52,754 nucleotides of DNA from Patescibacteria group bacterium (GTDB lineage Bacteria > Patescibacteriota > Minisyncoccia > Minisyncoccales > RBG-13-36-15). This document shows positions 1-52,754 of this stretch, one piece after another; position 1 is the first letter of the stretch, and the number at the start of each line of letters is the position of its first letter. The notes under the pieces are model-generated. The model was not told where the DNA came from and made no database searches. It saw nothing but the letters and a program-made list of their open reading frames with translations. The position numbers and the translations under genes were made by a program. The stretch spans positions 1 through 52,754 of the forward strand of contig JAHCSE010000003.1 of assembly GCA_018609195.1 (NCBI GenBank). The letters run 5' to 3'.

Positions 1-54
1 CACAAATTTATTATAACATGCGAAAAGAAAACAATAAAATAATCCTGAAAAATT

Positions 55-83
55 TTGACTTAGAGAAAATAAAATGATATAAA
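55..83 (+). promoter_or_regulatory. Promoter of the tRNA-Pro/tRNA-Gly unit
   Basis: TTGACT (55-60), a 17-bp spacer and TATAAA (78-83). The expected transcription start is at about 90, directly at the first base of tRNA-Pro (91), so position and spacing agree. Confidence 0.75.
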
Positions 84-90
84 AATTAGG

Positions 91-161
91 CGGGGCGTGG
101 TGTAATGGTAGCACGAATGCTTTGGGAGCATTTAGCCCGAGTTCGAATCTCGGCGCCCCGA
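91..161 (+). tRNA. tRNA-Pro (anticodon TGG)
   Basis: The acceptor stem CGGGGCG (91-97) pairs with CGCCCCG (154-160), with discriminator A161. The anticodon arm is AATGC-TTTGGGA-GCATT, giving anticodon TGG, and the T arm is CCGAG-TTCGAAT-CTCGG. CCA is not encoded. It is cotranscribed with tRNA-Gly six bases downstream. Confidence 0.95.
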
Positions 162-167
162 CTAGTT

Positions 168-238
168 GCGGGTGTCGTATAGTGGTATTACCCGGCCCTT
201 CCAAGGCCGTGACGAGGGTTCAATTCCCTTCACCCGCT
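168..238 (+). tRNA. tRNA-Gly (anticodon TCC)
   Basis: The acceptor stem GCGGGTG (168-174) pairs with CACCCGC (231-237). The anticodon arm CGGCC-CTTCCAA-GGCCG gives TCC. The T loop is TTCAATT. The discriminator is T and CCA is not encoded. A perfect hairpin terminator follows at 245. Confidence 0.95.
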
Positions 239-244
239 CAAATA

Positions 245-272
245 AAAATACGGCTCACGTGAGCCGTATTTT
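245..272. terminator. Bidirectional intrinsic terminator
   Basis: A perfect 28-nt palindrome (14-bp arms) centred on CACGTG, flanked by A-run and T-run. It closes the plus-strand tRNA unit and can also end the minus-strand RNase Y transcript (gene end at 305). Confidence 0.85.
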
Positions 273-304
273 GTATCCGCATTAATCCATAATTCGTAGG
301 GGAT

Positions 305-1834
305 TTATCTCGCATACTCAACAATTCGGTTTTCTCGAACGACCGTTACTTTTATTTCCCCAGGGTACTTTAGCTCTTCTTCAATTTTTTTTGCAATCGT
401 TTTGGCTAATTTTTTGCTGGTTAAATCATCAATTTCTTCTGGTTTCACAAAGATTCTCAATTCTCTTCCTGCCTGCAAAGCCCAGGCTTTATTAATTCCT
501 GGGAAAGAACTCGCAATGTTTTCTAAATCTGCCAGTCTTTTTAAATAGTTCTCAACTGTATCCTTCCTGGCCCCAGGTCTTGCCCCTGAAATTTGATCAG
601 CCACTTGGACAATTACAGATTCTAAGGTTTCGTAAGGATATTCTTCATGGTGGGATTTCATGGCATCAATTACTTCTTTTTCTACCCCGAATTTCTCCAA
701 AATTTTCATTCCAATATCTACATGGGAACCTTGAACTTGTTGATCAATCGCTTTTCCAATATCGTGGAATAATCCTGCCTTTTTTGCGATCTGCGCATTC
801 CCCCCAATTTCTGAAGTCAACGCTTCGGCCAGATAGGAAACTTCAAGGGAGTGTAAAAGAACATTTTGGCCATAACTTGTCCGAAAATTTAATCTTCCCA
901 AAAGTTGAATTAATTTTGGGTGAAGACCGATTAAACCTGTCTCATACACTGCTTCTTCTCCAGCCTCCTTTATTTTATCTGCAATTTCCGTTTCAGCTTT
1001 TAAAACTTCGGCTTCAATTCTGACAGGTTGAATTCTGCCGTCAAAAATTAATCTTTCCAGCGCGGTTTTGGCAATTTGGCGGCGAACCGGATCAAAACCT
1101 GAAATAACCACTGCCCCTGGAGTATCATCAACAATAATCTCTACTCCAGTCAATTTTTCTAAAGTCCTGATATTTCTCCCTTCTTTCCCGATAATTCTTC
1201 CTTTGATTTCATCTGAGGGAAGAGAAACCGTGGTGGTGGTTAGCTCTTGGACCTGGGAAATGGCTAACTTTTGAATGGCTGAAGCTATTATCTCTCTTGT
1301 TCTTCTTTCAAACTTTTCCTTAGCTTGATCCTCCAATTTTCTCATTTTTTCTAAAACTTCTTTTTGATATTCCCTTTCTAAATTTTCCAGGAGTTCTTTT
1401 TTAGCCTCTTCTTTAGATAAATGAGAAATGTTCTCCAACTTCTCTAAGGTCTTCACTTTTAAACCTTCTAAATTCTCTTTAATTTGCTTTAATTTCTGGA
1501 CTTTTTCCTGAAATTCTTTTTCCTTTTGTTCTAAAAGCTGAAATTTACTATCTAAACTATTCTCTCTTTTGAGCAATAGCTGCTCAGTTTTCAATAATCC
1601 ACTTTGTCTTTGATTTATCTCTTGCTTTCTTTTTTCTAAAATTTGGGAGGCCTTTTCTTTAGCCTCAACTAAAATTGACTGAGCATCTGCTTTAGCCCTC
1701 GAAATTTTCTTTTGAAGTTTTTCTTCTAAGGTTCCTGATTTTCTTCTGGCAATGGATTGGCGAGCATAATAACCAAAAATTGATCCTAAAAAAAGGGAAA
1801 CTACCCCTATAAAAAGTAGGGTAAGTTGACTCAT
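305..1834 (-). CDS. rny: Ribonuclease Y
   Basis: Membrane-anchored endoribonuclease that starts mRNA decay. The 509-residue protein has the family's usual length and order: an N-terminal membrane helix (about 4-24), a long charged coiled coil (about 35-190), a KH domain with GRIIGKEGRN at 212-221, and an HD domain with the metal-binding FHDIGKA at about 356-362. The start ATG at 1834 places the membrane helix at the very N-terminus, as in known RNase Y. There is no Shine-Dalgarno sequence. It stands alone on the minus strand. PNPase, its usual partner in RNA decay, is encoded elsewhere in the window. Identification is firm; membrane topology is by family. Confidence 0.97.
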   Translation of the reverse strand: MSQLTLLFIGVVSLFLGSIFGYYARQSIARRKSGTLEEKLQKKISRAKADAQSILVEAKEKASQILEKRKQEINQRQSGLLKTEQLLLKRENSLDSKFQLLEQKEKEFQEKVQKLKQIKENLEGLKVKTLEKLENISHLSKEEAKKELLENLEREYQKEVLEKMRKLEDQAKEKFERRTREIIASAIQKLAISQVQELTTTTVSLPSDEIKGRIIGKEGRNIRTLEKLTGVEIIVDDTPGAVVISGFDPVRRQIAKTALERLIFDGRIQPVRIEAEVLKAETEIADKIKEAGEEAVYETGLIGLHPKLIQLLGRLNFRTSYGQNVLLHSLEVSYLAEALTSEIGGNAQIAKKAGLFHDIGKAIDQQVQGSHVDIGMKILEKFGVEKEVIDAMKSHHEEYPYETLESVIVQVADQISGARPGARKDTVENYLKRLADLENIASSFPGINKAWALQAGRELRIFVKPEEIDDLTSKKLAKTIAKKIEEELKYPGEIKVTVVRENRIVEYAR

Positions 1835-1879
1835 AATTTTGAATAAAAATTTGGTTCTTCATTATTTTTAAATCAGCGT

Positions 1880-1908
1880 AATGTAAACCCCAATTCTTAA
1901 ATTTTCAA
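1880..1908 (-). promoter_or_regulatory. Possible promoter of rny
   Basis: On the minus strand TTGAAA (1903-1908), a 17-bp spacer and TACATT (1880-1885), about 45 bases ahead of the rny start. The -10 box is weak. The intergenic stretch 1835-2007 also holds an inverted repeat (TCAGCGTAAT near 1874 and ATTACGCTGA near 1939). Confidence 0.4.
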
Positions 1909-2007
1909 GAATTCAATTTAAATCTGGTAATTTCGAAATTACGCTGAAGAAACCAAAATTTCATAGTTAGTTTTCCTAACTTAATCTTAGCAAAAAGAAT
2001 TTAAAAT

Positions 2008-2040
2008 GTAAAGCCCAGCCAAATTTCAGCTGGGCTTTAC
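2008..2040 (-). terminator. Terminator after the W-S-E-N-I-G-W protein gene
   Basis: GTAAAGCCCAGC (2008-2019) pairs perfectly with GCTGGGCTTTAC (2029-2040), 12 bp with a 9-nt loop. It lies 18 bases past the stop of the minus-strand gene ending at 2058. Confidence 0.75.
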
Positions 2041-2057
2041 ATAAATTATTAGCGAAA

Positions 2058-3497
2058 TTAAACCTGGAAAAGACTTAAAAGAGCGGCGAATAATTTCTCT
2101 ATCCAGCCAGTGGGAGCAATTTCCCTCCATTCAGGAAGAGGAAGAGAAACATTGATAGTTTCAGTGGTCGTACAGGAATTTCCATTAGAATCAGTAACTG
2201 TTAACGTAACTGGTTGAGCTGCGCCGTCTGCAAATGTAACTTCAATGGGGGAGTCGGCAATAGTGAAACCTGGTTCTAACACACCAGAAGAAAGAGACAA
2301 GTCCCAAAGCCGAGAGGAAAATACAGCACCGCCAAAGAAAGTAGAGGTATCTTCAAGAGTCACTATTTCTTCAGCTGAAATTGGAACTGTTGAGCAATCA
2401 TCCTGACCATTACAGGCGAAATTAGGCGAGGGGTGACGTGAGAGAGTGGCAAAAGAAGGTCCAACTGCAAAAGGAGAAGGTGTATCAGTACTATCCCAGA
2501 CCATTACCCTCCAAAAATAGGTAGTGTTAAAGGAAAGGCCAATGGGAACGCAAGTTTCGCTCGAAGAGAGAACTTTTTCGGAGGTTGGATTTGGACATCC
2601 CCGCGGTGGAGTTGTATCTAATGGATCTGGATCTAAATTAGAATCATCATCAATTTGAACCTGATAGGCGCTTTGAGGATCAGTACCTGGAGGAACATCA
2701 TCTGGGTCTGAATAGGCCCAATTAAGAAAAATAGGGGGAGAGGGAGGAGAACAATAATCTCCTGCAGTAACAGGGAGGGCAGTGGCTGAAGGAGGTTGGT
2801 TTACTGGGCCCGTAATAAAAACTTTGTAATCTGAAATAGGTGTTCCCAGTGGAGGACAAGCCCCTATTCCATCTGAAGATCCGTCTCCGCCAGGATCACA
2901 ATTGAGTCGATTGAAACTTATCCAGCTAATGACATTATCTGACCAGGCCCAGCCCTCAAATTCATCTGGATCAGGAATTGTATTACGCGAAACTCCATAT
3001 TCTGTAGGGATAGCTTCAGTAGTTAGCCCTCTTAATTTTATCCAGCCCTCCCAACCACCCCTGTTAGGATCTAAAGCGCCGCTGCAGCCCGTCAGGAACA
3101 CGGCACAGGCTCTTGCCCAACCAGAAACTGTATTATCAACAGCAAGTCGAGCCTCGCAGGGAAGGGTAGGGCAACCTCCAAGCTCTGAAGAATTAAAAGT
3201 AATCCAACCGATATTTTCTGACCAGGCATAGCCAGAAAAAGCACCAGTTAAAAAATCAACATTTACTCCGTAATTTGCAATAGTTGTTCCAGCAGGCGGA
3301 CAGTTTGGGGTCCCATCTGAAAATCCATTACCATCCCCGTCGCAATTTAAACTATTAAAACTAACCCAGCCAATATTTTCTGACCAGGCCCAGCCAGAAA
3401 TATTCTCTCCAGTTCCAGCTTTAACTTCTTTTACAAAAAGAGGACCAGAAATTACTAAAAGTGTTATTAGAGATAGTAACAATATAAATTTTTTCAT
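2058..3497 (-). CDS. Secreted W-S-E-N-I-G-W repeat protein with Fn3/PKD-like tail
   Basis: Function unknown; an exported envelope protein by its sequence. From ATG 3497 (479 residues; an in-frame TTG two codons upstream is also open) it has a signal peptide of about 28 residues ending near KEVKA. Next come repeats built on GWAWSENIGWVSFN, GYAWSENIGWITFN and GWAWSDNVISWISFN, each followed by a Cys/Asp-rich stretch resembling Ca-binding loops (NCDGDGNGFSDG). The C-terminal half has an Fn3-like section (TTYFWRVMVWD) and a PKD-like section (VTLTVTDSNG). Such repeats are typical of Parcubacteria-type genomes. It is the last gene of a minus-strand run of envelope genes and is followed by a terminator. 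Confidence 0.8.
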   Translation of the reverse strand: MKKFILLLSLITLLVISGPLFVKEVKAGTGENISGWAWSENIGWVSFNSLNCDGDGNGFSDGTPNCPPAGTTIANYGVNVDFLTGAFSGYAWSENIGWITFNSSELGGCPTLPCEARLAVDNTVSGWARACAVFLTGCSGALDPNRGGWEGWIKLRGLTTEAIPTEYGVSRNTIPDPDEFEGWAWSDNVISWISFNRLNCDPGGDGSSDGIGACPPLGTPISDYKVFITGPVNQPPSATALPVTAGDYCSPPSPPIFLNWAYSDPDDVPPGTDPQSAYQVQIDDDSNLDPDPLDTTPPRGCPNPTSEKVLSSSETCVPIGLSFNTTYFWRVMVWDSTDTPSPFAVGPSFATLSRHPSPNFACNGQDDCSTVPISAEEIVTLEDTSTFFGGAVFSSRLWDLSLSSGVLEPGFTIADSPIEVTFADGAAQPVTLTVTDSNGNSCTTTETINVSLPLPEWREIAPTGWIEKLFAALLSLFQV

Positions 3498-3503
3498 TTT
3501 CAA

Positions 3504-3526
3504 CTATCGAAGTCCGACTTCGATAG
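3504..3526 (-). promoter_or_regulatory. Hairpin directly upstream of the secreted repeat protein gene
   Basis: CTATCGAAGT (3504-3513) and ACTTCGATAG (3517-3526) form a perfect 10-bp stem with a 3-nt loop, only six bases before the ATG at 3497. If transcribed it would sit in the leader next to the initiation site. A related, imperfect hairpin lies upstream of 5888. Confidence 0.55.
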
Positions 3527-3560
3527 ATTTTTATAGAATTCTCAGGAGAAGATTGCGGAC

Positions 3561-3890
3561 TTATTCCGGAACAGGGCCTTCTGGCGGAAGCTCTACCGGT
3601 GGTTCACCTTCCAAAATCGGATCCTCTGGCGGAAGCTCTGGCGGTTCCTCAAATTCGGGAATGGGGATCACCTCTTCCTGGGATGGCTCGCCTGGAATGG
3701 CTGGAGCAGAAATTTCTCCAGGAGCCGCCACGCCTGGTGCAATTTCTTCAGCAGGAACCGTTTTGGGGGCAGAAATTCTGGAAGCAAGATTGTTCACTTG
3801 AACAATGGCCACAAGCGCAAGCACTACTGCGACACCGCTCAAAAGTAATGCCAGAAGGAAGATGGGGGATTGTTTTTGAGAATCGTTCAT
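3561..3890 (-). CDS. Small single-pass membrane protein with Pro/Glu-rich tail
   Basis: Not recognised as a named family. The 109-residue product has a short polar N-terminus (MNDSQKQSP), one membrane helix (about residues 10-31) and a low-complexity tail rich in Pro, Glu, Ile and Gly (PPELPPEDPILEGEPPVE), which probably spans wall or periplasm as a rigid spacer. It lies between two other single-pass envelope genes on the same strand, so a shared envelope role is likely. Codon periodicity and a clean ATG support a real gene. A comparable helix plus Pro/Glu tail is encoded at 7800-8129. Confidence 0.7.
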   Translation of the reverse strand: MNDSQKQSPIFLLALLLSGVAVVLALVAIVQVNNLASRISAPKTVPAEEIAPGVAAPGEISAPAIPGEPSQEEVIPIPEFEEPPELPPEDPILEGEPPVELPPEGPVPE

Positions 3891-3936
3891 AAAAATGCGA
3901 TTAAACGGGGTTAAAGGAGAGTTATGGAATCAGGGG

Positions 3937-4470
3937 CTATTCAGTTCCCTGGATTCCAAAATAAGTACGCTCGGCAAAGTCGCCGTATTGGTCTTTCCCG
4001 GTCACCTCAATACCGTAATCCACATCTGGAGTAAACGTTGTGGTGAGAGCTCCTTGTTGTATGGTAACTCCCTCAGGCAGGATTCCGACCTTCCATGGAT
4101 GCGGCAATGACCCTTCGGAAGTGATGATGAAGATGGTTTCTTTGGGTGGATCAGCAAGGGTGCGGTCAACCGTGAAAAGCTCTACCCTATAAATCCTCGT
4201 TCCTTCTGGTTCTACCCAATCCACGGTTGGCTCAAGGCCGCTTTCCCCAAAATCAGTAACTGAGAGTTTGATGTTTGGCCCAGCCGGAACCTCGCTTGCT
4301 GGTATCGGCGCTCGAATACCGAGTTCATCTTGCTTAAGCTTCTTTGCAAGCTGACTCTGCTGCCAGAACAGCAGAGCGAAAAGGCCGAACAATACAACAA
4401 CGCCCAATCCAAATAAAAGACGAGTGAAGGGAGTACGAGATGATTTAGGAGATTCTTGATTCATAAGCAT
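3937..4470 (-). CDS. Single-pass membrane protein with extracytoplasmic beta-rich domain
   Basis: Unrecognised protein of 177 residues (175 if the second ATG at 4464 is used). It has a short cytoplasmic N-terminus, a membrane helix (about 19-41, LLFGLGVVVLFGLFALLFW), then about 130 residues of predicted beta-rich domain with alternating hydrophobics (KLSVTDFGESGLEPTVDW, TRIYRVELFTVD, FTPDVDYGIEVTG) resembling an Fn3 or Ig-like fold. It follows the tail-fibre-like gene at 4483-5688 after 12 bases and is probably cotranscribed with it. Base composition is richer in G+C than in the flanking housekeeping genes, as in the neighbouring fibre gene. Confidence 0.7.
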   Translation of the reverse strand: MLMNQESPKSSRTPFTRLLFGLGVVVLFGLFALLFWQQSQLAKKLKQDELGIRAPIPASEVPAGPNIKLSVTDFGESGLEPTVDWVEPEGTRIYRVELFTVDRTLADPPKETIFIITSEGSLPHPWKVGILPEGVTIQQGALTTTFTPDVDYGIEVTGKDQYGDFAERTYFGIQGTE

Positions 4471-4482
4471 GTCAATTTTAAA

Positions 4483-5688
4483 TTAGTTGAGACTGCACAC
4501 AGCATTGCAATGCCAGCTAACGCCAGAAACATTTCGGCTGCAGAAGGTATAATCCGTAGTTGTGCGAATCGGCTGAACTACTCGCAGGTATCTGGCGCCT
4601 GTTCCGGCACCCCCTCCGCTACCAGTTATAAGGTGACTGGCAGCATTACAGAAAGCCCGGCAACCAGTGGTAGTGCTAGAGCAGGATTGGAATTTCACAT
4701 ACGTACGCCGTGTATACCGCGAATCACATACGCCGTTTGCGGCAGTGCAGACGCGGTTAGCCCCCTCATATAACCCTCCATCTCCTCGAATTCGGCCGGC
4801 AGTATAGACCCATTTGTTATTGTACGCCCGAATCCAGGTGGTGTCGGTCATATACCAGCCTCCGCCATAGGTTTGGTTGTACCAGCCTGCATTTCCGTAA
4901 CTCCGATGCCAGCTTGCATTGGCATCAATCACTTGCCTGCCGTCTACCTGGAATCCTCCATCTGCACGCATAATACTCGGAGTGTATACCCGCTTGCTGT
5001 TGTACGCCCGAATCCAGGTGGTGTCAGACATGTACCAGCCGCCCCCATAGGTCTGGTTGTACCAGCCAGTAGCACCCCTGCTCCGGAACCAGTTGTTGGC
5101 ATAGATAGTACCTGCAAGATCAATGTTGTTCATCCGCGAAGTTACGTCTGAATCCACGTACCAACCGGCGACATTATCGTTGTAACGATCTGCTCGCATC
5201 TGCCCTCGTACGTCGAGCTTGTGCCCTGGACTCGTCGTCCCGATGCCGACGTTGCCGCGAAACGTTGCACCCCCTTCATTCCAAAAATCAATTCGCCGAT
5301 TACTCCCCAGGGTTCCTCCACCAACAATGTTGAGAGATCCGGTACCGCCGATTCCTGTATAAAAGGTGTTGTACCCGATCTTTCCGGCGTTGACTTCTTT
5401 GGCGAACCCGCGGCCGAATTCAAGAGTTCCCGTACTCTCAATTTGTGCGGTAGGATTTGCTCCTCCGGCATCGATATGCAGTCTGGATAATGGACTCGTC
5501 GTCCCGATGCCGAGATCTCCGAGCCTGCCCTGGGTAACACTTCCCACATTAATGGGAGCTGGGACATTGCCTCCAGGGGGAGTTGCTGTTGGTTCAGTGA
5601 ATTGAGCAAAGACATACCAGACAAACAGAAAACTGATGGTAATCAGCCCCAAGACCAGGGCAATTGCTTTGTAATTTGATTTTACCAT
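4483..5688 (-). CDS. Tail-fibre-like secreted surface protein (GIGTTSP repeats)
   Basis: 401-residue exported protein. The N-terminal hydrophobic helix (about 7-28, LVLGLITISFLFVWYVFA) is followed by FTEPTATPPGGNVPAPINVG, nearly identical to the N-terminus of the gene at 5977-7725, so both probably use the same anchoring or export route. Two GIGTTSP motifs mark phage-fibre-like beta-helix segments. Two about 60-residue repeats follow, each with WYNQTYGGGWYM(S/T)DTTWIRAYN. The C-terminus is Cys-rich. The sequence resembles phage tail-fibre or pilus-tip adhesin shafts, so adhesion or surface display is the likely role; this is inference. No S74 chaperone domain is present, unlike the paralogue. 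Confidence 0.8.
   Translation of the reverse strand: MVKSNYKAIALVLGLITISFLFVWYVFAQFTEPTATPPGGNVPAPINVGSVTQGRLGDLGIGTTSPLSRLHIDAGGANPTAQIESTGTLEFGRGFAKEVNAGKIGYNTFYTGIGGTGSLNIVGGGTLGSNRRIDFWNEGGATFRGNVGIGTTSPGHKLDVRGQMRADRYNDNVAGWYVDSDVTSRMNNIDLAGTIYANNWFRSRGATGWYNQTYGGGWYMSDTTWIRAYNSKRVYTPSIMRADGGFQVDGRQVIDANASWHRSYGNAGWYNQTYGGGWYMTDTTWIRAYNNKWVYTAGRIRGDGGLYEGANRVCTAANGVCDSRYTRRTYVKFQSCSSTTTGCRAFCNAASHLITGSGGGAGTGARYLRVVQPIRTTTDYTFCSRNVSGVSWHCNAVCSLN
4821..4887. repeat. First copy of a 67-bp direct repeat in the fibre gene
   Basis: Nearly identical to 5001-5067, exactly 180 bp away; it encodes the WYNQTYGGGWYM-DTTWIRAYN unit. The high DNA identity indicates a recent internal duplication or ongoing recombination between copies. 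Confidence 0.85.
5001..5067. repeat. Second copy of the 67-bp direct repeat in the fibre gene
   Basis: See 4821-4887. The copies differ at a handful of mostly third-codon positions (S/T and N-K variants at protein level). Confidence 0.85.
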
Positions 5689-5751
5689 ATTCTTTTTATT
5701 GTCGTCTAGATACTTTATTATTCTTTGAGAAAGATAATAAAGTTACCCGGT

Positions 5752-5827
5752 CAACAATTTTAATTATCTTATTTTACTTTAGCAGATAAAAAAGCTGTCA
5801 ACAACAAGCCCGCGCTTTTGGCGCGGC
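5752..5827. repeat. Shorter copy of the 8206-8472 sequence lacking the palindromic insertion
   Basis: The segments CAATTTTAATTATCTTATTT...ACTTTAG and AGCTGTCAACAACAAGCCCG...GGCGCGG occur here about 10 bp apart. At 8206-8472 the same two segments are separated by about 200 bp. The hairpin GCCCGCGC/GCGCGG is the same as the clpP terminator. Confidence 0.75.
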
Positions 5828-5888
5828 CCGAAGAGAAAAACAATATTAAAGAAGCTATCAAAATAATTAAAAGATGTAATTTTTTCAT
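5769..5888 (-). pseudogene. 39-codon ORF with a signal-peptide-like start, probably a gene remnant
   Basis: From ATG 5888 it encodes a typical signal-peptide start (MKKLHLLIILIASLILFFSS) and then runs into the GC-rich hairpin repeat at 5808-5827 and stops at 5769. The first 20 codons resemble the start of an exported protein such as the gene at 2058-3497. The rest is repeat-derived, so this looks like the 5' end of a lost envelope gene fused to a repeat. A hairpin-like sequence lies just upstream of the ATG. It could also be a real small secreted peptide. Confidence 0.4.
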
Positions 5889-5976
5889 TTTCTAAATTAT
5901 CGGGATCAGACCTCGATGATTCAGGTTATTTTAAGATAATTTTGATTTGGCTAGCTATACTATAATTTCTTTTCCT

Positions 5977-7725
5977 CTATCTGCCTTCCAATACCTCAAT
6001 TCTTTGTTTTAATACTTCATTATCTGCTTTTAATTCTTTTACTGCTTCAACGAGTACAGCTGTCAGTCTGCCATAATCAACTGCCTTATAGCTTTCATCT
6101 CCCCATGTGGTTACGAGTTCTGGAAACACGGTTTCTATCTCTTGAGCAATCACGCCAATCTCTCTATGTCCTGTAGAGCGGTCAAGCGACGCGTAAAGCT
6201 CATTCCAATCAAATGACACCCCTCTAATCTTTTCTAATTTCTCAAGCGCATTTGTAATTTGGGCTACATTGGTCTTGAATCTCACATCCGACGAAACAGG
6301 GAAACTTGAAGCATGAGCTGATCCAGCAACGTCTAATTTAAAGCCGGGGCTCCTCGTGCCGATGCCGACGTTACCTGATGTATCGATCGTGAGTCGATAT
6401 GCCGCAGCGTTAGCGTCCTGAATTGAGAATTTACCCGCATGGCCAGACGTCTCCCCAAAACTCAGGAATTGCCACATACGCCCTCCGAGCGACGTGTTGG
6501 AAATACCGACAATAGAAAATGAAGGACTAGGGCTTATAAAATCCGCAACCCGAAAGTTCGGGCTTATGAACTGAGAAGTCCCTAATGCTCTGAGAAAAAC
6601 GCCTCGATTTTCATCCGCATCAAATAATTCAAGTATTCCGTGACCGCTATTTGATGTTCGTATTTTCGCCCGAATATTATCTGCATCTCCAGAATCAAGT
6701 AGCGTAATTCCTCCGGAAGTCCCGCGTCCAGTAGAAACACTCAGCTTACTTGTAGGACTCGTCGTCCCGATGCCGACTAAATCTCCAAAGACATGTCTGG
6801 TACCATCCTCTGTTTGAATATGTAATGCTCCTTTTCCTGCAGTACCGCCACGATCAGCTACGTATAAGTTAATCGTATCTGGAGACACGCCTGGCGGAAT
6901 AATTTCGGTATCCCCCATACGGATAAATTTTTGGCCACTCTCGGTACCCGTAAACATGTTGATACCCCCATGAGCACTAACGATTAGTGTTTTATCAAAG
7001 GCATCACCATAAATCTCAAACGGAATATCGCCATCCCAATCCACAAACGCTAAATCACTTGAGTTCTGGGCTTTCATCGTCCAGGTCTTTCCTCCACCTT
7101 GACCTTCAAGTATTACCGAAGCACCCCATCCGTTAGAAAGGATAGAAAGGTTCATGGGGGCGTCGTTTCGTTCAAATGTAACATTACCTCCAAACACGTT
7201 GAGTTTCTCGCTAGGACTCAACATCCCGATGCCGACGTTGCCTGCGGTGTCGATTCTCATCTCTTCAGTAAAGGTACCAGCAGCTGTAATATCAGAAGCA
7301 GAGTAACGACCAAAACGTAATGGTGTAACGCTGTTGTGAGTTAATGCTCCCTCAATACCAGAATATTTCATTAACCCAACTCTCTTGGCACCGAATGCAT
7401 CAACCACAAAACCTTCTCCTTCTTGGTTTACGAAGACGGAGCCATTTACTTCTAATTTTTCACCCGGACTCGGCGTCCCGATGCCGACGTTGCCCTTGTC
7501 AACAATTAATCCTATAGTTGCACCCCCAGTATTAAGAATTAATCCTGCCTCTTTTGATTGGCCAAGAGGACCAACATTTAAAGGAGCAGGGACATTTCCA
7601 CCAGGCGGAGCCACAGTTGGTTCAGTGAAGGCAAAAATATACCAGACAAAGAGAAAACTGATGACGATTAATCCTAATGTGAGGGTGATTGCTTTGTAAT
7701 TTGGTTTTTGAAAAAATTGAGTCAT
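5977..7725 (-). CDS. Tail-fibre-like surface protein with C-terminal S74 chaperone domain
   Basis: 582-residue exported protein. The N-terminal helix (about 11-32) and FTEPTVAPPGGNVPAPLNVG match the neighbouring fibre gene. Four shaft motifs follow (VGIGTPSP, VGIGMLSP, VGIGTTSP, VGIGTRSP). The last about 105 residues are a Peptidase_S74 / intramolecular chaperone domain: SSDVRFKTN, which carries the Ser and Lys positions of the autocleavage dyad, then GVIAQEIETVFPELV, YKAVDYGRL and a terminal coiled coil (ELKADNEVLKQRIEVLEGR). In phage fibres and endosialidases this domain drives trimerisation and is then cleaved off. A trimeric, self-processed surface fibre is therefore likely. Partner or target is unknown. 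Confidence 0.85.
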   Translation of the reverse strand: MTQFFQKPNYKAITLTLGLIVISFLFVWYIFAFTEPTVAPPGGNVPAPLNVGPLGQSKEAGLILNTGGATIGLIVDKGNVGIGTPSPGEKLEVNGSVFVNQEGEGFVVDAFGAKRVGLMKYSGIEGALTHNSVTPLRFGRYSASDITAAGTFTEEMRIDTAGNVGIGMLSPSEKLNVFGGNVTFERNDAPMNLSILSNGWGASVILEGQGGGKTWTMKAQNSSDLAFVDWDGDIPFEIYGDAFDKTLIVSAHGGINMFTGTESGQKFIRMGDTEIIPPGVSPDTINLYVADRGGTAGKGALHIQTEDGTRHVFGDLVGIGTTSPTSKLSVSTGRGTSGGITLLDSGDADNIRAKIRTSNSGHGILELFDADENRGVFLRALGTSQFISPNFRVADFISPSPSFSIVGISNTSLGGRMWQFLSFGETSGHAGKFSIQDANAAAYRLTIDTSGNVGIGTRSPGFKLDVAGSAHASSFPVSSDVRFKTNVAQITNALEKLEKIRGVSFDWNELYASLDRSTGHREIGVIAQEIETVFPELVTTWGDESYKAVDYGRLTAVLVEAVKELKADNEVLKQRIEVLEGR

Positions 7726-7799
7726 TTTATTTTTTCGAACTACCGGGGAATTCTACTATCTCTGATAGTAAAATTTTGTTAGTTCGGAGATTAATTATT

Positions 7800-8129
7800 T
7801 TATTTTGGAACAGTTAAATCTTTCATAATTTCTTCTGGAACTGGGGGAGGTTCTTTTGGAGAAGGAGCAGTCAAACTTTCGATTACCTCCGGGGGAACTT
7901 CTTCCATAGCCCCTCTTTTTTCTTCAGGAACAGTTAAATCTTTCAGAATCTCCTCCATTGTTTTTTCTTGAGGTAGAGGAGAAACTTCTGGTTGAGGAGC
8001 TTCTTTTTTTAGAAAAATGAAAATGAAGATTCCCAAAATAACAACAATCCCCACGATAATTAAAATCAAAACCTGAGGAGTGAATTTCCAGCTTTTACCT
8101 AAAGAGACCCCTGGGTTGATGAATTTCAT
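7800..8129 (-). CDS. Small single-pass membrane protein with repeated (E)xI-K/E-x-LTVP units
   Basis: Unrecognised 109-residue protein. A basic N-terminus (MKFINPGVSLGKSWKF) precedes one membrane helix (about 18-40) and a Pro/Glu-rich tail carrying three related units: EEILKDLTVP, EVIESLTAP and EEIMKDLTVPK. It starts the minus-strand envelope gene run (7800-8129, then 5977-7725). Its layout matches the gene at 3561-3890, suggesting two spacer-type envelope proteins flanking the fibre genes. The long repeat-rich region upstream separates it from clpP. Confidence 0.7.
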   Translation of the reverse strand: MKFINPGVSLGKSWKFTPQVLILIIVGIVVILGIFIFIFLKKEAPQPEVSPLPQEKTMEEILKDLTVPEEKRGAMEEVPPEVIESLTAPSPKEPPPVPEEIMKDLTVPK

Positions 8130-8241
8130 TTATTTTATTAACCTTTGACTCGATTGTTTGTTAATCATATCTCAATAAAGAAAATAATAAAATAGTAAGA
8201 CGACAATTTTTAATTATCTTATTTTACTTTAGTAAGCAGAA

Positions 8242-8437
8242 AGTCGCTCATCCTTTTCCAGCCTTGGGCTGGCGCTCCCGAGCACATAACGGTTTATGTG
8301 CTCGGTCGCTTCGGACTCGCTCCCCAGAAACCTCTCGGTTTCTGGCGTTCGCTCCACTCACTGTTTTCCTATACGGGAAAACACCCAGTTTTCCCGACCC
8401 TTTTCTGCTTTTTTGTTAATATTAACAAAAAAGGTAG
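8242..8437 (-). repeat. Structured palindromic element, family 1, copy B
   Basis: About 195 bp made of consecutive hairpins: 8278-8305 (12-bp perfect stem), 8324-8345 (CCAGAAACC/GGTTTCTGG), 8374-8396 (CGGGAAAAC/GTTTTCCCG) and about 8411-8434 (TTTTTTGTTAAT/ATTAACAAAAAA). It shares order, loops and linkers with copies at 49921-50041, 50098-50225 and 50273-50440. It separates two segments that are adjacent at 5752-5827. On the minus strand it is preceded by TTGACA-N17-TATTAA, so it may be transcribed. No credible protein is encoded; together with the terminator it fills the 8130-8498 gap. Confidence 0.75.
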
Positions 8438-8449
8438 CTGTCAACAACA

Positions 8450-8472
8450 AGCCCGCGCTTTTGGCGCGGGCT
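8450..8472 (-). terminator. Terminator of the tig-clpP operon
   Basis: GCCCGCGC/GCGCGGGC stem with a TTTTG loop, 27 bases past the clpP stop, followed on the minus strand by TTGTTGTTGA. Confidence 0.8.
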
Positions 8473-8498
8473 GTTTGAATATTTTTCTTAATTCATTT

Positions 8499-9083
8499 TT
8501 ATCCTTTTTGTTGAATTACCTCATCAATAATGTTATATTCTTTAGCTTCCTCAGCTGATAAATAAAAATCTCGGTCAGTGTCTTTTTCCACTTTTTCTAT
8601 AGGTTGGCCGGTATGGTGAGCTAAAATTCTATTGAGTTTATCTTTAATTTTCACAATTTGCCTCGCAGTAATTTCTATTTCCACTGCCTCACCGGTCACC
8701 CCACCTGCTACCTGGTGGAGTAAAATTTCAGCATTTGGTAATGCAAATCTCTTTCCTTTTTCCCCAGCTGCCAATAGGGTAGCCCCCATTGAACCTGCCA
8801 ACCCAATACAGACTGTGGAAATAGGACACTTGACATATTGCATGGTGTCATAAATTGCTAATCCCGCAGTGACCGATCCCCCGGGGGTGTTAATATAAAG
8901 CTGAATCTCTTTGTTTGGATCTTGGGAAGCCAAAAAAAGCATCTGGGCAATAATTGAATTTGTCATTACATCAATAATGGGGCCAGCTAAAAAGATTATT
9001 CTATCTTTTAAAAGCCGAGAATAGATATCATAGGCCCTTTCTCCATATTGGGTTTTTTCAATAACAGTAGGGATTAAGTTCAT
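8499..9083 (-). CDS. clpP: ATP-dependent Clp protease proteolytic subunit
   Basis: Barrel-forming serine protease that degrades proteins unfolded by Clp ATPases in the cytoplasm. 194 residues, normal length. The catalytic Ser is in GLAGSMGA, the His in LLHQVAGG (the family usually has HQPLGG) and the Asp in the [12 protein letters not shown] region. The start ATG 9083 lies one base after the stop of tig, so the two are one operon with tight coupling, a common bacterial arrangement. No Shine-Dalgarno sequence is seen. A hairpin terminator follows. Confidence 0.97.
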
Positions 9084-9084
9084 A

Positions 9085-10413
9085 TTACTTTTGAATTAAA
9101 CTTTCAAGTAATTTCAGGACTTTTTCGTTTCTGATTTCTTCTTCATAATAACTTTTTAATTTCCCCAAGTCAAGTTCCTTTTTAGCTTTTTCTATGTCTG
9201 GGAATTTTCTCAATGTTTTATTTATTTCAGTCTTTACCTCTTCCTCGCTAACTTCAATATTTTCGGCTTTGGAAATTTCTCTCAAGATTAGGAAATTTTT
9301 AATCCTTTCTTCTGCCTGAAAGGAATTTTTGACATCCGCTTCTGATTTTTGAACTCTCTTTAAATATTCTTCAAAGCTAATTTTTAATTGGGAAGCTATA
9401 TATTTTTTCAGCATGTCTAACTGACGATTTCTTTCAGCTTCAATCAAGACATCTGGGATCTCCAAATTAATCTCCTTATTTATTCTTTCTAAAACCTCCG
9501 CTCGCATTCTTTGTCGCTCTGAAATTCCCTTTTCCGATTTCAACCCCTCTCTAATATTTTGTTTGAGCGAAGATAGGTCTTCAAATTGGCCTAAGGATTT
9601 TATAAATTGATCAGTGATTTCTGGAAGTTCCATTTTTTTAACAGATTTCATTTTTACTTTAAAATTAACAGTCTTGCCAGCTAACCCCCCACCACTTTTA
9701 GTGCTATTTCCTTGACTAAACCCTTCTTCCTGAAAAGTGGTGGGGGGTTGAAAGTGTTTAGCAGGGAATGTTAAAGAAAAATCTTTCTCCTCACCTGTTT
9801 TCATTCCTTCTAACTTTTTCTCAAAACCAGGGATTAAATTGCCCTGACCTAACAAAAATCCATCTTTTTGAGGATTCCCCATCTCAATCTGCGAGGAACT
9901 GAATTCAATCTCAACAAAATCTCCGACCTTAGCTGCTCTCTCAACCTGACTAAATTTTGCTCGAGATTTTTGAAGCTGGAGGAGGGTTCCCTCAATTTCT
10001 TCCTCTCTGACTTGAATCTCTCTTTTTTTACAGGAAGATGCAACTTTCTTGTAATCTGGTAAATTAACTTCGGGTAAGACAGGAAAGCGAGCCTTAAAAA
10101 TAAGAGGATTGCCCGGGGCCAATTTCAAAATTTTAATCTCGGGTGGGGAAACTGCCTCAATTTTATTTTCCGAAATTACCTGAAGATATTTTTCTTTTAT
10201 TGCGATATTGCCAGCTTCTCTGAAAATCTTATCTTCCCCTATCTCTCGCTTAATAACCTCTTTTGGAATTTTCCCTTCCCGAAAACCATCAATTTTTAAA
10301 TTCTTGCTAAAATCGGCGAAAACTCTTTCAATAAAAATATCCAATTCTTCAACTGGAATCTCGATCTCGATTTCCATCTCTGACTTTGGCAATTTTTCAA
10401 TTTTCGTTTTCAT
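9085..10413 (-). CDS. tig: Trigger factor (ribosome-associated chaperone), with an in-frame palindromic insertion
   Basis: Binds the ribosome exit site and folds nascent chains. 442 residues with the usual three parts: ribosome-binding N-domain (about 1-115, with the signature-region match [16 protein letters not shown]), FKBP-type domain (about 145-260) and the long helical C-domain. Between FPAKHF and LAGKTVNF the FKBP domain carries about 22 extra residues, Gly/Ser/Gln-rich. They are encoded by a 17-bp perfect inverted repeat (9683-9699/9733-9749). The reading frame stays open. It is transcribed with clpP from a leader that contains the two-hairpin element at 10424-10485. Confidence 0.95.
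9683..9749. repeat. Perfect 17-bp inverted repeat inserted in the FKBP domain of tig
   Basis: AACCCCCCACCACTTTT (9683-9699) and AAAAGTGGTGGGGGGTT (9733-9749), loop 33 nt. It coincides with the extra segment not found in ordinary trigger factors. Confidence 0.85.
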
Positions 10414-10423
10414 AAATTCCTAC

Positions 10424-10485
10424 CCCGAACTAGAGCAAAGCTCAGTTCGGGACTAGTCCCGCACCGAACTTCGTTCCGGTGCGGG
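10424..10485. repeat. Two-hairpin element, family 2, in the tig leader
   Basis: Stem CCCGAACT/AGTTCGGG with loop AGAGCAAAGCTC, linker ACTAGT, then stem CCCGCACC/GGTGCGGG. The same order, loop and linker occur at 45104-45167 ahead of dnaA, but there the first stem is CCAGCACC/GGTGCTGG. It fills most of the 10414-10516 gap. Confidence 0.8.
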
Positions 10486-10516
10486 GCAAATTACGAATAT
10501 GCAAATCGGCCAATGT

Positions 10517-12499
10517 CTAAACTAAAAATCCGACAATTAACAGAGCTACGATATTCAAAACCTTGATCATCGGATTTATAGCTGGACCTGCCGTATCTTT
10601 GTAAGGATCGCCGACTGTATCTCCAATGACTGCTGATTGATGGGCAAAAGAACCTTTCCCTCCTAAATTTCCCTCTTCAATATATTTTTTCGCATTATCC
10701 CAGGCTGCTCCTCCTGTAGTCATTGAAATTGCTACAAAAAGACCAGTGATAATTGATCCTATTAAAAGTCCTCCCAAAGCTTCAGGCCCCAAAATAAAGC
10801 CAACTAATATGGGGAAAAAAACTGGGAGTAGGGCAGGGAGAATCATCTCTTTTAAAGCAGCTTTCGTGACAATATCTACGCATTTTCCATATTCAGCTTT
10901 TGCTTTCCCCTCTATTAAACCTTTGATTTCAAGAAATTGCCTTCTCACCTCCTCAACCACTTTGGAAGCTGTTTTCGAAACTGCCTCCATTACGAGAGCG
11001 CCAAAAAAGTAAGGTAATAATCCTCCGAGTAATAAACCAATTAAAACCTTATGATTTTCTAAGAGAAATTTAGCCTCTAAACCTAAACCTTGAAGTTCCT
11101 GGCGATAGACAGAAAAAAGGACGAGAGCAGCTAAACCAGCTGAAGCAATAGCATAGGCTTTAGTTATGGCTTTCGTCGTATTACCTGCTGCATCTAAAGG
11201 GTCGGTCACCTTTCTGACCTTTTCCGAGAGATTGGCCATTTCAGCAATACCTGAGGCATTATCCGTAATTGGGCCATAAGAATCTAAAGCTATAATTATG
11301 CCAGCTAAGGAGAGCATAGCAATGGCAGCAATTCCTAGACCGTACATTCCCCCCATCCAAAAGCTAATTAAGATTCCAAAGGAAATGAGAATAATTGGGG
11401 GGGCAGTGGATCTCATTCCCACTGCCAATCCAGTGATAATATTTATGGCAGGCCCTGTTTCTGAAGCTTCTGCAATTGATCTCACAGGTTTGAATTTTTT
11501 GGAGGTAAAGTAGTAAGTGATTAAAAAAATCCCTCCGGCGATTGCCAATCCCATCAGGGCTGGAATATAAAGAGAGAGAGTTTGAAGATCAAGAGATGGA
11601 GCCGATCTTTTAATGAAAGGATAAAAACCAATAGCAGATAGCACAGCTGACCCTACTAAACCCTTACTCAAAGCCATCATGATATTTTCCTTCTTTCCCA
11701 ACTTAACAAAGAAAACAGAAATAACTGAAGCTAAAATAGCAATTGAGGCTAAAAAGAGAGGCAAAAGAATAGCGTCTGGCTTTCCAGGAAAAAGCAGCGC
11801 CCCCAACAACATAGCTGCAATTAAGGTGATAGCGTATGTTTCAAATAGGTCAGCTGCCATTCCAGCTACATCTCCAACATTATCTCCAACTTGGTCAGCA
11901 ATGACGGCGGGATTTCGAGGGTCGTCTTCTGGAATTCCTTTCTCAATTTTTCCTACCAAATCTGCCCCAATGTCGGCGGCTTTCGTGTAAATTCCTCCTC
12001 CTAATCGAGCAAAAACTGAAATTAAACTCCCTCCAAAACCCAAGGCCACTAAAGCTTTTAAATCCTGAGTTAGAAAATAAAAACCAGCCACTGCCAATAA
12101 ACCCAGTCCAACTACCAAAAGCCCAGTGATAGCTCCTCCTCGAAACGCTAAATTAAAAGCGGGAATTAACCCCCTTTTCGCAGCCTCTACTACTTTCACA
12201 TTGGCCTGAGTGGAAACCATCATTCCGATGAAACCTGATATCGCCGAAAATCCGGCTCCGATTAAAAAACCAAGGGCAGTTTTAAAGTTAATTCCTATTA
12301 AAAGGATTACAAATACAAAAATAGCTACCAGAAAGATAGTAAGATATTGCCTTCTCAAATAAGTAAGCGCTCCTTCCCGAATAGCTAAAGATATCTCAAT
12401 TTGTTTTCCGGAACCTGAAGGAGCTTTTTGAACCATCCGTATTAAAAAGAAGGCAAAGAGTATGGTGAAGAGAGAAACAAAAATTGGTAAAAACAACAT
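10517..12499 (-). CDS. hppA: Membrane-bound proton-translocating pyrophosphatase, K+-independent type
   Basis: Hydrolyses pyrophosphate and pumps H+ across the membrane. 660 residues with about 15-16 membrane helices. Signature motifs: [37 protein letters not shown] and the C-terminal [18 protein letters not shown]. The segment [15 protein letters not shown] has Lys at the position that is Ala in K+-dependent enzymes and Thr three residues on, which marks the K+-independent H+-pumping class. It follows nusA after 22 bases on the same strand and is probably cotranscribed. In a fermentative, energy-limited cell it would recover energy from biosynthetic PPi. Identification firm; ion specificity by motif. 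Confidence 0.96.
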
Positions 12500-12521
12500 A
12501 ATTTTAGTAGCCTCAATGATT

Positions 12522-13730
12522 TTATTTTTTAGCTTTTTTTGTTTTCTTTTTAGTTTCTTTTTTCTCTACAACCTCCGTTTCTTTTTCTTCCTCGGCTCTC
12601 TCTGGGCCCCTAACGTCTATTTTCCAACCAGTCAGTTTTGCAGCTAACCGCACATTCTGACCATCTCTGCCAATGGCCAATGACAATTGATCTTCAGGAC
12701 AAATAACCAAGGCCTTATTTTTTGGTAAAATCTTAACTTCTTCAATTTTTGCTGGGGAAAGGGAATTTTTAATATATTTTTCTGGTTCTTCTGAATATTC
12801 GATGATGTCTATTTTTTCTCCCCCTAGTTCATTAATCACAGCCATCACCCTCGTCCCCCTCTGACCAACCATTGAACCGATAGGGTCAATTCTCTCTTGG
12901 GTAGATATAACAGAAATTTTAGACCTGGAGCCTGGTTCTCTCGCAATGGATTTGATTTGAACCAGGTCTTGGGAAATTTCAGGAACCTCTAACTCAAAAA
13001 GTTTGGAAATTATTTTTGGATAGGCCCGAGAGAGAAAAATAAGTGGTCCCCGAGGAGTATTCTCTGCCTTTAAAATATAGACCTTTAACCTCTGGCCGGG
13101 TCGATAAAATTCCCCTCTCACTTGTTCCTCTTTAGATAATAATCCCAGAGTTTTTCCAATGTCTAAAAAGACATTTTTCCCTTCAATCCTCTGAACTATT
13201 CCCGAAATTATCTCCCCTTCTTTCGCTTTATATTCTTCAAAAATTGTATCTCTCTCTGCTTCTCTGATTCTTTGTAAAATTACTTGTTTTGCAGTTTGGG
13301 CTGCAATTCGACCATAATCTTCCTGGGTCTCCAAAGGGATTTCTAACTCTTCGTTGGTTTTAATCTTAGGATTTATTTTCTTGGCATCAGATATGAGAAT
13401 GTGTTTCTCTGGATTAAAACGGATTTTCTCCTTGCCCTCCGTAGCCTTGGCGAAGGAGGATTTCTCTATTTCCCTTTCCTTTTCTTTTTTCCCCTCCAGC
13501 TCCGTTTCAGTCAAAATCATTGATTTTTCCACTACCAACTTCACCTGCCAAAATTTAACCTGGCCGGTGTCCGGTTCTAACTTGGCTTTAATCATCTGTC
13601 CTTTTTTCCCATAATCTTTTTTATAGGCAGCAGAAATTGCCTGTTCAATGATATCTCGCACTCTTTCAGGAGAAATACCCTTTTCTTCTGCAATCTGGGT
13701 TATGGCTGAAGTAAAAGATTTTAAATCCAT
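12522..13730 (-). CDS. nusA: Transcription termination/antitermination factor NusA
   Basis: Binds RNA polymerase and nascent RNA to control pausing and termination. 402 residues: N-terminal polymerase-binding domain (about 1-165), S1 domain ([20 protein letters not shown]), KH1 ([19 protein letters not shown]) and KH2 ([18 protein letters not shown]), then a Lys/Glu tail; the C-terminal acidic repeats of some proteobacterial NusA are absent. The N-domain carries an extra [12 protein letters not shown] segment encoded by a small imperfect palindrome (13428-13461). ATG 13730 follows a hairpin-bearing leader and a consensus promoter (13794-13822). Confidence 0.97.
13428..13461. repeat. Short palindromic insertion in nusA encoding [10 protein letters not shown]
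   Basis: CTCCTTGCCCTCCGTAGCC followed by TTGGCGAAGGAGGA forms an imperfect hairpin. A homologous unit with the same flank (CTCCTTGCCCTCC) sits at 19597-19627 in the coiled-coil gene, encoding PSAAEAMEGKEK. Confidence 0.7.
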
Positions 13731-13745
13731 GATTTATAAAAATAA

Positions 13746-13765
13746 TGTCCGTTTTCCAACGGACA
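13746..13765 (-). promoter_or_regulatory. Leader hairpin of nusA
   Basis: TGTCCGTT/AACGGACA, 8-bp perfect stem with TTCC loop, between the promoter and the nusA ATG. On the minus strand it is followed by TTATTTTTATA, so an attenuator is possible. Confidence 0.5.
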
Positions 13766-13793
13766 AAAATTAAGAATCCAAGCTTCAATTACT

Positions 13794-13822
13794 ATTGTAA
13801 TCCCACAATAAAAGTTTGTCAA
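13794..13822 (-). promoter_or_regulatory. Promoter of the nusA-hppA operon
   Basis: On the minus strand TTGACA (13817-13822), 17-bp spacer, TACAAT (13794-13799). About 64 bases ahead of the nusA ATG. Confidence 0.75.
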
Positions 13823-13877
13823 CTCTTTTAGTTGAAGCAATGAGAACCCAGAAGACTCTATTTCGTTTTACTTTGTA

Positions 13878-15110
13878 CTATGACTTGCCGCAATTGGGGC
13901 AGAATTTAAAGTCGATGAATTTACCTTGGCCACAAGATGGACACTTCTCAATTAAAGAACTGCCACAACCAGCGCAAAATCTTTTCGTAAACTCAACCGG
14001 TGTTTCACAGTAAGGACATCTTTTGGCTTTCAGTCTTCGCAATTTTACTCTTTGAGGCGCGTATATTCTCCTTTGCAAAAGATACACCGCCCCACCGAAT
14101 ACAACAATCGCAAGAAACATTCCAAAATAGAAAATGAGGACTCTGAATATCAATAAAGCCCCAGCTAGCTGTAAAATAATTGCAATAAGATCAGCTAAAA
14201 ATGAAGCCCAGAAATAAATAATAAGATTTCTTGCGACAAGGATTGCACCAACGAAAACTACGGGTAAAAGAATGATCGTATGGGGACTATTTTTCCGAAG
14301 AAGTCTGAAATAAAACCAAACCGATGCTACAAAAAATGGCAGGGCAAAGAGCATTTCAAGTAAGAATACCCAAAATTTGTAGCCAGCCCAACTTCTATTG
14401 TAAAGGTCGATGGCTTTGTTGATTTTACTAACAAGAATGGTCTCTTTATCCCTCAATTCCGCCGCGAGCTGGTTTAAAGTAGCTTGCTGTTTCGCAAGGT
14501 TTTGGGAAAGAGATTTTTCTTGTTTTTGTAGAGCTTGTAATTCTTGACGCAGCTCTTCTGGGGTTTTGCCAACCGGCGGTTGCCCAGCTGTAACTTCTCT
14601 TAAGCTGGTATTGTATTCCTTTTCCTTATTTAAAATCTGGGTTTGAAGCTGAGAAAGTTGTCTCTGAAGTGGTTCAATGGTGCTGCGTGAAAAATTGTCT
14701 TTTTCCTGCCAGATGAGTTGGGCATCCTTGTAATCTGAGGACACCCCGGCTTCTTTTTCATATTGTGAAAAAACACAAGTTCGTAAAACCTGTGTTCGAG
14801 GCCTATCATCATATGTTCGAGGCCTATCATCATATTTTAATCTGTCATCATACTTTAAATAGTCACCCTTATATCGTTCAATATGATTTAACCTCCCTTC
14901 TCGATAATAACCCAGAGAGCAATCAGAGATTCTTTCTGGTCTTTCTGGTATTTCTCCTAAGTCAGAAAGGCCAGCCCAGCCAAAGTAAAGTAAAACAATA
15001 GCCAGAATAATTAAAAGGATCCGTCCCAACAAGGGAGTTTTTTGCTCTTCTGGCTCAAAACCAATAGTCTCCTGGTTTTCATCTTGCTTTTTTTTAAACC
15101 AAAGGGTCAT
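13878..15110 (-). CDS. Multi-pass membrane protein with coiled coil and C-terminal double zinc ribbon
   Basis: Function unknown. 410 residues: polar N-terminus, one membrane helix (about 28-47), a periplasmic segment with short tandem repeats (KYDDRLKYDDRPRTYDDRPR), a coiled coil (about 140-230), then three or four helices (about 240-355). It ends in two CxxC...CxxC zinc ribbons (CPYCETPVEF...FCAGC and CPSCGQGKF...FCPNC). The ribbons would lie in the cytoplasm and may bind nucleic acid or protein. The start ATG 15110 is only about 12 bases from a TATAAT box, so its mRNA is nearly leaderless. Confidence 0.75.
   Translation of the reverse strand: MTLWFKKKQDENQETIGFEPEEQKTPLLGRILLIILAIVLLYFGWAGLSDLGEIPERPERISDCSLGYYREGRLNHIERYKGDYLKYDDRLKYDDRPRTYDDRPRTQVLRTCVFSQYEKEAGVSSDYKDAQLIWQEKDNFSRSTIEPLQRQLSQLQTQILNKEKEYNTSLREVTAGQPPVGKTPEELRQELQALQKQEKSLSQNLAKQQATLNQLAAELRDKETILVSKINKAIDLYNRSWAGYKFWVFLLEMLFALPFFVASVWFYFRLLRKNSPHTIILLPVVFVGAILVARNLIIYFWASFLADLIAIILQLAGALLIFRVLIFYFGMFLAIVVFGGAVYLLQRRIYAPQRVKLRRLKAKRCPYCETPVEFTKRFCAGCGSSLIEKCPSCGQGKFIDFKFCPNCGKS
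14794..14835. repeat. Two perfect 21-bp tandem repeats (YDDRPRT units)
   Basis: 14794-14814 and 14815-14835 are identical; degenerate further units continue to about 14853. The unit length is a multiple of three, so the frame is kept. Confidence 0.85.
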
Positions 15111-15121
15111 ATTACAATTTT

Positions 15122-15127
15122 ATTATA
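15122..15127 (-). promoter_or_regulatory. -10 box (TATAAT) of the zinc-ribbon membrane protein gene
   Basis: TATAAT on the minus strand with an ATGGCA -35-like box 17 bp upstream. The predicted start of transcription is about 6 bases from the ATG at 15110. Confidence 0.55.
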
Positions 15128-15159
15128 ATAAAAGTGGGAATATATGCCATCGGGGAAAA

Positions 15160-15552
15160 CTAAGATTCAGAGACAACATTTTCTAAATGCCAGATTTTGG
15201 CTTTTTGGGAATTAGAATCAATTTTGAGAGCAATAACATCAATTTGCCACGGGCGACCAAATAATTTCTTTTCCAAAAGATAGAATTCGGCAGCTTTGAT
15301 TATCTTTTTTTGTTTCAAGAAATCAACTTTGTCTTGAGGTAAAAAAGTTGAATTTAAATTTCTAGCCAGAGTCTTCACTTCAATAAATGTAATAATCTTT
15401 TCTTTTTGAGCTATAATATCAATCTCAGTTTTACCTAAATCAGCAAATTGAGGAACATAATTTTTAGCTAAAATCCGATAACCCTTCTTTTTTAAATAAT
15501 CAATAGCAATTCTCTCTCCTAAATCCCCCAATTTTTTAGTTGAAAAACTCAT
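15160..15552 (-). CDS. yraN: UPF0102 / YraN-family putative endonuclease
   Basis: 130-residue protein with the family pattern LGERIAIDYLKKKGYRILAK, then GKTEIDIIAQ and FIEVKT. The E-x(n)-D-x(n)-ExK arrangement is the PD-(D/E)xK nuclease core. The substrate is unknown; a role in DNA repair or recombination is usually assumed. It lies between tRNA-Ala and the zinc-ribbon protein gene on the same strand. The start ATG 15552 gives normal family length. Confidence 0.9.
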   Translation of the reverse strand: MSFSTKKLGDLGERIAIDYLKKKGYRILAKNYVPQFADLGKTEIDIIAQKEKIITFIEVKTLARNLNSTFLPQDKVDFLKQKKIIKAAEFYLLEKKLFGRPWQIDVIALKIDSNSQKAKIWHLENVVSES

Positions 15553-15585
15553 CTTAAAAATTACTTTTTAATTTTGGAGAGTTAG

Positions 15586-15657
15586 TGGACCCGGTGGGAA
15601 TCGAACCCACGATCTCAGCTATGCGAAAGCTGTGTTCTACCACTAAACTACAGGCCC
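15586..15657 (-). tRNA. tRNA-Ala (anticodon CGC)
   Basis: The minus-strand acceptor GGGCCTG pairs with CGGGTCC and includes a G3-U70 wobble, the alanine identity element. The anticodon arm CAGCT-TTCGCAT-AGCTG gives CGC. The T loop is TTCGATT. The stop codon of the endonuclease-like gene upstream lies inside its first bases. Confidence 0.93.
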
Positions 15658-16538
15658 AAATTGCTAAACTCGCTTTTTAATTTTTGATCAAGACAAACTT
15701 CGGGATAAAGATCCCAGGGATAGATTTCAATGAGCTGAATATTGTGCTTACGACAGAGGTCTCTTTTTTTCTGTATAGCGCGATCATAACGAGGGCTATC
15801 TTTCGCAAGACCAAAATATTCAATAAACGCGCCTTTCTGGATACTCCAATCAGCTTTATGATTTGTCCCTGGATACGGTACGTTCTTTATGTGGAAAATT
15901 CTATGATTTGTAAGCCAATTGTCAATGATAGCTTCAGAAATAGAATCACATAAATGTCCGTCTAGCGCTTTTGTGTTCACGCGTTTATACATACGTTGAC
16001 TATGTGAACGATTTGGTTTAAGTCCTGCAGCAATAACAGCGTTATTCCAAGAACCAAAAGAGCGGATGCATGAGTCAACTATATTCTTTAACTCCCGTTT
16101 TGCTGGAACTCTTTTTAATTCATGATCAGTTAACCTTATTATATCTATAAGATCTTGGACAGTATATCTTTTCATCGCCATCGATTTGCATTTTTTAGAA
16201 CAATACTTCGCGTCTCTTGTAAATCGTTTATCACATAGAGTATTTGCACAAACCTTAAATCCCGGTCCTCTTCTAGGAAATTTCCGATTATTCACCTTAG
16301 CCGCACAAGATTTGGAACAATAGTTATGAAGAGAAATCGCTTTTTGGCTTCTTATGAAATGTTGGCCACAAAGGACGTTTTCGCAAATTAATTGTTGTTT
16401 TCTTGTTTTATATCTACCTTCGCATTCTCTCGAGCAATAAAAATTATGTCCAAGTTTATTGTTTTCATTGACGCGTCGCGTATCTCGATATATAGAATTT
16501 CCGCAAAGTTTACAAAAAACTTTGTGTAATTGAGGCAT
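15648..16538 (-). CDS. Zinc-finger protein with Vsr/EDxHD-like endonuclease domain, probable selfish endonuclease
   Basis: 296 residues, unnamed. The N-terminal third has several CxxC...CSxxC zinc-binding clusters (FCKLCG...FYCSREC, ENVLCG...NYCSKSC, ANTLCD...KYCSKKC). Next is a helical segment ending GSWNNAVIAAGL, as in DNA-binding repeats of homing enzymes. The C-terminal domain has HKADWSI, GAFIEYFGL and IQKKRDLCRKHNIQLIEIYP, a PD-(D/E)xK-type nuclease layout like Vsr and EDxHD homing endonucleases. It is wedged between a tRNA-like fragment and tRNA-Ala, with its TAG stop inside the tRNA-Ala 5' end. Nuclease activity is inferred. Confidence 0.7.
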   Translation of the reverse strand: MPQLHKVFCKLCGNSIYRDTRRVNENNKLGHNFYCSRECEGRYKTRKQQLICENVLCGQHFIRSQKAISLHNYCSKSCAAKVNNRKFPRRGPGFKVCANTLCDKRFTRDAKYCSKKCKSMAMKRYTVQDLIDIIRLTDHELKRVPAKRELKNIVDSCIRSFGSWNNAVIAAGLKPNRSHSQRMYKRVNTKALDGHLCDSISEAIIDNWLTNHRIFHIKNVPYPGTNHKADWSIQKGAFIEYFGLAKDSPRYDRAIQKKRDLCRKHNIQLIEIYPWDLYPEVCLDQKLKSEFSNLGL

Positions 16539-16555
16539 TTAATTAGAAAATATAT

Positions 16556-16604
16556 TGGTGCAGCCGGATTCGCACCAGCAATCTCCGCGTCCTCCCCCCA
16601 CACC
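16556..16604 (-). pseudogene. tRNA-like fragment: acceptor stem plus T arm only
   Basis: On the minus strand GGTGTGG (16598-16604) can pair with CTGCACC (16557-16563), and GCTGG-TGCGAAT-CCGGC forms a T arm. Only about 18 bases lie between acceptor and T arm, so D and anticodon arms are missing. It ends 17 bases before the endonuclease-like gene and starts 11 bases after tRNA-Pro, suggesting a tRNA destroyed by insertion or deletion. Confidence 0.5.
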
Positions 16605-16615
16605 AAAGTTAACTT

Positions 16616-16686
16616 TCGGGCTGCCCAGATTTGAACTGGGACTAAATTCTCCCGAAGAATTCGTGCTACCATTACACTACAGCCCG
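16616..16686 (-). tRNA. tRNA-Pro (anticodon CGG)
   Basis: Acceptor CGGGCTG/CAGCCCG with discriminator A; anticodon arm AATTC-TTCGGGA-GAATT gives CGG. T arm CCCAG-TTCAAAT-CTGGG. The second proline tRNA in the window (the other reads TGG). Confidence 0.95.
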
Positions 16687-16717
16687 TTACATTGATAAGC
16701 TCCCTTTACTTAAAATT

Positions 16718-18241
16718 TTATCCCTCTCTCACTCTATACATTAAAGCTTCAGCTAAATGCGCAAAAGAAATTTTTTCTACGGAGTCTAAATCGGCAATGG
16801 TTCTCGCTACTTTCAAAACCCGATGATACCCCCTCGCTGAAAGTTCTCCTGAATTGACGGCTTTTCGTAAAAGATTTTCTGACTTTTGATCAATTTGACA
16901 GTATTTTTTTATTTGGGGAATGGTTATTTCCGAATTTACCAAAGCTTTCTCATTTTTAAACCTCTCTTTCTGGATTTCTCTGGCCTGATTCACTCTTTCT
17001 CTGATTTGAGGACTAGCTCTTTCTTTATCTTCCATAACTAATTTCTCATATTTTAAATGAGGAACTTCAATGAAAAGGTCAATTCGATCAATTAAGGGAC
17101 CTGAAAGTTTTCTTCGATACTTCTGAATTTGAGAACCTAAGCATTTACAACCCCTTTCTGGATCATTTAAGTAGCCACAAGGGCAGGGATTTGAAGCTGC
17201 CACCAAGGTGAAAGAACAAGGTAAAGTTAAAGAATGTTTTGCTCTCAATAAAGTAATTTCCCCTTCCTCAATCGGCTGACGAAGACTCTCTAAAACATCT
17301 CGATGAAACTCGGGAAACTCATCTAAAAATAAAACTCCCCGGTGGGCTAAAGTTATTTCCCCAGAGGAGGGAGGGTTTCCTCCTCCAATTAAAGCTACTT
17401 CAGAAGAAGCATGATGAGGAGAACGAAAAGGTCTGAGGTTAATAAGGGGGCTTTCTTTTGGCAAAAGTCCAACCACACTATAAATTTTCGTAACTTCCAA
17501 AGCTTCTTCAAAAGAAAGAGGAGGTAAAATAGAAGGAAGGCCTTTAGCTAGAAGGGTTTTCCCTGCCCCAGGCGGTCCTACCATCAAAAGATTATGGGCT
17601 CCGGCAGCTGAAATCTCTAAAGCTCTTTTTCCATGCTCCTGGCCTCGAATCCAGCGAAGATCCATTGGATAGTCAGGTTCTTTAAAAAAATCTTCAATTT
17701 TAATTTTTAGAGGAGCAATTTCTTTTTTTCCTTCAAGATAAGAGATCAGTTCTTTAATGTTATCTGATCCAATTACTTTCAAATTTTTCACTAAAGCTGC
17801 TTCTTTCGCATTGGCCTTGGGTAAAATTATTTCCTGATAATTTTTCTGCTGGGCTTTTATCGCAAAAGAGAGAACTCCTTTAACTGGCCTTAATTTTCCA
17901 TCTAAACCTAATTCTCCAAGAAAAATTTTCTGTTCAGGATTAAATCTTAACTGCTTGGTGGCAATTAAAAAACCCAGGGCAATGGGTAAATCATAAAGGG
18001 AACCTTCTTTTTTTAAATCGGCTGGGGCTAAATTAACTAAAACCCGCCAGGGCTGATGATAGGGAGATTGAAAACCAATACTTTTTATTGCAGCTGCAAC
18101 CCTTTCTTTAGATTCTTCTACTGCTTTATCTGGTAAACCAACGATGTTAAAAGAACGAAGGCCATAAGAAACATCGGTTTCCACTTCTACAATTTGCGCC
18201 TCTAAACCGACTATAGCTGCCGAGTAGACTTTTGAAGGCAT
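16718..18241 (-). CDS. comM: Mg-chelatase-like AAA+ ATPase ComM (YifB)
   Basis: Hexameric helicase that promotes branch migration during integration of incoming DNA in natural transformation. 507 residues: N-terminal ChlI-like domain (FNIVGLPDKAVEESKERV), AAA+ core with Walker A GPPGAGKT and Walker B FLDEFPE, a Cys motif CPCGY...GCKC, and a Mg-chelatase C-terminal domain (ARGYHRVLKVARTIADL). ATG 18241 gives family length. Its presence beside a T4SS/pilin region hints at DNA uptake. The 148-bp gap to the TraR/DksA gene holds a hairpin (CCCCGAACC/GGTTTGGGG, 18305-18336). Confidence 0.95.
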   Translation of the reverse strand: MPSKVYSAAIVGLEAQIVEVETDVSYGLRSFNIVGLPDKAVEESKERVAAAIKSIGFQSPYHQPWRVLVNLAPADLKKEGSLYDLPIALGFLIATKQLRFNPEQKIFLGELGLDGKLRPVKGVLSFAIKAQQKNYQEIILPKANAKEAALVKNLKVIGSDNIKELISYLEGKKEIAPLKIKIEDFFKEPDYPMDLRWIRGQEHGKRALEISAAGAHNLLMVGPPGAGKTLLAKGLPSILPPLSFEEALEVTKIYSVVGLLPKESPLINLRPFRSPHHASSEVALIGGGNPPSSGEITLAHRGVLFLDEFPEFHRDVLESLRQPIEEGEITLLRAKHSLTLPCSFTLVAASNPCPCGYLNDPERGCKCLGSQIQKYRRKLSGPLIDRIDLFIEVPHLKYEKLVMEDKERASPQIRERVNQAREIQKERFKNEKALVNSEITIPQIKKYCQIDQKSENLLRKAVNSGELSARGYHRVLKVARTIADLDSVEKISFAHLAEALMYRVREG

Positions 18242-18389
18242 ACTCTATTAATATACCAGATATTTGACATTTTGAATAGATTTCTATCAAAAAACCGCCT
18301 TTTTACCCCGAACCGTACTTGTTCTGGTTTGGGGCTTGGCGATTTTTTAATCATTACTTCCAGCTTAAACTCAGATAATTGTTGAGGTA

Positions 18390-18758
18390 TTATTTCGGGC
18401 ATTTAAGGCAGGATTGCGCTTCAGGATAGCTCTTTAGTCTCTCTAGCGATATTTCTTTTTTGCATTTTTCGCACTTTCCGTATCTCTCTTTTTTAATTTT
18501 TTCTAAAGCTGAATTAATAAATTTAAGCCTTAGCTCAAGATTAGCTTCTATCGGTAATAAATTAAGGTATTCTTCAACTTCATCTGCTGCTTCCTCCAAT
18601 CTTTGAGAACCTACTCCGCCACCGAACTTAGGATATTTTGTATTCCAATCCCCAGCCAGTTTTAAATCTTTCTTAGCAAAACTCCCGAGTTCTTTTTCTA
18701 AATTTTCTTTTTCTTTTTCTAGTCTATCTTTTAGCTCTTTAAGGATTTCTTTTTTCAT
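18390..18758 (-). CDS. TraR/DksA-family zinc-finger protein
   Basis: 122 residues. The N-terminal two-thirds is helical coiled coil; the C-terminus has the C4 zinc finger GKCEKCKKEISLERL...SCLKC typical of the TraR/DksA family. These proteins insert a coiled coil into the RNA polymerase secondary channel and modulate initiation. The coiled-coil tip is not obviously the DxxDxA of E. coli DksA, so activity with ppGpp cannot be assumed. The ATG overlaps the stop of the upstream gene by four bases, indicating translational coupling in the rpsO-pnp operon. Confidence 0.85.
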   Translation of the reverse strand: MKKEILKELKDRLEKEKENLEKELGSFAKKDLKLAGDWNTKYPKFGGGVGSQRLEEAADEVEEYLNLLPIEANLELRLKFINSALEKIKKERYGKCEKCKKEISLERLKSYPEAQSCLKCPK

Positions 18759-21037
18759 TTTAAAAAAAGTTGTTCAATTATTTTAATTAAACTTTGACAA
18801 GAACTACTCCAAATAAAATACTCTCCAGATGCTGAATAACAAATCCCAAAATCTCCATTGATAAAAGTCAGGTAGCGAAAACTAATTCCTTCCTGACTTG
18901 CTGATTTAAAAGAAGAGATAGGAGCTGGTTTTTCTTTCCCGAGGATCAAGAATAAGTGCTCAAAATCATTTTCCATTGTCCCTTCCCAAAATTCCAAAAT
19001 ATTCTTCAATTGCTCTTCCTCTTCAATTTTAACTAAAAAGCCAGGTCTTTTACCTTCTGGCTGAGTAAAAATAAAAAGGGTATAATCTTCCCTTATATTC
19101 TGATAAAAATCTTCTGGGACTTTAACCTCAAAAGCCTCAAAAAATTCAGAAAGCTCAATAAATCTATTTTCATTTACATTTTTAAATAAAACCCTAGTGA
19201 ATTCTCCTTCTTCCAGATCAGTCTGTAAAACTGAGTTAAAAAGCGAGGGGATATCTGAAATTTCAGAAATTTCTAAAGTCTTAGTTTCTAAAACTTCAAT
19301 GAGAGAAGGAGGAACCTCAGAAATTTTAGGAATTTCCAAAGGAACTTCTGGTAGTTGCATTACTTCTTCTTGAACAGGAGCTCCTCTTTTGAAAAAACCT
19401 GACCAAAGGAAAAAAAGAAGCGAAAGGATAAGGATCGAAATCAGAACGATTAAGATTCTTATTGAAATCTTCTTAAAAAGACTAGGCCGTTTAGGAAGGG
19501 GAGGGAAGGCTATTTCTGGAGTTTTAAGAGGAGCGTCTATCTCTTTTTTCTCCCAGGTTCTTTCAATAAATCTTTCTCTGGCCTCTTTTTCTTTCTCCTT
19601 GCCCTCCATAGCTTCAGCGGCGGAGGGTTTTCTTTCTTCTGAGGCTTCGGCTGAGCTCAGCCGAATGTCTTTTAATCTGGCCTTTTCTAATCTTTCTTTT
19701 TCAAGGCTTCGACTGAGCTCAGCCGAACGTCTTTGTTCTACCTCTCTTTCTTCTTTAAACGTTTTTTCCTCCCCTATTTTCTCTATTTTTAATTTCTCTA
19801 ATCTTTCTCTAGCTTTTTTGATAAGCTCTGCTTCAGGAATTTCCTTCTCAGCTTTTTCTTCTTTTTTTTCTTGTGCTACTGGTATCTTTTCCTCTTCTCT
19901 CTCTTCTTTTTTTAATATTTTCTCAATTTCTTTTATTTTTACCTTGATGCGATTTTCTCTATTTAATAGCCTTTGGCGGCCTAAACTGGTTTCTTTTATT
20001 TGAAGATTTATTTTCTTTCTCTCCTCTTCTAAACTCCATCTCGTTTTTTCTATCTCCACTCTATCTTTCTCTACTTTCCATCTCCCTTTTTCCATTTCCC
20101 TCTGTTCTTTAAAAGAGGGGGCTAATTTTTCTCGCTCCTCAATTATTCTTATTTCCTCTTCAACTTCTTTCTCTTCTTTGAAGATCCTGCTTAAATTTTC
20201 CTCAATTTCCTTTTTCTTTTCTGAGAGCTCAGCCAACTTTTTATCTAAAGGCTCTCGTTCGCTAATTAGATCTGTCATTTCCTTTTCTAATCCCCCTTTT
20301 TCTTCCTCCAATGCTATTTCTTTTCCTTTCTGTAGAATTTCCTCTTTTCTTTTTTTTAGGTTTTCTTCCTCTTTGGAGACTTCCTGAAGCTTTAATTCTG
20401 TATTTTTGATTTTTTTATCTATTCCCTCTATTCCTTCCTGTACCTCCCACTTTCGAGACTCTATCTCTTCTCTCTTTTTCTCCACACTCCACCTTTCTTT
20501 TTCTATTTCCCTTCTCTTATCTGGCGAGGTAGCCTTTCGTTCTTTTTCCTCAACTCCCATTTTCTTCTCCTCAATTTTCCTCTCTTCCTCCAAAATCGGA
20601 GTTAACTCTTTTTTTAATTGATCTTTTTTCTCAACGAGCTCTACCTTTCTATCCTGAAGAGGTTTTCTCTTTAAGGGAATTTCTTCTAATAATTTTTCAG
20701 TGTTAATTGCCTCCATCTCCAAACTTTCTCTTTCCTCTTTCCCCGCTAAAATTCTCCTTTCCTCTTCTCTTTTTCGTCTTTCTCTTTCCTCTCCCCATTT
20801 TTTTTCAATTTCTTCAGCCAGTCTTTTTTCCTCCTCTTCCCTGGTTAAAACTTCTTCCGCCTTTCTTTTTTCCTCCTCTTCCTTTCCTTCTTCTTTCTTT
20901 TTTTCTCCTTTTACTTTTAAAGCCGCAATTCGTTCCCTTTCTCTTTTTGCTTCCTCTTCCCGAGTCTTTACAATATCTTTTTCCATTGTCCTGATTTCCT
21001 CTCGCCTCAAAAATTCTTTTTTCTCCCCATTGACCAT
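18755..21037 (-). CDS. Long Glu/Lys-rich coiled-coil protein with one membrane helix and an outer C-terminal domain
   Basis: 760 residues, no named family. Residues about 1-500 are almost continuous charged coiled coil. A membrane helix (ILIVLISILILSLLFFLW) follows at about 525-545 and the last about 215 residues form a globular domain (LFIFTQPEGKRPGFLVKIEE, RYLTFINGDFGICYSASG). Presumably a large cytoplasmic rod tethered to the membrane. It starts 8 bases after pnp and overlaps the TraR/DksA-like gene by 4. Two or three short palindromic repeats are inserted in frame in the coiled coil (19602-19627, 19646-19665, 19708-19727), one encoding PSAAEAMEGKEK. A possible scaffold; function unknown. 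Confidence 0.75.
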   Translation of the reverse strand: MVNGEKKEFLRREEIRTMEKDIVKTREEEAKRERERIAALKVKGEKKKEEGKEEEEKRKAEEVLTREEEEKRLAEEIEKKWGEERERRKREEERRILAGKEERESLEMEAINTEKLLEEIPLKRKPLQDRKVELVEKKDQLKKELTPILEEERKIEEKKMGVEEKERKATSPDKRREIEKERWSVEKKREEIESRKWEVQEGIEGIDKKIKNTELKLQEVSKEEENLKKRKEEILQKGKEIALEEEKGGLEKEMTDLISEREPLDKKLAELSEKKKEIEENLSRIFKEEKEVEEEIRIIEEREKLAPSFKEQREMEKGRWKVEKDRVEIEKTRWSLEEERKKINLQIKETSLGRQRLLNRENRIKVKIKEIEKILKKEEREEEKIPVAQEKKEEKAEKEIPEAELIKKARERLEKLKIEKIGEEKTFKEEREVEQRRSAELSRSLEKERLEKARLKDIRLSSAEASEERKPSAAEAMEGKEKEKEARERFIERTWEKKEIDAPLKTPEIAFPPLPKRPSLFKKISIRILIVLISILILSLLFFLWSGFFKRGAPVQEEVMQLPEVPLEIPKISEVPPSLIEVLETKTLEISEISDIPSLFNSVLQTDLEEGEFTRVLFKNVNENRFIELSEFFEAFEVKVPEDFYQNIREDYTLFIFTQPEGKRPGFLVKIEEEEQLKNILEFWEGTMENDFEHLFLILGKEKPAPISSFKSASQEGISFRYLTFINGDFGICYSASGEYFIWSSSCQSLIKIIEQLFLK
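19602..19627. repeat. Palindromic unit in the coiled-coil gene, related to the nusA insertion
   Basis: CCCTCC...GGAGGG ends with an imperfect inner stem; it encodes SAAEAMEG and shares the CTCCTTGCCCTCC flank with 13428-13461. Confidence 0.65.
19646..19665. repeat. Perfect 20-bp palindrome in the coiled-coil gene
   Basis: TTCGGCTGAGCTCAGCCGAA is its own reverse complement. A variant copy is at 19708-19727. Confidence 0.85.
19708..19727. repeat. Second copy of the 20-bp palindrome
   Basis: TTCGACTGAGCTCAGCCGAA differs from the copy at 19646 by one base. Both are in the same gene and the frame is open through each. Confidence 0.8.
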
Positions 21038-21045
21038 TTTTTTAT

Positions 21046-23139
21046 TTAAACTTTAGGTTTGACTAATGATAAATTTATTCTCCCTTGTTCGTCAATACTA
21101 ATAACTTTTACTGGCAAAATCTTTCCAACCTTCATTATCTCTTCTAATGTTTCTCCTTTTAGCTGTCTCAATTGAGAAATGTGGATTAATCCCTCTTGTC
21201 CAGGTAGTAACTCCACAAATGCGCCAAAATCAACTATTTTTTTAACTTTTCCCTGAAAAACCTCTCCCATTTTTATTTCTCTGGTAATATGTTTTATCCA
21301 GGAAATAGCTTTTTTCACCGCCTCTTCCGATTCAGAAGTAACAAAAATGAGGCCTGTTTGCTGAATATCGATTGCCGCCCCAGTTTCCCTGATAATTTCA
21401 TTAATAATCCTCCCCCCAGGGCCAACTACCTCCCTGATTTTTTCAGGGTTAATCTGCAAAGTTAAGATTCGAGGAGCAAAAGGAGAAAGTTTTTCTCTGC
21501 TTTTCGGTAAAACCTTTTCCATTATCGCCAAAATCTGGAACCTTGCTTTTTTCCCTTGCTCTAAAGTTTCTTTTAAAATTTTTTTACTGATCCCTTCAAT
21601 TTTAACATCCATCTGGAGGGAAGTTATTCCCTCTCTGGTTCCCGCTACCTTAAAATCCATATCTCCATGGAAATCTTCTGGTCCTTGAATATCAGTTAAA
21701 ATTTTGTAATTTTCGTTTAAAGACATCAATCCCAAAGCAATACCAGCTGCAGGTCTTTTGATCGAAACCCCTGCATCCATTAAGGCGAGGGACGAAGAAG
21801 AAACAGATGCCATGGAAGTGGAACCGTTTGAGGAAAGAATCTCAGATACAATCCTCATTGTATAGGGGAATTGGTCAAAACTTGGAATGAGAGGTAAAAG
21901 AGCTTTTTCTACCAGCATTCCATGACCAATATCGCGTCTGCTAGGACCTCTCATTGGTCTTATTTCTCCAACTGAGTAAGGAGGGAAATTATAATGGTGC
22001 ATAAATCTTTTCTTTCCAACAATTTCCATTCCTTCTAATAATTGCTGGTCCCCGGGAGTTCCCAAAGTTAAAATAGATAAGGATTTGGTCTGACCTCGAA
22101 CAAAAAGAGCAGATCCATGGGTTCTGGGTAAAATCCCAACTTCAACCTGAATTTTTCTTATTTCATCTAAGGATCTTCCATCTGGTCTTTTCTCATTGAA
22201 AATGACATTTTGGTGAATTATTTTCTCAATCTCCTTTTCAAAAAAATTTTCAGCGTATTTTGTCTTTCCCTGTCCTGGGTATTTACCCTCAATAAAATAC
22301 GACAGTTCACTCTTTATCTTGTTTACTTCCTCCATCCTTTCTCCTTTCTGAAAGAGGGCTTTTCCCACGCTATCTCCCAGGAATTCTTTAATCTCTTTTT
22401 CTAACTCAGAATCTTTGGGACCATCAGTAATCTTCAATTTTTCCTTGCCAATTTTCTTTACAATCTCTTTTTGAAAATCAACCAAATTTTCAAGATCCTT
22501 TTTTGCAAATTCAAAGGCTTTTACGATTGCATCTTCTGAAACTTCCTCAAAGTTTCCTTCTATCATATTGATTAAAAATTCTCCATTTTGTTTCCCTCCA
22601 GCTAAAACCAGATCCAGTCCATCTTTTTCTCGTTCTTCATAGGTTGGATTCAAAACAAATGTGTTATTCACCCTCCCTATTCTCACTGAAGCTATGGGCC
22701 CTAACCAGGGAATATCAGAAATTGAAAGGGCGATAGACGCTGCTAATAATCCAATAACGTCTGGGTCATTCCTCTCGTCCCAGGATAAAACAGTTAAAAC
22801 TACCTGAACCTCCCGATTTAAATTTACTGGGAATCTGGGGCGAATAGATCTGTCAACTAATCTGGCGTTGCCAATTGCCTCATCTGAAGGTCGAGATTCC
22901 CTTCTGATATAGCGGGGGCCCCTAATCTTGCCAGCTGCATAATATCTCTCTTCATAATCAACAGTGAGGGGGAAAAAACTTAAACCCCCTTTTTCTTCCT
23001 TTGCCATTACACAGGTAGCCAAAACCAAAGTATCTCCATAAGAAACCAAAACGTCGGCATTGGCTCTCTCTGCCAAATTTTTAACTTCAACTTTTAGCTC
23101 TCTTTGAGCAAGTTCTAATGTAAAACTTTCAGATTCCAT
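21046..23139 (-). CDS. pnp: Polyribonucleotide nucleotidyltransferase (PNPase)
   Basis: 3'-5' phosphorolytic exoribonuclease, trimeric, part of mRNA decay. 697 residues: first RNase PH domain with RPSDEAIGNARLVDRSIRP, helical linker, second RNase PH domain with the catalytic GDMDFKVAGTREGITSLQMD, KH domain (REVVGPGGRIINEIIRETG) and S1 domain (GKVKKIVDFGAFVELLPGQ). It is in an operon with rpsO, as in many bacteria, with an NYN nuclease gene between them. RNase Y at 305-1834 is the likely endonuclease partner. Confidence 0.97.
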   Translation of the reverse strand: MESESFTLELAQRELKVEVKNLAERANADVLVSYGDTLVLATCVMAKEEKGGLSFFPLTVDYEERYYAAGKIRGPRYIRRESRPSDEAIGNARLVDRSIRPRFPVNLNREVQVVLTVLSWDERNDPDVIGLLAASIALSISDIPWLGPIASVRIGRVNNTFVLNPTYEEREKDGLDLVLAGGKQNGEFLINMIEGNFEEVSEDAIVKAFEFAKKDLENLVDFQKEIVKKIGKEKLKITDGPKDSELEKEIKEFLGDSVGKALFQKGERMEEVNKIKSELSYFIEGKYPGQGKTKYAENFFEKEIEKIIHQNVIFNEKRPDGRSLDEIRKIQVEVGILPRTHGSALFVRGQTKSLSILTLGTPGDQQLLEGMEIVGKKRFMHHYNFPPYSVGEIRPMRGPSRRDIGHGMLVEKALLPLIPSFDQFPYTMRIVSEILSSNGSTSMASVSSSSLALMDAGVSIKRPAAGIALGLMSLNENYKILTDIQGPEDFHGDMDFKVAGTREGITSLQMDVKIEGISKKILKETLEQGKKARFQILAIMEKVLPKSREKLSPFAPRILTLQINPEKIREVVGPGGRIINEIIRETGAAIDIQQTGLIFVTSESEEAVKKAISWIKHITREIKMGEVFQGKVKKIVDFGAFVELLPGQEGLIHISQLRQLKGETLEEIMKVGKILPVKVISIDEQGRINLSLVKPKV

Positions 23140-23143
23140 AAAA

Positions 23144-23659
23144 TTATTTTTTCAGAAGGTATTTCTCTGGATTTTCCTCCAAATCTAAAAATTCATCAGC
23201 AGCTTCTTTTAATTTCGAAGAGGCAGATCTCCCAAAAGCGATGACCTCTACTCTTTTCCCTCGGTTTTTTAAATACTCCGCCAAAGGAATGAAATCCCCA
23301 TCCCCTGAAACTAAAACTATCACATCAACTCCGGGAGCAGTTCTGATGGCATCAATAACTATCCCCACATCCCAGTCAGCTTTTTTTTGACCTCCATAAA
23401 ATTCCTGTAAATCTCTGATTCTTGTTTCAATTCCCAACTTCGTTAAAGCCTCAAAAAATGGTTTTTCTTCTCCGGATTTTGTCCTGACCACATAACCGAA
23501 AGCTCGAATCAATTTCCTCTGGCTAACGGCTAATTTCAAAATCTCTCGGAAACTAACTTTGGCCTTGTAAAGATTTTTTGCCGAATGGTAAAGATTCTGG
23601 GCGTCAATTAAAACACAAACTCTCTGCTCTTTATGCTTCATTCCGCTATTTTTTTCCAT
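23144..23659 (-). CDS. NYN-domain (LabA/DUF88) PIN-like putative ribonuclease
   Basis: 171 residues. VCVLIDAQNLYHSAKN, DWDVGIVIDAI and VLVSGDGDFIPLAEYL supply the acidic residues of the NYN/PIN metal site, and GKRVEVIAFG follows. NYN proteins are metal-dependent RNases or RNA-processing factors. Its place between rpsO and pnp supports an RNA-decay role. The upstream gap has a T8-G10 homopolymer (23663-23680) ending three bases from the ATG, an unusual position for a slippery tract. Confidence 0.85.
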   Translation of the reverse strand: MEKNSGMKHKEQRVCVLIDAQNLYHSAKNLYKAKVSFREILKLAVSQRKLIRAFGYVVRTKSGEEKPFFEALTKLGIETRIRDLQEFYGGQKKADWDVGIVIDAIRTAPGVDVIVLVSGDGDFIPLAEYLKNRGKRVEVIAFGRSASSKLKEAADEFLDLEENPEKYLLKK

Positions 23660-23662
23660 TAA

Positions 23663-23680
23663 TTTTTTTTGGGGGGGGGG
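23663..23680. repeat. T8-G10 homopolymer between rpsO and the NYN gene
   Basis: Eight T then ten G on the plus strand; on the coding strand C10A8 just before the NYN start codon. It may be phase-variable or a sequencing-length error. Confidence 0.8.
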
Positions 23681-23689
23681 TTTTAAAGG

Positions 23690-23956
23690 TTATTTTTTTA
23701 AGCCGATTTTCTTTAAAATACTATAATATCTCCTGATATTCTCTTCTTTTAAATAATTTAAAAGGCCTTTTCTTTTCGCCACCATTTTTAATAAGCCCCT
23801 TTTTGAATGGAAATCTTTTGGATTTTTTTTCAAATGCAAAATCAATCTTTTAATTTCCTCAGTAAAGAGAGTAATTTGAACCTCAGGAGATCCGGTATCC
23901 TTTTCGTGAAGCTTATATTTTTTAATTATTTTGGTTTTCTCTTCAGGAGTAAGCAT
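23690..23956 (-). CDS. rpsO: 30S ribosomal protein S15
   Basis: 88 residues, the standard length, with the S15 pattern [12 protein letters not shown] and [20 protein letters not shown]. It binds the 16S rRNA central domain. It is the first gene of a five-gene minus-strand operon (rpsO, NYN, pnp, coiled coil, TraR/DksA-like). A TATAAT box ends 8 bases before the ATG, so the transcript should start within a few bases of the start codon, a probable leaderless mRNA. Confidence 0.97.
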
Positions 23957-23964
23957 TTTTTTTG

Positions 23965-23970
23965 ATTATA
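23965..23970 (-). promoter_or_regulatory. -10 box (TATAAT) of the rpsO-pnp operon
   Basis: A perfect TATAAT on the minus strand; the -35 region is a weak TTTTCT-like sequence. The predicted transcription start is about 23958, two bases before the ATG at 23956. Confidence 0.6.
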
Positions 23971-23990
23971 ACTTATTTTCTGCTAAAAGA

Positions 23991-24014
23991 AAAGGCGGTT
24001 CAATTACCGCTTTT
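23991..24014 (-). terminator. Terminator after tRNA-Lys
   Basis: AAAGGCGGT/ACCGCTTTT, nine pairs including one G-U, loop TCAATT, followed on the minus strand by TCTTTTAG. Confidence 0.7.
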
Positions 24015-24034
24015 GTGCGCCCATCATTTATCTG

Positions 24035-24107
24035 TGCCCCCACCAGGATTTGAACCTGGAACCTTGAAGTTAAGAGCTTCCTGCTCTGCCAATTGAGCTA
24101 TGGGGGC
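24035..24107 (-). tRNA. tRNA-Lys (anticodon CTT)
   Basis: Acceptor GCCCCCA/TGGGGGC with discriminator A. Anticodon loop CTCTTAA gives CTT; one mismatch at the top of the anticodon stem. T arm CCAGG-TTCAAAT-CCTGG. It follows the pilin gene on the same strand. Confidence 0.93.
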
Positions 24108-24130
24108 GAGTTTTATAGCTTTTGAGTAAA

Positions 24131-24541
24131 TTAGGTAATCGGGCAATCTATGGTAAACCAGCCACCTGCCAGGCCGGTCCAAGCAGCTACTCCAATAATC
24201 AGAAAAAAGGTATTGATGATTAACCAGGCAGCAAAGATAATAATTAAACCAATGAATACCGAAGTAATTATCGATTTCGCTGTTCCAAGAGTTTGCGGAC
24301 TTCCTCCAGCAAAAAAGAACATCACTCCTCCAATCATCAGCATCAAGACAGCAACTGCTGGGACAAGACGAGTGAAAATAAAGTCCAAAATTCTATCCAG
24401 CATTACAAAGAAATGGCAAAGCTGACAGGGTGGTTGCCCAGGGTTTCCGCAAGGCACTAAACCTTGAGCAGATGAAACTGGAGGAAATAAGAAAATTCCC
24501 AAAAAAATAATGAAAAATATAAAGATAAACTTTTTTGACAT
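24131..24541 (-). CDS. VirB2/TrbC-like pilin-family protein
   Basis: 136 residues from ATG 24541. A longer reading is open but would run through tRNA-Arg. Signal peptide about 1-24 (FIFIFFIIFLGIFLFPPVSSA), a short Cys-containing loop (PGQPPCQLCHFF), then two membrane helices (LVPAVAVLMLMIGGVMFFFAG and IITSVFIGLIIIFAAWLIIN) around a GGSPQTLGTAKS loop, the VirB2/TrbC layout. It is probably a T4SS or surface-pilus subunit. The ATG begins one base after the tRNA-Arg discriminator, so tRNA 3' processing would itself create a leaderless pilin mRNA. Two larger relatives are at 28877 and 32877. Confidence 0.8.
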   Translation of the reverse strand: MSKKFIFIFFIIFLGIFLFPPVSSAQGLVPCGNPGQPPCQLCHFFVMLDRILDFIFTRLVPAVAVLMLMIGGVMFFFAGGSPQTLGTAKSIITSVFIGLIIIFAAWLIINTFFLIIGVAAWTGLAGGWFTIDCPIT

Positions 24542-24542
24542 G

Positions 24543-24616
24543 TGCCCTCGCCAGGATTTGAACCTGGAATCTTCTGGTTCGAAGCCAGATATTGTATCCA
24601 ATTCAACTACGAGGGC
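24543..24616 (-). tRNA. tRNA-Arg (anticodon TCG)
   Basis: Acceptor GCCCTCG/CGAGGGC, discriminator A; anticodon arm TCTGG-CTTCGAA-CCAGA gives TCG. T arm CCAGG-TTCAAAT-CCTGG. CCA is not encoded; the base after the discriminator is C and then the pilin ATG. Confidence 0.94.
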
Positions 24617-24642
24617 AACTGGGCTTTATTTTATCAAAATAA

Positions 24643-24671
24643 TTGGGAAAAATCAATTTTAAAGCTATAAT
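24643..24671 (+). promoter_or_regulatory. Promoter of the tRNA nucleotidyltransferase gene
   Basis: TTGGGA (24643-24648), 17-bp spacer, TATAAT (24666-24671). It implies a leader of about 120 bases that contains the inverted repeats at 24682-24762. Confidence 0.65.
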
Positions 24672-24681
24672 AAAAGGTGAT

Positions 24682-24762
24682 GAACCCCGAACCAAATTTT
24701 GCAATAGGGGTTCGCGGCGACGCCCTCTCCTTCGGAAAGGCCTATTCGGCCCCGGGCGTCGC
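24682..24762. repeat. Double inverted repeat in the pcnB-type gene leader
   Basis: GAACCCC (24682-24688)/GGGGTTC (24707-24713) and GCGACGCCC (24717-24725)/GGGCGTCGC (24754-24762). GC-rich against an AT-rich background, like the other dispersed palindromes. Confidence 0.7.
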
Positions 24763-24799
24763 GAGAGTTTTATCAAATAAGATTATTTTCTTATTATTT

Positions 24800-26293
24800 A
24801 TGTCTTCAATAGAGAGGCAAAATTGGTACGGGGCAAGGATACCAAAGGAGGTAAAATTTGTTTTAGAAAAACTAAAAAAAGCTGGTTTTGAGGCCTATAT
24901 TGTCGGAGGTTGTGTTCGAGATTTGTTAAGGAAAATGGAGCCTGAAGATTGGGATGTAACTACTAATGCTAAACCAACTGAGATTGGAAAGTTATTTTTG
25001 AGAAGTTTTGTTAATAACAAATTCGGGACCGTAACCGTTTTGACTGGATCTAAAAACCCGAAATTAAAAGAGGTTGAAATTACTCCTTACCGAATTGATG
25101 AAAAGTATTCAGATAAAAGACATCCAGATAAAGTAAGCTGGGCAAAGACTATTGAGGAAGACCTGACCAGGAGAGATTTTACCATCAATGCCATGGCCCT
25201 CGAAGTTTTGGACATGCGACGTCCAAAAGTGATTGATCCTTTTGGAGGGCAAAAAGATCTAGAAGATAAAATAATTCGGGCAGTAGGCAAGGCCGAAGAT
25301 AGGTTTAATGAAGATGCCCTAAGAATGCTGAGGGCAGTGAGATTTGCTACCTCCTTAGATTTTGAAATTGAACCAGAAACGGTGAAAGCTATTCAAAAAA
25401 ATTCCTTTTGGTTAAAAGTAATCTCCAAAGAGAGAATCCAGGATGAATTAATGAAAATTATCATGTCAAAAAGGGCCGCAGACGGTATTGAACTTTTAAG
25501 AAAACTTCATCTCTTAAAATATATTTTGCCTGAATTGGAGGAAGGATATAAAGTCACTCAAAACAAACATCATATTTACGATTGTTATGAACATAATCTT
25601 TTATCACTGAAATATACTGCAAAGAAGCGCTTCAATAAATATGTGAGATTAGCAAGTCTTTTTCACGATATCGCTAAACCCAGAGTTAAAAAAGGGGAGG
25701 GGCCAGATGCCACTTTTTATGGCCATGAAATTGTGGGGGCGAAAATGACTGCTCAAATTTTGAATCGATTGAAATTTCCAAAAAAAGATATTGAGAAAAT
25801 TGCTAAATTAGTTAGATATCACCTCTTTTATTACAATGTGGGGGAGGTTTCTGAAAGTTCAGTGAGGAGGTTGGTGAGACAAGTAGGTCCTGAAAATATG
25901 GAAGAGTTGTTACAAGTGCGAATGGCAGATCGCATAGGATCTGGCGTGCCTAAAGCTGAACCTTATAAGTTAAGACATTTAAAATATGTGATTGAAAAAG
26001 TATCGCAAGACCCAATCTCAGTTCAAATGCTTAAAATAAACGGCAATGATGTAATGAAAATTTTAGAAATTCCCTCCGGGCCAAAAGTTGGGCAGATTCT
26101 AGATATTCTGCTTGGAGAAGTTTTAGAGAAACCCGAAAGAAATAAAAAAGAGTATCTTGAGGAAAAAGTAAAAGCGCTTTCTCAACTCACTGATTTAGAG
26201 TTGAAAAATTTAGCTAAAATAGCAAGGGAGGAAAGGAAAAAACTGGAAATGAAAAGAGATAAAATGACAAAGAAAAAATACTGGGTAACTTAA
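24800..26293 (+). CDS. tRNA nucleotidyltransferase (CCA-adding/PcnB family) with HD domain
   Basis: Adds or repairs the tRNA 3' CCA; needed here because the tRNA genes seen lack encoded CCA. 497 residues from ATG 24800. An in-frame ATG at 24677 would add 41 residues translated from a palindromic repeat, so it is rejected. Nucleotidyltransferase head: AYIVGGCVRDLLR, EDWDVTTNAKP (DxD), then DFTINAMAL and RFNEDALRMLRAVRFA. An HD domain (LASLFHDIAKPR) follows. The C-terminus is Lys/Glu-rich. Its 3' end overlaps the convergent LysM-M23 gene by four bases. Class II family; exact specificity (CCA versus A-adding) is not proven by motif. Confidence 0.92.
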   Translation: MSSIERQNWYGARIPKEVKFVLEKLKKAGFEAYIVGGCVRDLLRKMEPEDWDVTTNAKPTEIGKLFLRSFVNNKFGTVTVLTGSKNPKLKEVEITPYRIDEKYSDKRHPDKVSWAKTIEEDLTRRDFTINAMALEVLDMRRPKVIDPFGGQKDLEDKIIRAVGKAEDRFNEDALRMLRAVRFATSLDFEIEPETVKAIQKNSFWLKVISKERIQDELMKIIMSKRAADGIELLRKLHLLKYILPELEEGYKVTQNKHHIYDCYEHNLLSLKYTAKKRFNKYVRLASLFHDIAKPRVKKGEGPDATFYGHEIVGAKMTAQILNRLKFPKKDIEKIAKLVRYHLFYYNVGEVSESSVRRLVRQVGPENMEELLQVRMADRIGSGVPKAEPYKLRHLKYVIEKVSQDPISVQMLKINGNDVMKILEIPSGPKVGQILDILLGEVLEKPERNKKEYLEEKVKALSQLTDLELKNLAKIAREERKKLEMKRDKMTKKKYWVT

Positions 26294-27468
26294 CCAAAGG
26301 GATTTCTTGCGCCGCGAACCTCAAAATGGAGATGGCAACCGGTTGATCTGCCAGCCCCTGGAGTCCCTGGTTTTCCTCCAATTAAACCAATAATGTGACC
26401 CTGAGACACAGATTGGGAAGCCGCAACTAAAATATTTCCTAAATGGCCATAAAAAGTGACGGCCCCGTTTGTATGCAATATCTTAATATAATTTCCAGCT
26501 CCTAAATTGTAGCCGTATTTGACGCTTAAAACTTCTCCCTCAGCTGCACTATAAACAGGATTACCACAACCATTAGCAATGTCCACGGCATTGTACCAGT
26601 GAAGACCCTGACTGATTTTACCTTGGGTAGGAAAAATAAAGTAAGAACTTGCTAAAGGAATTTGGGAAATCGCGCTTTGAGAATATCGAGGTTTTGGAGG
26701 AAGTTTGCCATCTGGAATAATCAAAATATCACCAACAAAAATATCCTCACCGGGAATCTCGTTAAAGGAAATAATTTCAGCTACATCTCCCTGATATTTT
26801 TTGGCAATTTCACTTAAGGTTTCCCCTTTTTTCACATGGTGCAAAACCCCAGAAATTGGGAGAATGATGAGCGATTCACCGGGTTTAATAATAGAGTTTG
26901 TATTTAAATCATTAGCCCAAAGCAAAGTATTTAAAGAAATGTTAAATTTTTCAGAAATTTTCGATAGATTGTCACCGGGTTGGACAATGTGTTCAAAAAT
27001 TTCTTTTTTTTCTTCAAAATCTCCTAAGATTCCTAAAACCTTAGGGGAAATAAGGACTGGGGAGGAAATACCCACTAAACTATTATTTTGGGTTATATTA
27101 AGGAGTGGCATTTCGGGCTTTTCTAATTTATCCTGATCAATAAATAAATTTCCTTTTGTAGCAAGACTTGATAATTTTTGGGAAGTTAAAGAAAAAAAAT
27201 CTTCCTTTGGGAAGAAAAAAGAAGTTTTTAAAATTAAGAATCCAAATAATAAAACAGCAAAAACTCCCAAATAAAGGAGGGGGTCCCTTGAAGATCCCCT
27301 AAAATTTGACTTTATCCCCTTGCTGGTTTTTTTAAGGTAAATCCAAGCCACTCTTTGAATGATGGGTAAAATTGCGAAAAGCTGGCGGATTAAGGAAAAA
27401 CTAGAAATAATATTATGGCCCAAATCGCGGATACGACGACTTGAGCGAAGGTTAGATTTCCTTACCAA
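26290..27468 (-). CDS. LysM-M23 peptidoglycan-binding metallopeptidase, membrane-anchored
   Basis: 392 residues. Basic N-terminus, membrane helix (about 66-83), two LysM domains (about 160-260, IVQPGDNLSKISEKFNIS and HVKKGETLSEIAKKYQG) and a C-terminal M23/LytM domain (GNYIKILHTNGAVTFYGHLG, CHLHFEVRG). The HLH and GH residues of the zinc site are present, but the usual HxGxD is replaced by HWYNAVD, so metal binding or activity is uncertain. It may act as an endopeptidase or a regulator of cell-wall remodelling. The start is a TTG at 27468 since no ATG lies before the helix. It converges with the tRNA nucleotidyltransferase gene. Confidence 0.85.
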   Translation of the reverse strand: MVRKSNLRSSRRIRDLGHNIISSFSLIRQLFAILPIIQRVAWIYLKKTSKGIKSNFRGSSRDPLLYLGVFAVLLFGFLILKTSFFFPKEDFFSLTSQKLSSLATKGNLFIDQDKLEKPEMPLLNITQNNSLVGISSPVLISPKVLGILGDFEEKKEIFEHIVQPGDNLSKISEKFNISLNTLLWANDLNTNSIIKPGESLIILPISGVLHHVKKGETLSEIAKKYQGDVAEIISFNEIPGEDIFVGDILIIPDGKLPPKPRYSQSAISQIPLASSYFIFPTQGKISQGLHWYNAVDIANGCGNPVYSAAEGEVLSVKYGYNLGAGNYIKILHTNGAVTFYGHLGNILVAASQSVSQGHIIGLIGGKPGTPGAGRSTGCHLHFEVRGARNPFG

Positions 27469-27548
27469 ACGACCTTCTTTTTCCTAATGTAGTCCTTTGA
27501 GAGAGAAAGTCAAGAAGTTTTTCCACAGTCCTGCAGACAAGTTTTTTA

Positions 27549-27557
27549 TGGTAAAAT
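27549..27557 (+). promoter_or_regulatory. Extended -10 promoter of rsmA
   Basis: TG-G-TAAAAT with TG at 27549-27550 and TAAAAT at 27552-27557, about 30 bases before the rsmA ATG. No good -35 is seen. The same TGnTAAAAT type occurs at 39480-39488. Confidence 0.5.
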
Positions 27558-27586
27558 AGCCCAATGGTTCGATAAACTCACCATAA

Positions 27587-28426
27587 ATGAACCTTTTTTC
27601 TAAAAAGACTATTAAAAATCTACTTAAAAAATATAAAGTTTTTCCAAAAAAGAGGCTTGGCCAAAATTTCTTGATTGATAAAAAGGTTTTGGGAAAAATT
27701 ATCAAAGCTGCTCATTTACACTTAAAAGATATAATTTTAGAAATTGGCCCAGGAACAGGTTTTTTAACCCGGGCGTTATCCAAAAGAGTAAAAAAAGTAA
27801 TTACGGTCGAGAAAGACCCTCAGATGGTTGAAATTTTGAAAGAAACGATAAAGGATTTTAAAAATATTAAAATTATTCAAGGAGATATCTTGAAAATTAA
27901 CCCTAGACGCTATAACCTGAAACCTAGAACCTATAAAGTGGTAGCTAACTTACCCTACTATATTGTTTCCCCGGTAATGCGCAAATTCCTAGAAAGTAAA
28001 AACCGGCCAGAGTTAATGGTTTTAATGGTTCAAAAAGAAGTAGCTCAGAGGATTGTAGCTCGGCCTCCGAAGATGAGTTTATTAGCAGTTTCTGTCCAAT
28101 TTTACGCAAAACCTGAAATTATTTCCCTTGTCTCAAAAAAATCCTTTTGGCCCTCTCCAAAGGTAGACTCCGCTATCCTTAAAATAATTCCGCGCAAATC
28201 AGCGTACTCAATCAGCGTTAATCAGCTTCTATTCTTCAAGATTGTTAAGGCCGGTTTCTCTCAGCCACGGAAACAATTAATTAATAATCTATCTAAGGGT
28301 TTAAAAATTGATCGCCAGAAAATTAAAAACTGGCTTCTAAAAAATAAAATTCAGCCTACCCAAAGAGCAGAAACATTGAATCTTCAAGATTGGCTAAAGT
28401 TAGCAAAAACCTTTGGTTTTGAATAA
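27587..28426 (+). CDS. rsmA: 16S rRNA (adenine1518/1519-N6)-dimethyltransferase
   Basis: Dimethylates two adjacent adenines in helix 45 of 16S rRNA during 30S maturation. 279 residues: RLGQNFLIDKKV, SAM-binding EIGPGTGFLTRAL, acidic VEKDPQM, catalytic NLPYY and the C-terminal FSQPRKQL...WLLKNKIQPTQRAETL. The stretch encoding NPRRYNLKPRTYK (27899-27935) has an AACCTGAAACCTAGAACC repeat similar to intergenic repeats, perhaps a small in-frame insertion. Divergent from the LysM-M23 gene. Confidence 0.96.
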   Translation: MNLFSKKTIKNLLKKYKVFPKKRLGQNFLIDKKVLGKIIKAAHLHLKDIILEIGPGTGFLTRALSKRVKKVITVEKDPQMVEILKETIKDFKNIKIIQGDILKINPRRYNLKPRTYKVVANLPYYIVSPVMRKFLESKNRPELMVLMVQKEVAQRIVARPPKMSLLAVSVQFYAKPEIISLVSKKSFWPSPKVDSAILKIIPRKSAYSISVNQLLFFKIVKAGFSQPRKQLINNLSKGLKIDRQKIKNWLLKNKIQPTQRAETLNLQDWLKLAKTFGFE

Positions 28427-28446
28427 TTTTCTTTTTTTACTATAAT
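28419..28446 (+). promoter_or_regulatory. Promoter of the T4SS-like gene block
   Basis: TTGAAT (28419-28424), 16-bp spacer, TATAAT (28441-28446), about 68 bases ahead of the ATG at 28515. It probably drives the plus-strand run to 36215. Confidence 0.6.
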
Positions 28447-28514
28447 GAAGAAATCTCGAGATGGTTTCATGAATTTGCTACAATGAAAAATTAACAAAAA
28501 AATTAAGTATACGT

Positions 28515-28880
28515 ATGCCAGACCAAGAGGAAGAAAGCCAAGTGCAAACTTCAGAAGAAGAAAGGGGCGGAACTTTTATTAGTCCAGAAGGCGTCCTAAT
28601 GCTCACCCTAGCTATCATTTTCGATGTGGGTGGACTCGTGGAATTTATTCCTATTATCGGCACATTTTTTTCCTTTCTGTCCGACATTATCGGACTGCTA
28701 GTTATCGGAGGTTGGACGTTTTTTAGATCGCAAACAGTTGCTGTTACTAAAAGAGCTGCTACAAGGGGCACCCGAGTCTTGCGTTGGTTGAGACCTTTAG
28801 CTTTTATTGGAGAATTTATTCCTTTTGTCGGGATATTGCCCCTTTGGACAGTAGTAGTTTATTTTGAACTTAAGCAATGA
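28515..28880 (+). CDS. Small multi-pass membrane protein, first gene of the T4SS-like block
   Basis: Unrecognised, 121 residues. Acidic N-terminus (MPDQEEESQVQTSEEERG), then hydrophobic segments at about 25-72 (LTLAIIFDVGGLVEFIPIIG, FLSDIIGLLVIGGWTFF), a basic loop (KRAATRGTRVLRWLRP) and a last helix (LAFIGEFIPFVGILPLWTVV). It contains a repeated GxVEFIPIxG / GEFIPFVGI motif. Its last codon overlaps the next gene by four bases, so it is translationally coupled to the VirB2-M23-transglycosylase protein and likely belongs to the same membrane complex. Confidence 0.75.
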   Translation: MPDQEEESQVQTSEEERGGTFISPEGVLMLTLAIIFDVGGLVEFIPIIGTFFSFLSDIIGLLVIGGWTFFRSQTVAVTKRAATRGTRVLRWLRPLAFIGEFIPFVGILPLWTVVVYFELKQ

Positions 28881-30967
28881 TGTTACGAATAAAAAAAAGT
28901 AAATTATTTTTCTTAATTTTTCTTCTCTTGATTTTTGCTTTTTTTGTTTTTGTCCTCCCAAGTTTTGCTCCGCAAAATTTCGGAGGGTTTGCTCAAGCTT
29001 TAGAAGTTGAATATCCAACAGTCCCAGGGGCACCTCTTCCGGCAGAGCCTACCTTACCAGAATATGTCAGATTTATTTTCAATTTTTCCATTATTATTGC
29101 AGGCCTGGTCGCCTTTTTTTCTTTGGTTTATGGGGGTTTCCGTTATTTAACCTCAGTAGGGCAGGCAGCTGCCATGGCAGATGCCAGAGCTCAAATTACT
29201 GCTGGGGTTACTGGCTTAATCATTTTGCTCTCATCTTATTTAATTTTAACCACAATCAATCCTCAACTAATCATCCTCAAGGGGGTAGAGCCTAAACTCG
29301 AAGAAGTTCCAGAAGTAACAGTTTCTCTACCTCCGGTAGAAGAACGGAAAGATTTTGCCTTTCAAATACCATTAGGCAAAATTATCGAAGAAGCGATTCT
29401 CTCTGGAGAGACCGAGTCAATCCTAAAAAAATTAACTAAGGTAACTCAAGAAATTATTAACCTAACCGGGGGGCTAGATTCTCAGCTTTTTGAACTAAAG
29501 GCTCTTATTGACGCCTGTAATTGTGGCATTTCTCAATGCTCGGCGGACTGCCAGCCTCAAAGTTGTCAGATAAATTGTGATATAGATGCCATCCGAAGCA
29601 AAGCGTCTAAAATTAAAAACTCTCCTATCTTGCCAGAGCTGGGACAAAAAGAACAGGAAGTAGCGGGATTAAGATCTAAAATCGCAGAAAAACTTTTAAA
29701 TCTTTATAAAGCCGTTTTCCTAACAACTATTTTTTCTGATGAATTAAAAGATTACTTTACTTTTATAATTGAGCGGGACGCGGTAGCTCAAAGCCTTAAT
29801 CGTGAAATTGAGGTTGAGACCCTGCCAGAATGGGAAAATATCAGCATTTTTATAAAAACCGCAGATGGCAGAACAATTGCTGATCCTGCCACTTTTTATT
29901 TTTGGCGAACTTTTGAAGAAATGCAAATAGCCATAGATTTTGCCAGAAATTTAGATGCCGATTTTCTCCCCTTGCCTCCCGGAATATTAATACCCCCTAA
30001 TGTGATTTGTGTGCCGAGCCAGCCGGGTACTTTAATTATGCCAACTCAAGGGACAATAACCCAAAAATTCGGCGTGCGCGATCCTATATACGCTGTAGGT
30101 TTCCACAGTGGAATTGATATTGCCAACAACCTCGGTACACCAGTTGTGGCTGCAGCTAAAGGAGAGGTAGTAGCAATAAACGACATTTGTCTGAGAGCTT
30201 GTGGAAAGGATACAGGTTGTGGGGGAGGATATGGAAACTGGATTTTAATAAAACATTCTGATTTGGGAATCCACACCCTTTATGCCCATTTAGACGAAGT
30301 TCTGGTAAAACCTGGCGATGGAGTAGATCAAGGCCAACAAATTGGAGCAATGGGATGTACAGGCCTGATAAAGCCTCTGGATGAAAGAGGAACTCACCTT
30401 CATTTCTCTATAATTCAAGGAGAAGCAACTGTTGTAGGGAACACTCTTGCTCCCCTCGCAAATAACTGGATCGATCCACTGAGCTATATCACTGGCGAGA
30501 GTATCTGTGTGCCCGGGGGCGGAGGAAGATGCGAAGTAATTACTGATCCTGACAATCCTTGTAATGCCCAAAACTTAGAGCCTTCCTTTGGAGTTAGGGC
30601 AACAGAGGCTTCTCAAATTTGCAACGTAGAAAGCGGCGGGAACATCTGGGCCTTAAATGATGGATGTAAAAGGGGTCAATATGATTATAGCGTCGGTCTT
30701 TTTCAAATTAACCTTTACCGGACGGGGAGATGCGATAGGATTGGAATACCAGAAAGAGAAATTTTTAGAGAAATAAGCCCATCTACCTGTGAAGTTATAG
30801 ATGAAAGAAAGGCTGCAGAGTGCGCAGAAGCCTTTGGCCTTGGCAATACCGAGGTAAATACCCAGCAGGCTACCCAAATTTTTAATAGCTGGGGAAATTG
30901 GTGTGCCTGGAGTGCGGCCTGCCCTCAACACTGCAATCTTTGCAATGATCCCAGATTTTGCCCTTAG
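28877..30967 (+). CDS. VirB2-like membrane protein fused to M23 peptidase and lytic-transglycosylase-like domain
   Basis: 696 residues. Signal peptide (about 1-40), then a VirB2/TrbC-like pair of helices (about 55-130) with GGFRYLTSVGQAAAMADARA between them. A Cys-rich and helical spacer follows (about 130-370). The M23/LytM domain (about 385-540) has intact zinc ligands: GFHSGIDIANN, YAHLDE, HLHFS. A C-terminal lysozyme/SLT-like domain (about 575-690) has NVESGGN with the likely catalytic Glu and YSVGLFQINLY. It could cut both peptide and glycan parts of the wall at the secretion site, combining VirB1-like and VirB2-like functions. The start is either of two adjacent ATGs (28877, 28880), overlapping the upstream gene. 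Confidence 0.85.
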   Translation: MMLRIKKSKLFFLIFLLLIFAFFVFVLPSFAPQNFGGFAQALEVEYPTVPGAPLPAEPTLPEYVRFIFNFSIIIAGLVAFFSLVYGGFRYLTSVGQAAAMADARAQITAGVTGLIILLSSYLILTTINPQLIILKGVEPKLEEVPEVTVSLPPVEERKDFAFQIPLGKIIEEAILSGETESILKKLTKVTQEIINLTGGLDSQLFELKALIDACNCGISQCSADCQPQSCQINCDIDAIRSKASKIKNSPILPELGQKEQEVAGLRSKIAEKLLNLYKAVFLTTIFSDELKDYFTFIIERDAVAQSLNREIEVETLPEWENISIFIKTADGRTIADPATFYFWRTFEEMQIAIDFARNLDADFLPLPPGILIPPNVICVPSQPGTLIMPTQGTITQKFGVRDPIYAVGFHSGIDIANNLGTPVVAAAKGEVVAINDICLRACGKDTGCGGGYGNWILIKHSDLGIHTLYAHLDEVLVKPGDGVDQGQQIGAMGCTGLIKPLDERGTHLHFSIIQGEATVVGNTLAPLANNWIDPLSYITGESICVPGGGGRCEVITDPDNPCNAQNLEPSFGVRATEASQICNVESGGNIWALNDGCKRGQYDYSVGLFQINLYRTGRCDRIGIPEREIFREISPSTCEVIDERKAAECAEAFGLGNTEVNTQQATQIFNSWGNWCAWSAACPQHCNLCNDPRFCP

Positions 30968-30972
30968 TATCT

Positions 30973-31398
30973 ATGGTATTTCAGGCCAAAATTAAAATCT
31001 TAATACTAATTATAGCTGGAATAACCTTGATTGTTGGAATAGCACTTTTGGAAAAATCCCGCTCTCCCACTCCGGAGGAAGCAAAGGAAAATGCTCTCGG
31101 GCAAGTATTGAAAGATGAGCAGGGTAACCCTATGATTAGCCAAGATAAATTTCAACAATATTTACTGGTTAGAGGCCCCGAATACCAAATCATTTACCAA
31201 AAATCAAATGATACTTTTATTATCTCAATTAATGATTCTCCATTTGAAATTGTCCGGAAAGGAGCAGAAGAAAAATTCCTATCGCTAATTGATGCTTCAA
31301 AGGATATTGCTTGTCAGCTGAAAGTAAAAATAGTAACTCCCGCTTTTGCCAATCCCGAACTGGCGGGTAAAAATTTCCCTTTAAGTTTTTGTAAATAA
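30973..31398 (+). CDS. Membrane-anchored protein of the T4SS-like block
   Basis: Unrecognised, 141 residues from ATG 30973, five bases after the upstream stop (a TTG start at 30958 would overlap that gene). One N-terminal membrane helix (IKILILIIAGITLIVGIALL), then an extracytoplasmic domain of about 110 residues (QQYLLVRGPEYQIIYQKSND, SPFEIVRKGAEEKFLSLID) ending in Cys-Lys. Its size and single helix could fit a T4SS periplasmic assembly protein, but no homology is visible. Tight spacing on both sides puts it in the operon. Confidence 0.75.
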   Translation: MVFQAKIKILILIIAGITLIVGIALLEKSRSPTPEEAKENALGQVLKDEQGNPMISQDKFQQYLLVRGPEYQIIYQKSNDTFIISINDSPFEIVRKGAEEKFLSLIDASKDIACQLKVKIVTPAFANPELAGKNFPLSFCK

Positions 31399-31401
31399 AA
31401 T

Positions 31402-32886
31402 ATGAAAAAGATCATTATTTTTTCAATTCTTTTCCTTGTAGCTATTTTTGGGATTTGGTATAATTTCAATAAAGACTCTAAGATAGTAATTCAGGCACAA
31501 GAAAAGTTAGTAACTCATCAAAGAATATTCACTCCGGGAGAAATAGTAGCTTGCGTCCAAGAAATTCCTATTGGCGAGGCAATAGAAGGAGCTATGGATT
31601 TTGCCTTCCGGCTATCAAGAGCTTTAGCCAACATTCAGTGGGCAACTAACCAGTATCGACAAACAGTTCCAGAAATTGCAGATCTGGCCAGCCAATGCGA
31701 CAGCAGATTTTGCCAGCCAAGCTGTGAGCTCACCCCTACACCTGCAGCAAAAATTAGGGTTCAGAATATTTTTGAAGGCAAGGTGGTTGCCTCTGATACT
31801 GTCAATGTTAATATTATAAAACCTCTGGCGGTAAATAATTCTCCAGGTACTTCTTCTCAGCTTTCTTCCCCGACTTCAGGGGAAATCAACGCATGCTCTG
31901 CTTATTCCACTTCTGCTGTTAATTCTGGTGTCTCTCAGCTCGCCCTTGGTTCTCATATTCTTCTTGCAGTCCCTTCTTTTAGTTGCAATAGCATAGATTT
32001 CTCTTTTACAGAAGGGACATCCAGTGATTTCTTATATATACAAAAAGGTGAGGTTCCTGAGGCTAAAGCCGGCGGCTTTGTCCATAAGGAATGGATTTTC
32101 AACGACACATCTTATACTTGGCCAGATGCTGAAGAAAATAGTCTTTATAAAGCACGGGTTTTTAGTGGAGTTGGTGCAGTACATTCCAATGTCGTGACCA
32201 TTATAACCCCAGTCTGTCCACCACAAACCTGTCAACAAGCAGGTGGGTCTTGTGTAGCGAGAAGTGTATGTGTTAAAGAAATTACAGGAGTAACTGGTTG
32301 TCTAGGTCCAGTAGAAATTTGTTGTGAAACATTAGGTACTCCAAACATCACTATTACGAATCCTCTTTCAGGAGTAAATCTTCGTGTAGGTACCCTTGTA
32401 ACCATTCTCTGGAAATCTGAATTTCTTCCGGGTGGTACAATCAAAATTCTCTTACAGGCGGAAGGTGCTCCAGATCCATCCGCTTGGAAGGTGATTGCCG
32501 ACCTTCCCCTCACTCAGACTTCTTTTTCTTGGACAGTCCCAGATTTTGCAGACAAGTGCGAAATCCTGCCTTGCACAGGAGATCCCTGTTGGCAGAGAGA
32601 TGAAATTGAAAACAAATATCAACAGTTAGCCTCGCTTTCAAGGACAATAATCAGAGAGAAAGAAACGATTGATATTCTTCTAAATGAGAGAAGGCCGGAA
32701 ATCAGGAAAAAACTGGATGAAGCGAGAAGATTATTTGAGAAAAATGCGCCAACAGTTGAACTTTATCAACTCCTCAGGGGTTCTACCCCCTGTGAAATTG
32801 CTATCAGCAATTTTTGGGTAGAACTTCAGGATGTTCAAGACAAAAAGGTTTGTAAAAGCTTATACAATTGGCTTATATGCCGTTAA
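31402..32886 (+). CDS. Secreted Cys-rich protein with Kre9/Fn3-like domain and helical tail
   Basis: 494 residues with an N-terminal signal/anchor helix (IIIFSILFLVAIFGIWY). Then a helical segment with Cys clusters (ASQCDSRFCQPSCEL), a Ser/Thr-rich region, a beta-rich region, and a segment resembling the Kre9/KNH Ser-Thr-rich cell-surface domain (TITNPLSGVNLRVGTLVTIL, WTVPDF). The end is helical (RTIIREKETIDILLNERRPE). Probably an extracellular component or scaffold of the T4SS-like apparatus. The role is not assigned. It overlaps the next gene by 10 bases. Confidence 0.7.
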   Translation: MKKIIIFSILFLVAIFGIWYNFNKDSKIVIQAQEKLVTHQRIFTPGEIVACVQEIPIGEAIEGAMDFAFRLSRALANIQWATNQYRQTVPEIADLASQCDSRFCQPSCELTPTPAAKIRVQNIFEGKVVASDTVNVNIIKPLAVNNSPGTSSQLSSPTSGEINACSAYSTSAVNSGVSQLALGSHILLAVPSFSCNSIDFSFTEGTSSDFLYIQKGEVPEAKAGGFVHKEWIFNDTSYTWPDAEENSLYKARVFSGVGAVHSNVVTIITPVCPPQTCQQAGGSCVARSVCVKEITGVTGCLGPVEICCETLGTPNITITNPLSGVNLRVGTLVTILWKSEFLPGGTIKILLQAEGAPDPSAWKVIADLPLTQTSFSWTVPDFADKCEILPCTGDPCWQRDEIENKYQQLASLSRTIIREKETIDILLNERRPEIRKKLDEARRLFEKNAPTVELYQLLRGSTPCEIAISNFWVELQDVQDKKVCKSLYNWLICR

Positions 32887-34136
32887 TAAAAAAACTAAGT
32901 ACCAAAAAAATATTTTTCCTGATTTTGATCACTGTTCTCTTGGGTTCCTTTTGGTTTTCCTCAAAAACAATTTTGGGGGCTGCCATTCCTCCCTCTCCGG
33001 GTTCCGCCGCCACCTGTGAAGAAAAAATAGTTATTAGTGAGACGGCAAAGCCTCCGCCTCCTCCAGTACCACCAGAAGAGCGTCTGGAAGTAAAATACCC
33101 CAGTATCCAAGGGATCAGACCTATAGCTGAGGGAGAAGATGCTCTCCCAATTTTTATAAGATATATTTTCACTTTTGCTATCGCAATAGCCGGCTTGATT
33201 GCTTTTGCCGTCTTAGTTTTTGCCGGCTTTAGATATCTGGCTTCTGCCGGCAACCCGACCGCAATGAGAGATGCCAGAGAGAGCATAACTGCCGCACTGT
33301 TAGGCCTGATTCTCCTCTTAGGATCGGTTTTGCTTTTAATTACCATCAATCCTCAATTAACCCGCCTCACCTTAGAAAGTATAGAAGATTTTTTGCTCGA
33401 AGCACGAGGAACACTAGCAGGAGTTTATCTGATAAGTGATGAGGAAAAAGAAATTGAGCTTGAAGATAAGATTTTAAGAGTTTTTAAAAATGTCCCAACT
33501 ACAGGAAGCATTTCCGACCTCGCTCTCCAAACCTATAATTTTGACAACCAAACCCAGAAAATCTGTTTCCAGACTGATTGGCGAAACGACATCCAATTTA
33601 ATGCGGTCTTACATACTGAGCGGGATTTTAAGGGAAAATGCCGTATCTTTTATGAGAAGGAGTTCAGCCATGACTTAATCTTTGGAGGGGTGGGTGATAA
33701 TGTAAAAGGAGATGTCTCTTCGGTTACCATATTTTCCAAATCGGTCTTATTCCCCAAGGAGCCGGCCGGGGATTTCGCGGTAAAATTCTACAAACTCCCG
33801 ACTTTTGATGATGAAGAAGGTGTCTGTACTATTACCGGAGAACAAGTGGAGCCAAAAGATATAGACAAATGCCCCGGAGATAACTGGAATGACAATGTTC
33901 ATTCTTTAAAGGTAGGAGAAGGCTGGGTTTTAGCCGTTTTTGAAGAGGATGATGGCACAGGAAAATGCCAGATTTTTGGTTCAGGAAGAGCTAAAGAAAT
34001 AAGCGAAATCAGAACCCATTATATTGGGAGATGTAAAGTTGGAACTGGTAGTGGGCTTCCAATTATTGGGGGGTTTTTTGGAGAATGGAAGCCTTGCATT
34101 TCTTCTTTTGCCATTTTTAAAGGAAGAATACGCTAA
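32877..34136 (+). CDS. VirB2/TrbC-like membrane protein with crystallin-like extracellular domain
   Basis: 419 residues from ATG 32877 (a TTG at 32868 is also open). Signal peptide, Pro-rich linker (KPPPPPVPPEERLEVKYP), then a VirB2-like helix pair (about 95-165) with AGFRYLASAGNPTAMRDARE between, closely matching the gene at 28877. The C-terminal about 240 residues contain elements like a beta/gamma-crystallin fold (GDVSSVTIFSK, NDNVHSLKVGEGWVLAVFEE, GKCQIFGSG), inferred only by pattern. It may be a major or minor pilin-like subunit with an exposed domain. Confidence 0.75.
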   Translation: MPLIKKLSTKKIFFLILITVLLGSFWFSSKTILGAAIPPSPGSAATCEEKIVISETAKPPPPPVPPEERLEVKYPSIQGIRPIAEGEDALPIFIRYIFTFAIAIAGLIAFAVLVFAGFRYLASAGNPTAMRDARESITAALLGLILLLGSVLLLITINPQLTRLTLESIEDFLLEARGTLAGVYLISDEEKEIELEDKILRVFKNVPTTGSISDLALQTYNFDNQTQKICFQTDWRNDIQFNAVLHTERDFKGKCRIFYEKEFSHDLIFGGVGDNVKGDVSSVTIFSKSVLFPKEPAGDFAVKFYKLPTFDDEEGVCTITGEQVEPKDIDKCPGDNWNDNVHSLKVGEGWVLAVFEEDDGTGKCQIFGSGRAKEISEIRTHYIGRCKVGTGSGLPIIGGFFGEWKPCISSFAIFKGRIR

Positions 34137-34142
34137 TTTTTT

Positions 34143-36215
34143 ATGAAATTACCCAAGAAAAAATTATTTTTCTCTCTTCCTTTGTTAATATTTCTTTTTT
34201 TGGCTTTGCCTTCAGAAGCCTTTGCAATGCCGCTTCCTATAATCGCTGGTATTGGAATATTGCTCGGATCTAAGCTTTTCTTGGGCGCTGTTGTCACCGT
34301 TGTCAGTTTCGGCCTGCTGGCTCAGTTCGGTCCTGGAATTGCAGGAGACATCGGCGCAGGATTTCTGAATGCCCTTATTGGCGTAATTTATATCTTTCCT
34401 CTTATCATTAGTGCCACCTTCTACATGCTGGCCACTGTCTTACTGATGTGGGTGATTGATCCTAATTTCATGGGTATCGGTATCACCCGGCCAGAAAATG
34501 TGGTCGCATTTAATGCCTGGACCACTGTAAGAGACTTTGCCAATATGGGTTTTATCTTAGCTTTAGTGGCAATTGGCCTGGGAACAGCTTTAAGATACGG
34601 GGAATATCAACTCCAAAAAGCCCTTCCACTCTTAATTATTATTGCCCTGCTGATCAACTTTACTCCGGTAATGATGGGTATACTTATTGACGCTGCGAAT
34701 ATAACGATTGGTTTTTTGGTACAGGAAGCTGTTGGGAAAAATCTCTGGGAACAAGCAAAAATCGTCTATGAAGCAAGTTTTAAACCTTTCGTTCAAATAA
34801 CCGATGATCCTACCGCAAATCTGGCTGCGGCAACAGCTCAACTAATTTTCAATATCGTTGGCACCCTTATTACTCTGCTTTTCTTTATCCTTTTCTTTTT
34901 CCGTTACGTAGCCTTGATGATTCTTTTTATTCTTTCCCCATTGGCTTTCTTTTCCTATATCCTGCCTATTACCAGGCCATTTTGGAATCTGTGGTGGCAT
35001 CAATTCATTAGCTGGTTGTTAGTCGGAGTAGTTGGAGCCTTTTTCCTTTGGCTTGCAGCCAGTATGACCCAGTTTATGTGGGATGTTACCATTCCAAGTG
35101 CTGCTTTTGAAGGAGGGCCCTTTCAATGGTTCGCTGACTTTTTTGCTGTTTTTGTGGTTGCCGTTTTGCCAATCGCTATACTCTACCTTGGATTCTTTTT
35201 CACCCTTTCCACTACTGCTATGGGCGCCCGTCAAGTTATTAGTGCAGGGAAAAAAGCCGGAGCCTGGACAGGAAAAAGAGCCGGAGCGAGAACAGCACAA
35301 TGGGGAAGAAAAAAATGGGAAGAATCAGAAACAGCGAGGAGGTTTAGAGAAAGAATGACAGAGGAGGCTAAGGTAACAGAACCCCGACTCGCTTGGGGTG
35401 AAGGGAAAAAAGGCCCAATTGCATTTGCTCAAAAGGTGGCAGCGGGAGTGGCAAGGGCCGGAGTTAGCCCTATTTGGGCAACACGCCGAGCAGCAGGAAG
35501 GACAATGGGAGAGCCTGGTTTTATGACTGCTGGACAAAGGAAAATTACAGAAGCAGCAAGAGAAGTAGAAAAAGAATCAGTAGCAACGGTTGTCTCGAAA
35601 TTGAAAAGTCCTGGTCTTGATGCTGCAACGAAGATTGGTTATATTAATCAATTGATAAAACGGGGTCCTCGTGTTCTTGATGAAGCTATAGATGTGCACG
35701 GCCTAACCCAGGAAGAGATAGAAGCCACTATACCAGTAGCGAGACAATATGATGCCCACCGAGATATAATTAGTGCCATGCCTCATCTGGAAGAGCAGCG
35801 GATGCGAACTCTTGCTGGGGTGCCCCTTGCCCCATCCGTTCTTTCTCTAGCCGATAGAAAGAAGTTGGTTGATGTTTATGGTGAAGAAATTATAAGGCGC
35901 ATCCGGCCAGACCGGGCTGCTCAGGTTTCAAGACAAGTTTTAAAGTACGATGAAGCAACGAAAATTTATAGGCATGCCCCAGTATTAGAAAGTATGGTCA
36001 GGACTTGGGATGGTCGGCATATGGGAAATTTTGTCAGCGCGCGCGGCACAGAAGCTATGGATGCTATTGAAAGAACAGTTAGTTCACAGGCAACTGCAGC
36101 TAACCAAACTCCTGAACAGTGGCTTGAACAAAATAATCCAAGATTATTGAAATATATGAGATCGCAAGCTGGGCAAGGGCTAGGGTTCACTATTAAGGAA
36201 GAGAAAAAAGATTGA
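34143..36215 (+). CDS. VirB6/TrbL-like polytopic inner-membrane channel protein
   Basis: 690 residues. Signal-like first helix, then at least six to seven more membrane helices (to about residue 370), including ATFYMLATVLLMWVIDP, LPLLIIIALLINFTPVMMG, FFRYVALMILFILSPLAFF and the conserved WNLWWHQFISWLLVG region. The last about 310 residues are a basic, Ala/Arg-rich cytoplasmic tail (GKKAGAWTGKRAGARTAQWG). This is the layout of Patescibacteria VirB6/TrbL-like proteins that form the T4SS inner-membrane pore. It is the last plus-strand gene before a terminator and the oppositely oriented SPFH module. Confidence 0.8.
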   Translation: MKLPKKKLFFSLPLLIFLFLALPSEAFAMPLPIIAGIGILLGSKLFLGAVVTVVSFGLLAQFGPGIAGDIGAGFLNALIGVIYIFPLIISATFYMLATVLLMWVIDPNFMGIGITRPENVVAFNAWTTVRDFANMGFILALVAIGLGTALRYGEYQLQKALPLLIIIALLINFTPVMMGILIDAANITIGFLVQEAVGKNLWEQAKIVYEASFKPFVQITDDPTANLAAATAQLIFNIVGTLITLLFFILFFFRYVALMILFILSPLAFFSYILPITRPFWNLWWHQFISWLLVGVVGAFFLWLAASMTQFMWDVTIPSAAFEGGPFQWFADFFAVFVVAVLPIAILYLGFFFTLSTTAMGARQVISAGKKAGAWTGKRAGARTAQWGRKKWEESETARRFRERMTEEAKVTEPRLAWGEGKKGPIAFAQKVAAGVARAGVSPIWATRRAAGRTMGEPGFMTAGQRKITEAAREVEKESVATVVSKLKSPGLDAATKIGYINQLIKRGPRVLDEAIDVHGLTQEEIEATIPVARQYDAHRDIISAMPHLEEQRMRTLAGVPLAPSVLSLADRKKLVDVYGEEIIRRIRPDRAAQVSRQVLKYDEATKIYRHAPVLESMVRTWDGRHMGNFVSARGTEAMDAIERTVSSQATAANQTPEQWLEQNNPRLLKYMRSQAGQGLGFTIKEEKKD

Positions 36216-36231
36216 GAATAATTTATTATTA

Positions 36232-36256
36232 AAAAACGGGCCTAAGGCCCGTTTTT
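36232..36256 (+). terminator. Terminator after the VirB6-like gene
   Basis: AAAACGGGCC/GGCCCGTTTT stem with a three-base loop, then TTCCTTTTT. Confidence 0.85.
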
Positions 36257-36291
36257 CCTTTTTAGAAATTGAGCTATCGTAGCTTTTACTT

Positions 36292-36585
36292 CTAGTCAAT
36301 GGGTATAAACAATAAGCCTCCGCACTTCGGGCACCTCGCTCTGAACACCACATAATAACCCGTGGTTTCATAGCTCTCGACTACTGCTCTAAACTGTACT
36401 TCAATAGCTGCGCCACAATTGTAACAATTATAGCCACTCACAACTTTTTCTCGAACAGGAAGCCGTGCAAGAACATCTTCGCAATGCTCTTTTGATCGCC
36501 TCCCCGCCCGCGGAAATCCACACCTCGGACAAGGATCAGCATCCGCACTAATTTTTGCCCTACATTCTGGACAGGTGACCAGCAT
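36292..36585 (-). CDS. Small zinc-ribbon protein
   Basis: 97 residues from ATG 36585, chosen because AAAGGAGGG lies five bases upstream, one of the strongest ribosome-binding sites in the window; the longer reading is rejected. Two zinc ribbons: LVTCPECRAKISADADPCPRC and GYNCYNCGAAIE...FRARCPKCGG. Function unknown, possibly a nucleic-acid or protein-binding adaptor. Promoter TTGACA-N17-TATAGT at 36638-36666. It belongs to the SPFH module by orientation and by its promoter and ribosome-binding-site style. Confidence 0.8.
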   Translation of the reverse strand: MLVTCPECRAKISADADPCPRCGFPRAGRRSKEHCEDVLARLPVREKVVSGYNCYNCGAAIEVQFRAVVESYETTGYYVVFRARCPKCGGLLFIPID

Positions 36586-36637
36586 TATTTCCCTCCTTTG
36601 TTGGTATTTGAAGGAGCTAAACCCCTCCTCGGATTTT

Positions 36638-36666
36638 ACTATAACAACAACTATAAAACTTGTCAA
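36638..36666 (-). promoter_or_regulatory. Promoter of the zinc-ribbon gene
   Basis: Minus strand TTGACA (36661-36666), 17-bp spacer, TATAGT (36638-36643). Confidence 0.75.
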
Positions 36667-36699
36667 ATTTATTCGGGGTCCTCTTCCCCCCGAAACAAA

Positions 36700-36720
36700 A
36701 AGCGGACCAATGGCCCGCTT
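36700..36720 (-). terminator. Terminator of the SPFH operon
   Basis: AAGCGGGCC/GGTCCGCTT stem with one mismatch, followed on the minus strand by TTTTTG. It lies 14 bases past the last gene of the operon. Confidence 0.75.
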
Positions 36721-36733
36721 AAGATAAATACCC

Positions 36734-37030
36734 CTACCCTCCGGTATCGGGGTATTTTCTTTTTTTAGCTCCCGCCTCTCCGGTATCGGGATATCTTGTT
36801 CTTATTCCTGCTTCTCCAATATCAGGAGGAGCTTCAGGTAGAATCTCTACTGCTTCCATTTCCTGAATTTGGTTTTCTAACCACGCTAACCTCTTTTCGT
36901 CTTCTTCCTCTTTTTTTTTCTTTTCTTCCTCGCTTTTCCCTTTCTCCTCTTCATCTAAGCTCCTGGCATAATCTAGGCTAAGCTTATCTAAATGGTGTTC
37001 AATTTCCCGCTCAGCTCTTGTCCTGACCAT
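36734..37030 (-). CDS. Small charged coiled-coil protein downstream of the SPFH gene
   Basis: 98 residues, no named family. Highly charged helix (KGKSEEEKKKKEEEDEKRLA) and a C-terminal tail with two copies of a YPDTGxAGAKKR-like unit (RTRYPDTGEAG, KKRKYPDTGG). ATG 37030 lies inside the end of the SPFH gene (20-base overlap) and has AGAGGAGG just upstream, so it is translated from its own ribosome-binding site. Probably a partner of the SPFH protein. Confidence 0.7.
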   Translation of the reverse strand: MVRTRAEREIEHHLDKLSLDYARSLDEEEKGKSEEEKKKKEEEDEKRLAWLENQIQEMEAVEILPEAPPDIGEAGIRTRYPDTGEAGAKKRKYPDTGG

Positions 37031-38117
37031 TGCCTCCTCTTATTCCACCTCGAATTGCGGCAATGAGTCGCAAGAGAACTGTCTCAAGGTCTCCGCCACC
37101 TCCAACTCGAATGTCAGTTAAGGCCTTTCCGTCAAGACTCATTCGCCGAGTAACTATTTCTTCAGAAAATGTCCTTAGCCTTCCCTGTAATTCTGTATTA
37201 CCAACCACCTCAGCTTGAACTTCTTTAAATGTCTTACCGGTGCTCTGAGCTATCATTCGAATCAAGGCACCCATTGTTTCCCGGGCCCTTGTTTCACTAA
37301 CCGCAACTGCTGCGTCTTTCTCTCTTTCTCTTATGTGGACTTCTCCCCTGGCCCGAACCAATTCTGGCTCGAGATCGAAATCTCCAACTGTAACTCTTAA
37401 TAATCGGAATCCCCACGTTCTCAGGGATTTTCTGAGTGGCGTTAATTCACTTTTAGGTATCCTGTTTTTCGTTAAGTCGTACCCAGCTCGGGCAGCGGTT
37501 ATTCCTTCATCAATCGTCAAGCCATTCAAATAGCTTCGGAGGGCATTCTCTAGTGAATCTCTGATCGCCCCTCGCCAGTCGCGAATCATGTAAATCGCTC
37601 GGTAAATTCCTGTCTCTGTTCGTCCATCACCAGGATCATAGGGTTTATCTGGTTCCCAAATCTGCACAAAGGCTTCAGCGCTTTTTGGTGTTGCTGAGCC
37701 ATCACGAAAGTCAATCTTAATTGGTTCTTCAAATAGAGCAATCCTCTGCTCCCAAACAGCTACACTTGCCCGTACTTTTTCTACACCAGGGATAATCCAA
37801 CGCAATCCTGGACTCAGAGTAGCACGGTATTTTCCAAACCTCTCAATAACAAATCTTTCTTGCTGCTGGACTTGCTTTAGCCCAGCGATCAGAATAATGA
37901 ACGCCACTAAAACAATTGCGACAAAGGTAATTCCTAAACCTATCCATATCCACATCGTTCTTTCACCTCCGATGAGAAATAATGTTGCAGCTACCGCACT
38001 AACTCCCAATCCCAGAATAATCCATCTGGCAATGGGGAAGAGGAACATAACCAGCATCAATACGACAATCGCTGCTACGAAAGTAGCAATCAATGCGCCT
38101 AATAGAGCCCATTCCAT
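37011..38117 (-). CDS. SPFH/Band 7 (stomatin/prohibitin-like) membrane protein
   Basis: 368 residues from ATG 38117, chosen because AGGAGGTGTAAAG precedes it; a longer reading adds 55 residues with no support. N-terminal hydrophobic region with three helices (about 5-95), then the SPFH domain (QQERFVIERFGKYRATLSPG, LRWIIPGVEKV, ENALRSYLNGLTIDEG) and a helical C-terminus (EVHIREREKDAAVAVSETRA) as in oligomer-forming stomatins. Such proteins form ring- or cage-like membrane microdomains and control proteases or envelope stress. Driven by a perfect consensus promoter (38199-38227) with a 5' hairpin leader. Confidence 0.88.
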   Translation of the reverse strand: MEWALLGALIATFVAAIVVLMLVMFLFPIARWIILGLGVSAVAATLFLIGGERTMWIWIGLGITFVAIVLVAFIILIAGLKQVQQQERFVIERFGKYRATLSPGLRWIIPGVEKVRASVAVWEQRIALFEEPIKIDFRDGSATPKSAEAFVQIWEPDKPYDPGDGRTETGIYRAIYMIRDWRGAIRDSLENALRSYLNGLTIDEGITAARAGYDLTKNRIPKSELTPLRKSLRTWGFRLLRVTVGDFDLEPELVRARGEVHIREREKDAAVAVSETRARETMGALIRMIAQSTGKTFKEVQAEVVGNTELQGRLRTFSEEIVTRRMSLDGKALTDIRVGGGGDLETVLLRLIAAIRGGIRGGNGQDKS

Positions 38118-38150
38118 CTTTACACCTCCTATGTAATTGTTAAATAGCTT
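38118..38150 (-). promoter_or_regulatory. Conserved 33-nt leader box with strong Shine-Dalgarno site, SPFH gene
   Basis: Contains AAGCTATTT, ACAATTA and AGGAGGTGTAAAG immediately before the ATG. It matches 39206-39238 at 30 of 33 positions. Confidence 0.8.
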
Positions 38151-38166
38151 TCCTGGAAGAATCCAG

Positions 38167-38194
38167 AAACCAAGAAACCTCTTTTTCTTGGTTT
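38167..38194 (-). promoter_or_regulatory. Hairpin at the 5' end of the SPFH transcript
   Basis: AAACCAAGAAA/TTTCTTGGTTT, 11-bp perfect stem, six-base loop, beginning almost exactly at the predicted transcription start (about 38192). A 5' stem of this kind usually protects mRNA. Confidence 0.6.
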
Positions 38195-38198
38195 TTGA

Positions 38199-38227
38199 AT
38201 TATAGCAACATATCCAAAATTTGTCAA
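38199..38227 (-). promoter_or_regulatory. Consensus promoter of the SPFH operon
   Basis: Perfect TTGACA (38222-38227) and TATAAT (38199-38204) with a 17-bp spacer on the minus strand. Confidence 0.88.
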
Positions 38228-38398
38228 ATTTTTCGTTCTCTTGGCGACTGTGTAAACAAAATAAAAAAAGCGGCTTTGCCACCCGATTTTACCATTATCA
38301 TCCCGAGTTTATCAGAGGATGAATTGGCGTCATTTCCGCTTCTTATAAATTTAGGGAGGAACTATATATATAGGAATTAGGTTGGACGGTAATAACCT

Positions 38399-39202
38399 TC
38401 AACTCTCCTGGTCCCCATATTCTTCTTCTTCTTCATCTTCTGCTTCCGCATCAAAGTCAGAGTCAGGATTTCTATGGGGTCGTAATGGTCCATATTCGGT
38501 GTGTTCAATCGTAGTTCCACTAAACAAACCTTTCTTGAACCTTCCTATTTCCCCGCCGTACTCATCTATTATTCTACCGTCCTTGATTGTGGCGATTTTA
38601 TGACCGTGAAGATCTCTGACCGTCTGCCCATCAACAGAGGCAACTTTCGTCCTAGAGTCATCCTTAAAAATTCTGTCATCTGACCATGGCGATCTCTCAA
38701 TCCTAACCGCCCGGAAAAGCGGGTTTGGTTCGGGCTTACTGGATTCCCCAGAACCTCCGTAGTTATATCCGCTTTTACTTGTTTTACTTGGACTTGCCGA
38801 TCCTTGCGACCTTTGTTGCCATTGAGCCTCTCGCTTTTCCGTCTCACTACGCTGAGAGCTGATAAGTTTACTAAACAACCGTACTATGGCAAGAAAGGCA
38901 AGTAAAAAAATACAGGCCCCAATCACGAAGCTCTCAAATACTCCGATCTCTAATTCCTTAAACCATCCAATCAAAGAGTATAACCATGGGTAGTCTTCCC
39001 CTAATTGAGCTTTCAGTTCAGTCATATCAACTCCCTTGAGTTTCTCTTGGCCAAACTTAATACCTATCACTACACCTATCGTTCCCATTATTGCAAAGAA
39101 GATCGGCGCAACAAGAAACCAAATCATTAGACCGACAACTAATTCTGTGTACGAGGTTGTTCCTCCTTTCACCACGGACTGTTTTTGTGGCTTCCCAATC
39201 AT
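38399..39202 (-). CDS. Two-helix membrane protein with a repeat-type C-terminal domain, SPFH module
   Basis: 267 residues, no named family. Two membrane segments (about 22-50, VVGLMIWFLVAPIFFAIMG; about 85-110, FESFVIGACIFLLAFLAIVR). A Ser-rich linker is followed by about 70 residues of short beta repeats (TKVASVDGQTVRDLHGHKIA, TIKDGRIIDEYGGEIGRFK) and an acidic tail. The repeats resemble small bactofilin-like or WG-type strands but are not assigned. ATG 39202 has AGGAGGTGTAAAG upstream in the conserved leader box. A likely SPFH partner: its hydrophobic N-terminus and leader match the SPFH gene. Confidence 0.7.
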   Translation of the reverse strand: MIGKPQKQSVVKGGTTSYTELVVGLMIWFLVAPIFFAIMGTIGVVIGIKFGQEKLKGVDMTELKAQLGEDYPWLYSLIGWFKELEIGVFESFVIGACIFLLAFLAIVRLFSKLISSQRSETEKREAQWQQRSQGSASPSKTSKSGYNYGGSGESSKPEPNPLFRAVRIERSPWSDDRIFKDDSRTKVASVDGQTVRDLHGHKIATIKDGRIIDEYGGEIGRFKKGLFSGTTIEHTEYGPLRPHRNPDSDFDAEAEDEEEEEYGDQES

Positions 39203-39205
39203 CTT

Positions 39206-39238
39206 CTTTACACCTCCTCTTTAATTGTGAAATAGCTT
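39206..39238 (-). promoter_or_regulatory. Conserved 33-nt leader box with strong Shine-Dalgarno site, two-helix protein gene
   Basis: Second copy of the box at 38118-38150, differing at three positions. The ribosome-binding core AGGAGGTGTAAAG is identical. Confidence 0.8.
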
Positions 39239-39240
39239 CT

Positions 39241-39278
39241 GGAGCGTCAAACGCCCCTTAAGACTCGTCAAACGAGCC
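39241..39278 (-). promoter_or_regulatory. Two tandem mismatch-bearing hairpins in the leader
   Basis: 39241-39257 (GGAGCG/CGCCCC) and 39262-39278 (GACTCG/CGAGCC). Both have six-position stems, an A-C mismatch at the same place and the identical loop TCAAA (TTTGA in RNA sense), four bases apart. They lie between promoter and leader box and look like repeated binding sites. The rest of 39279-39528 holds the promoter 39314-39342 and AT-rich plus-strand promoter-like sequence. Confidence 0.6.
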
Positions 39279-39313
39279 TACGCCAAGGAAATTCCTCCAC
39301 CCTTGACTGTTGA

Positions 39314-39342
39314 ATTATATGATATTGTAAAACATTTGTCAA
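39314..39342 (-). promoter_or_regulatory. Consensus promoter of the two-helix protein gene
   Basis: Perfect TTGACA (39337-39342) and TATAAT (39314-39319), 17-bp spacer, minus strand; a leader of about 105 bases. Confidence 0.88.
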
Positions 39343-39479
39343 ATTTTTTAGGGGTCCTCTTTTTGTTTTTATTTCTTCATAATATATGTTAAAATTTAAC
39401 AAAGCTTGCTATCCAAATTTTCGATATTGTAATAAAATAAAGATGGGAGAATAAGTCTTTTCGAGAAAGGTAAAAATTG

Positions 39480-39488
39480 TGATAAAAT
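39480..39488 (+). promoter_or_regulatory. Extended -10 of the second T4SS-like block
   Basis: TG-A-TAAAAT, 40 bases before ATG 39529. A similar ATTGTAATAAAATAA lies 50 bp upstream. Between it and the gene is a CTAAAAGTTAGACGCTAAAA repeat of the type seen in rsmA. Confidence 0.45.
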
Positions 39489-39528
39489 AACTAATCACCT
39501 AAAAGTTAGACGCTAAAAGCTAAATAAA

Positions 39529-39969
39529 ATGCCAGAAGAATATTTAAGAGACCAACTTTGGAAGCTTTATGCGAAACTTCCAGAAGAATTACAGGAAGCT
39601 ATTTTCTCACAAGAAACTGCAGATAATATTGATAGTGTCTGCACAAGAAATAAAGTAGAGGAAAAAAAAGTTCCAGAAGTTGCAAAATATACTGGCCGAG
39701 TTTTAATGGGGTTGTTACCCCCTGAAGAATTTGAAAAAACTTTGATGAAGGAGGTGAAATTGAAAACGGAGGTGGCAAAAAATGTAGCCCGAGAAATCAA
39801 CCGCTTTATCTTTTTTCCTGTAAAAGAAGTTCTTTCCAAAATTTATGAAATAGAGATTGTTCCCCCAGCTCGACCACCTGGAATAATAAGGGAAGAGGAG
39901 CCTGAAGCGCCAGAAGAAGAGGAGAAGCCGGAAAAAAGAACGGATGTTTACCGGGAAGAAATCGAGTAA
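39529..39969 (+). CDS. Conserved-looking acidic cytoplasmic protein ahead of PrgI
   Basis: Unrecognised, 146 residues, no membrane helix. Helical body (LRDQLWKLYAKLPEELQEAI, VAKYTGRVLMGLLPPEEFEK) and an acidic Glu/Pro tail (EEPEAPEEEEKPEKR). It is first in a four-gene run with PrgI, a TraC-like protein and VirB4, which suggests a cytoplasmic accessory or regulator of the T4SS motor. The ATG is well placed after an extended -10 box; there is no Shine-Dalgarno sequence. Confidence 0.7.
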   Translation: MPEEYLRDQLWKLYAKLPEELQEAIFSQETADNIDSVCTRNKVEEKKVPEVAKYTGRVLMGLLPPEEFEKTLMKEVKLKTEVAKNVAREINRFIFFPVKEVLSKIYEIEIVPPARPPGIIREEEPEAPEEEEKPEKRTDVYREEIE

Positions 39970-40000
39970 ATTTAATTTTGTAATATAACAATATAATTTT

Positions 40001-40420
40001 ATGGAATTTTCTGTTCCTCAATTTATTGAACAAGCTCCCAAAATTGTGGGCCCCTTAACCTGGAGGCAATTCCTTTTTATTGGAGGAGCAGTAGCTATTC
40101 TTTTTGCTCTTTTTTTTATAATTAAACATCTTATTTTATTTTTATTTATTGTTATTTTGGTAATGGGTATAGCTTCAAGTTTTGCCTTCTTAAAAGTTGG
40201 GGGTCGCCCCCTCTTTATGGTATTGACCAACTTTTTTTCTTTCTTTATTTCTTCCAAGCTTTATATCTGGCGGAAAAAAAGAATTCCACCGAAAATTATC
40301 ACAAAAAAAGAAAAAGTGGGAATAAAAAAAGAGGAGATTGATAAAATTAGTTTGCTTAAAATCGGTGAGAAAAGCAGATTAAGAGATCTATCAACCCAAA
40401 TTGAAACGAGAACCAAATAA
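40001..40420 (+). CDS. PrgI-family inner-membrane protein (VirB3-like)
   Basis: 139 residues. N-terminal MEFSVPQFIEQAPKIVGPLT, two closely spaced helices (about 27-65) and the GRPLFMVLTNFFSFFISSKLYIW region, then a basic Lys-rich cytoplasmic tail. This matches the PrgI family found beside VirB4 in Gram-positive and CPR type IV systems, where it holds the place of VirB3. It precedes the TraC-like gene by three bases. Confidence 0.85.
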   Translation: MEFSVPQFIEQAPKIVGPLTWRQFLFIGGAVAILFALFFIIKHLILFLFIVILVMGIASSFAFLKVGGRPLFMVLTNFFSFFISSKLYIWRKKRIPPKIITKKEKVGIKKEEIDKISLLKIGEKSRLRDLSTQIETRTK

Positions 40421-40423
40421 TTT

Positions 40424-41062
40424 ATGCCTCAAGCCACTCAACAATTTTTAGAAATTGATCAAATCAGAGAAGGAGTGATTGTTCTAAGAGATCAATCTCT
40501 AAGAGGAGTTTTAATGGTCTCTTCTTTAAATTTTGCCTTAAAATCTGATGATGAACAGAAAGCCATTATGTATCAATTTCAGAATTTTTTGAATTCCTTG
40601 GATTTTTCTTGTCAGTTTCTCATTCAATCTCGAAGATTAAATATTACCGGCTATTTAGAAAAAATCAGAGAATTAGAAAAAGAACAGAAAAATGAATTAC
40701 TGAAAATTCAGACTTCTGAATACTATAAGTTTATTCAAAGCTTAGTTGGGGAAGGAACAATAATGAATAAGACCTTTTTTGTTATTGTCCCTTTTACTCT
40801 TTTTGAAGCCTTGGGAACTGCAGGAGCTGTAAAGCTATTAAGAAGACCGCGAATTTCAACTTTAACCAAGGAGGTATTCCAGAGATGTAAATCACAACTC
40901 TGGCAGAGAATGGAATTTGTAGCTTTAGGCCTGAGAAGATGTGGATTAAAAGCTATTCCCTTAACTACTGAAGAATTAATTGAACTTTTTTGGAGAACCC
41001 ACCATCCGAAAGAAGCTGAATTTGGTTATTATCCAGAAATTCCTCCTGAGTTAATAGTTTAA
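40424..41062 (+). CDS. TraC/VirB4 N-terminal-domain-like protein
   Basis: 212 residues, no ATPase motif. LEIDQIREGVIVLRDQSLRG and SLDFSCQFLIQSRRLNITGY match the region that forms the N-terminal domain of TraC/VirB4 proteins, where it contacts the inner-membrane pore. The VirB4 ATPase follows 11 bases later, beginning inside the family's middle region, so the motor seems encoded as two polypeptides. No frameshift is needed: each has its own ATG and stop. Confidence 0.75.
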   Translation: MPQATQQFLEIDQIREGVIVLRDQSLRGVLMVSSLNFALKSDDEQKAIMYQFQNFLNSLDFSCQFLIQSRRLNITGYLEKIRELEKEQKNELLKIQTSEYYKFIQSLVGEGTIMNKTFFVIVPFTLFEALGTAGAVKLLRRPRISTLTKEVFQRCKSQLWQRMEFVALGLRRCGLKAIPLTTEELIELFWRTHHPKEAEFGYYPEIPPELIV

Positions 41063-41073
41063 GTTATATTTTT

Positions 41074-42873
41074 ATGAAAATACCTTTTTTAAAAAAGAAA
41101 GAGATAGAAATTCCAGAGAAAATCTTTGAGAGAGAAGCAATCACTGCTTTGGATATTATTGCTCCTTCCTCTATTGAGGTTTCGCAAAATTATCTAAAAT
41201 TTGGCGAAAGACTTGCCAAATCTTTTTTTATTTTTTCTTTCCCAAGATATTTGACCTCGGGCTGGTTATCACCTGTAATTAATTTGGAAAACCCAATGGA
41301 CGTTTCAATGTTTGTACATCCTATTGAAACGGGAATGGTTTTAAAACAGCTCAGAAAAAAGGTGACTGAAGTTCAGGCTGAGCTCATGGAAAGGGAAGAA
41401 AAGGGATTGGTCAGAGATCCAGCCTTGGAAATCGCCTATCGAGACCTGGAGACTCTCAGAGATAAACTCCAGTCTGCTCAAGAACGAATGTTCAAATTTG
41501 GGCTTTACTTAACTATTTACGGAGACACAGAAAAAGAGTTAAGAGATATAGAAACAATTTTAAGATCTATTTTTGAGGCGAGATTGATTTACATTAAACC
41601 GGCTCTTTTCCAGCAAAGAGAAGGGTTTATTTGCTGCTCTCCTACCGGTTTAGACCTCCTCCAGATCTCCACTCCAATGAATACTGCCCCCCTCTCTTCT
41701 TGCTTCCCTTTTATCTCCTTTGACCTTTCTTCGAATGAAGGAATTTTATATGGGGTCAATCGCCATAATAATTCTTTAATTTTATTTGACAGATTTACTT
41801 TAGAGAATGCGAATGAAGTTGTGTTTGGAAAGGCAGGCTCCGGGAAAAGCTATGCCATCAAACTAGAAATTCTCAGGTACCTCATGCAAGGGGTTGACGT
41901 AATTATAATTGACCCTGAGCATGAATATGAATTTTTATCTGATACCGTGGGTGGTTCTTACTTTAAAATGTCTCTAAGCTCTCCCCACCATCTTAATCCT
42001 TTTGATTTACCAATTCCCAGAGAAGATGAAAGGCCAGAAGATGTTTTAAGGTCAAATATTATTAGCTTGGTGGGGTTATTAAGAATTATGTTGGGCGGTT
42101 TAACTCCAGAAGAGGATGCCATTATTGATCAGGCTTTAGCTGAAACCTATGCTGCAAAAGATATCACCCCAGAAACAGATCCCAGTCTTTGGGGCCAGAG
42201 TATTCCTTTAATGCAGGATTTAGAAGCAGTTTTGGAAACAATGGAAGGAGCAGAAAGTTTAGTCAGAAGAATTAGAAAATTTACCCGAGGAACCTATGCC
42301 AGTTTTTTTAATCAACCTTCTAATATTTCAATGGAAAATCAATTTGTCTGTTTTGGTATCAGAGATATGGAAGAGGAACTGAGGCCAATGGCAATGTATA
42401 TTGTTTTGCGATATATCTGGAATGTAGTTAGATCGAAACTCAAAAAGAGAATTTTAATAGTGGATGAAGCCTGGTGGTTAATGCAGTCAGAAGATGGAGC
42501 TTCCTTTTTATATGGAACCGCTAAGCGTGCCAGAAAATATTGGCTGGGAGTCACCACCATCACCCAAGATGTCAATGATTTTATGAAATCAGAATATGGC
42601 CAGCCAATCATTGCGAACTCTTCCTTGCAAATTTTAATGAAACAGAGTCCAGCTACCATTGATGTGGTTAAAAAAACTTTTAATTTAACGGATGAGGAGA
42701 AATATTTACTTTTGGAAGCAGCAGTGGGGGAAGGATTGTTTTTTGCCGGGCAAAAACATGTGGCAATTAAAATTGTGGCTTCGTATGGAGAAGACCAGTT
42801 GATTACCACCGCCCCTGAAGAAGTTTTAAAAATTAAAAAGGCAAAAAAGGAACTGGCCGAGAAGAAAAAATAA
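41074..42873 (+). CDS. virB4: VirB4-family T4SS ATPase
   Basis: 599 residues. N-terminal helical part with coiled coil (about 90-160), then the ATPase core: Walker A GKAGSGKSYAIKLE, Walker B ILIVDEAWWLM, GVTTITQDVNDF and a C-terminal ATISTVVK-type helix region. It powers pilus assembly or substrate transport at the inner membrane. It lacks the usual N-terminal domain, supplied by the upstream gene. It ends the operon before a strong terminator. Confidence 0.93.
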   Translation: MKIPFLKKKEIEIPEKIFEREAITALDIIAPSSIEVSQNYLKFGERLAKSFFIFSFPRYLTSGWLSPVINLENPMDVSMFVHPIETGMVLKQLRKKVTEVQAELMEREEKGLVRDPALEIAYRDLETLRDKLQSAQERMFKFGLYLTIYGDTEKELRDIETILRSIFEARLIYIKPALFQQREGFICCSPTGLDLLQISTPMNTAPLSSCFPFISFDLSSNEGILYGVNRHNNSLILFDRFTLENANEVVFGKAGSGKSYAIKLEILRYLMQGVDVIIIDPEHEYEFLSDTVGGSYFKMSLSSPHHLNPFDLPIPREDERPEDVLRSNIISLVGLLRIMLGGLTPEEDAIIDQALAETYAAKDITPETDPSLWGQSIPLMQDLEAVLETMEGAESLVRRIRKFTRGTYASFFNQPSNISMENQFVCFGIRDMEEELRPMAMYIVLRYIWNVVRSKLKKRILIVDEAWWLMQSEDGASFLYGTAKRARKYWLGVTTITQDVNDFMKSEYGQPIIANSSLQILMKQSPATIDVVKKTFNLTDEEKYLLLEAAVGEGLFFAGQKHVAIKIVASYGEDQLITTAPEEVLKIKKAKKELAEKKK

Positions 42874-42904
42874 TGGTTGAGGGAATGCCTATAAAAAAAC
42901 TGAA

Positions 42905-42930
42905 AAAAGAACTGCAAAAGCAGTTCTTTT
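42905..42930. terminator. Bidirectional terminator between virB4 and jag
   Basis: AAAAGAACTGC (42905-42915) and GCAGTTCTTTT (42920-42930), 11-bp perfect stem, AAAA loop, with flanking A and T runs serving both convergent genes. Confidence 0.9.
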
Positions 42931-42965
42931 TATTATATCTTCTTTTAAAATTTTTCTGTTTAAGG

Positions 42966-43427
42966 TTAGGGGTACGGCCTAATCACTATTTTCCTTTCTG
43001 GTTCCTGGTCAATGCTTTCTGAAGTGACATCTTGTCTTTCAGCCAACTCCAAATGAATTATTCTTCTTTCTGAAGGTAGCATCGGGGATAGAATCTTTTC
43101 TTTTTTAGTTAGAGCTACCTCATCAGCTACGGATCTTGCCAATTCTCTTAAATATTGATATTTTTTCTTTTTATAATCGTTAATATCCAAGTTAATAAAA
43201 AATGGGGATTTTAATTTTTTTATTAAGATTACCTTTAAAAGATGTTGAATTTCAGATAGTGTTTTCCCGCCCTCTCCAATTAGAATCTTTGGGTCTTCCA
43301 TTTTTAAATTAATCGGTAGAGTTTTCTCTTCAAAAGATTTAATCTCAACTTCAACTTCAAAACCCATCTTGGTAAAAAATTCTTTAGTTATTTTTTCTAT
43401 TCTTTTTAATTCAGCTCTCGAAATCAT
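42966..43427 (-). CDS. jag: Jag/KhpB-like RNA-binding protein (KH + R3H)
   Basis: 153 residues from ATG 43427; the longer reading would translate yidC sequence in another frame. KH-like domain with ILIGEGGKTLSEIQHLLKVI and an R3H domain (YLRELARSVADEVALTKKEK, PSERRIIHLELAE). Jag proteins bind RNA and influence division and envelope synthesis and are usually encoded beside yidC. The start overlaps the yidC stop by four bases. The N-terminal Jag_N domain of Firmicutes homologues is missing. Confidence 0.92.
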   Translation of the reverse strand: MISRAELKRIEKITKEFFTKMGFEVEVEIKSFEEKTLPINLKMEDPKILIGEGGKTLSEIQHLLKVILIKKLKSPFFINLDINDYKKKKYQYLRELARSVADEVALTKKEKILSPMLPSERRIIHLELAERQDVTSESIDQEPERKIVIRPYP

Positions 43428-44146
43428 ATTTTCTTTTTTCTTAAAATCAAATATTGCTGGCCAATGGAAAAAATTGAAGTGACCAGCCAATACAGAGCGA
43501 TGGCTGAAGGAAGCCTCCACAAAATGAAAACAGTGAAAATTGGAAAAAAATAAAGCATTTGCTTCTGCATGAGCTGGGAAAAGTCAGGAGCTTTCTTTTT
43601 TTGCCCCCCTCCAGATTTTTGGTGGGGAGTGATCATTTTAGTTTGAAAAAATTGCAAGATCCCTGCTAAAACAGCCAAACCCAAACTAGGAACAGAAAGA
43701 TTTAAGATCCCTAAAAAAGTTAGCTCAATTTGGCCAGGAAAAGGAACAAAAGAATAGAGATTAACCATCTGCTCTGGTTGAAACCCTCTCCAAAATACTT
43801 GAAAAAGAGCAATTAAAATTGGCAGTTGAATTAATAAAGGCAGGCATCCCGAGAGGGGATTGATTTTTTCTTTTTGATAAAGTTCCATTAAAGCTTTACT
43901 CTGTCTTTGTTTATCATCTTTATATTTTTCCTGAATTTCCTTTATTTTAGGCTGTAATTCTGAAAGATCCTTTTGAGATTTAATAGCCTTTGCCCCCAGG
44001 GGATAAAATATAACTCTGGTTAATAAAGTTAAAACAATAACTGCTACCCCAAAATCACGCCCCGGTAAGTACAGATAAATCAGAATTAAAAGGTTAAAAA
44101 GGGGTTGATACAAAACTAAATTAAAAAAATTAATAAAAAAATCCAT
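43424..44146 (-). CDS. yidC: YidC/Oxa1 membrane protein insertase
   Basis: 240 residues, the short Gram-positive/CPR form without the large periplasmic domain. Core helices and motifs: GVAVIVLTLLTRVIFYPLG with the conserved Arg of the hydrophilic groove, the coiled hairpin KSQKDLSELQPKIKEIQ, NPLSGCLPLLIQLPILIALF and LPSAIALYWLVTSIFSIGQQ. Inserts membrane proteins with or without SecYEG. It sits in the conserved rpmH-rnpA-yidD-yidC-jag order. Confidence 0.96.
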   Translation of the reverse strand: MDFFINFFNLVLYQPLFNLLILIYLYLPGRDFGVAVIVLTLLTRVIFYPLGAKAIKSQKDLSELQPKIKEIQEKYKDDKQRQSKALMELYQKEKINPLSGCLPLLIQLPILIALFQVFWRGFQPEQMVNLYSFVPFPGQIELTFLGILNLSVPSLGLAVLAGILQFFQTKMITPHQKSGGGQKKKAPDFSQLMQKQMLYFFPIFTVFILWRLPSAIALYWLVTSIFSIGQQYLILRKKKI

Positions 44147-44152
44147 AATTAA

Positions 44153-44362
44153 TTAAGGCAAATCAATACCTCCTCTATGCCAGGGGTGGCATCGCAATAT
44201 TCTTTTTATCCCCCGAAAGGAACCTTTCAAAATCCCATATTTTTCAATTGTTAAATAAGAATATTCTGAGCAAGAAGGGTAAAATCGGCAAATTTTCCCA
44301 AAGTAAATAGAAAAAAACTTTTGATAGAATCTGATAATTTTGAGAGCACTTTTTTTCATCAT
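44153..44362 (-). CDS. yidD: Membrane protein insertion efficiency factor YidD
   Basis: 69 residues with [39 protein letters not shown] and GGIDLP, all diagnostic. Assists YidC-dependent insertion. It overlaps rnpA by four bases and precedes yidC by six. Confidence 0.95.
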
Positions 44363-44700
44363 TTTAAAATTTTCGCTTTGGTTAAAATCTTATCCAAAGT
44401 TTTTTCAATCTGCCTGAAATCTTTTTTTTCCAATCCAGTTCTAGCAATCAATATTCCATCTACTCCTTTTTTTATGGTTGGGAGTTTCAATCTAATCAGT
44501 TCACTTAATCTTCTTTTAATTTTATTCCGTAAATTAGCTTTTGTTGAAATTTTTTTCGAAACTATAAACCCAAACCGACTAATGTTTAAATTATTAAAAG
44601 TCCATTTTAAAAATAAAAAATCTTCTTTCATCCCCTTTCCTTTATTAAAAATCTTCTCAAAATCTTTCTTTTTCTTCAGCCTGTTTTTTTTCGGCAACAT
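44359..44700 (-). CDS. rnpA: Ribonuclease P protein component
   Basis: 113 residues from ATG 44700 ([18 protein letters not shown]), the usual family start; ten upstream in-frame codons are rejected. RNase P motif region [18 protein letters not shown]. Binds the RNase P RNA and helps remove tRNA 5' leaders. The RNA subunit gene is not in the window. It lies 89 bases after rpmH. Confidence 0.94.
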
Positions 44701-44722
44701 ATAACACTGATAATCTCGCGAA

Positions 44723-44766
44723 TCATCCACGAATCATTGTGAATAAAACATTAGTGATTATCCGCG
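44723..44766. promoter_or_regulatory. Candidate DnaA-box cluster near dnaA
   Basis: Between rnpA and rpmH: TTATTCACA (44738-44746 on the minus strand) matches TTATNCACA exactly; TTATCCGCG (44758-44766) and TCATCCACG (44723-44731) match TTATCCACA at 7 of 9. The neighbourhood rnpA-rpmH-dnaA-dnaN is the classical oriC locus. Confidence 0.45.
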
Positions 44767-44789
44767 TAGGATTAGTGTTGGATGAATGG

Positions 44790-44924
44790 TTACACAGTTA
44801 GTCTCCATCTTTTTTTCCTCCTTCTTCTTAAAATTACTCTTTTTCCTCCTTTGGTTTGTCTTCTCTTCCGAAATCCATGAACCCTTTTTCTTTTTCTTCT
44901 TTTTGGTTGATATGTAATAGACAT
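44790..44924 (-). CDS. rpmH: 50S ribosomal protein L34
   Basis: 44 residues from ATG 44924: [18 protein letters not shown] at the start and [12 protein letters not shown] at the end, clear L34. It is short and lies inside a longer shadow reading in another frame, so it is easily missed. Structural protein near the 50S tunnel region. Promoter TTGACC-N17-TAAATT at 44936-44964 gives a leader of only a few bases. First gene of the rpmH-rnpA-yidD-yidC-jag run and divergent from dnaA. Confidence 0.96.
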
Positions 44925-44935
44925 TGGTTTTTATC

Positions 44936-44964
44936 AATTTACCAAAAATTCCAATTTTGGTCAA
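44936..44964 (-). promoter_or_regulatory. Promoter of rpmH
   Basis: Minus strand TTGACC (44959-44964), 17-bp spacer, TAAATT (44936-44941); predicted transcript starts within about 6 bases of the ATG. Confidence 0.55.
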
Positions 44965-45035
44965 TTTTCTCCCAATACACAATTTCTCCCCAGCTTTTTA
45001 ACAAAATGTAGCATCCCCCTTTATTTTTCCTTGAA

Positions 45036-45066
45036 TTGACAATTTTTCTTCTTTTCATGATATAAT
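45036..45066 (+). promoter_or_regulatory. Promoter of dnaA
   Basis: TTGACA (45036-45041), 19-bp spacer, extended TGA-TATAAT (TATAAT at 45061-45066). It implies a leader of about 210 bases filled with hairpins. A second weak option is TTTGCA (45245-45250)-N17-TATTAT (45268-45273), which would give an almost leaderless mRNA. Confidence 0.6.
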
Positions 45067-45103
45067 TGTGTAGTGGACACCTTGCTTTAAAAGAAAGGCA
45101 TCC

Positions 45104-45236
45104 CCAGCACCAGAACAAAGCTCGGTGCTGGACTAGTCCCGCACCGAAACGGAGTTTCTGGTGCGGGGCAATCCTCAAATCGCATCCGCGATTTGGAGAA
45201 CCCAAGTGGTTTCCAAAATTACTAAAGTAATTTTGG
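45104..45236 (+). repeat. Four consecutive hairpins in the dnaA leader, including family 2 element
   Basis: 45104-45131 (CCAGCACC/GGTGCTGG), ACTAGT linker, 45138-45167 (CCCGCACC/GGTGCGGG), 45174-45198 (CAAATCGC/GCGATTTG core) and 45213-45236 (CCAAAATTACT/AGTAATTTTGG). The first two form the same element as 10424-10485. They occupy most of the 361-bp rpmH-dnaA gap. Confidence 0.8.
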
Positions 45237-45285
45237 AGTAAGAATTTGCAACCTGTAGTTTTCCATTTATTATTTTATATAATTT

Positions 45286-46635
45286 ATGAATAACGAAGAA
45301 CTCTGGCAAGCAGTTTTAGCCCAGATCCAATTTAATATATCGCAGGCTAATTTTTCGACGTGGTTTAAAAATACCAGAATTTTTGATAAAAAAGACGGGG
45401 CGATTTGGGTTTCAGTTCCTAATTCTTTTTCGCAAGAGTGGCTTGAAAATAAATATCACAAAACCATCTTAAAAATTCTCCATGGTTTAGACGAGGAAAT
45501 TAAAGAAGTTAAATATCTGGTGGGGAAATTTAATTTTAAAACGCCCCAAGAGAAAGAAAAGGCTTTTTTACCAGAATCTAATCAACTTGAATTTCAAGAG
45601 TTTAAAGTCGATAAAGAAACAAATCTAAATCCCCGTTATACTTTTGAAAATTTTATTGTTGGTTCTTTTAATGAACTACCCCATGCTGCAGCTATCTCTG
45701 TTTCTAAGGATCCCGGATTAATCTACAACCCCTTATTTATTTACGGAGGGGTAGGTTTAGGAAAAACTCATCTCTTGCAGGCAATAGGTAATGAGGTTGT
45801 TAAAAATTTTCCTCAAAAAAAAGTAAGATACATTAGTTCTGAAAAATTTACTTCAGAAATGGTAGCTGCCATTCGAAATCAGAAAATAGAGAATTTGAAA
45901 GAAAAATACAGACTTCTTGATGTTTTAATTATTGATGATGTTCAGTTTTTAGCAGGAAAAGAGAAAACCCAAGAAGAATTTTTCCACACTTTTAATGCTT
46001 TGTATGAAAAAAACAAACAAATTATTCTTTCTTCTGACCACCCTCCAAAAGCAATACCTGCTTTAGAAGAAAGGCTAAGGTCGCGGTTTGAAGGAGGAAT
46101 GATTGCAGATATCAGCTTACCCGATTTCGAAACGAGAATGGCTATTTTAAATTTTAAGATGCAGGAGAGAAAAATTGATTTACAGGAAGATATTTTAAAT
46201 TATATTGCCTCAAATATCAAGAGAAACATTAGGGAACTAGAGGGAGCTTTAAATAGATTGATAGCTTATCAAAAATTAAACGCTAAAACACTTGATCTAG
46301 AAGTTGTAAAAGCTTTATTGAAAAATTTAATTCTTTCTCCAACTAAAGTGGCTAACCCGAAAAAAATAGTTCAGGTTGTAGCCGGGTTTTATGACTTAAA
46401 AGAGAAAGACATTATAGCCTCCTCTAGAAAAAGAGAGATTGTTAGGCCAAGGCAGATTGCCATTTATTTACTAAGGGAAGAGTTAAAATGTTCCTACCCT
46501 TTTATTGGAAAGAGAATTGGAGGAAAAGATCACACAACCGCAATCCACGGCTACGAGAAAATAAAAAAGGAGTTGTCGAGTAATGAAAATCTCAAAGAGG
46601 AAATCTCCTTAATAAGGCAGAGAATTTATAGTTAA
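45286..46635 (+). CDS. dnaA: Chromosomal replication initiator protein DnaA
   Basis: 449 residues. Domain I (about 1-85, LWQAVLAQIQFNISQANFST), short linker, AAA+ domain with Walker A GGVGLGKTHLLQ and Walker B LIIDDVQFLAGK, sensor SSDHPPKAIPAL, and domain IV with the DNA-binding signature GGKDHTTAIHGYEKI. Opens oriC and loads the helicase. ATG 45286 follows TATAATTT with no Shine-Dalgarno sequence. dnaN follows after 110 bases. Confidence 0.98.
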   Translation: MNNEELWQAVLAQIQFNISQANFSTWFKNTRIFDKKDGAIWVSVPNSFSQEWLENKYHKTILKILHGLDEEIKEVKYLVGKFNFKTPQEKEKAFLPESNQLEFQEFKVDKETNLNPRYTFENFIVGSFNELPHAAAISVSKDPGLIYNPLFIYGGVGLGKTHLLQAIGNEVVKNFPQKKVRYISSEKFTSEMVAAIRNQKIENLKEKYRLLDVLIIDDVQFLAGKEKTQEEFFHTFNALYEKNKQIILSSDHPPKAIPALEERLRSRFEGGMIADISLPDFETRMAILNFKMQERKIDLQEDILNYIASNIKRNIRELEGALNRLIAYQKLNAKTLDLEVVKALLKNLILSPTKVANPKKIVQVVAGFYDLKEKDIIASSRKREIVRPRQIAIYLLREELKCSYPFIGKRIGGKDHTTAIHGYEKIKKELSSNENLKEEISLIRQRIYS

Positions 46636-46636
46636 G

Positions 46637-46687
46637 AAACTGGGAAGAAAAGAGAGCTGCGAATTTTTTTTTATTTTTACCCAGTTT
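46637..46687 (+). terminator. Possible terminator between dnaA and dnaN
   Basis: AAACTGGG (46637-46644) and CCCAGTTT (46680-46687) with a long A/T-rich loop whose halves can also pair; followed by TTT. Moderate. Confidence 0.45.
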
Positions 46688-46745
46688 TTTAGACAAAAAT
46701 AAGAGGGAAAAGGTAAAACTCCTTCTAATAATAACAATTTATAAA

Positions 46746-47870
46746 ATGAAATTATTAATACTAAGGGAAAATTTAAAAACAGGTTTAAGTTTCGTGGAAA
46801 GAATTACAGGTAGAAATCTCTCCCTTCCTATTTTAGAAAACGTATTAATCTCAGCTGAAAAAAATTTTTTGAATTTAACCACTACTGATTTAGAAACTGC
46901 AATTTCCTGGTGGAGTTTAGCTAAAGTAGAAAAAGAAGGTAAAATAGCCAGCCCGGTTAAATTTTTTTCAAGTTTTGTTAATTTACTACCAAAGGGATCG
47001 GTTAATTTAGAAACCCAGAATTCAGCTTTATATATCGAGAGTGGGAATTTTAAAAACCAAATTAAAGGCTTCAGCCCTGAGGATTTCCCAGTTATTCCCC
47101 AAATAAAAAATAACTCTTCCTTTGAAATCAATACCGCCCCTTTTATTGAAGGGTTATCTCAGGTAGTAGAAGTTACTGCTTTAACCTCTGTCCGTCCAGA
47201 AATATCAGGTGTTTATTTTAATTTCCAGAAAGAATTTCTAAAAATAGTTGCTACTGATAGTTTTAGATTAGCTGAAAAAACTCTCTTTTTTGAGAAGAAA
47301 GAAGAGAGGGAGCATTCTTTTATTTTACCTCAGAGAGTAACCCGAGAATTGATAAATACTCTTTCGGATAAAAAAGGAAAATTATCTATTTATTTTTCTC
47401 CAACCCAAGTGATGTTTGAATTTCCTATGGATGAAGTTTCTCACCCCCAACTTCAGATTACCTCTCGATTAATAGAAGGGGAATATCCGAACTATCAGGA
47501 AATCATTCCTAAAAAATATGAGACTCAGTTTATTTTATCTAAGGGGGATTTCCTAAATCAACTTAGGGCAGCTGGGCTTTTTAGTGGAAAGATTAATGAG
47601 GTGAAACTGAAAGTTGATCCAGAAAAAAATGCAATGGAAATTTTTTCTCAGAGCCCGGATTTTGGCAAAAATCAATCTTTTCTCTCTGGGAAGGCAAAAG
47701 GAAAAAAAACGGAAATTTCTTTTAATTGGCGATTTTTAGTTGACGGTCTTTCTAATATCAAAACCCCAGAGGTGATTTTTGAATTAAATGGAGAAGAGGG
47801 CCCGGCCGTTTTAAAACCAACAACTGATCCCAGCTATCTTTACATCGCAATGCCGATTAAAGGAACTTAA
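46746..47870 (+). CDS. dnaN: DNA polymerase III beta subunit (sliding clamp)
   Basis: 374 residues, usual length, three-fold clamp architecture: LSFVERITGRNLSLPILENV in domain 1, VTALTSVRPEISGVYFNF in domain 2, EGEYPNYQEIIP and the C-terminal YLYIAMPIKGT. Forms the ring that tethers the polymerase. Follows dnaA as in most bacteria; converges with the PBP gene with 20 bases between. Confidence 0.97.
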   Translation: MKLLILRENLKTGLSFVERITGRNLSLPILENVLISAEKNFLNLTTTDLETAISWWSLAKVEKEGKIASPVKFFSSFVNLLPKGSVNLETQNSALYIESGNFKNQIKGFSPEDFPVIPQIKNNSSFEINTAPFIEGLSQVVEVTALTSVRPEISGVYFNFQKEFLKIVATDSFRLAEKTLFFEKKEEREHSFILPQRVTRELINTLSDKKGKLSIYFSPTQVMFEFPMDEVSHPQLQITSRLIEGEYPNYQEIIPKKYETQFILSKGDFLNQLRAAGLFSGKINEVKLKVDPEKNAMEIFSQSPDFGKNQSFLSGKAKGKKTEISFNWRFLVDGLSNIKTPEVIFELNGEEGPAVLKPTTDPSYLYIAMPIKGT

Positions 47871-47890
47871 AAACCCTCAAGTTGAATCGG

Positions 47891-49819
47891 CTATTCTGTT
47901 TCCGAGAGAGCACCTTCCATAAAAGCCCGCCAGATGGGACCAGCTATCACTATTCCTGGCTGTTTTACCATCGGGGACCCATCATTATTACCTGCCCAAA
48001 CTCCAGCTACTAAAGAAGGAGTATAACCTATAATCCAACCATCTTTAAAACTCTCAGTAGTCCCTGTTTTAGCTGCAACTTTCAAATTCTCAAAGTACAT
48101 TAAAGAATTACTTCCAAATACTGGAGCCCTTACTTCATTATCTGATAAGATATCGGTGATTAAGTTAGCAATCTCTGGTTCTAATACTCTCTTTGGAGTT
48201 TTTTTATTTTCTTCAATAATATTACCTTTAGAGTCAACAATCTTTAAAATACTGACAGGGGATACTTTCATACCTTCTGTAGCGAAAACCCCATAGGCTG
48301 ATACCATATCCAAGAGTTTTACTTCCCCTCCTCCTAAAACCAAAGAAAGTCCATAAAAAGAAGGGGGTTTATTTAAACTCGTAATCCCAAGATCTTTCGC
48401 GGTTTGAATTGAATCTTCGAGACCTGCTAAATCAGCCAGCACTTTTACTGAAGGAACGTTGAGAGACTGACCTAAAGCTTCCCTTAGCGTTACCGGTCCC
48501 CGGAATCTCCCGTCATAATTTTTGGGAATATAAGGCTTTCCTCCCCAGATCCCAAAATTGGTTTCTTCGTCAACTACAATAGTTGTGTCGGTATGCCCTT
48601 TTTTAAAGGCAGTGGCGTAAACAAAAGGCTTAAAAGCGGATCCGGGTTGTCGCCCAGGGAATTTTTTACTGCCCAAAGCTACATTAAATTGGGCCTCAAA
48701 TAAACAATTTTTTCCAGGAATACAATCTTTAGGATAAGGCTCTGCAAAAAAATCTTTGGAGCCAACCATGGCTAAAATTTTCCCGGTTTTTGGCGAAATC
48801 GCTACTAAAGTAGCATTGAAGGCTCGATAGGCTTTATTTCTCTCTACCCCTTCCTTAACCACTTTTTCTGCCAATTGCTGGAGTTCCCAATCTAAACTGG
48901 TATACACTTTGAGCCCTTTCTCTTTTAAAAATTCTTCTCCATAATTAGAAAGTAAATATTCTCTCACATATATTGCAAAGTGGGGGGCCTGAATTGTTTG
49001 TAAAATTTGAGCAAAGTCAATTTCCTCTTTTTTTGCTTCTTCGATCTCCTTCTCGGTTAAGAGACCAGCGTTTACTATTTTCTCTAAAATCAAAGCTTTT
49101 CTAATTAAAAGCTCTGTTTTATTTTCTCCATAAGGAGAAAGATAGCTTGGAGCTTGAATTAAAGAAGTTAAAATAGCAGCCTCGCCTACTGAAATTTCAG
49201 AAACGCTCTTTTTGAAAAAAGTTTGACTCGCAGCTTCCACTCCATACGCATTAGATCCAAAGGGGACCTGATTTAAATACCATTCTAAAATTTGATCTTT
49301 AGAATAACGTCTTTCTAACTCTAGGGTTAAGATAATCTCTCTCACTTTCCTTTCTAAAGTTTTTTCCCGAGTCAAAAAAGAAGAGCGGATGAGCTGCTGA
49401 GAGATGGTGGAACCTCCTTGAAGGGGTTTTCTTAATTTGAGATTCACTAAAATTGCCCGAAAAATCCCCTTAAAGTCGAGACCAAAGTGATTATAGAAAT
49501 TGGCGTCTTCGGTTAAAATTACTGCCTGTTTTAAATATTCTGGGACAATATCTAAAGGGACAACCTTTCTCTTTTCTTCGCCGTAAATTTCATATAGGAG
49601 GATTTCACCAGATCTATCATAAATTTTGGTAGATTCAATAAAGGCTTTTTCGGTAAATTTCTCAGGCCGGGAGAGGTCTTTCGCATAAAAAACAAAGATT
49701 GAAGATAACCCGATTGAAAAAAGGAGAAAGAAAAAACCAAAGAATTTGAGAACTAAAATAACCCATTTCCCCCCTTTGTTTTCTTTAAAGATGTGGCGAT
49801 GATATTTCCTTTCTGCCAT
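47891..49819 (-). CDS. Class A penicillin-binding protein (glycosyltransferase/transpeptidase)
   Basis: 642 residues. Short cytoplasmic N-terminus, membrane helix (about 23-45), GT51 glycosyltransferase domain (EDANFYNHFGLDFKGI, GGSTISQQLIR, RKVREIILTLELERRYSKDQ), then the transpeptidase with SxxK in PGSAFKPF, SxN in SLNVPSV and KTGT in AAKTGTTESF. Polymerises and crosslinks peptidoglycan, so this cell builds its own wall, consistent with the M23 and transglycosylase domains in the T4SS block. No large C-terminal extension. Promoter at 49884-49912. Confidence 0.95.
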   Translation of the reverse strand: MAERKYHRHIFKENKGGKWVILVLKFFGFFFLLFSIGLSSIFVFYAKDLSRPEKFTEKAFIESTKIYDRSGEILLYEIYGEEKRKVVPLDIVPEYLKQAVILTEDANFYNHFGLDFKGIFRAILVNLKLRKPLQGGSTISQQLIRSSFLTREKTLERKVREIILTLELERRYSKDQILEWYLNQVPFGSNAYGVEAASQTFFKKSVSEISVGEAAILTSLIQAPSYLSPYGENKTELLIRKALILEKIVNAGLLTEKEIEEAKKEEIDFAQILQTIQAPHFAIYVREYLLSNYGEEFLKEKGLKVYTSLDWELQQLAEKVVKEGVERNKAYRAFNATLVAISPKTGKILAMVGSKDFFAEPYPKDCIPGKNCLFEAQFNVALGSKKFPGRQPGSAFKPFVYATAFKKGHTDTTIVVDEETNFGIWGGKPYIPKNYDGRFRGPVTLREALGQSLNVPSVKVLADLAGLEDSIQTAKDLGITSLNKPPSFYGLSLVLGGGEVKLLDMVSAYGVFATEGMKVSPVSILKIVDSKGNIIEENKKTPKRVLEPEIANLITDILSDNEVRAPVFGSNSLMYFENLKVAAKTGTTESFKDGWIIGYTPSLVAGVWAGNNDGSPMVKQPGIVIAGPIWRAFMEGALSETE

Positions 49820-49883
49820 ATTATTGTAGTCTCCAAATCGTAATACTGTTTAGAGGATGGTTTGCCATAACAAAAGCTCAGTT

Positions 49884-49912
49884 ATTATATTATATTTTAA
49901 CCAAATTGGCAA
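49884..49912 (-). promoter_or_regulatory. Promoter of the class A PBP gene
   Basis: Minus strand TTGCCA (49907-49912), 17-bp spacer, TATAAT (49884-49889). Confidence 0.7.
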
Positions 49913-49920
49913 TATCTTTA

Positions 49921-50041
49921 TAAAATAGTTGTTCGCTCCGCTCACGAACTATTTTTTAGAAACCCACGGTTTCTAACGCTCTCCTCCGAAGAGCTGTTTT
50001 CCTACACGGGAGGAAACGCCAATGCGTTTCCCCCGACCCCC
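49921..50041 (-). repeat. Structured palindromic element, family 1, copy D1
   Basis: Minus orientation: GGAAACGC/GCGTTTCC (50012-50031) in place of the CGGGAAAAC/GTTTTCCCG hairpin, then TAGGAAAACAG and TTAGAAACC/GGTTTCTAA (49956-49976). An AATAGTT/CGAACTATT repeat closes the end. Part of the 49820-50487 non-coding stretch, which also holds the PBP promoter, copies D2 and C, and two further hairpins (50045-50066 and 50233-50264). Confidence 0.7.
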
Positions 50042-50097
50042 ACTTAAGAGGACTTCCGTCCTCTTACGTCACTCGTTATCACTCGTTCCTATCTCCT

Positions 50098-50225
50098 CGA
50101 CGGGGGAAACGCCTTTTCACCCCGTATAGGAAAATAGGAGTGAGGAGCCGTAAGGCGACGAATGACGTAAGAAACCGAGGGTTTCTTAAGCTGAGGGTCG
50201 GGGTGAAAAGATACCTCCCGACCCC
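50098..50225 (+). repeat. Structured palindromic element, family 1, copy D2 (inverted relative to D1)
   Basis: Plus orientation: CCCGTATAGGAAAA, then TAAGAAACC/GGTTTCTTA (50168-50188) and GGGTCGGG/CCCGACCC (50195-50224). TTACGTCA (50064-50071) and TGACGTAA (50163-50170) join D1 and D2 into one large inverted repeat. Confidence 0.65.
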
Positions 50226-50232
50226 TCCTGTG

Positions 50233-50264
50233 ATTATATCGGAACTTGAAACTTCCGATATAAT
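50233..50264. repeat. Perfect 12-bp hairpin
   Basis: ATTATATCGGAA (50233-50244) and TTCCGATATAAT (50253-50264), 8-base loop. Confidence 0.8.
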
Positions 50265-50272
50265 AAAAAAAA

Positions 50273-50440
50273 GACCTTGTTAAAGGTCGCTCATCCTCTT
50301 CCAGCCTTCGGCTGGCGCTCACCTTGTTCGCTTCGGATTCACTCCTTAAAACCCCTCGGTTTTAATATTTCCGCCACGGGAAAACACCCAGTTTTCCCGC
50401 CCCTTTTCTGCTCTTTTTGCTAATTTAAAATTAGCAAAAA
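50273..50440 (-). repeat. Structured palindromic element, family 1, copy C, with its own terminator-like end
   Basis: Minus orientation: CTTTTTGCTAATT/AATTAGCAAAAAG, CGGGAAAAC/GTTTTCCCG (50377-50399), TTAAAACC/GGTTTTAA (50346-50365), CCAGCC/GGCTGG near 50302. It ends with GACCTT-TAAC-AAGGTC (50273-50288) and nine T. The closing hairpin plus T-run looks like an intrinsic terminator, so a structured small RNA is possible. Confidence 0.65.
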
Positions 50441-50454
50441 GGTCTTTAAAAAGT

Positions 50455-50481
50455 CAAACCCCGCTTAATTTACGGGGTTTG
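50455..50481 (-). terminator. Terminator after the small acidic ORF
   Basis: CAAACCCCG/CGGGGTTTG, 9-bp perfect stem, followed on the minus strand by ACTTTTT. Six bases past the ORF stop. Confidence 0.85.
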
Positions 50482-50487
50482 AAGTCA

Positions 50488-50598
50488 TTACACTTCTTCT
50501 TGCTTTTCTTCTTCTGGTTTTTCTTCTTCTGGTTTTTCTTCTTCTGGTGTTTCTTCTTGGTTGAGGAAGGGATTTAAGATTTTTTCTTCGTAGACCAT
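50488..50598 (-). CDS. 36-residue acidic small protein
   Basis: ATG 50598 to TAA 50488: MVYEEKILNPFLNQEE, then three PEEEK units and QEEV. No known family. Support for a real gene is contextual: a near-perfect promoter (TTGACA-N16-TATAAT, 50657-50684) just upstream and a strong terminator just downstream leave this as the only ORF in the transcript. It may be a highly expressed disordered acidic protein, or the transcript may act as RNA. It lies between ruvC and the palindrome array. No Shine-Dalgarno sequence. Confidence 0.55.
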   Translation of the reverse strand: MVYEEKILNPFLNQEETPEEEKPEEEKPEEEKQEEV

Positions 50599-50656
50599 AT
50601 TTTTTTCAATAATTTTTTTATTCAATTTTGCTCGACCTTTTTAGGACTCTTGAGCT

Positions 50657-50684
50657 ATTATAAATTTTCAAAATAGCCTGTCAA
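50657..50684 (-). promoter_or_regulatory. Consensus promoter of the small acidic ORF
   Basis: Perfect TTGACA (50679-50684) and TATAAT (50657-50662), 16-bp spacer; predicted leader about 50 bases. Confidence 0.82.
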
Positions 50685-50689
50685 GTCCT

Positions 50690-51184
50690 TCAAGGGCTTT
50701 TTAAAAAGGAGAAAGTGAGAGCAACAGCTAAAGCATCAGCTGCATCATCTGATCTTGGGATTTCTTTTAAATTAAGTAAAACTTTGACCATTTTTTGGAT
50801 TTGCTTTTTTTCTGCTCTCCCATAGCCGCAAATTGCCATTTTTATCTGAGGAGGAGTGAACTCATAAACCGGAATTTTCTTTGTAGCTGCAGCTAACAAA
50901 ATTACTCCTTTGGCCTGACTGACAGGGAAAGCCGTTTTTAAATTCTTAAAAAAATAGATATTCTCCACTGCCAAGACTTCTGGCTTATATTGGTTTATTA
51001 ACCGGGAAATTCCTAAATAGAGTTTTTTTAATCGCTCCCCATCAGTAAAAGAAGGATCAGTTTGAATTAATCCATAATCCAAACACCTAACTCTATTTTG
51101 AGTTTTAGGTTTCGGATTATGAATTTTGCGAACCACTCCATACCCCAACTTGGCTACTCCCGGATCTATACCTATGATGATCAT
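50690..51184 (-). CDS. ruvC: Holliday junction endonuclease RuvC
   Basis: 164 residues. Resolves Holliday junctions with RuvAB. Catalytic acids: IIGIDPGVAKLGYG (Asp), LAVENIYFF (Glu) and RSDDAADALAVAL (two Asp). Near the N-terminus a segment HNPKPKTQNRV, encoded by GTTTTAGGTTTCGGATTATG-type repeat sequence (about 51091-51125), replaces the usual short loop and may be an inserted repeat. Next upstream is an HNH endonuclease gene, then yebC, its common neighbour. Confidence 0.94.
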   Translation of the reverse strand: MIIIGIDPGVAKLGYGVVRKIHNPKPKTQNRVRCLDYGLIQTDPSFTDGERLKKLYLGISRLINQYKPEVLAVENIYFFKNLKTAFPVSQAKGVILLAAATKKIPVYEFTPPQIKMAICGYGRAEKKQIQKMVKVLLNLKEIPRSDDAADALAVALTFSFLKSP

Positions 51185-51210
51185 ATTTATAAAATGTATT
51201 TCTTAATTAT

Positions 51211-51978
51211 CTATTTATAACAATTAGGTGAACTCAAAAACTCTTCGAATTTTTCTTTTGTATTGTTTTTTAGGCCGTAGATTTCATGAAATTCTATATG
51301 GCATTTTTTACAAAGGGTAACCCCATTTTCAATCGAGGTTCGTAATTCAGAAAAATCAGCAAAATTATGAAGATGATGCGCAACTATTTTGCCTCCCCTC
51401 TCTCCACATTTTTGACAGGTCCAATTACCCCGCGCAAAAACTGACTCTCTCCATAACTTATATTCTATACTCTTTCTGATTTTTTCATTTTTAGAAATGC
51501 GTCCCCCTTTCCAATTTGGATGGTTTTCTCCTCTCTGGTTAAAGTGCGGCTTCCCTTTCTTTGCCTTGCTTATTTTTCTTCTTATTTCTATTCTTTTGGC
51601 TGGGTTCTTATTTCCTTTATGCTGCCCTTTTTTAAATTCTGTCTTGGGCGAACGACGCCTCCCCTTGAGGAGTTTACTTAATTTCTTTTTTGTTTCTTCT
51701 GGCATTTCTTTTCCTTTATTCCAAGCTTCGCGTCCCTTAAGAGCTTTGCTTAATTTTCTTTTTGTCTCTATAGATATCTCTTTTCCTTTACTCCAGGGAA
51801 TACTCCCTTTTTTAAACCACCCTTTACTTACTTTTTTTCTCCAATCCTCGGAATGTCTTCTTCCCAAATTTATTTTATTTCCCTTTTTAAATTCAGTTTT
51901 AGGAGAATAATGTTTTCCTTTCTTGATTTCGCTCATTTTCCTTTTAGCTTCTTCTGAGTGTTTGGATCCTTTTATCAT
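51211..51978 (-). CDS. HNH endonuclease with NUMOD3-like DNA-binding repeats
   Basis: 255 residues. N-terminal half: repeated (S/P)EETKxKLSKxxKGR / SPKTEFKKG units typical of NUMOD3-type nuclease-associated modules in homing endonucleases. C-terminal HNH domain: WTCQKCGERGG, VAHHLHNFAD, ENGVTLCKKCHIEFHEIYG, with the zinc Cys pairs and catalytic His. It sits between ruvC and yebC, genes that are adjacent in many bacteria, consistent with insertion of a free-standing homing-type gene. Not part of an intron as far as can be seen. Confidence 0.85.
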   Translation of the reverse strand: MIKGSKHSEEAKRKMSEIKKGKHYSPKTEFKKGNKINLGRRHSEDWRKKVSKGWFKKGSIPWSKGKEISIETKRKLSKALKGREAWNKGKEMPEETKKKLSKLLKGRRRSPKTEFKKGQHKGNKNPAKRIEIRRKISKAKKGKPHFNQRGENHPNWKGGRISKNEKIRKSIEYKLWRESVFARGNWTCQKCGERGGKIVAHHLHNFADFSELRTSIENGVTLCKKCHIEFHEIYGLKNNTKEKFEEFLSSPNCYK

Positions 51979-52031
51979 CTTATTTATTTTAAATAAATTA
52001 ATCTTCCTTCAATACACAATACAGGGGATAA

Positions 52032-52754
52032 TTATACCTTAAGGTTTGAATATATTTCCTGAACACTTTCTGATTCATCGAGAGCCTCAAATAATTTCTG
52101 GGTAGCCTTCCTATCTTTTCCTTCAATTTGAATATTCTTTTTCGCTACCCAGTCTAAAGAGGTGGAGTCAATTTTAATTCCCTGGTTTTCAATATTTTTT
52201 TTAACTTTTTCTAAATCTTCAACCTTTGTATAAATATCTAAATCATTATTATGGAAATTCATATCTTCTGCCCCTGCCTCAATTGTCTTTAACTCTAAAT
52301 CTTCTCGGTTAATGGCTAATGGCTGTTCGCTCGAGAGGGTAACCACTCCCTTTCTATCAAAGAGCCATTTTACTGAACCTGTCTCCACTAATTTTCCGTT
52401 ATTTTGATTTAGAATTTGTTTAATCTCAGAAAGAGTCCGATTTTTATTATCAGTAATTCCTTCGATAATAATTGCGATCTTCCCTGGTCCGTAGGCTTCA
52501 AAAAGAACCTCTTCCAGTTTTACTCCTTCCAGCTCGCCAATTCCTCTTTTAATTGCTCTTTCAATGTTTTCTGAAGGGAGATTGATTCTCTTCGCCATCT
52601 CAATTACCAGGCGAAGTTTAGGATTAATGTTCGGATCACCCCCTCCTTCTCTGGCAGCAACCGTAATCTGCCGCGAGAGCTTCGAAAAAATCTGCCCCCG
52701 TTTTTTATCAGTAATTTCTTTTTTATGTTTTATGCTTGAAAAATGAGAATGCCC
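52032..52754 (-). CDS. yebC: YebC/TACO1-family protein, 5' end beyond the window
   Basis: 240 residues visible. The frame continues open from the internal Met at 52598 to the window edge and reads GHSHFSSIKHKKEITDKKRG...AAREGGGDPNINPKLRL before NIERAIKRGIGELEG. That is the true YebC N-terminus, lacking only one or two residues (normally MS/MA) outside the window. Homologues act in transcription regulation or relieve ribosome stalling at proline-rich stretches. The normal partner of ruvC, here separated from it by the HNH gene. Confidence 0.95.
   Translation of the reverse strand, partial: GHSHFSSIKHKKEITDKKRGQIFSKLSRQITVAAREGGGDPNINPKLRLVIEMAKRINLPSENIERAIKRGIGELEGVKLEEVLFEAYGPGKIAIIIEGITDNKNRTLSEIKQILNQNNGKLVETGSVKWLFDRKGVVTLSSEQPLAINREDLELKTIEAGAEDMNFHNNDLDIYTKVEDLEKVKKNIENQGIKIDSTSLDWVAKKNIQIEGKDRKATQKLFEALDESESVQEIYSNLKV

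Follow-up and report, generated by a model that had tools for sequence, protein, structure and literature searches.

A small dispersed palindromic repeat of Parcubacteria, with a 66-nucleotide form compatible with open reading frames

The window considered here, that is the whole stretch of 52,754 nucleotides that was analysed, carries two copies of a two-hairpin element that is very probably a small, dispersed and non-autonomous REP/MITE-like palindromic repeat of Parcubacteria, with an ORF-compatible 66-nt form and a functional resemblance to the Rickettsia palindromic elements. Palindromes that are read in frame as protein have until now been a textbook curiosity of Rickettsia and of a few REP-rich bacteria.

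From position 10424 to 10485, the first copy reads CCCGAACT-12 nt-AGTTCGGG, ACTAGT, CCCGCACC-12 nt-GGTGCGGG, and the second, from 45104 to 45167, reads CCAGCACC-12 nt-GGTGCTGG, ACTAGT, CCCGCACC-14 nt-GGTGCGGG. The halves of the element are one bulged hairpin in opposite orientations, set tail to tail around the self-complementary ACTAGT, and each comprises an 8-bp stem, a one-base bulge, an inner stem of 4-5 bp and a 3-nt loop. The earlier note had described an identical layout for both copies, with a loop of 12 bases; this is correct overall, but the second loop has 12 nt in copy 1 and 14 nt in copy 2, and each supposed loop is mostly paired internally (GAGC/GCTC, GAAC/GTTC), leaving the one-base bulge and the 3-nt loop. 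The plus strand of copy 2 is an open frame, PSTRTKLGAGLVPHRNGVSGAG, that resembles the copies found inside genes. Positions are collected in Table 1.

Table 1. Features of the window, with the dimers found at tRNA gene ends of other genomes (positions in the named locus)
Feature	Position	Strand	Description	Evidence
Copy 1	10423..10486	.	64 nt, nearly self-complementary, between tig and H+-pyrophosphatase gene	Covariance model R1, 89.5 bits, E 3.9e-18; both arms matched by model R2
Copy 1 hairpin 1	10424..10451	-	CCCGAACT..AGTTCGGG, reverse-complement copy of unit	R2, 59.6 bits at 10423-10457, minus strand
Copy 1 linker	10452..10457	.	Palindromic ACTAGT	Sequence
Copy 1 hairpin 2	10458..10485	+	CCCGCACC..GGTGCGGG	R2, 58.2 bits at 10452-10486, plus strand
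Copy 2	45103..45168	+	66-nt form, in 5' untranslated stretch of dnaA	R1, 81.3 bits
Copy 2 hairpin 1	45104-45131
Copy 2 linker	45132-45137		ACTAGT
Copy 2 hairpin 2	45138-45167
Weak single-hairpin relative	18305..18334	+	CCCCGAACC..TGGTTTGGGGC	R2, 25.6 bits, E 0.0065
tig (trigger factor)	9085..10413	-	Start about 10 nt from copy 1	Pfam PF05697, PF05698
Membrane H+-pyrophosphatase gene	10517..12499	-	End about 30 nt from copy 1	Pfam PF03030
dnaA	45286..46635	+	Start about 117 nt past copy 2	Pfam PF00308
tRNA-end dimer, L079	1501-1562
tRNA-end dimers, L083	725-795; 1501-1571
tRNA-end dimer, L086	1502-1560
tRNA-end dimer, L088	1501-1568

The analysis confirmed that the two-hairpin element exists and is far above chance. 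Over 14 hairpins (half-elements), 97.6% of stem cells are paired and double-sided stem changes were observed 22 times versus 8.6 in shuffles, falling to none in a control where the partner was slid by one base; the claim that both strands of the stem change together, made from the window copies, is thereby borne out. In the 854-kb home genome (G000), GGACTAGTCC occurs 8 times versus once for the reversed control, and a covariance model finds about a dozen strong copies (E 2e-18 to 5e-9) followed by a tail of weaker and single-hairpin relatives. Covariation and covariance-model matches together support a structured, covarying, repeated element. Two partial relatives had also been proposed in the window, at 18305 and 24682: the first is real, if weak, but the second matches neither R1 nor R2 and has its stem in another register.

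Since both window copies lie upstream of essential genes and their hairpins covary strongly, they could be taken for a conserved structured RNA leader common to tig and dnaA, such as an autoregulatory element, a thermosensor or a protein-binding site, and a leader shared by these two genes was indeed the proposal of the earlier note. We consider this very improbable. The nearest relatives (G001, G002 and G003) have neither copy near tig or dnaA, the element is missing from every tig region examined in relatives, and no copy lies within about 1.5 kb of the other dnaA loci examined; on this absence at orthologous loci the idea of a leader RNA of tig and dnaA was rejected. An Rfam scan returned tRNAs only and no family matching the element, and the same sequence is dispersed elsewhere, occurring between genes, next to tRNA genes and within one of them, and in many protein-coding regions, with no fixed orientation to the downstream gene. 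Placement is thus dispersed, as in the random scatter that had been named as the alternative to a shared leader, yet the structure, which that alternative supposed to be unconserved, is conserved in relatives. The best reading of the tig and dnaA copies is that they are two chance landings, any effect on either gene being secondary. By eye, copy 2 sits in the home genome between a promoter-like stretch and the dnaA start codon, and the dnaA leader is shorter at that place in the nearest relatives. In this leader, past copy 2, lie two more A+T-rich hairpins, CAAATCGC..GCGATTTG and CCAAAATTAC..GTAATTTTGG (window 45175-45245).

At a cut-off of E 1e-4, the repeat is matched in 30 of the 147 genomes searched from the same order, with up to about a dozen copies per carrier genome, while a phylum-wide sample gave matches at 1e-7 in 4 of 379 genomes, two of them outside the order. 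An exact-pattern scan of 84,980 species recovered 14 loci, all in Parcubacteria/Patescibacteria MAGs or in bacterial MAGs without a taxon name, and the source data are largely MAGs; named carriers include Nealsonbacteria, Jorgensenbacteria and Yanofskybacteria, all Parcubacteria MAGs. No Rickettsia locus was among those recovered by this exact-pattern scan. No match to the repeat was obtained from viral contigs, phages, plasmids or E. coli genomes, so that no carrier element was found among them.

For a closer description, 75 distinct copies were taken from the best-scoring carrier genomes, so the proportions given here are not population estimates; 27 of them lie inside genes, each within a continuous, stop-free ORF. 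The lengths of all 27 are divisible by 3 (66 nt in 19 copies, and 63, 72, 48 or 81 nt in the rest) and all share one reading register, which encodes the peptide PSTRAKLGAGLVPHRN(K/E)VSGAG, with S or R as its second residue. By contrast, the lengths of the 48 copies outside ORFs are split 16/16/16 modulo 3. The association with frame (Fisher p 2e-9) is inflated, because the in-ORF set was itself defined by frame continuity; a point independent of this criterion is that no frame-breaking interruption of a gene is visible among the 48 remaining copies. ORFs that cross the element in other phases seem to be 5' extensions, readings of tRNA genes, or spurious.

According to Pfam, the host genes encode TopA, PolX, two UvrC, Fpg, a HolA-like protein, LigA, uL22, bL21, RsmI, two MiaB, Pth, TypA, PNPase, IspH, a DegQ-like protease, a dCTP deaminase-like protein, glutamine synthetase, TatD, an HDAC-like protein, two Cdc48-like proteins and two methyltransferases; two of the 27 ORFs (L087 and L128) have no Pfam match, and neither has the ORF of L020. 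The in-frame copies in TatD, the HDAC-like protein, PolX, LigA and a Cdc48-like ATPase are found in loci L098, L100, L106 and L108. In sense orientation, coding copies are preceded by A at positions -1, -2 and -3 in 21, 24 and 23 of the 27 cases, respectively, and outside genes a G before and a C after the element are common. Copies may also be nested, a 63-nt dimer lying in the hairpin loop of another dimer (L127, L128 and L129, each at 1502-1564), and in L129 the nested dimer remains in frame inside UvrC. A further copy, L106 6401-6466, lies just before a prepilin cleavage motif (GFTMIELL) in another register, where it may supply a start codon or a longer leader peptide.

A strong hairpin of uniform length in the coding sequence of housekeeping genes could also be a tiny intron or a translational bypass element, cut out of the RNA or passed over by the ribosome, leaving the protein as it was. 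Splicing or bypass would not need copies that are stop-free, in register and a multiple of 3 in length, as all 27 are, and no frame-breaking intragenic copy was seen; we rejected this explanation on frame and length, and hold it to be scarcely credible.

Comparison with homologues gives evidence for insertion. The methyltransferase has exactly 22 extra codons between KLEK and EFEA, and the aligned homologues, two of the same family included, are without them; G007, a member of a different family, carries a diverged copy of its own in the methyltransferase, at that very position. In TypA, a 48-nt insert is absent from the DNA of G001 and G007, and the protein has 16 extra residues relative to E. 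coli BipA. Likewise, the PDB homologues of LigA, TatD, Pth, bL21 and RsmI are without the peptide segment. Empty sites in DNA and in protein show that the element was inserted as a unit and retained in frame. No clear target-site duplication is seen at the methyltransferase site, and the TypA copy has TTCTGGG on both sides, which may be stem homology. Insertions at the same site were found for the methyltransferase (G000/G007; L023, L150), MiaB (G026/G035; L147, L075) and the Cdc48-like protein (G040/L108; L077, L108), and in different families these could reflect gene transfer or site preference.

With 48 of the 75 examined copies outside genes, several of them just past gene or tRNA ends, the repeat could instead be an intergenic functional element, a terminator or an mRNA stabiliser, its intragenic copies being rare accidents; REPs are capable of both roles (PMC3733652). 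This we regard as improbable, since the dnaA copy shows no T-run terminator pattern, the element is not conserved at orthologous places, and 27 of the 75 copies are inside genes.

The anticodon of a tRNA-Cys(GCA) gene (L029 1483-1700; contig C21 of G000, about 16500-16710) is interrupted, at G34|C35, by a two-hairpin element of 148 nt; the loop of the element's first hairpin encloses another, complete tRNA-Cys gene. When the flanks are joined, a full tRNA-Cys results. The inner tRNA-Cys is identical to that of the relative G001, and the order of the neighbouring tRNA-Leu is kept in several relatives. In other genomes, diverged dimers begin at the 3' ends of tRNA genes (Trp, Lys, Arg, Tyr and Asn; Table 1). 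A single-hairpin relative with a GCAAGT tail also occurs in two genomes (L035 1430-1600, at C18:35344 of G000, and L119), where it sits between the repeated start of a GAPDH-like gene (MIKVAINGFGR...IAINGFGRIGR).

Among known systems, the Rickettsia palindromic elements (RPE; Ogata et al. 2000, 2002) are palindromes of about 150 bp, in ten families, that lie in frame in unrelated housekeeping genes, carry an ORF for a conserved peptide, occur also between genes and have no transposase of their own (PMC10969869). The present repeat is likewise a palindrome inserted in frame with a conserved encoded peptide (27 copies, one register), but it is a 66-bp hairpin dimer with ACTAGT, and its hosts are Parcubacteria rather than Rickettsia. 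RPEs are the closest match in the way the element works, and REP dimers the closest in structure. The survey of GTAG/CGTC-tagged REPs describes bulged palindromes of 20-40 bp, frequent inverted homo- or heterodimers and alternative complementary stem residues, and reports that some dimers are intragenic and in frame, encoding 20-30 amino acids, as in R. conorii RPE-4/6 and O. terrae; Patescibacteria do not appear in the parts consulted (Di Nocera et al. 2013, PMC3733652).

The repeat could be a GTAG-type REP dimer (BIME) of the classical kind, with a RAYT tyrosine transposase as its mobiliser and a tag that has merely diverged. Its bulged hairpins of 28-30 nt fall within the 20-40 bp range of imperfect palindromes, and unit size, inverted tail-to-tail dimers and placement both between and inside genes match REPs as that survey presents them; GTAG/CTAC linkers occur in a few diverged copies (L081, L083 and L084), and RAYT genes are present in 79 of the 147 genomes of the order. 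However, the main linker is ACTAGT and its variants; of 150 aligned strands only 8, all from diverged copies, have GTAG/CTAC, and none has the CGTC tag. The home genome has no match to PF01797 (RAYT transposase), the presence of RAYT genes is not clearly associated with carriers of the repeat, and none of the RAYT loci searched in carrier genomes has a clear flanking copy, the palindromes there being unrelated to the repeat. On these grounds RAYT was rejected as the mobiliser, and since neither the defining tags nor a cognate RAYT turned up when looked for, we did not file the repeat as a GTAG REP; we consider such a REP dimer unlikely, though a serious rival. Like prokaryotic MITEs (PMC10969869), the repeat is short, non-autonomous, dispersed, built of inverted repeats and sometimes fused in frame to genes, but no parent insertion sequence and no clear target-site duplication were seen. 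Nematomorph mitochondrial coding palindromes (PMC6649704) and PARCEL repeats (PMC2996958) are likewise described as palindromes read as protein, although of other sequence, size and organisms.

In the REP/MITE-like repeat that we favour, two inverted, bulged REP-like hairpins make up the unit, with a palindromic ACTAGT tag connecting their tails, and the unit spreads by insertion of about 64-66 bp, mostly between genes or beside and inside tRNA genes. Mobilisation would presumably be the work of a transposase acting in trans, whether single-strand (REP/RAYT-like) or other, perhaps via single-stranded hairpins as proposed for REPs. The 66-bp form, in which one inner stem has 4 bp and the other 5 bp, has a length of 22 codons, is stop-free in one register and is able to enter protein genes; an intragenic copy would then simply be translated to a peptide rich in Lys, Arg, Gly and Pro (PSTRAKLGAGLVPHRNKVSGAG), probably placed in a loop of the folded protein, and the insertion would survive where the host protein tolerates it. 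A bolder version, which is possible and which we put forward tentatively, is that Patescibacteria harbour a family of mobile, protein-coding palindromes not described before, in which the 66-bp heterodimer is shaped for reading as protein (one inner stem longer by 1 bp, giving exactly 22 stop-free codons). Such a family would be spread by a non-RAYT enzyme, could hold a tRNA gene within the loop of a hairpin, and would give core proteins of replication, repair and translation in different families one common flexible peptide.

No earlier report of such a repeat in Patescibacteria was found in a literature search that covered few subscription papers or preprints. The repeat appears to form a sequence-distinct family in streamlined Parcubacteria, with hosts that include LigA, TopA, TypA, bL21 and Pth, and suggests that even in minimal genomes new segments of protein can be built by selfish DNA. 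It also explains odd insertions of 22 residues that otherwise resemble lineage-specific domains or annotation errors, and the 66-nt stop-free form, together with the empty sites, opens the idea to direct testing, through metaproteomics and the comparison of strains. A separate and unrelated palindromic repeat, CGGGAAAACACCCAGTTTTCCCG with a conserved flank, is present in the window at 8365-8414 and 50368-50417, the two copies being 90% identical.

What the first reader, a model, noticed from the sequence alone, without database searches (positions are those of the whole stretch)
49921..50440. Family of structured palindromic elements with compensatory stem changes (four copies)
Copies at 8242-8437, 49921-50041, 50098-50225 and 50273-50440 share order and linkers (GGG-CGGG hairpin, then TAGGAAAA or a variant, then a GAAACC/GGTTTC-type hairpin). 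The second hairpin has stem CCAGAAACC/GGTTTCTGG, TTAAAACC/GGTTTTAA, TTAGAAACC/GGTTTCTAA and TAAGAAACC/GGTTTCTTA in the four copies: sequence changes, pairing is kept. The first hairpin changes from GGGAAAAC/GTTTTCCC to GGAAACGC/GCGTTTCC. A shared loop and paired changes suggest selection on structure, as in a mobile RNA-structured repeat or a small RNA family. No protein is encoded.
Basis: seen in the sequence. Interest (0 to 1): 0.85.

Follow-up and report, generated by a model that had tools for sequence, protein, structure and literature searches.

The report
Hairpin elements that replace gene tails
Small stretches of DNA that code for no protein, fold into hairpins and sit dozens of times in some tiny uncultured bacteria have inserted near the ends of essential genes and tRNA genes, bringing a substitute gene ending and pushing the original ending aside, and no enzyme known to move DNA this way was found to go with them.

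Summary
The family is real and much larger than the four copies seen. A covariance model finds 25 matches in the window's genome and matches in 23 of 60 related genomes, with strong paired changes. The third window copy is inverted. The unexpected part is the flanks. In 27 of 81 copies examined (3 of 589 control pairings) the element ends exactly where a second copy of a neighbouring gene's 3' end begins: fusA, gap, pgk, rpsI, rpmJ, rpsJ, polX, tRNA genes and others. The complete gene carries the inserted tail; in fusA the displaced tail sits at the native junction. The two tails differ mostly synonymously (126 versus 40 codons; neutral expectation 137 nonsynonymous), so one was probably acquired from another lineage. 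A 14-18 nt inverted target copy often abuts the element. TnpB, IS110, Y1 and reverse transcriptase are absent from the window's genome. Near-absence of G-U pairs suggests DNA rather than RNA hairpins. Best reading: an ORF-less mobile hairpin element that integrates at fixed points in conserved genes and supplies the gene's new end. The machinery is unknown. The window's own copies lack the tail duplication.

The parts
8243..8407 (+). Element copy 1, from the 5' GTCGCTC to ..CCCGACCCTTTTCTG; core 8322-8407
   Evidence: covariance model 93.5 bits; RNA fold z -7.2 for 8225-8445
8278..8306 (.). Nested palindrome module GAGCACATAA/TTATGTGCTC inside copy 1
   Evidence: inverted repeat I2; occurs alone elsewhere
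8408..8433 (.). Perfect hairpin directly after the 3' end of copy 1, in the slot where other copies carry an inverted copy of their target
49954..50046 (+). Element copy 2 core
   Evidence: 68.7 bits
50097..50190 (-). Element copy 3 core, inverted relative to its neighbours
   Evidence: 48.3 bits
50166..50231 (+). Weak partial element match overlapping copy 3
   Evidence: 22.2 bits, E 0.0046
50024..50210 (.). Compound of copy 2 end plus inverted copy 3, 91% identical to a compound beside mltG (G000:C13:4200-4377)
50344..50410 (+). Element copy 4 core; 5' part from about 50286
   Evidence: 42.6 bits; 5' part 92% identical to copy 1 over 38 nt
50413..50441 (.). Hairpin directly after the 3' end of copy 4
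   Evidence: inverted repeat I4, 14 bp

Best explanation
An ORF-less mobile hairpin element of Patescibacteria (Parcubacteria side). Shown: (1) a conserved scaffold E, 5' GTCGCTC - optional hairpins - H1 - variable hairpin - CTGTTTTCCTACACGGG - H2 - CCCGACCCCTTTCTG. (2) In about a third of the copies examined, E lies at a fixed point x near the 3' end of a conserved protein or tRNA gene. Read along the gene the order is: gene, complete tail x..stop, an inverted copy of the first 14-18 nt from x, E reversed, then a second copy of the tail starting at x. (3) In fusA the second tail is at the native junction, so the tail in the complete gene is the inserted one. (4) The two tails differ mostly synonymously. 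Inferred: the unit [replacement tail + inverted target copy + E] enters at x as DNA. The hairpins act as single-stranded or cruciform DNA sites for a host-encoded or unidentified recombinase supplied in trans. Carrying the gene's end keeps an essential gene working. Units already linked to a gene then spread between species by ordinary homologous recombination in the flanking gene. I put the architecture and mobility at about 0.85 and the specific machinery (DNA-level recombinase in trans) at about 0.35.
For: 25 own matches and 148 matches in 23 of 60 related genomes. Position-locked tail duplication in 27 of 81 copies against 3 of 589 control pairings above the same line. Inverted target copy p<=0.01 in 38 of 82 copies. 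126 synonymous against 40 nonsynonymous codon differences in 17 tail pairs; neutral mean 137, minimum 119 of 1000. The sequence after the displaced fusA tail matches that after single-tail fusA in G001 (score 68, best of 500 shuffles 23). Empty gap sites in 13 of 15 printed genomes. Recurrent use of the same codon region of gap, fusA and a family-5 solute-binding protein gene in different families. tRNA targets, with tandem arrays of identical units in G023. Low G-U share.
Against: No mobilising enzyme identified. Tyrosine recombinases are present almost everywhere and do not track copy number. 54 of 81 copies show no retained duplication above the line, and the copies in the window show none. 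No circular or single-stranded intermediate was seen. For gap, tail identity to relatives does not say which tail is foreign. No GG motif at the target beyond control.
Confidence: 0.6

Rival explanations
1. RNA-guided homing. E plus the 14-18 nt target copy is a guide RNA for a nuclease supplied in trans; it cuts the empty gene at x and the break is repaired from an E-bearing copy.
For: The target copy abuts the scaffold and matches gene sequence at the insertion point. Different E subtypes sit at the same codon in different families.
Against: TnpB/Cas12f-type zinc ribbon absent from the window's genome and present in 2 of 12 genomes with at least four copies; IS110 in 0 of 60. The target copy mostly matches the carried tail at least as well as the native one, which would invite self-cutting. 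G-U pairs are rare. IscB and other HNH nucleases were not searched.
Confidence: 0.15
2. Passive spread only. E marks ordinary homologous recombination of gene 3' ends taken up from relatives, with no element-specific step.
For: Foreign-looking tails; the spacer of the gap unit is similar between G000 and G020 although the E subtypes differ.
Against: Does not explain the exact junction at x, the inverted target copy, or near-identical E at different tRNA genes of one genome, G023.
Confidence: 0.15
3. Target-primed reverse transcription of a gene-E read-through transcript.
For: The geometry fits: E begins at a 3' end of the antisense strand at x, and E reversed lies in the 3' untranslated region of the gene.
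Against: Reverse transcriptase absent from G000 and present in 2 of 12 genomes with at least four copies.
Confidence: 0.04
4. Not mobile now: a 3' UTR element such as a terminator or mRNA stabiliser kept by selection.
For: E reversed is mostly co-directional with its neighbours: both neighbours antisense to E in 45 of 94 copies.
Against: Patchy presence, empty sites and tail duplications; I saw no consistent poly-T after the hairpins in the sequences read.
Confidence: 0.06

Closest known systems
Fungal mitochondrial mORFs carrying foreign C-termini (Glomus atp6, atp9, cox2, nad3; Allomyces atp6), PMC3630166
   Same: A foreign 3' end is fused to the resident gene and the native end is displaced downstream; the tails differ far more in DNA than in protein (passages read).
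   Different: Those elements encode a LAGLIDADG or GIY-YIG endonuclease. This one has no ORF, is bacterial, and occurs at many genes per genome.
Integrative elements that use tRNA or conserved-gene 3' ends (ICEs), PMC3715440
   Same: The target is the end of a conserved gene and the element restores it (passage read).
   Different: No integrase or cargo, a few hundred bp, many different targets per genome, plus an inverted target copy.
Double-hairpin / repetitive hairpin-forming elements of mitochondria, PMC2800124
   Same: ORF-less, hairpin-built, patchy, thought mobile (passages read).
   Different: That paper says the Allomyces elements lack flanking duplications; here long duplications of gene tails are frequent.
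REP elements and other bacterial palindromic repeats, PMC3733652 (search listing and start of abstract only)
   Same: Short palindromic multi-copy DNA.
   Different: REPs are 20-40 bp; Y1 transposase, the REP-associated enzyme (recalled), is absent from G000 and G020.

Membership tests
Rfam RNA families | match at or above the gathering score | tested here: not met
   only tRNAs in the window; nothing credible on the element in six loci
REP / RAYT system | Y1 (PF01797) transposase in the genome | tested here: not met
   none in G000, G020 or G023; no correlation with copy number
OMEGA / TnpB | TnpB-type nuclease encoded | tested here: not met
   PF07282 in 6 of 60 genomes, none in G000, G002, G006, G018, G020, G023 or G031
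OMEGA / IscB | IscB encoded | not tested
IS110 bridge RNA elements | DEDD transposase | tested here: not met
   0 of 60 genomes
Group II introns / retroelements | reverse transcriptase available | tested here: not met
   PF00078 absent from G000, G001, G002, G006 and G020
Tyrosine-recombinase integrative elements | element restores the 3' end of its target gene | tested here: met
   27 of 81 copies
Tyrosine-recombinase integrative elements | encodes its integrase | tested here: not met
   no recurrent non-housekeeping ORF stood out beside the element in 47 named loci
mORF (endonuclease-borne foreign C-terminus) | foreign C-terminus with displaced native end | tested here: met
   anatomy and codon counts, native junction in fusA
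mORF (endonuclease-borne foreign C-terminus) | endonuclease ORF inside the element | tested here: not met
   tail-to-element distances of 36-124 nt leave no room
MITE of a DNA transposon | terminal inverted repeats with short direct target duplication | tested here: not met
   ends GTCGCTC and CTTTCTG are not complementary; duplications cover whole gene tails
TIGR arrays | tandem dual-spacer repeat array beside a Tas protein | tested here: inconclusive
   copies are mostly dispersed and G023 tandem units are identical, not spacer-varied; Tas proteins not searched

The most novel reading that the evidence does not exclude
A natural programmable 'cleave and rescue' element: one hairpin scaffold is re-aimed to dozens of essential genes by a short target-matched sequence, cuts or opens the empty allele, and installs itself with a recoded gene end.
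Probability: 0.15. Interest if true: 0.95.

Novelty: new variant of a known kind. Interest (0 to 1): 0.78.

Why it matters
If right, bacteria with very small genomes carry a protein-free mobile element that lives in the ends of essential genes and rewrites them while moving between families. It would be a bacterial counterpart of the fungal mitochondrial gene-tail invaders, but with no nuclease of its own. It would make host recombination on DNA hairpins directly testable, explain some mosaic gene ends in Patescibacteria, and perhaps offer a compact way to insert DNA at fixed genomic sites.

Tried and rejected
Mobilising enzymes by co-occurrence over 60 genomes: Y1, TnpB (57), reverse transcriptase (58), IS110 (59) and tyrosine recombinases (56). 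None tracks copy number (IS110 is absent throughout). An autonomous relative or partner gene beside the element was sought among ORFs of 47 named loci: the recurring families looked like housekeeping genes by their sequence starts. The HNH/NUMOD3 ORF near the window copies has no homolog in the other fetched loci. A GG motif at the insertion point looked promising by eye but is not above control: 18 of 27 against 14 of 27. A Xer/dif reading of the GAGCACATAA..TTATGTGCTC hairpin was dropped because its centre varies in length (my reading; dif recalled). Viral, phage and plasmid collections: no match. My first direct-repeat scoring was too permissive and was replaced. The split into two end types was seen by eye; an automatic class test failed (one search put all 82 in one class). 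A first synonymous count that ran into element sequence was replaced by one limited to the tails, for which I chose 17 of the 22 pairs and set their limits by hand. The fusA identities were out of register and were redone. Literature searches for this element; no paper in those listings describes it (open-licence PMC papers only).

Full report
What was checked. A blastn search of the window's own genome (G000, 854 kb in 39 contigs) with the copy at 8225-8445 gave 25 matching pieces and with 49915-50240 gave 28. A covariance model R1 from 22 hand-picked cores gave 25 matches in G000 at E<=0.01 and matches in 23 of 60 related genomes (22 of 56 genera), 148 in all, from 1 to 27 per genome (sum). 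The model's own members match by construction. A named-genome scan for an exact core pattern gave 47 stretches, all labelled Patescibacteria/Parcubacteria groups or unnamed 'bacterium' bins. No match was found in viral contigs (exact pattern), phage records or plasmid records (blastn).

Anatomy. Read 5' to 3', the element E starts with GTCGCTC (variants ATCGC.., TCGATC..), has zero to two variable hairpins, then H1 (for example TTAGAAACCC-CGGTTTCTAA), a variable hairpin or a CGCTTCGCTC-type linker, the box CTGTTTTCCTACACGGG, H2 with an ACCCA-type loop, and CCCGACCCCTTTCTG. On 72 distinct aligned copies 95.2% of cells pair; 14 of 18 pairs have changes on both sides and 148 cells do, against 37 in shuffles and at most 29 when partners are slid. 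That alignment was fitted to the structure and so leans towards it; the MAFFT alignment of 22 copies gives the same picture, with 51 such cells against 18. G-U pairs are 11 of about 1160 paired cells (my sum over), against 178 of 2051 in 88 tRNAs folded from the same loci. I read this as selection on DNA hairpins rather than RNA; it is an inference. In a whole-core fold, which predicts its own pairs, the share is 71 of 2168 on E and 110 of 2240 on the other strand.

The flanks. For flank work I took 95 copies: 24 of the 25 in G000 (the weakest, 22.2 bits, was left out) and 71 of the 124 reported in relatives (the better-scoring ones and those with loci); 94 are distinct. One search examined the 81 that had the CCG.CC box and enough left flank (counted). 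It asked whether sequence starting within 4 nt of a possible 5' boundary of the element recurs on the other side. 27 of 81 scored above 26, the 99% point of 589 mismatched pairings; a few pairings exceeded that line too: the top values were 28, 50, 58 and 76, so 3 of 589 clearly, 4 counting the 28. The three high ones may be true homologs from different genomes but were not checked. The repeated sequence is mostly the 3' end of a neighbouring gene. Genes identified by family search: EF-G and type I GAPDH; phosphoglycerate kinase, ribosomal S9, L33, GyrB, MltG, PolX and an S41 peptidase; ribosomal S7, S10, L36 and a family-5 solute-binding protein. Several of these (L33, GyrB, MltG, S7) show the duplication or 62 rather than in the 27. 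Targets with no family match: L138 and L120. tRNA genes: His and Arg (L131), Glu (L132), Asn (L093, on the line) and His (L104).

Order of parts. Along the gene: gene body, tail from x to the stop, a spacer, an inverted copy of the first 14-18 nt from x, E reversed, then a second tail from x. The inverted copy is significant in 38 of 82 copies at p<=0.01 and 27 at p<=0.001. It matches the other side of E, where the second tail begins, in 16 of 81 at p<=0.01, nearly always directly at the element's 5' end. The distance from x to E ranges from 36 to 124 nt, with 9 of 27 at 109-114. I have no explanation for that cluster.

Which tail is which. In fusA of G000 the sequence after the second tail aligns with the sequence after the single fusA tail of G001 (score 68, best of 500 shuffles 23) and with G003 (40 against 26), so the second tail is at the native junction. 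In gap the second tail is followed by a terminator-like hairpin with a T run in G000; 13 of the 15 genomes printed have one tail only, and the two with E are G000 and G020 (15 of the 36 genomes with a gap match were printed). Tail identities to relatives do not decide the source: in gap both tails are about equally far from G002 (49 and 51 of 60); in fusA the displaced tail is slightly nearer to G001 and G003 (63 against 60 of 78). Over 17 coding tail pairs there are 126 synonymous and 40 nonsynonymous codon differences, where unconstrained change would give about 137 nonsynonymous (minimum 119 in 1000 simulations). Several of these pairs were first noticed through protein similarity, which biases the count. 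Still, fusA in G000 is 69% identical in DNA with 3 amino-acid changes in 26 codons. The simplest account is that one tail came from another lineage.

Recurrence and recency. E sits in the same codon region of gap in G000 and G020, of fusA in G000, G002 and G024, and of the solute-binding protein gene in G000 and G057, with a third matching peptide in G020. GyrB in G000 and a matching peptide in G014 look alike too, by my reading. The E cores at such shared sites are mostly not each other's closest relatives, yet the spacers of the two gap units are similar (0 of 5000 shuffles). In G023, E cores with identical bit scores sit at tRNA-Arg and tRNA-Glu, each in tandem units, and a slightly different one at tRNA-His.

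Machinery. Y1 transposase, TnpB, reverse transcriptase and IS110 transposase are all absent from G000, and none tracks copy number over 60 genomes. Tyrosine recombinases occur in 54 of 60, mostly one per genome; G000, G001, G002 and G020 have two, while G006 and G018, rich in the element, have one, and none was detected in G031. A host recombinase acting on folded DNA is therefore possible but unproven.

Against my reading. Two thirds of the copies examined keep no detectable duplication, and the window's copies show none. Many of these have a plain hairpin after E instead. No intermediate was observed. The conclusion that the element is mobile rests on distribution, empty sites and duplication, not on a witnessed event.

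Comparison. The closest anatomy is that of fungal mitochondrial mORFs with foreign C-termini (PMC3630166, passages) and of integrative elements that restore gene 3' ends (PMC3715440, passages); the closest in being ORF-less hairpins are mitochondrial hairpin elements (PMC2800124, passages). It differs from each in the ways listed under Closest known systems and Membership tests. TIGR-Tas (PMC12045711, passages) occurs in Patescibacteria but has a different layout.

Noticed in passing
window 51211-51978 (-): Free-standing NUMOD3 + HNH homing-endonuclease-like ORF between ruvC and yebC, about 770 nt from the three copies at 49.9-50.4 kb; no homolog in the other fetched loci.
   Followed up: partly
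window 8278-8306; also G017, G021, G041, G048, G051: The palindrome GAGCACATAA-N-TTATGTGCTC nested in copy 1 occurs alone, also in genomes with no match to the element model.
   Followed up: partly
window 50024-50210 and G000:C13:4200-4377: The inverted pair of elements is repeated (91% identity) beside mltG, where it is flanked by the tail duplication.
   Followed up: partly
L095, L096, L097, L107, L114, L124, L134, L152, L157: A second end type..CCTTCCGAT(N)TGGG.. or CTCTCCGAT.., replaces CTTTCTG; its sites often look like promoter or intergenic sequence (by eye).
   Followed up: no
L131 and L132 (G023): Tandem arrays of identical 163-nt and 193-nt units at tRNA-Arg and tRNA-Glu, one ending in a truncated element.
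   Followed up: no
table: The distance from the insertion point to the element clusters at 109-114 nt in 9 of 27 copies, with other values from 36 to 124.
   Followed up: no
window 5977-7725 (-): 582-aa ORF with a Peptidase_S74 (endosialidase chaperone) domain.
   Followed up: no
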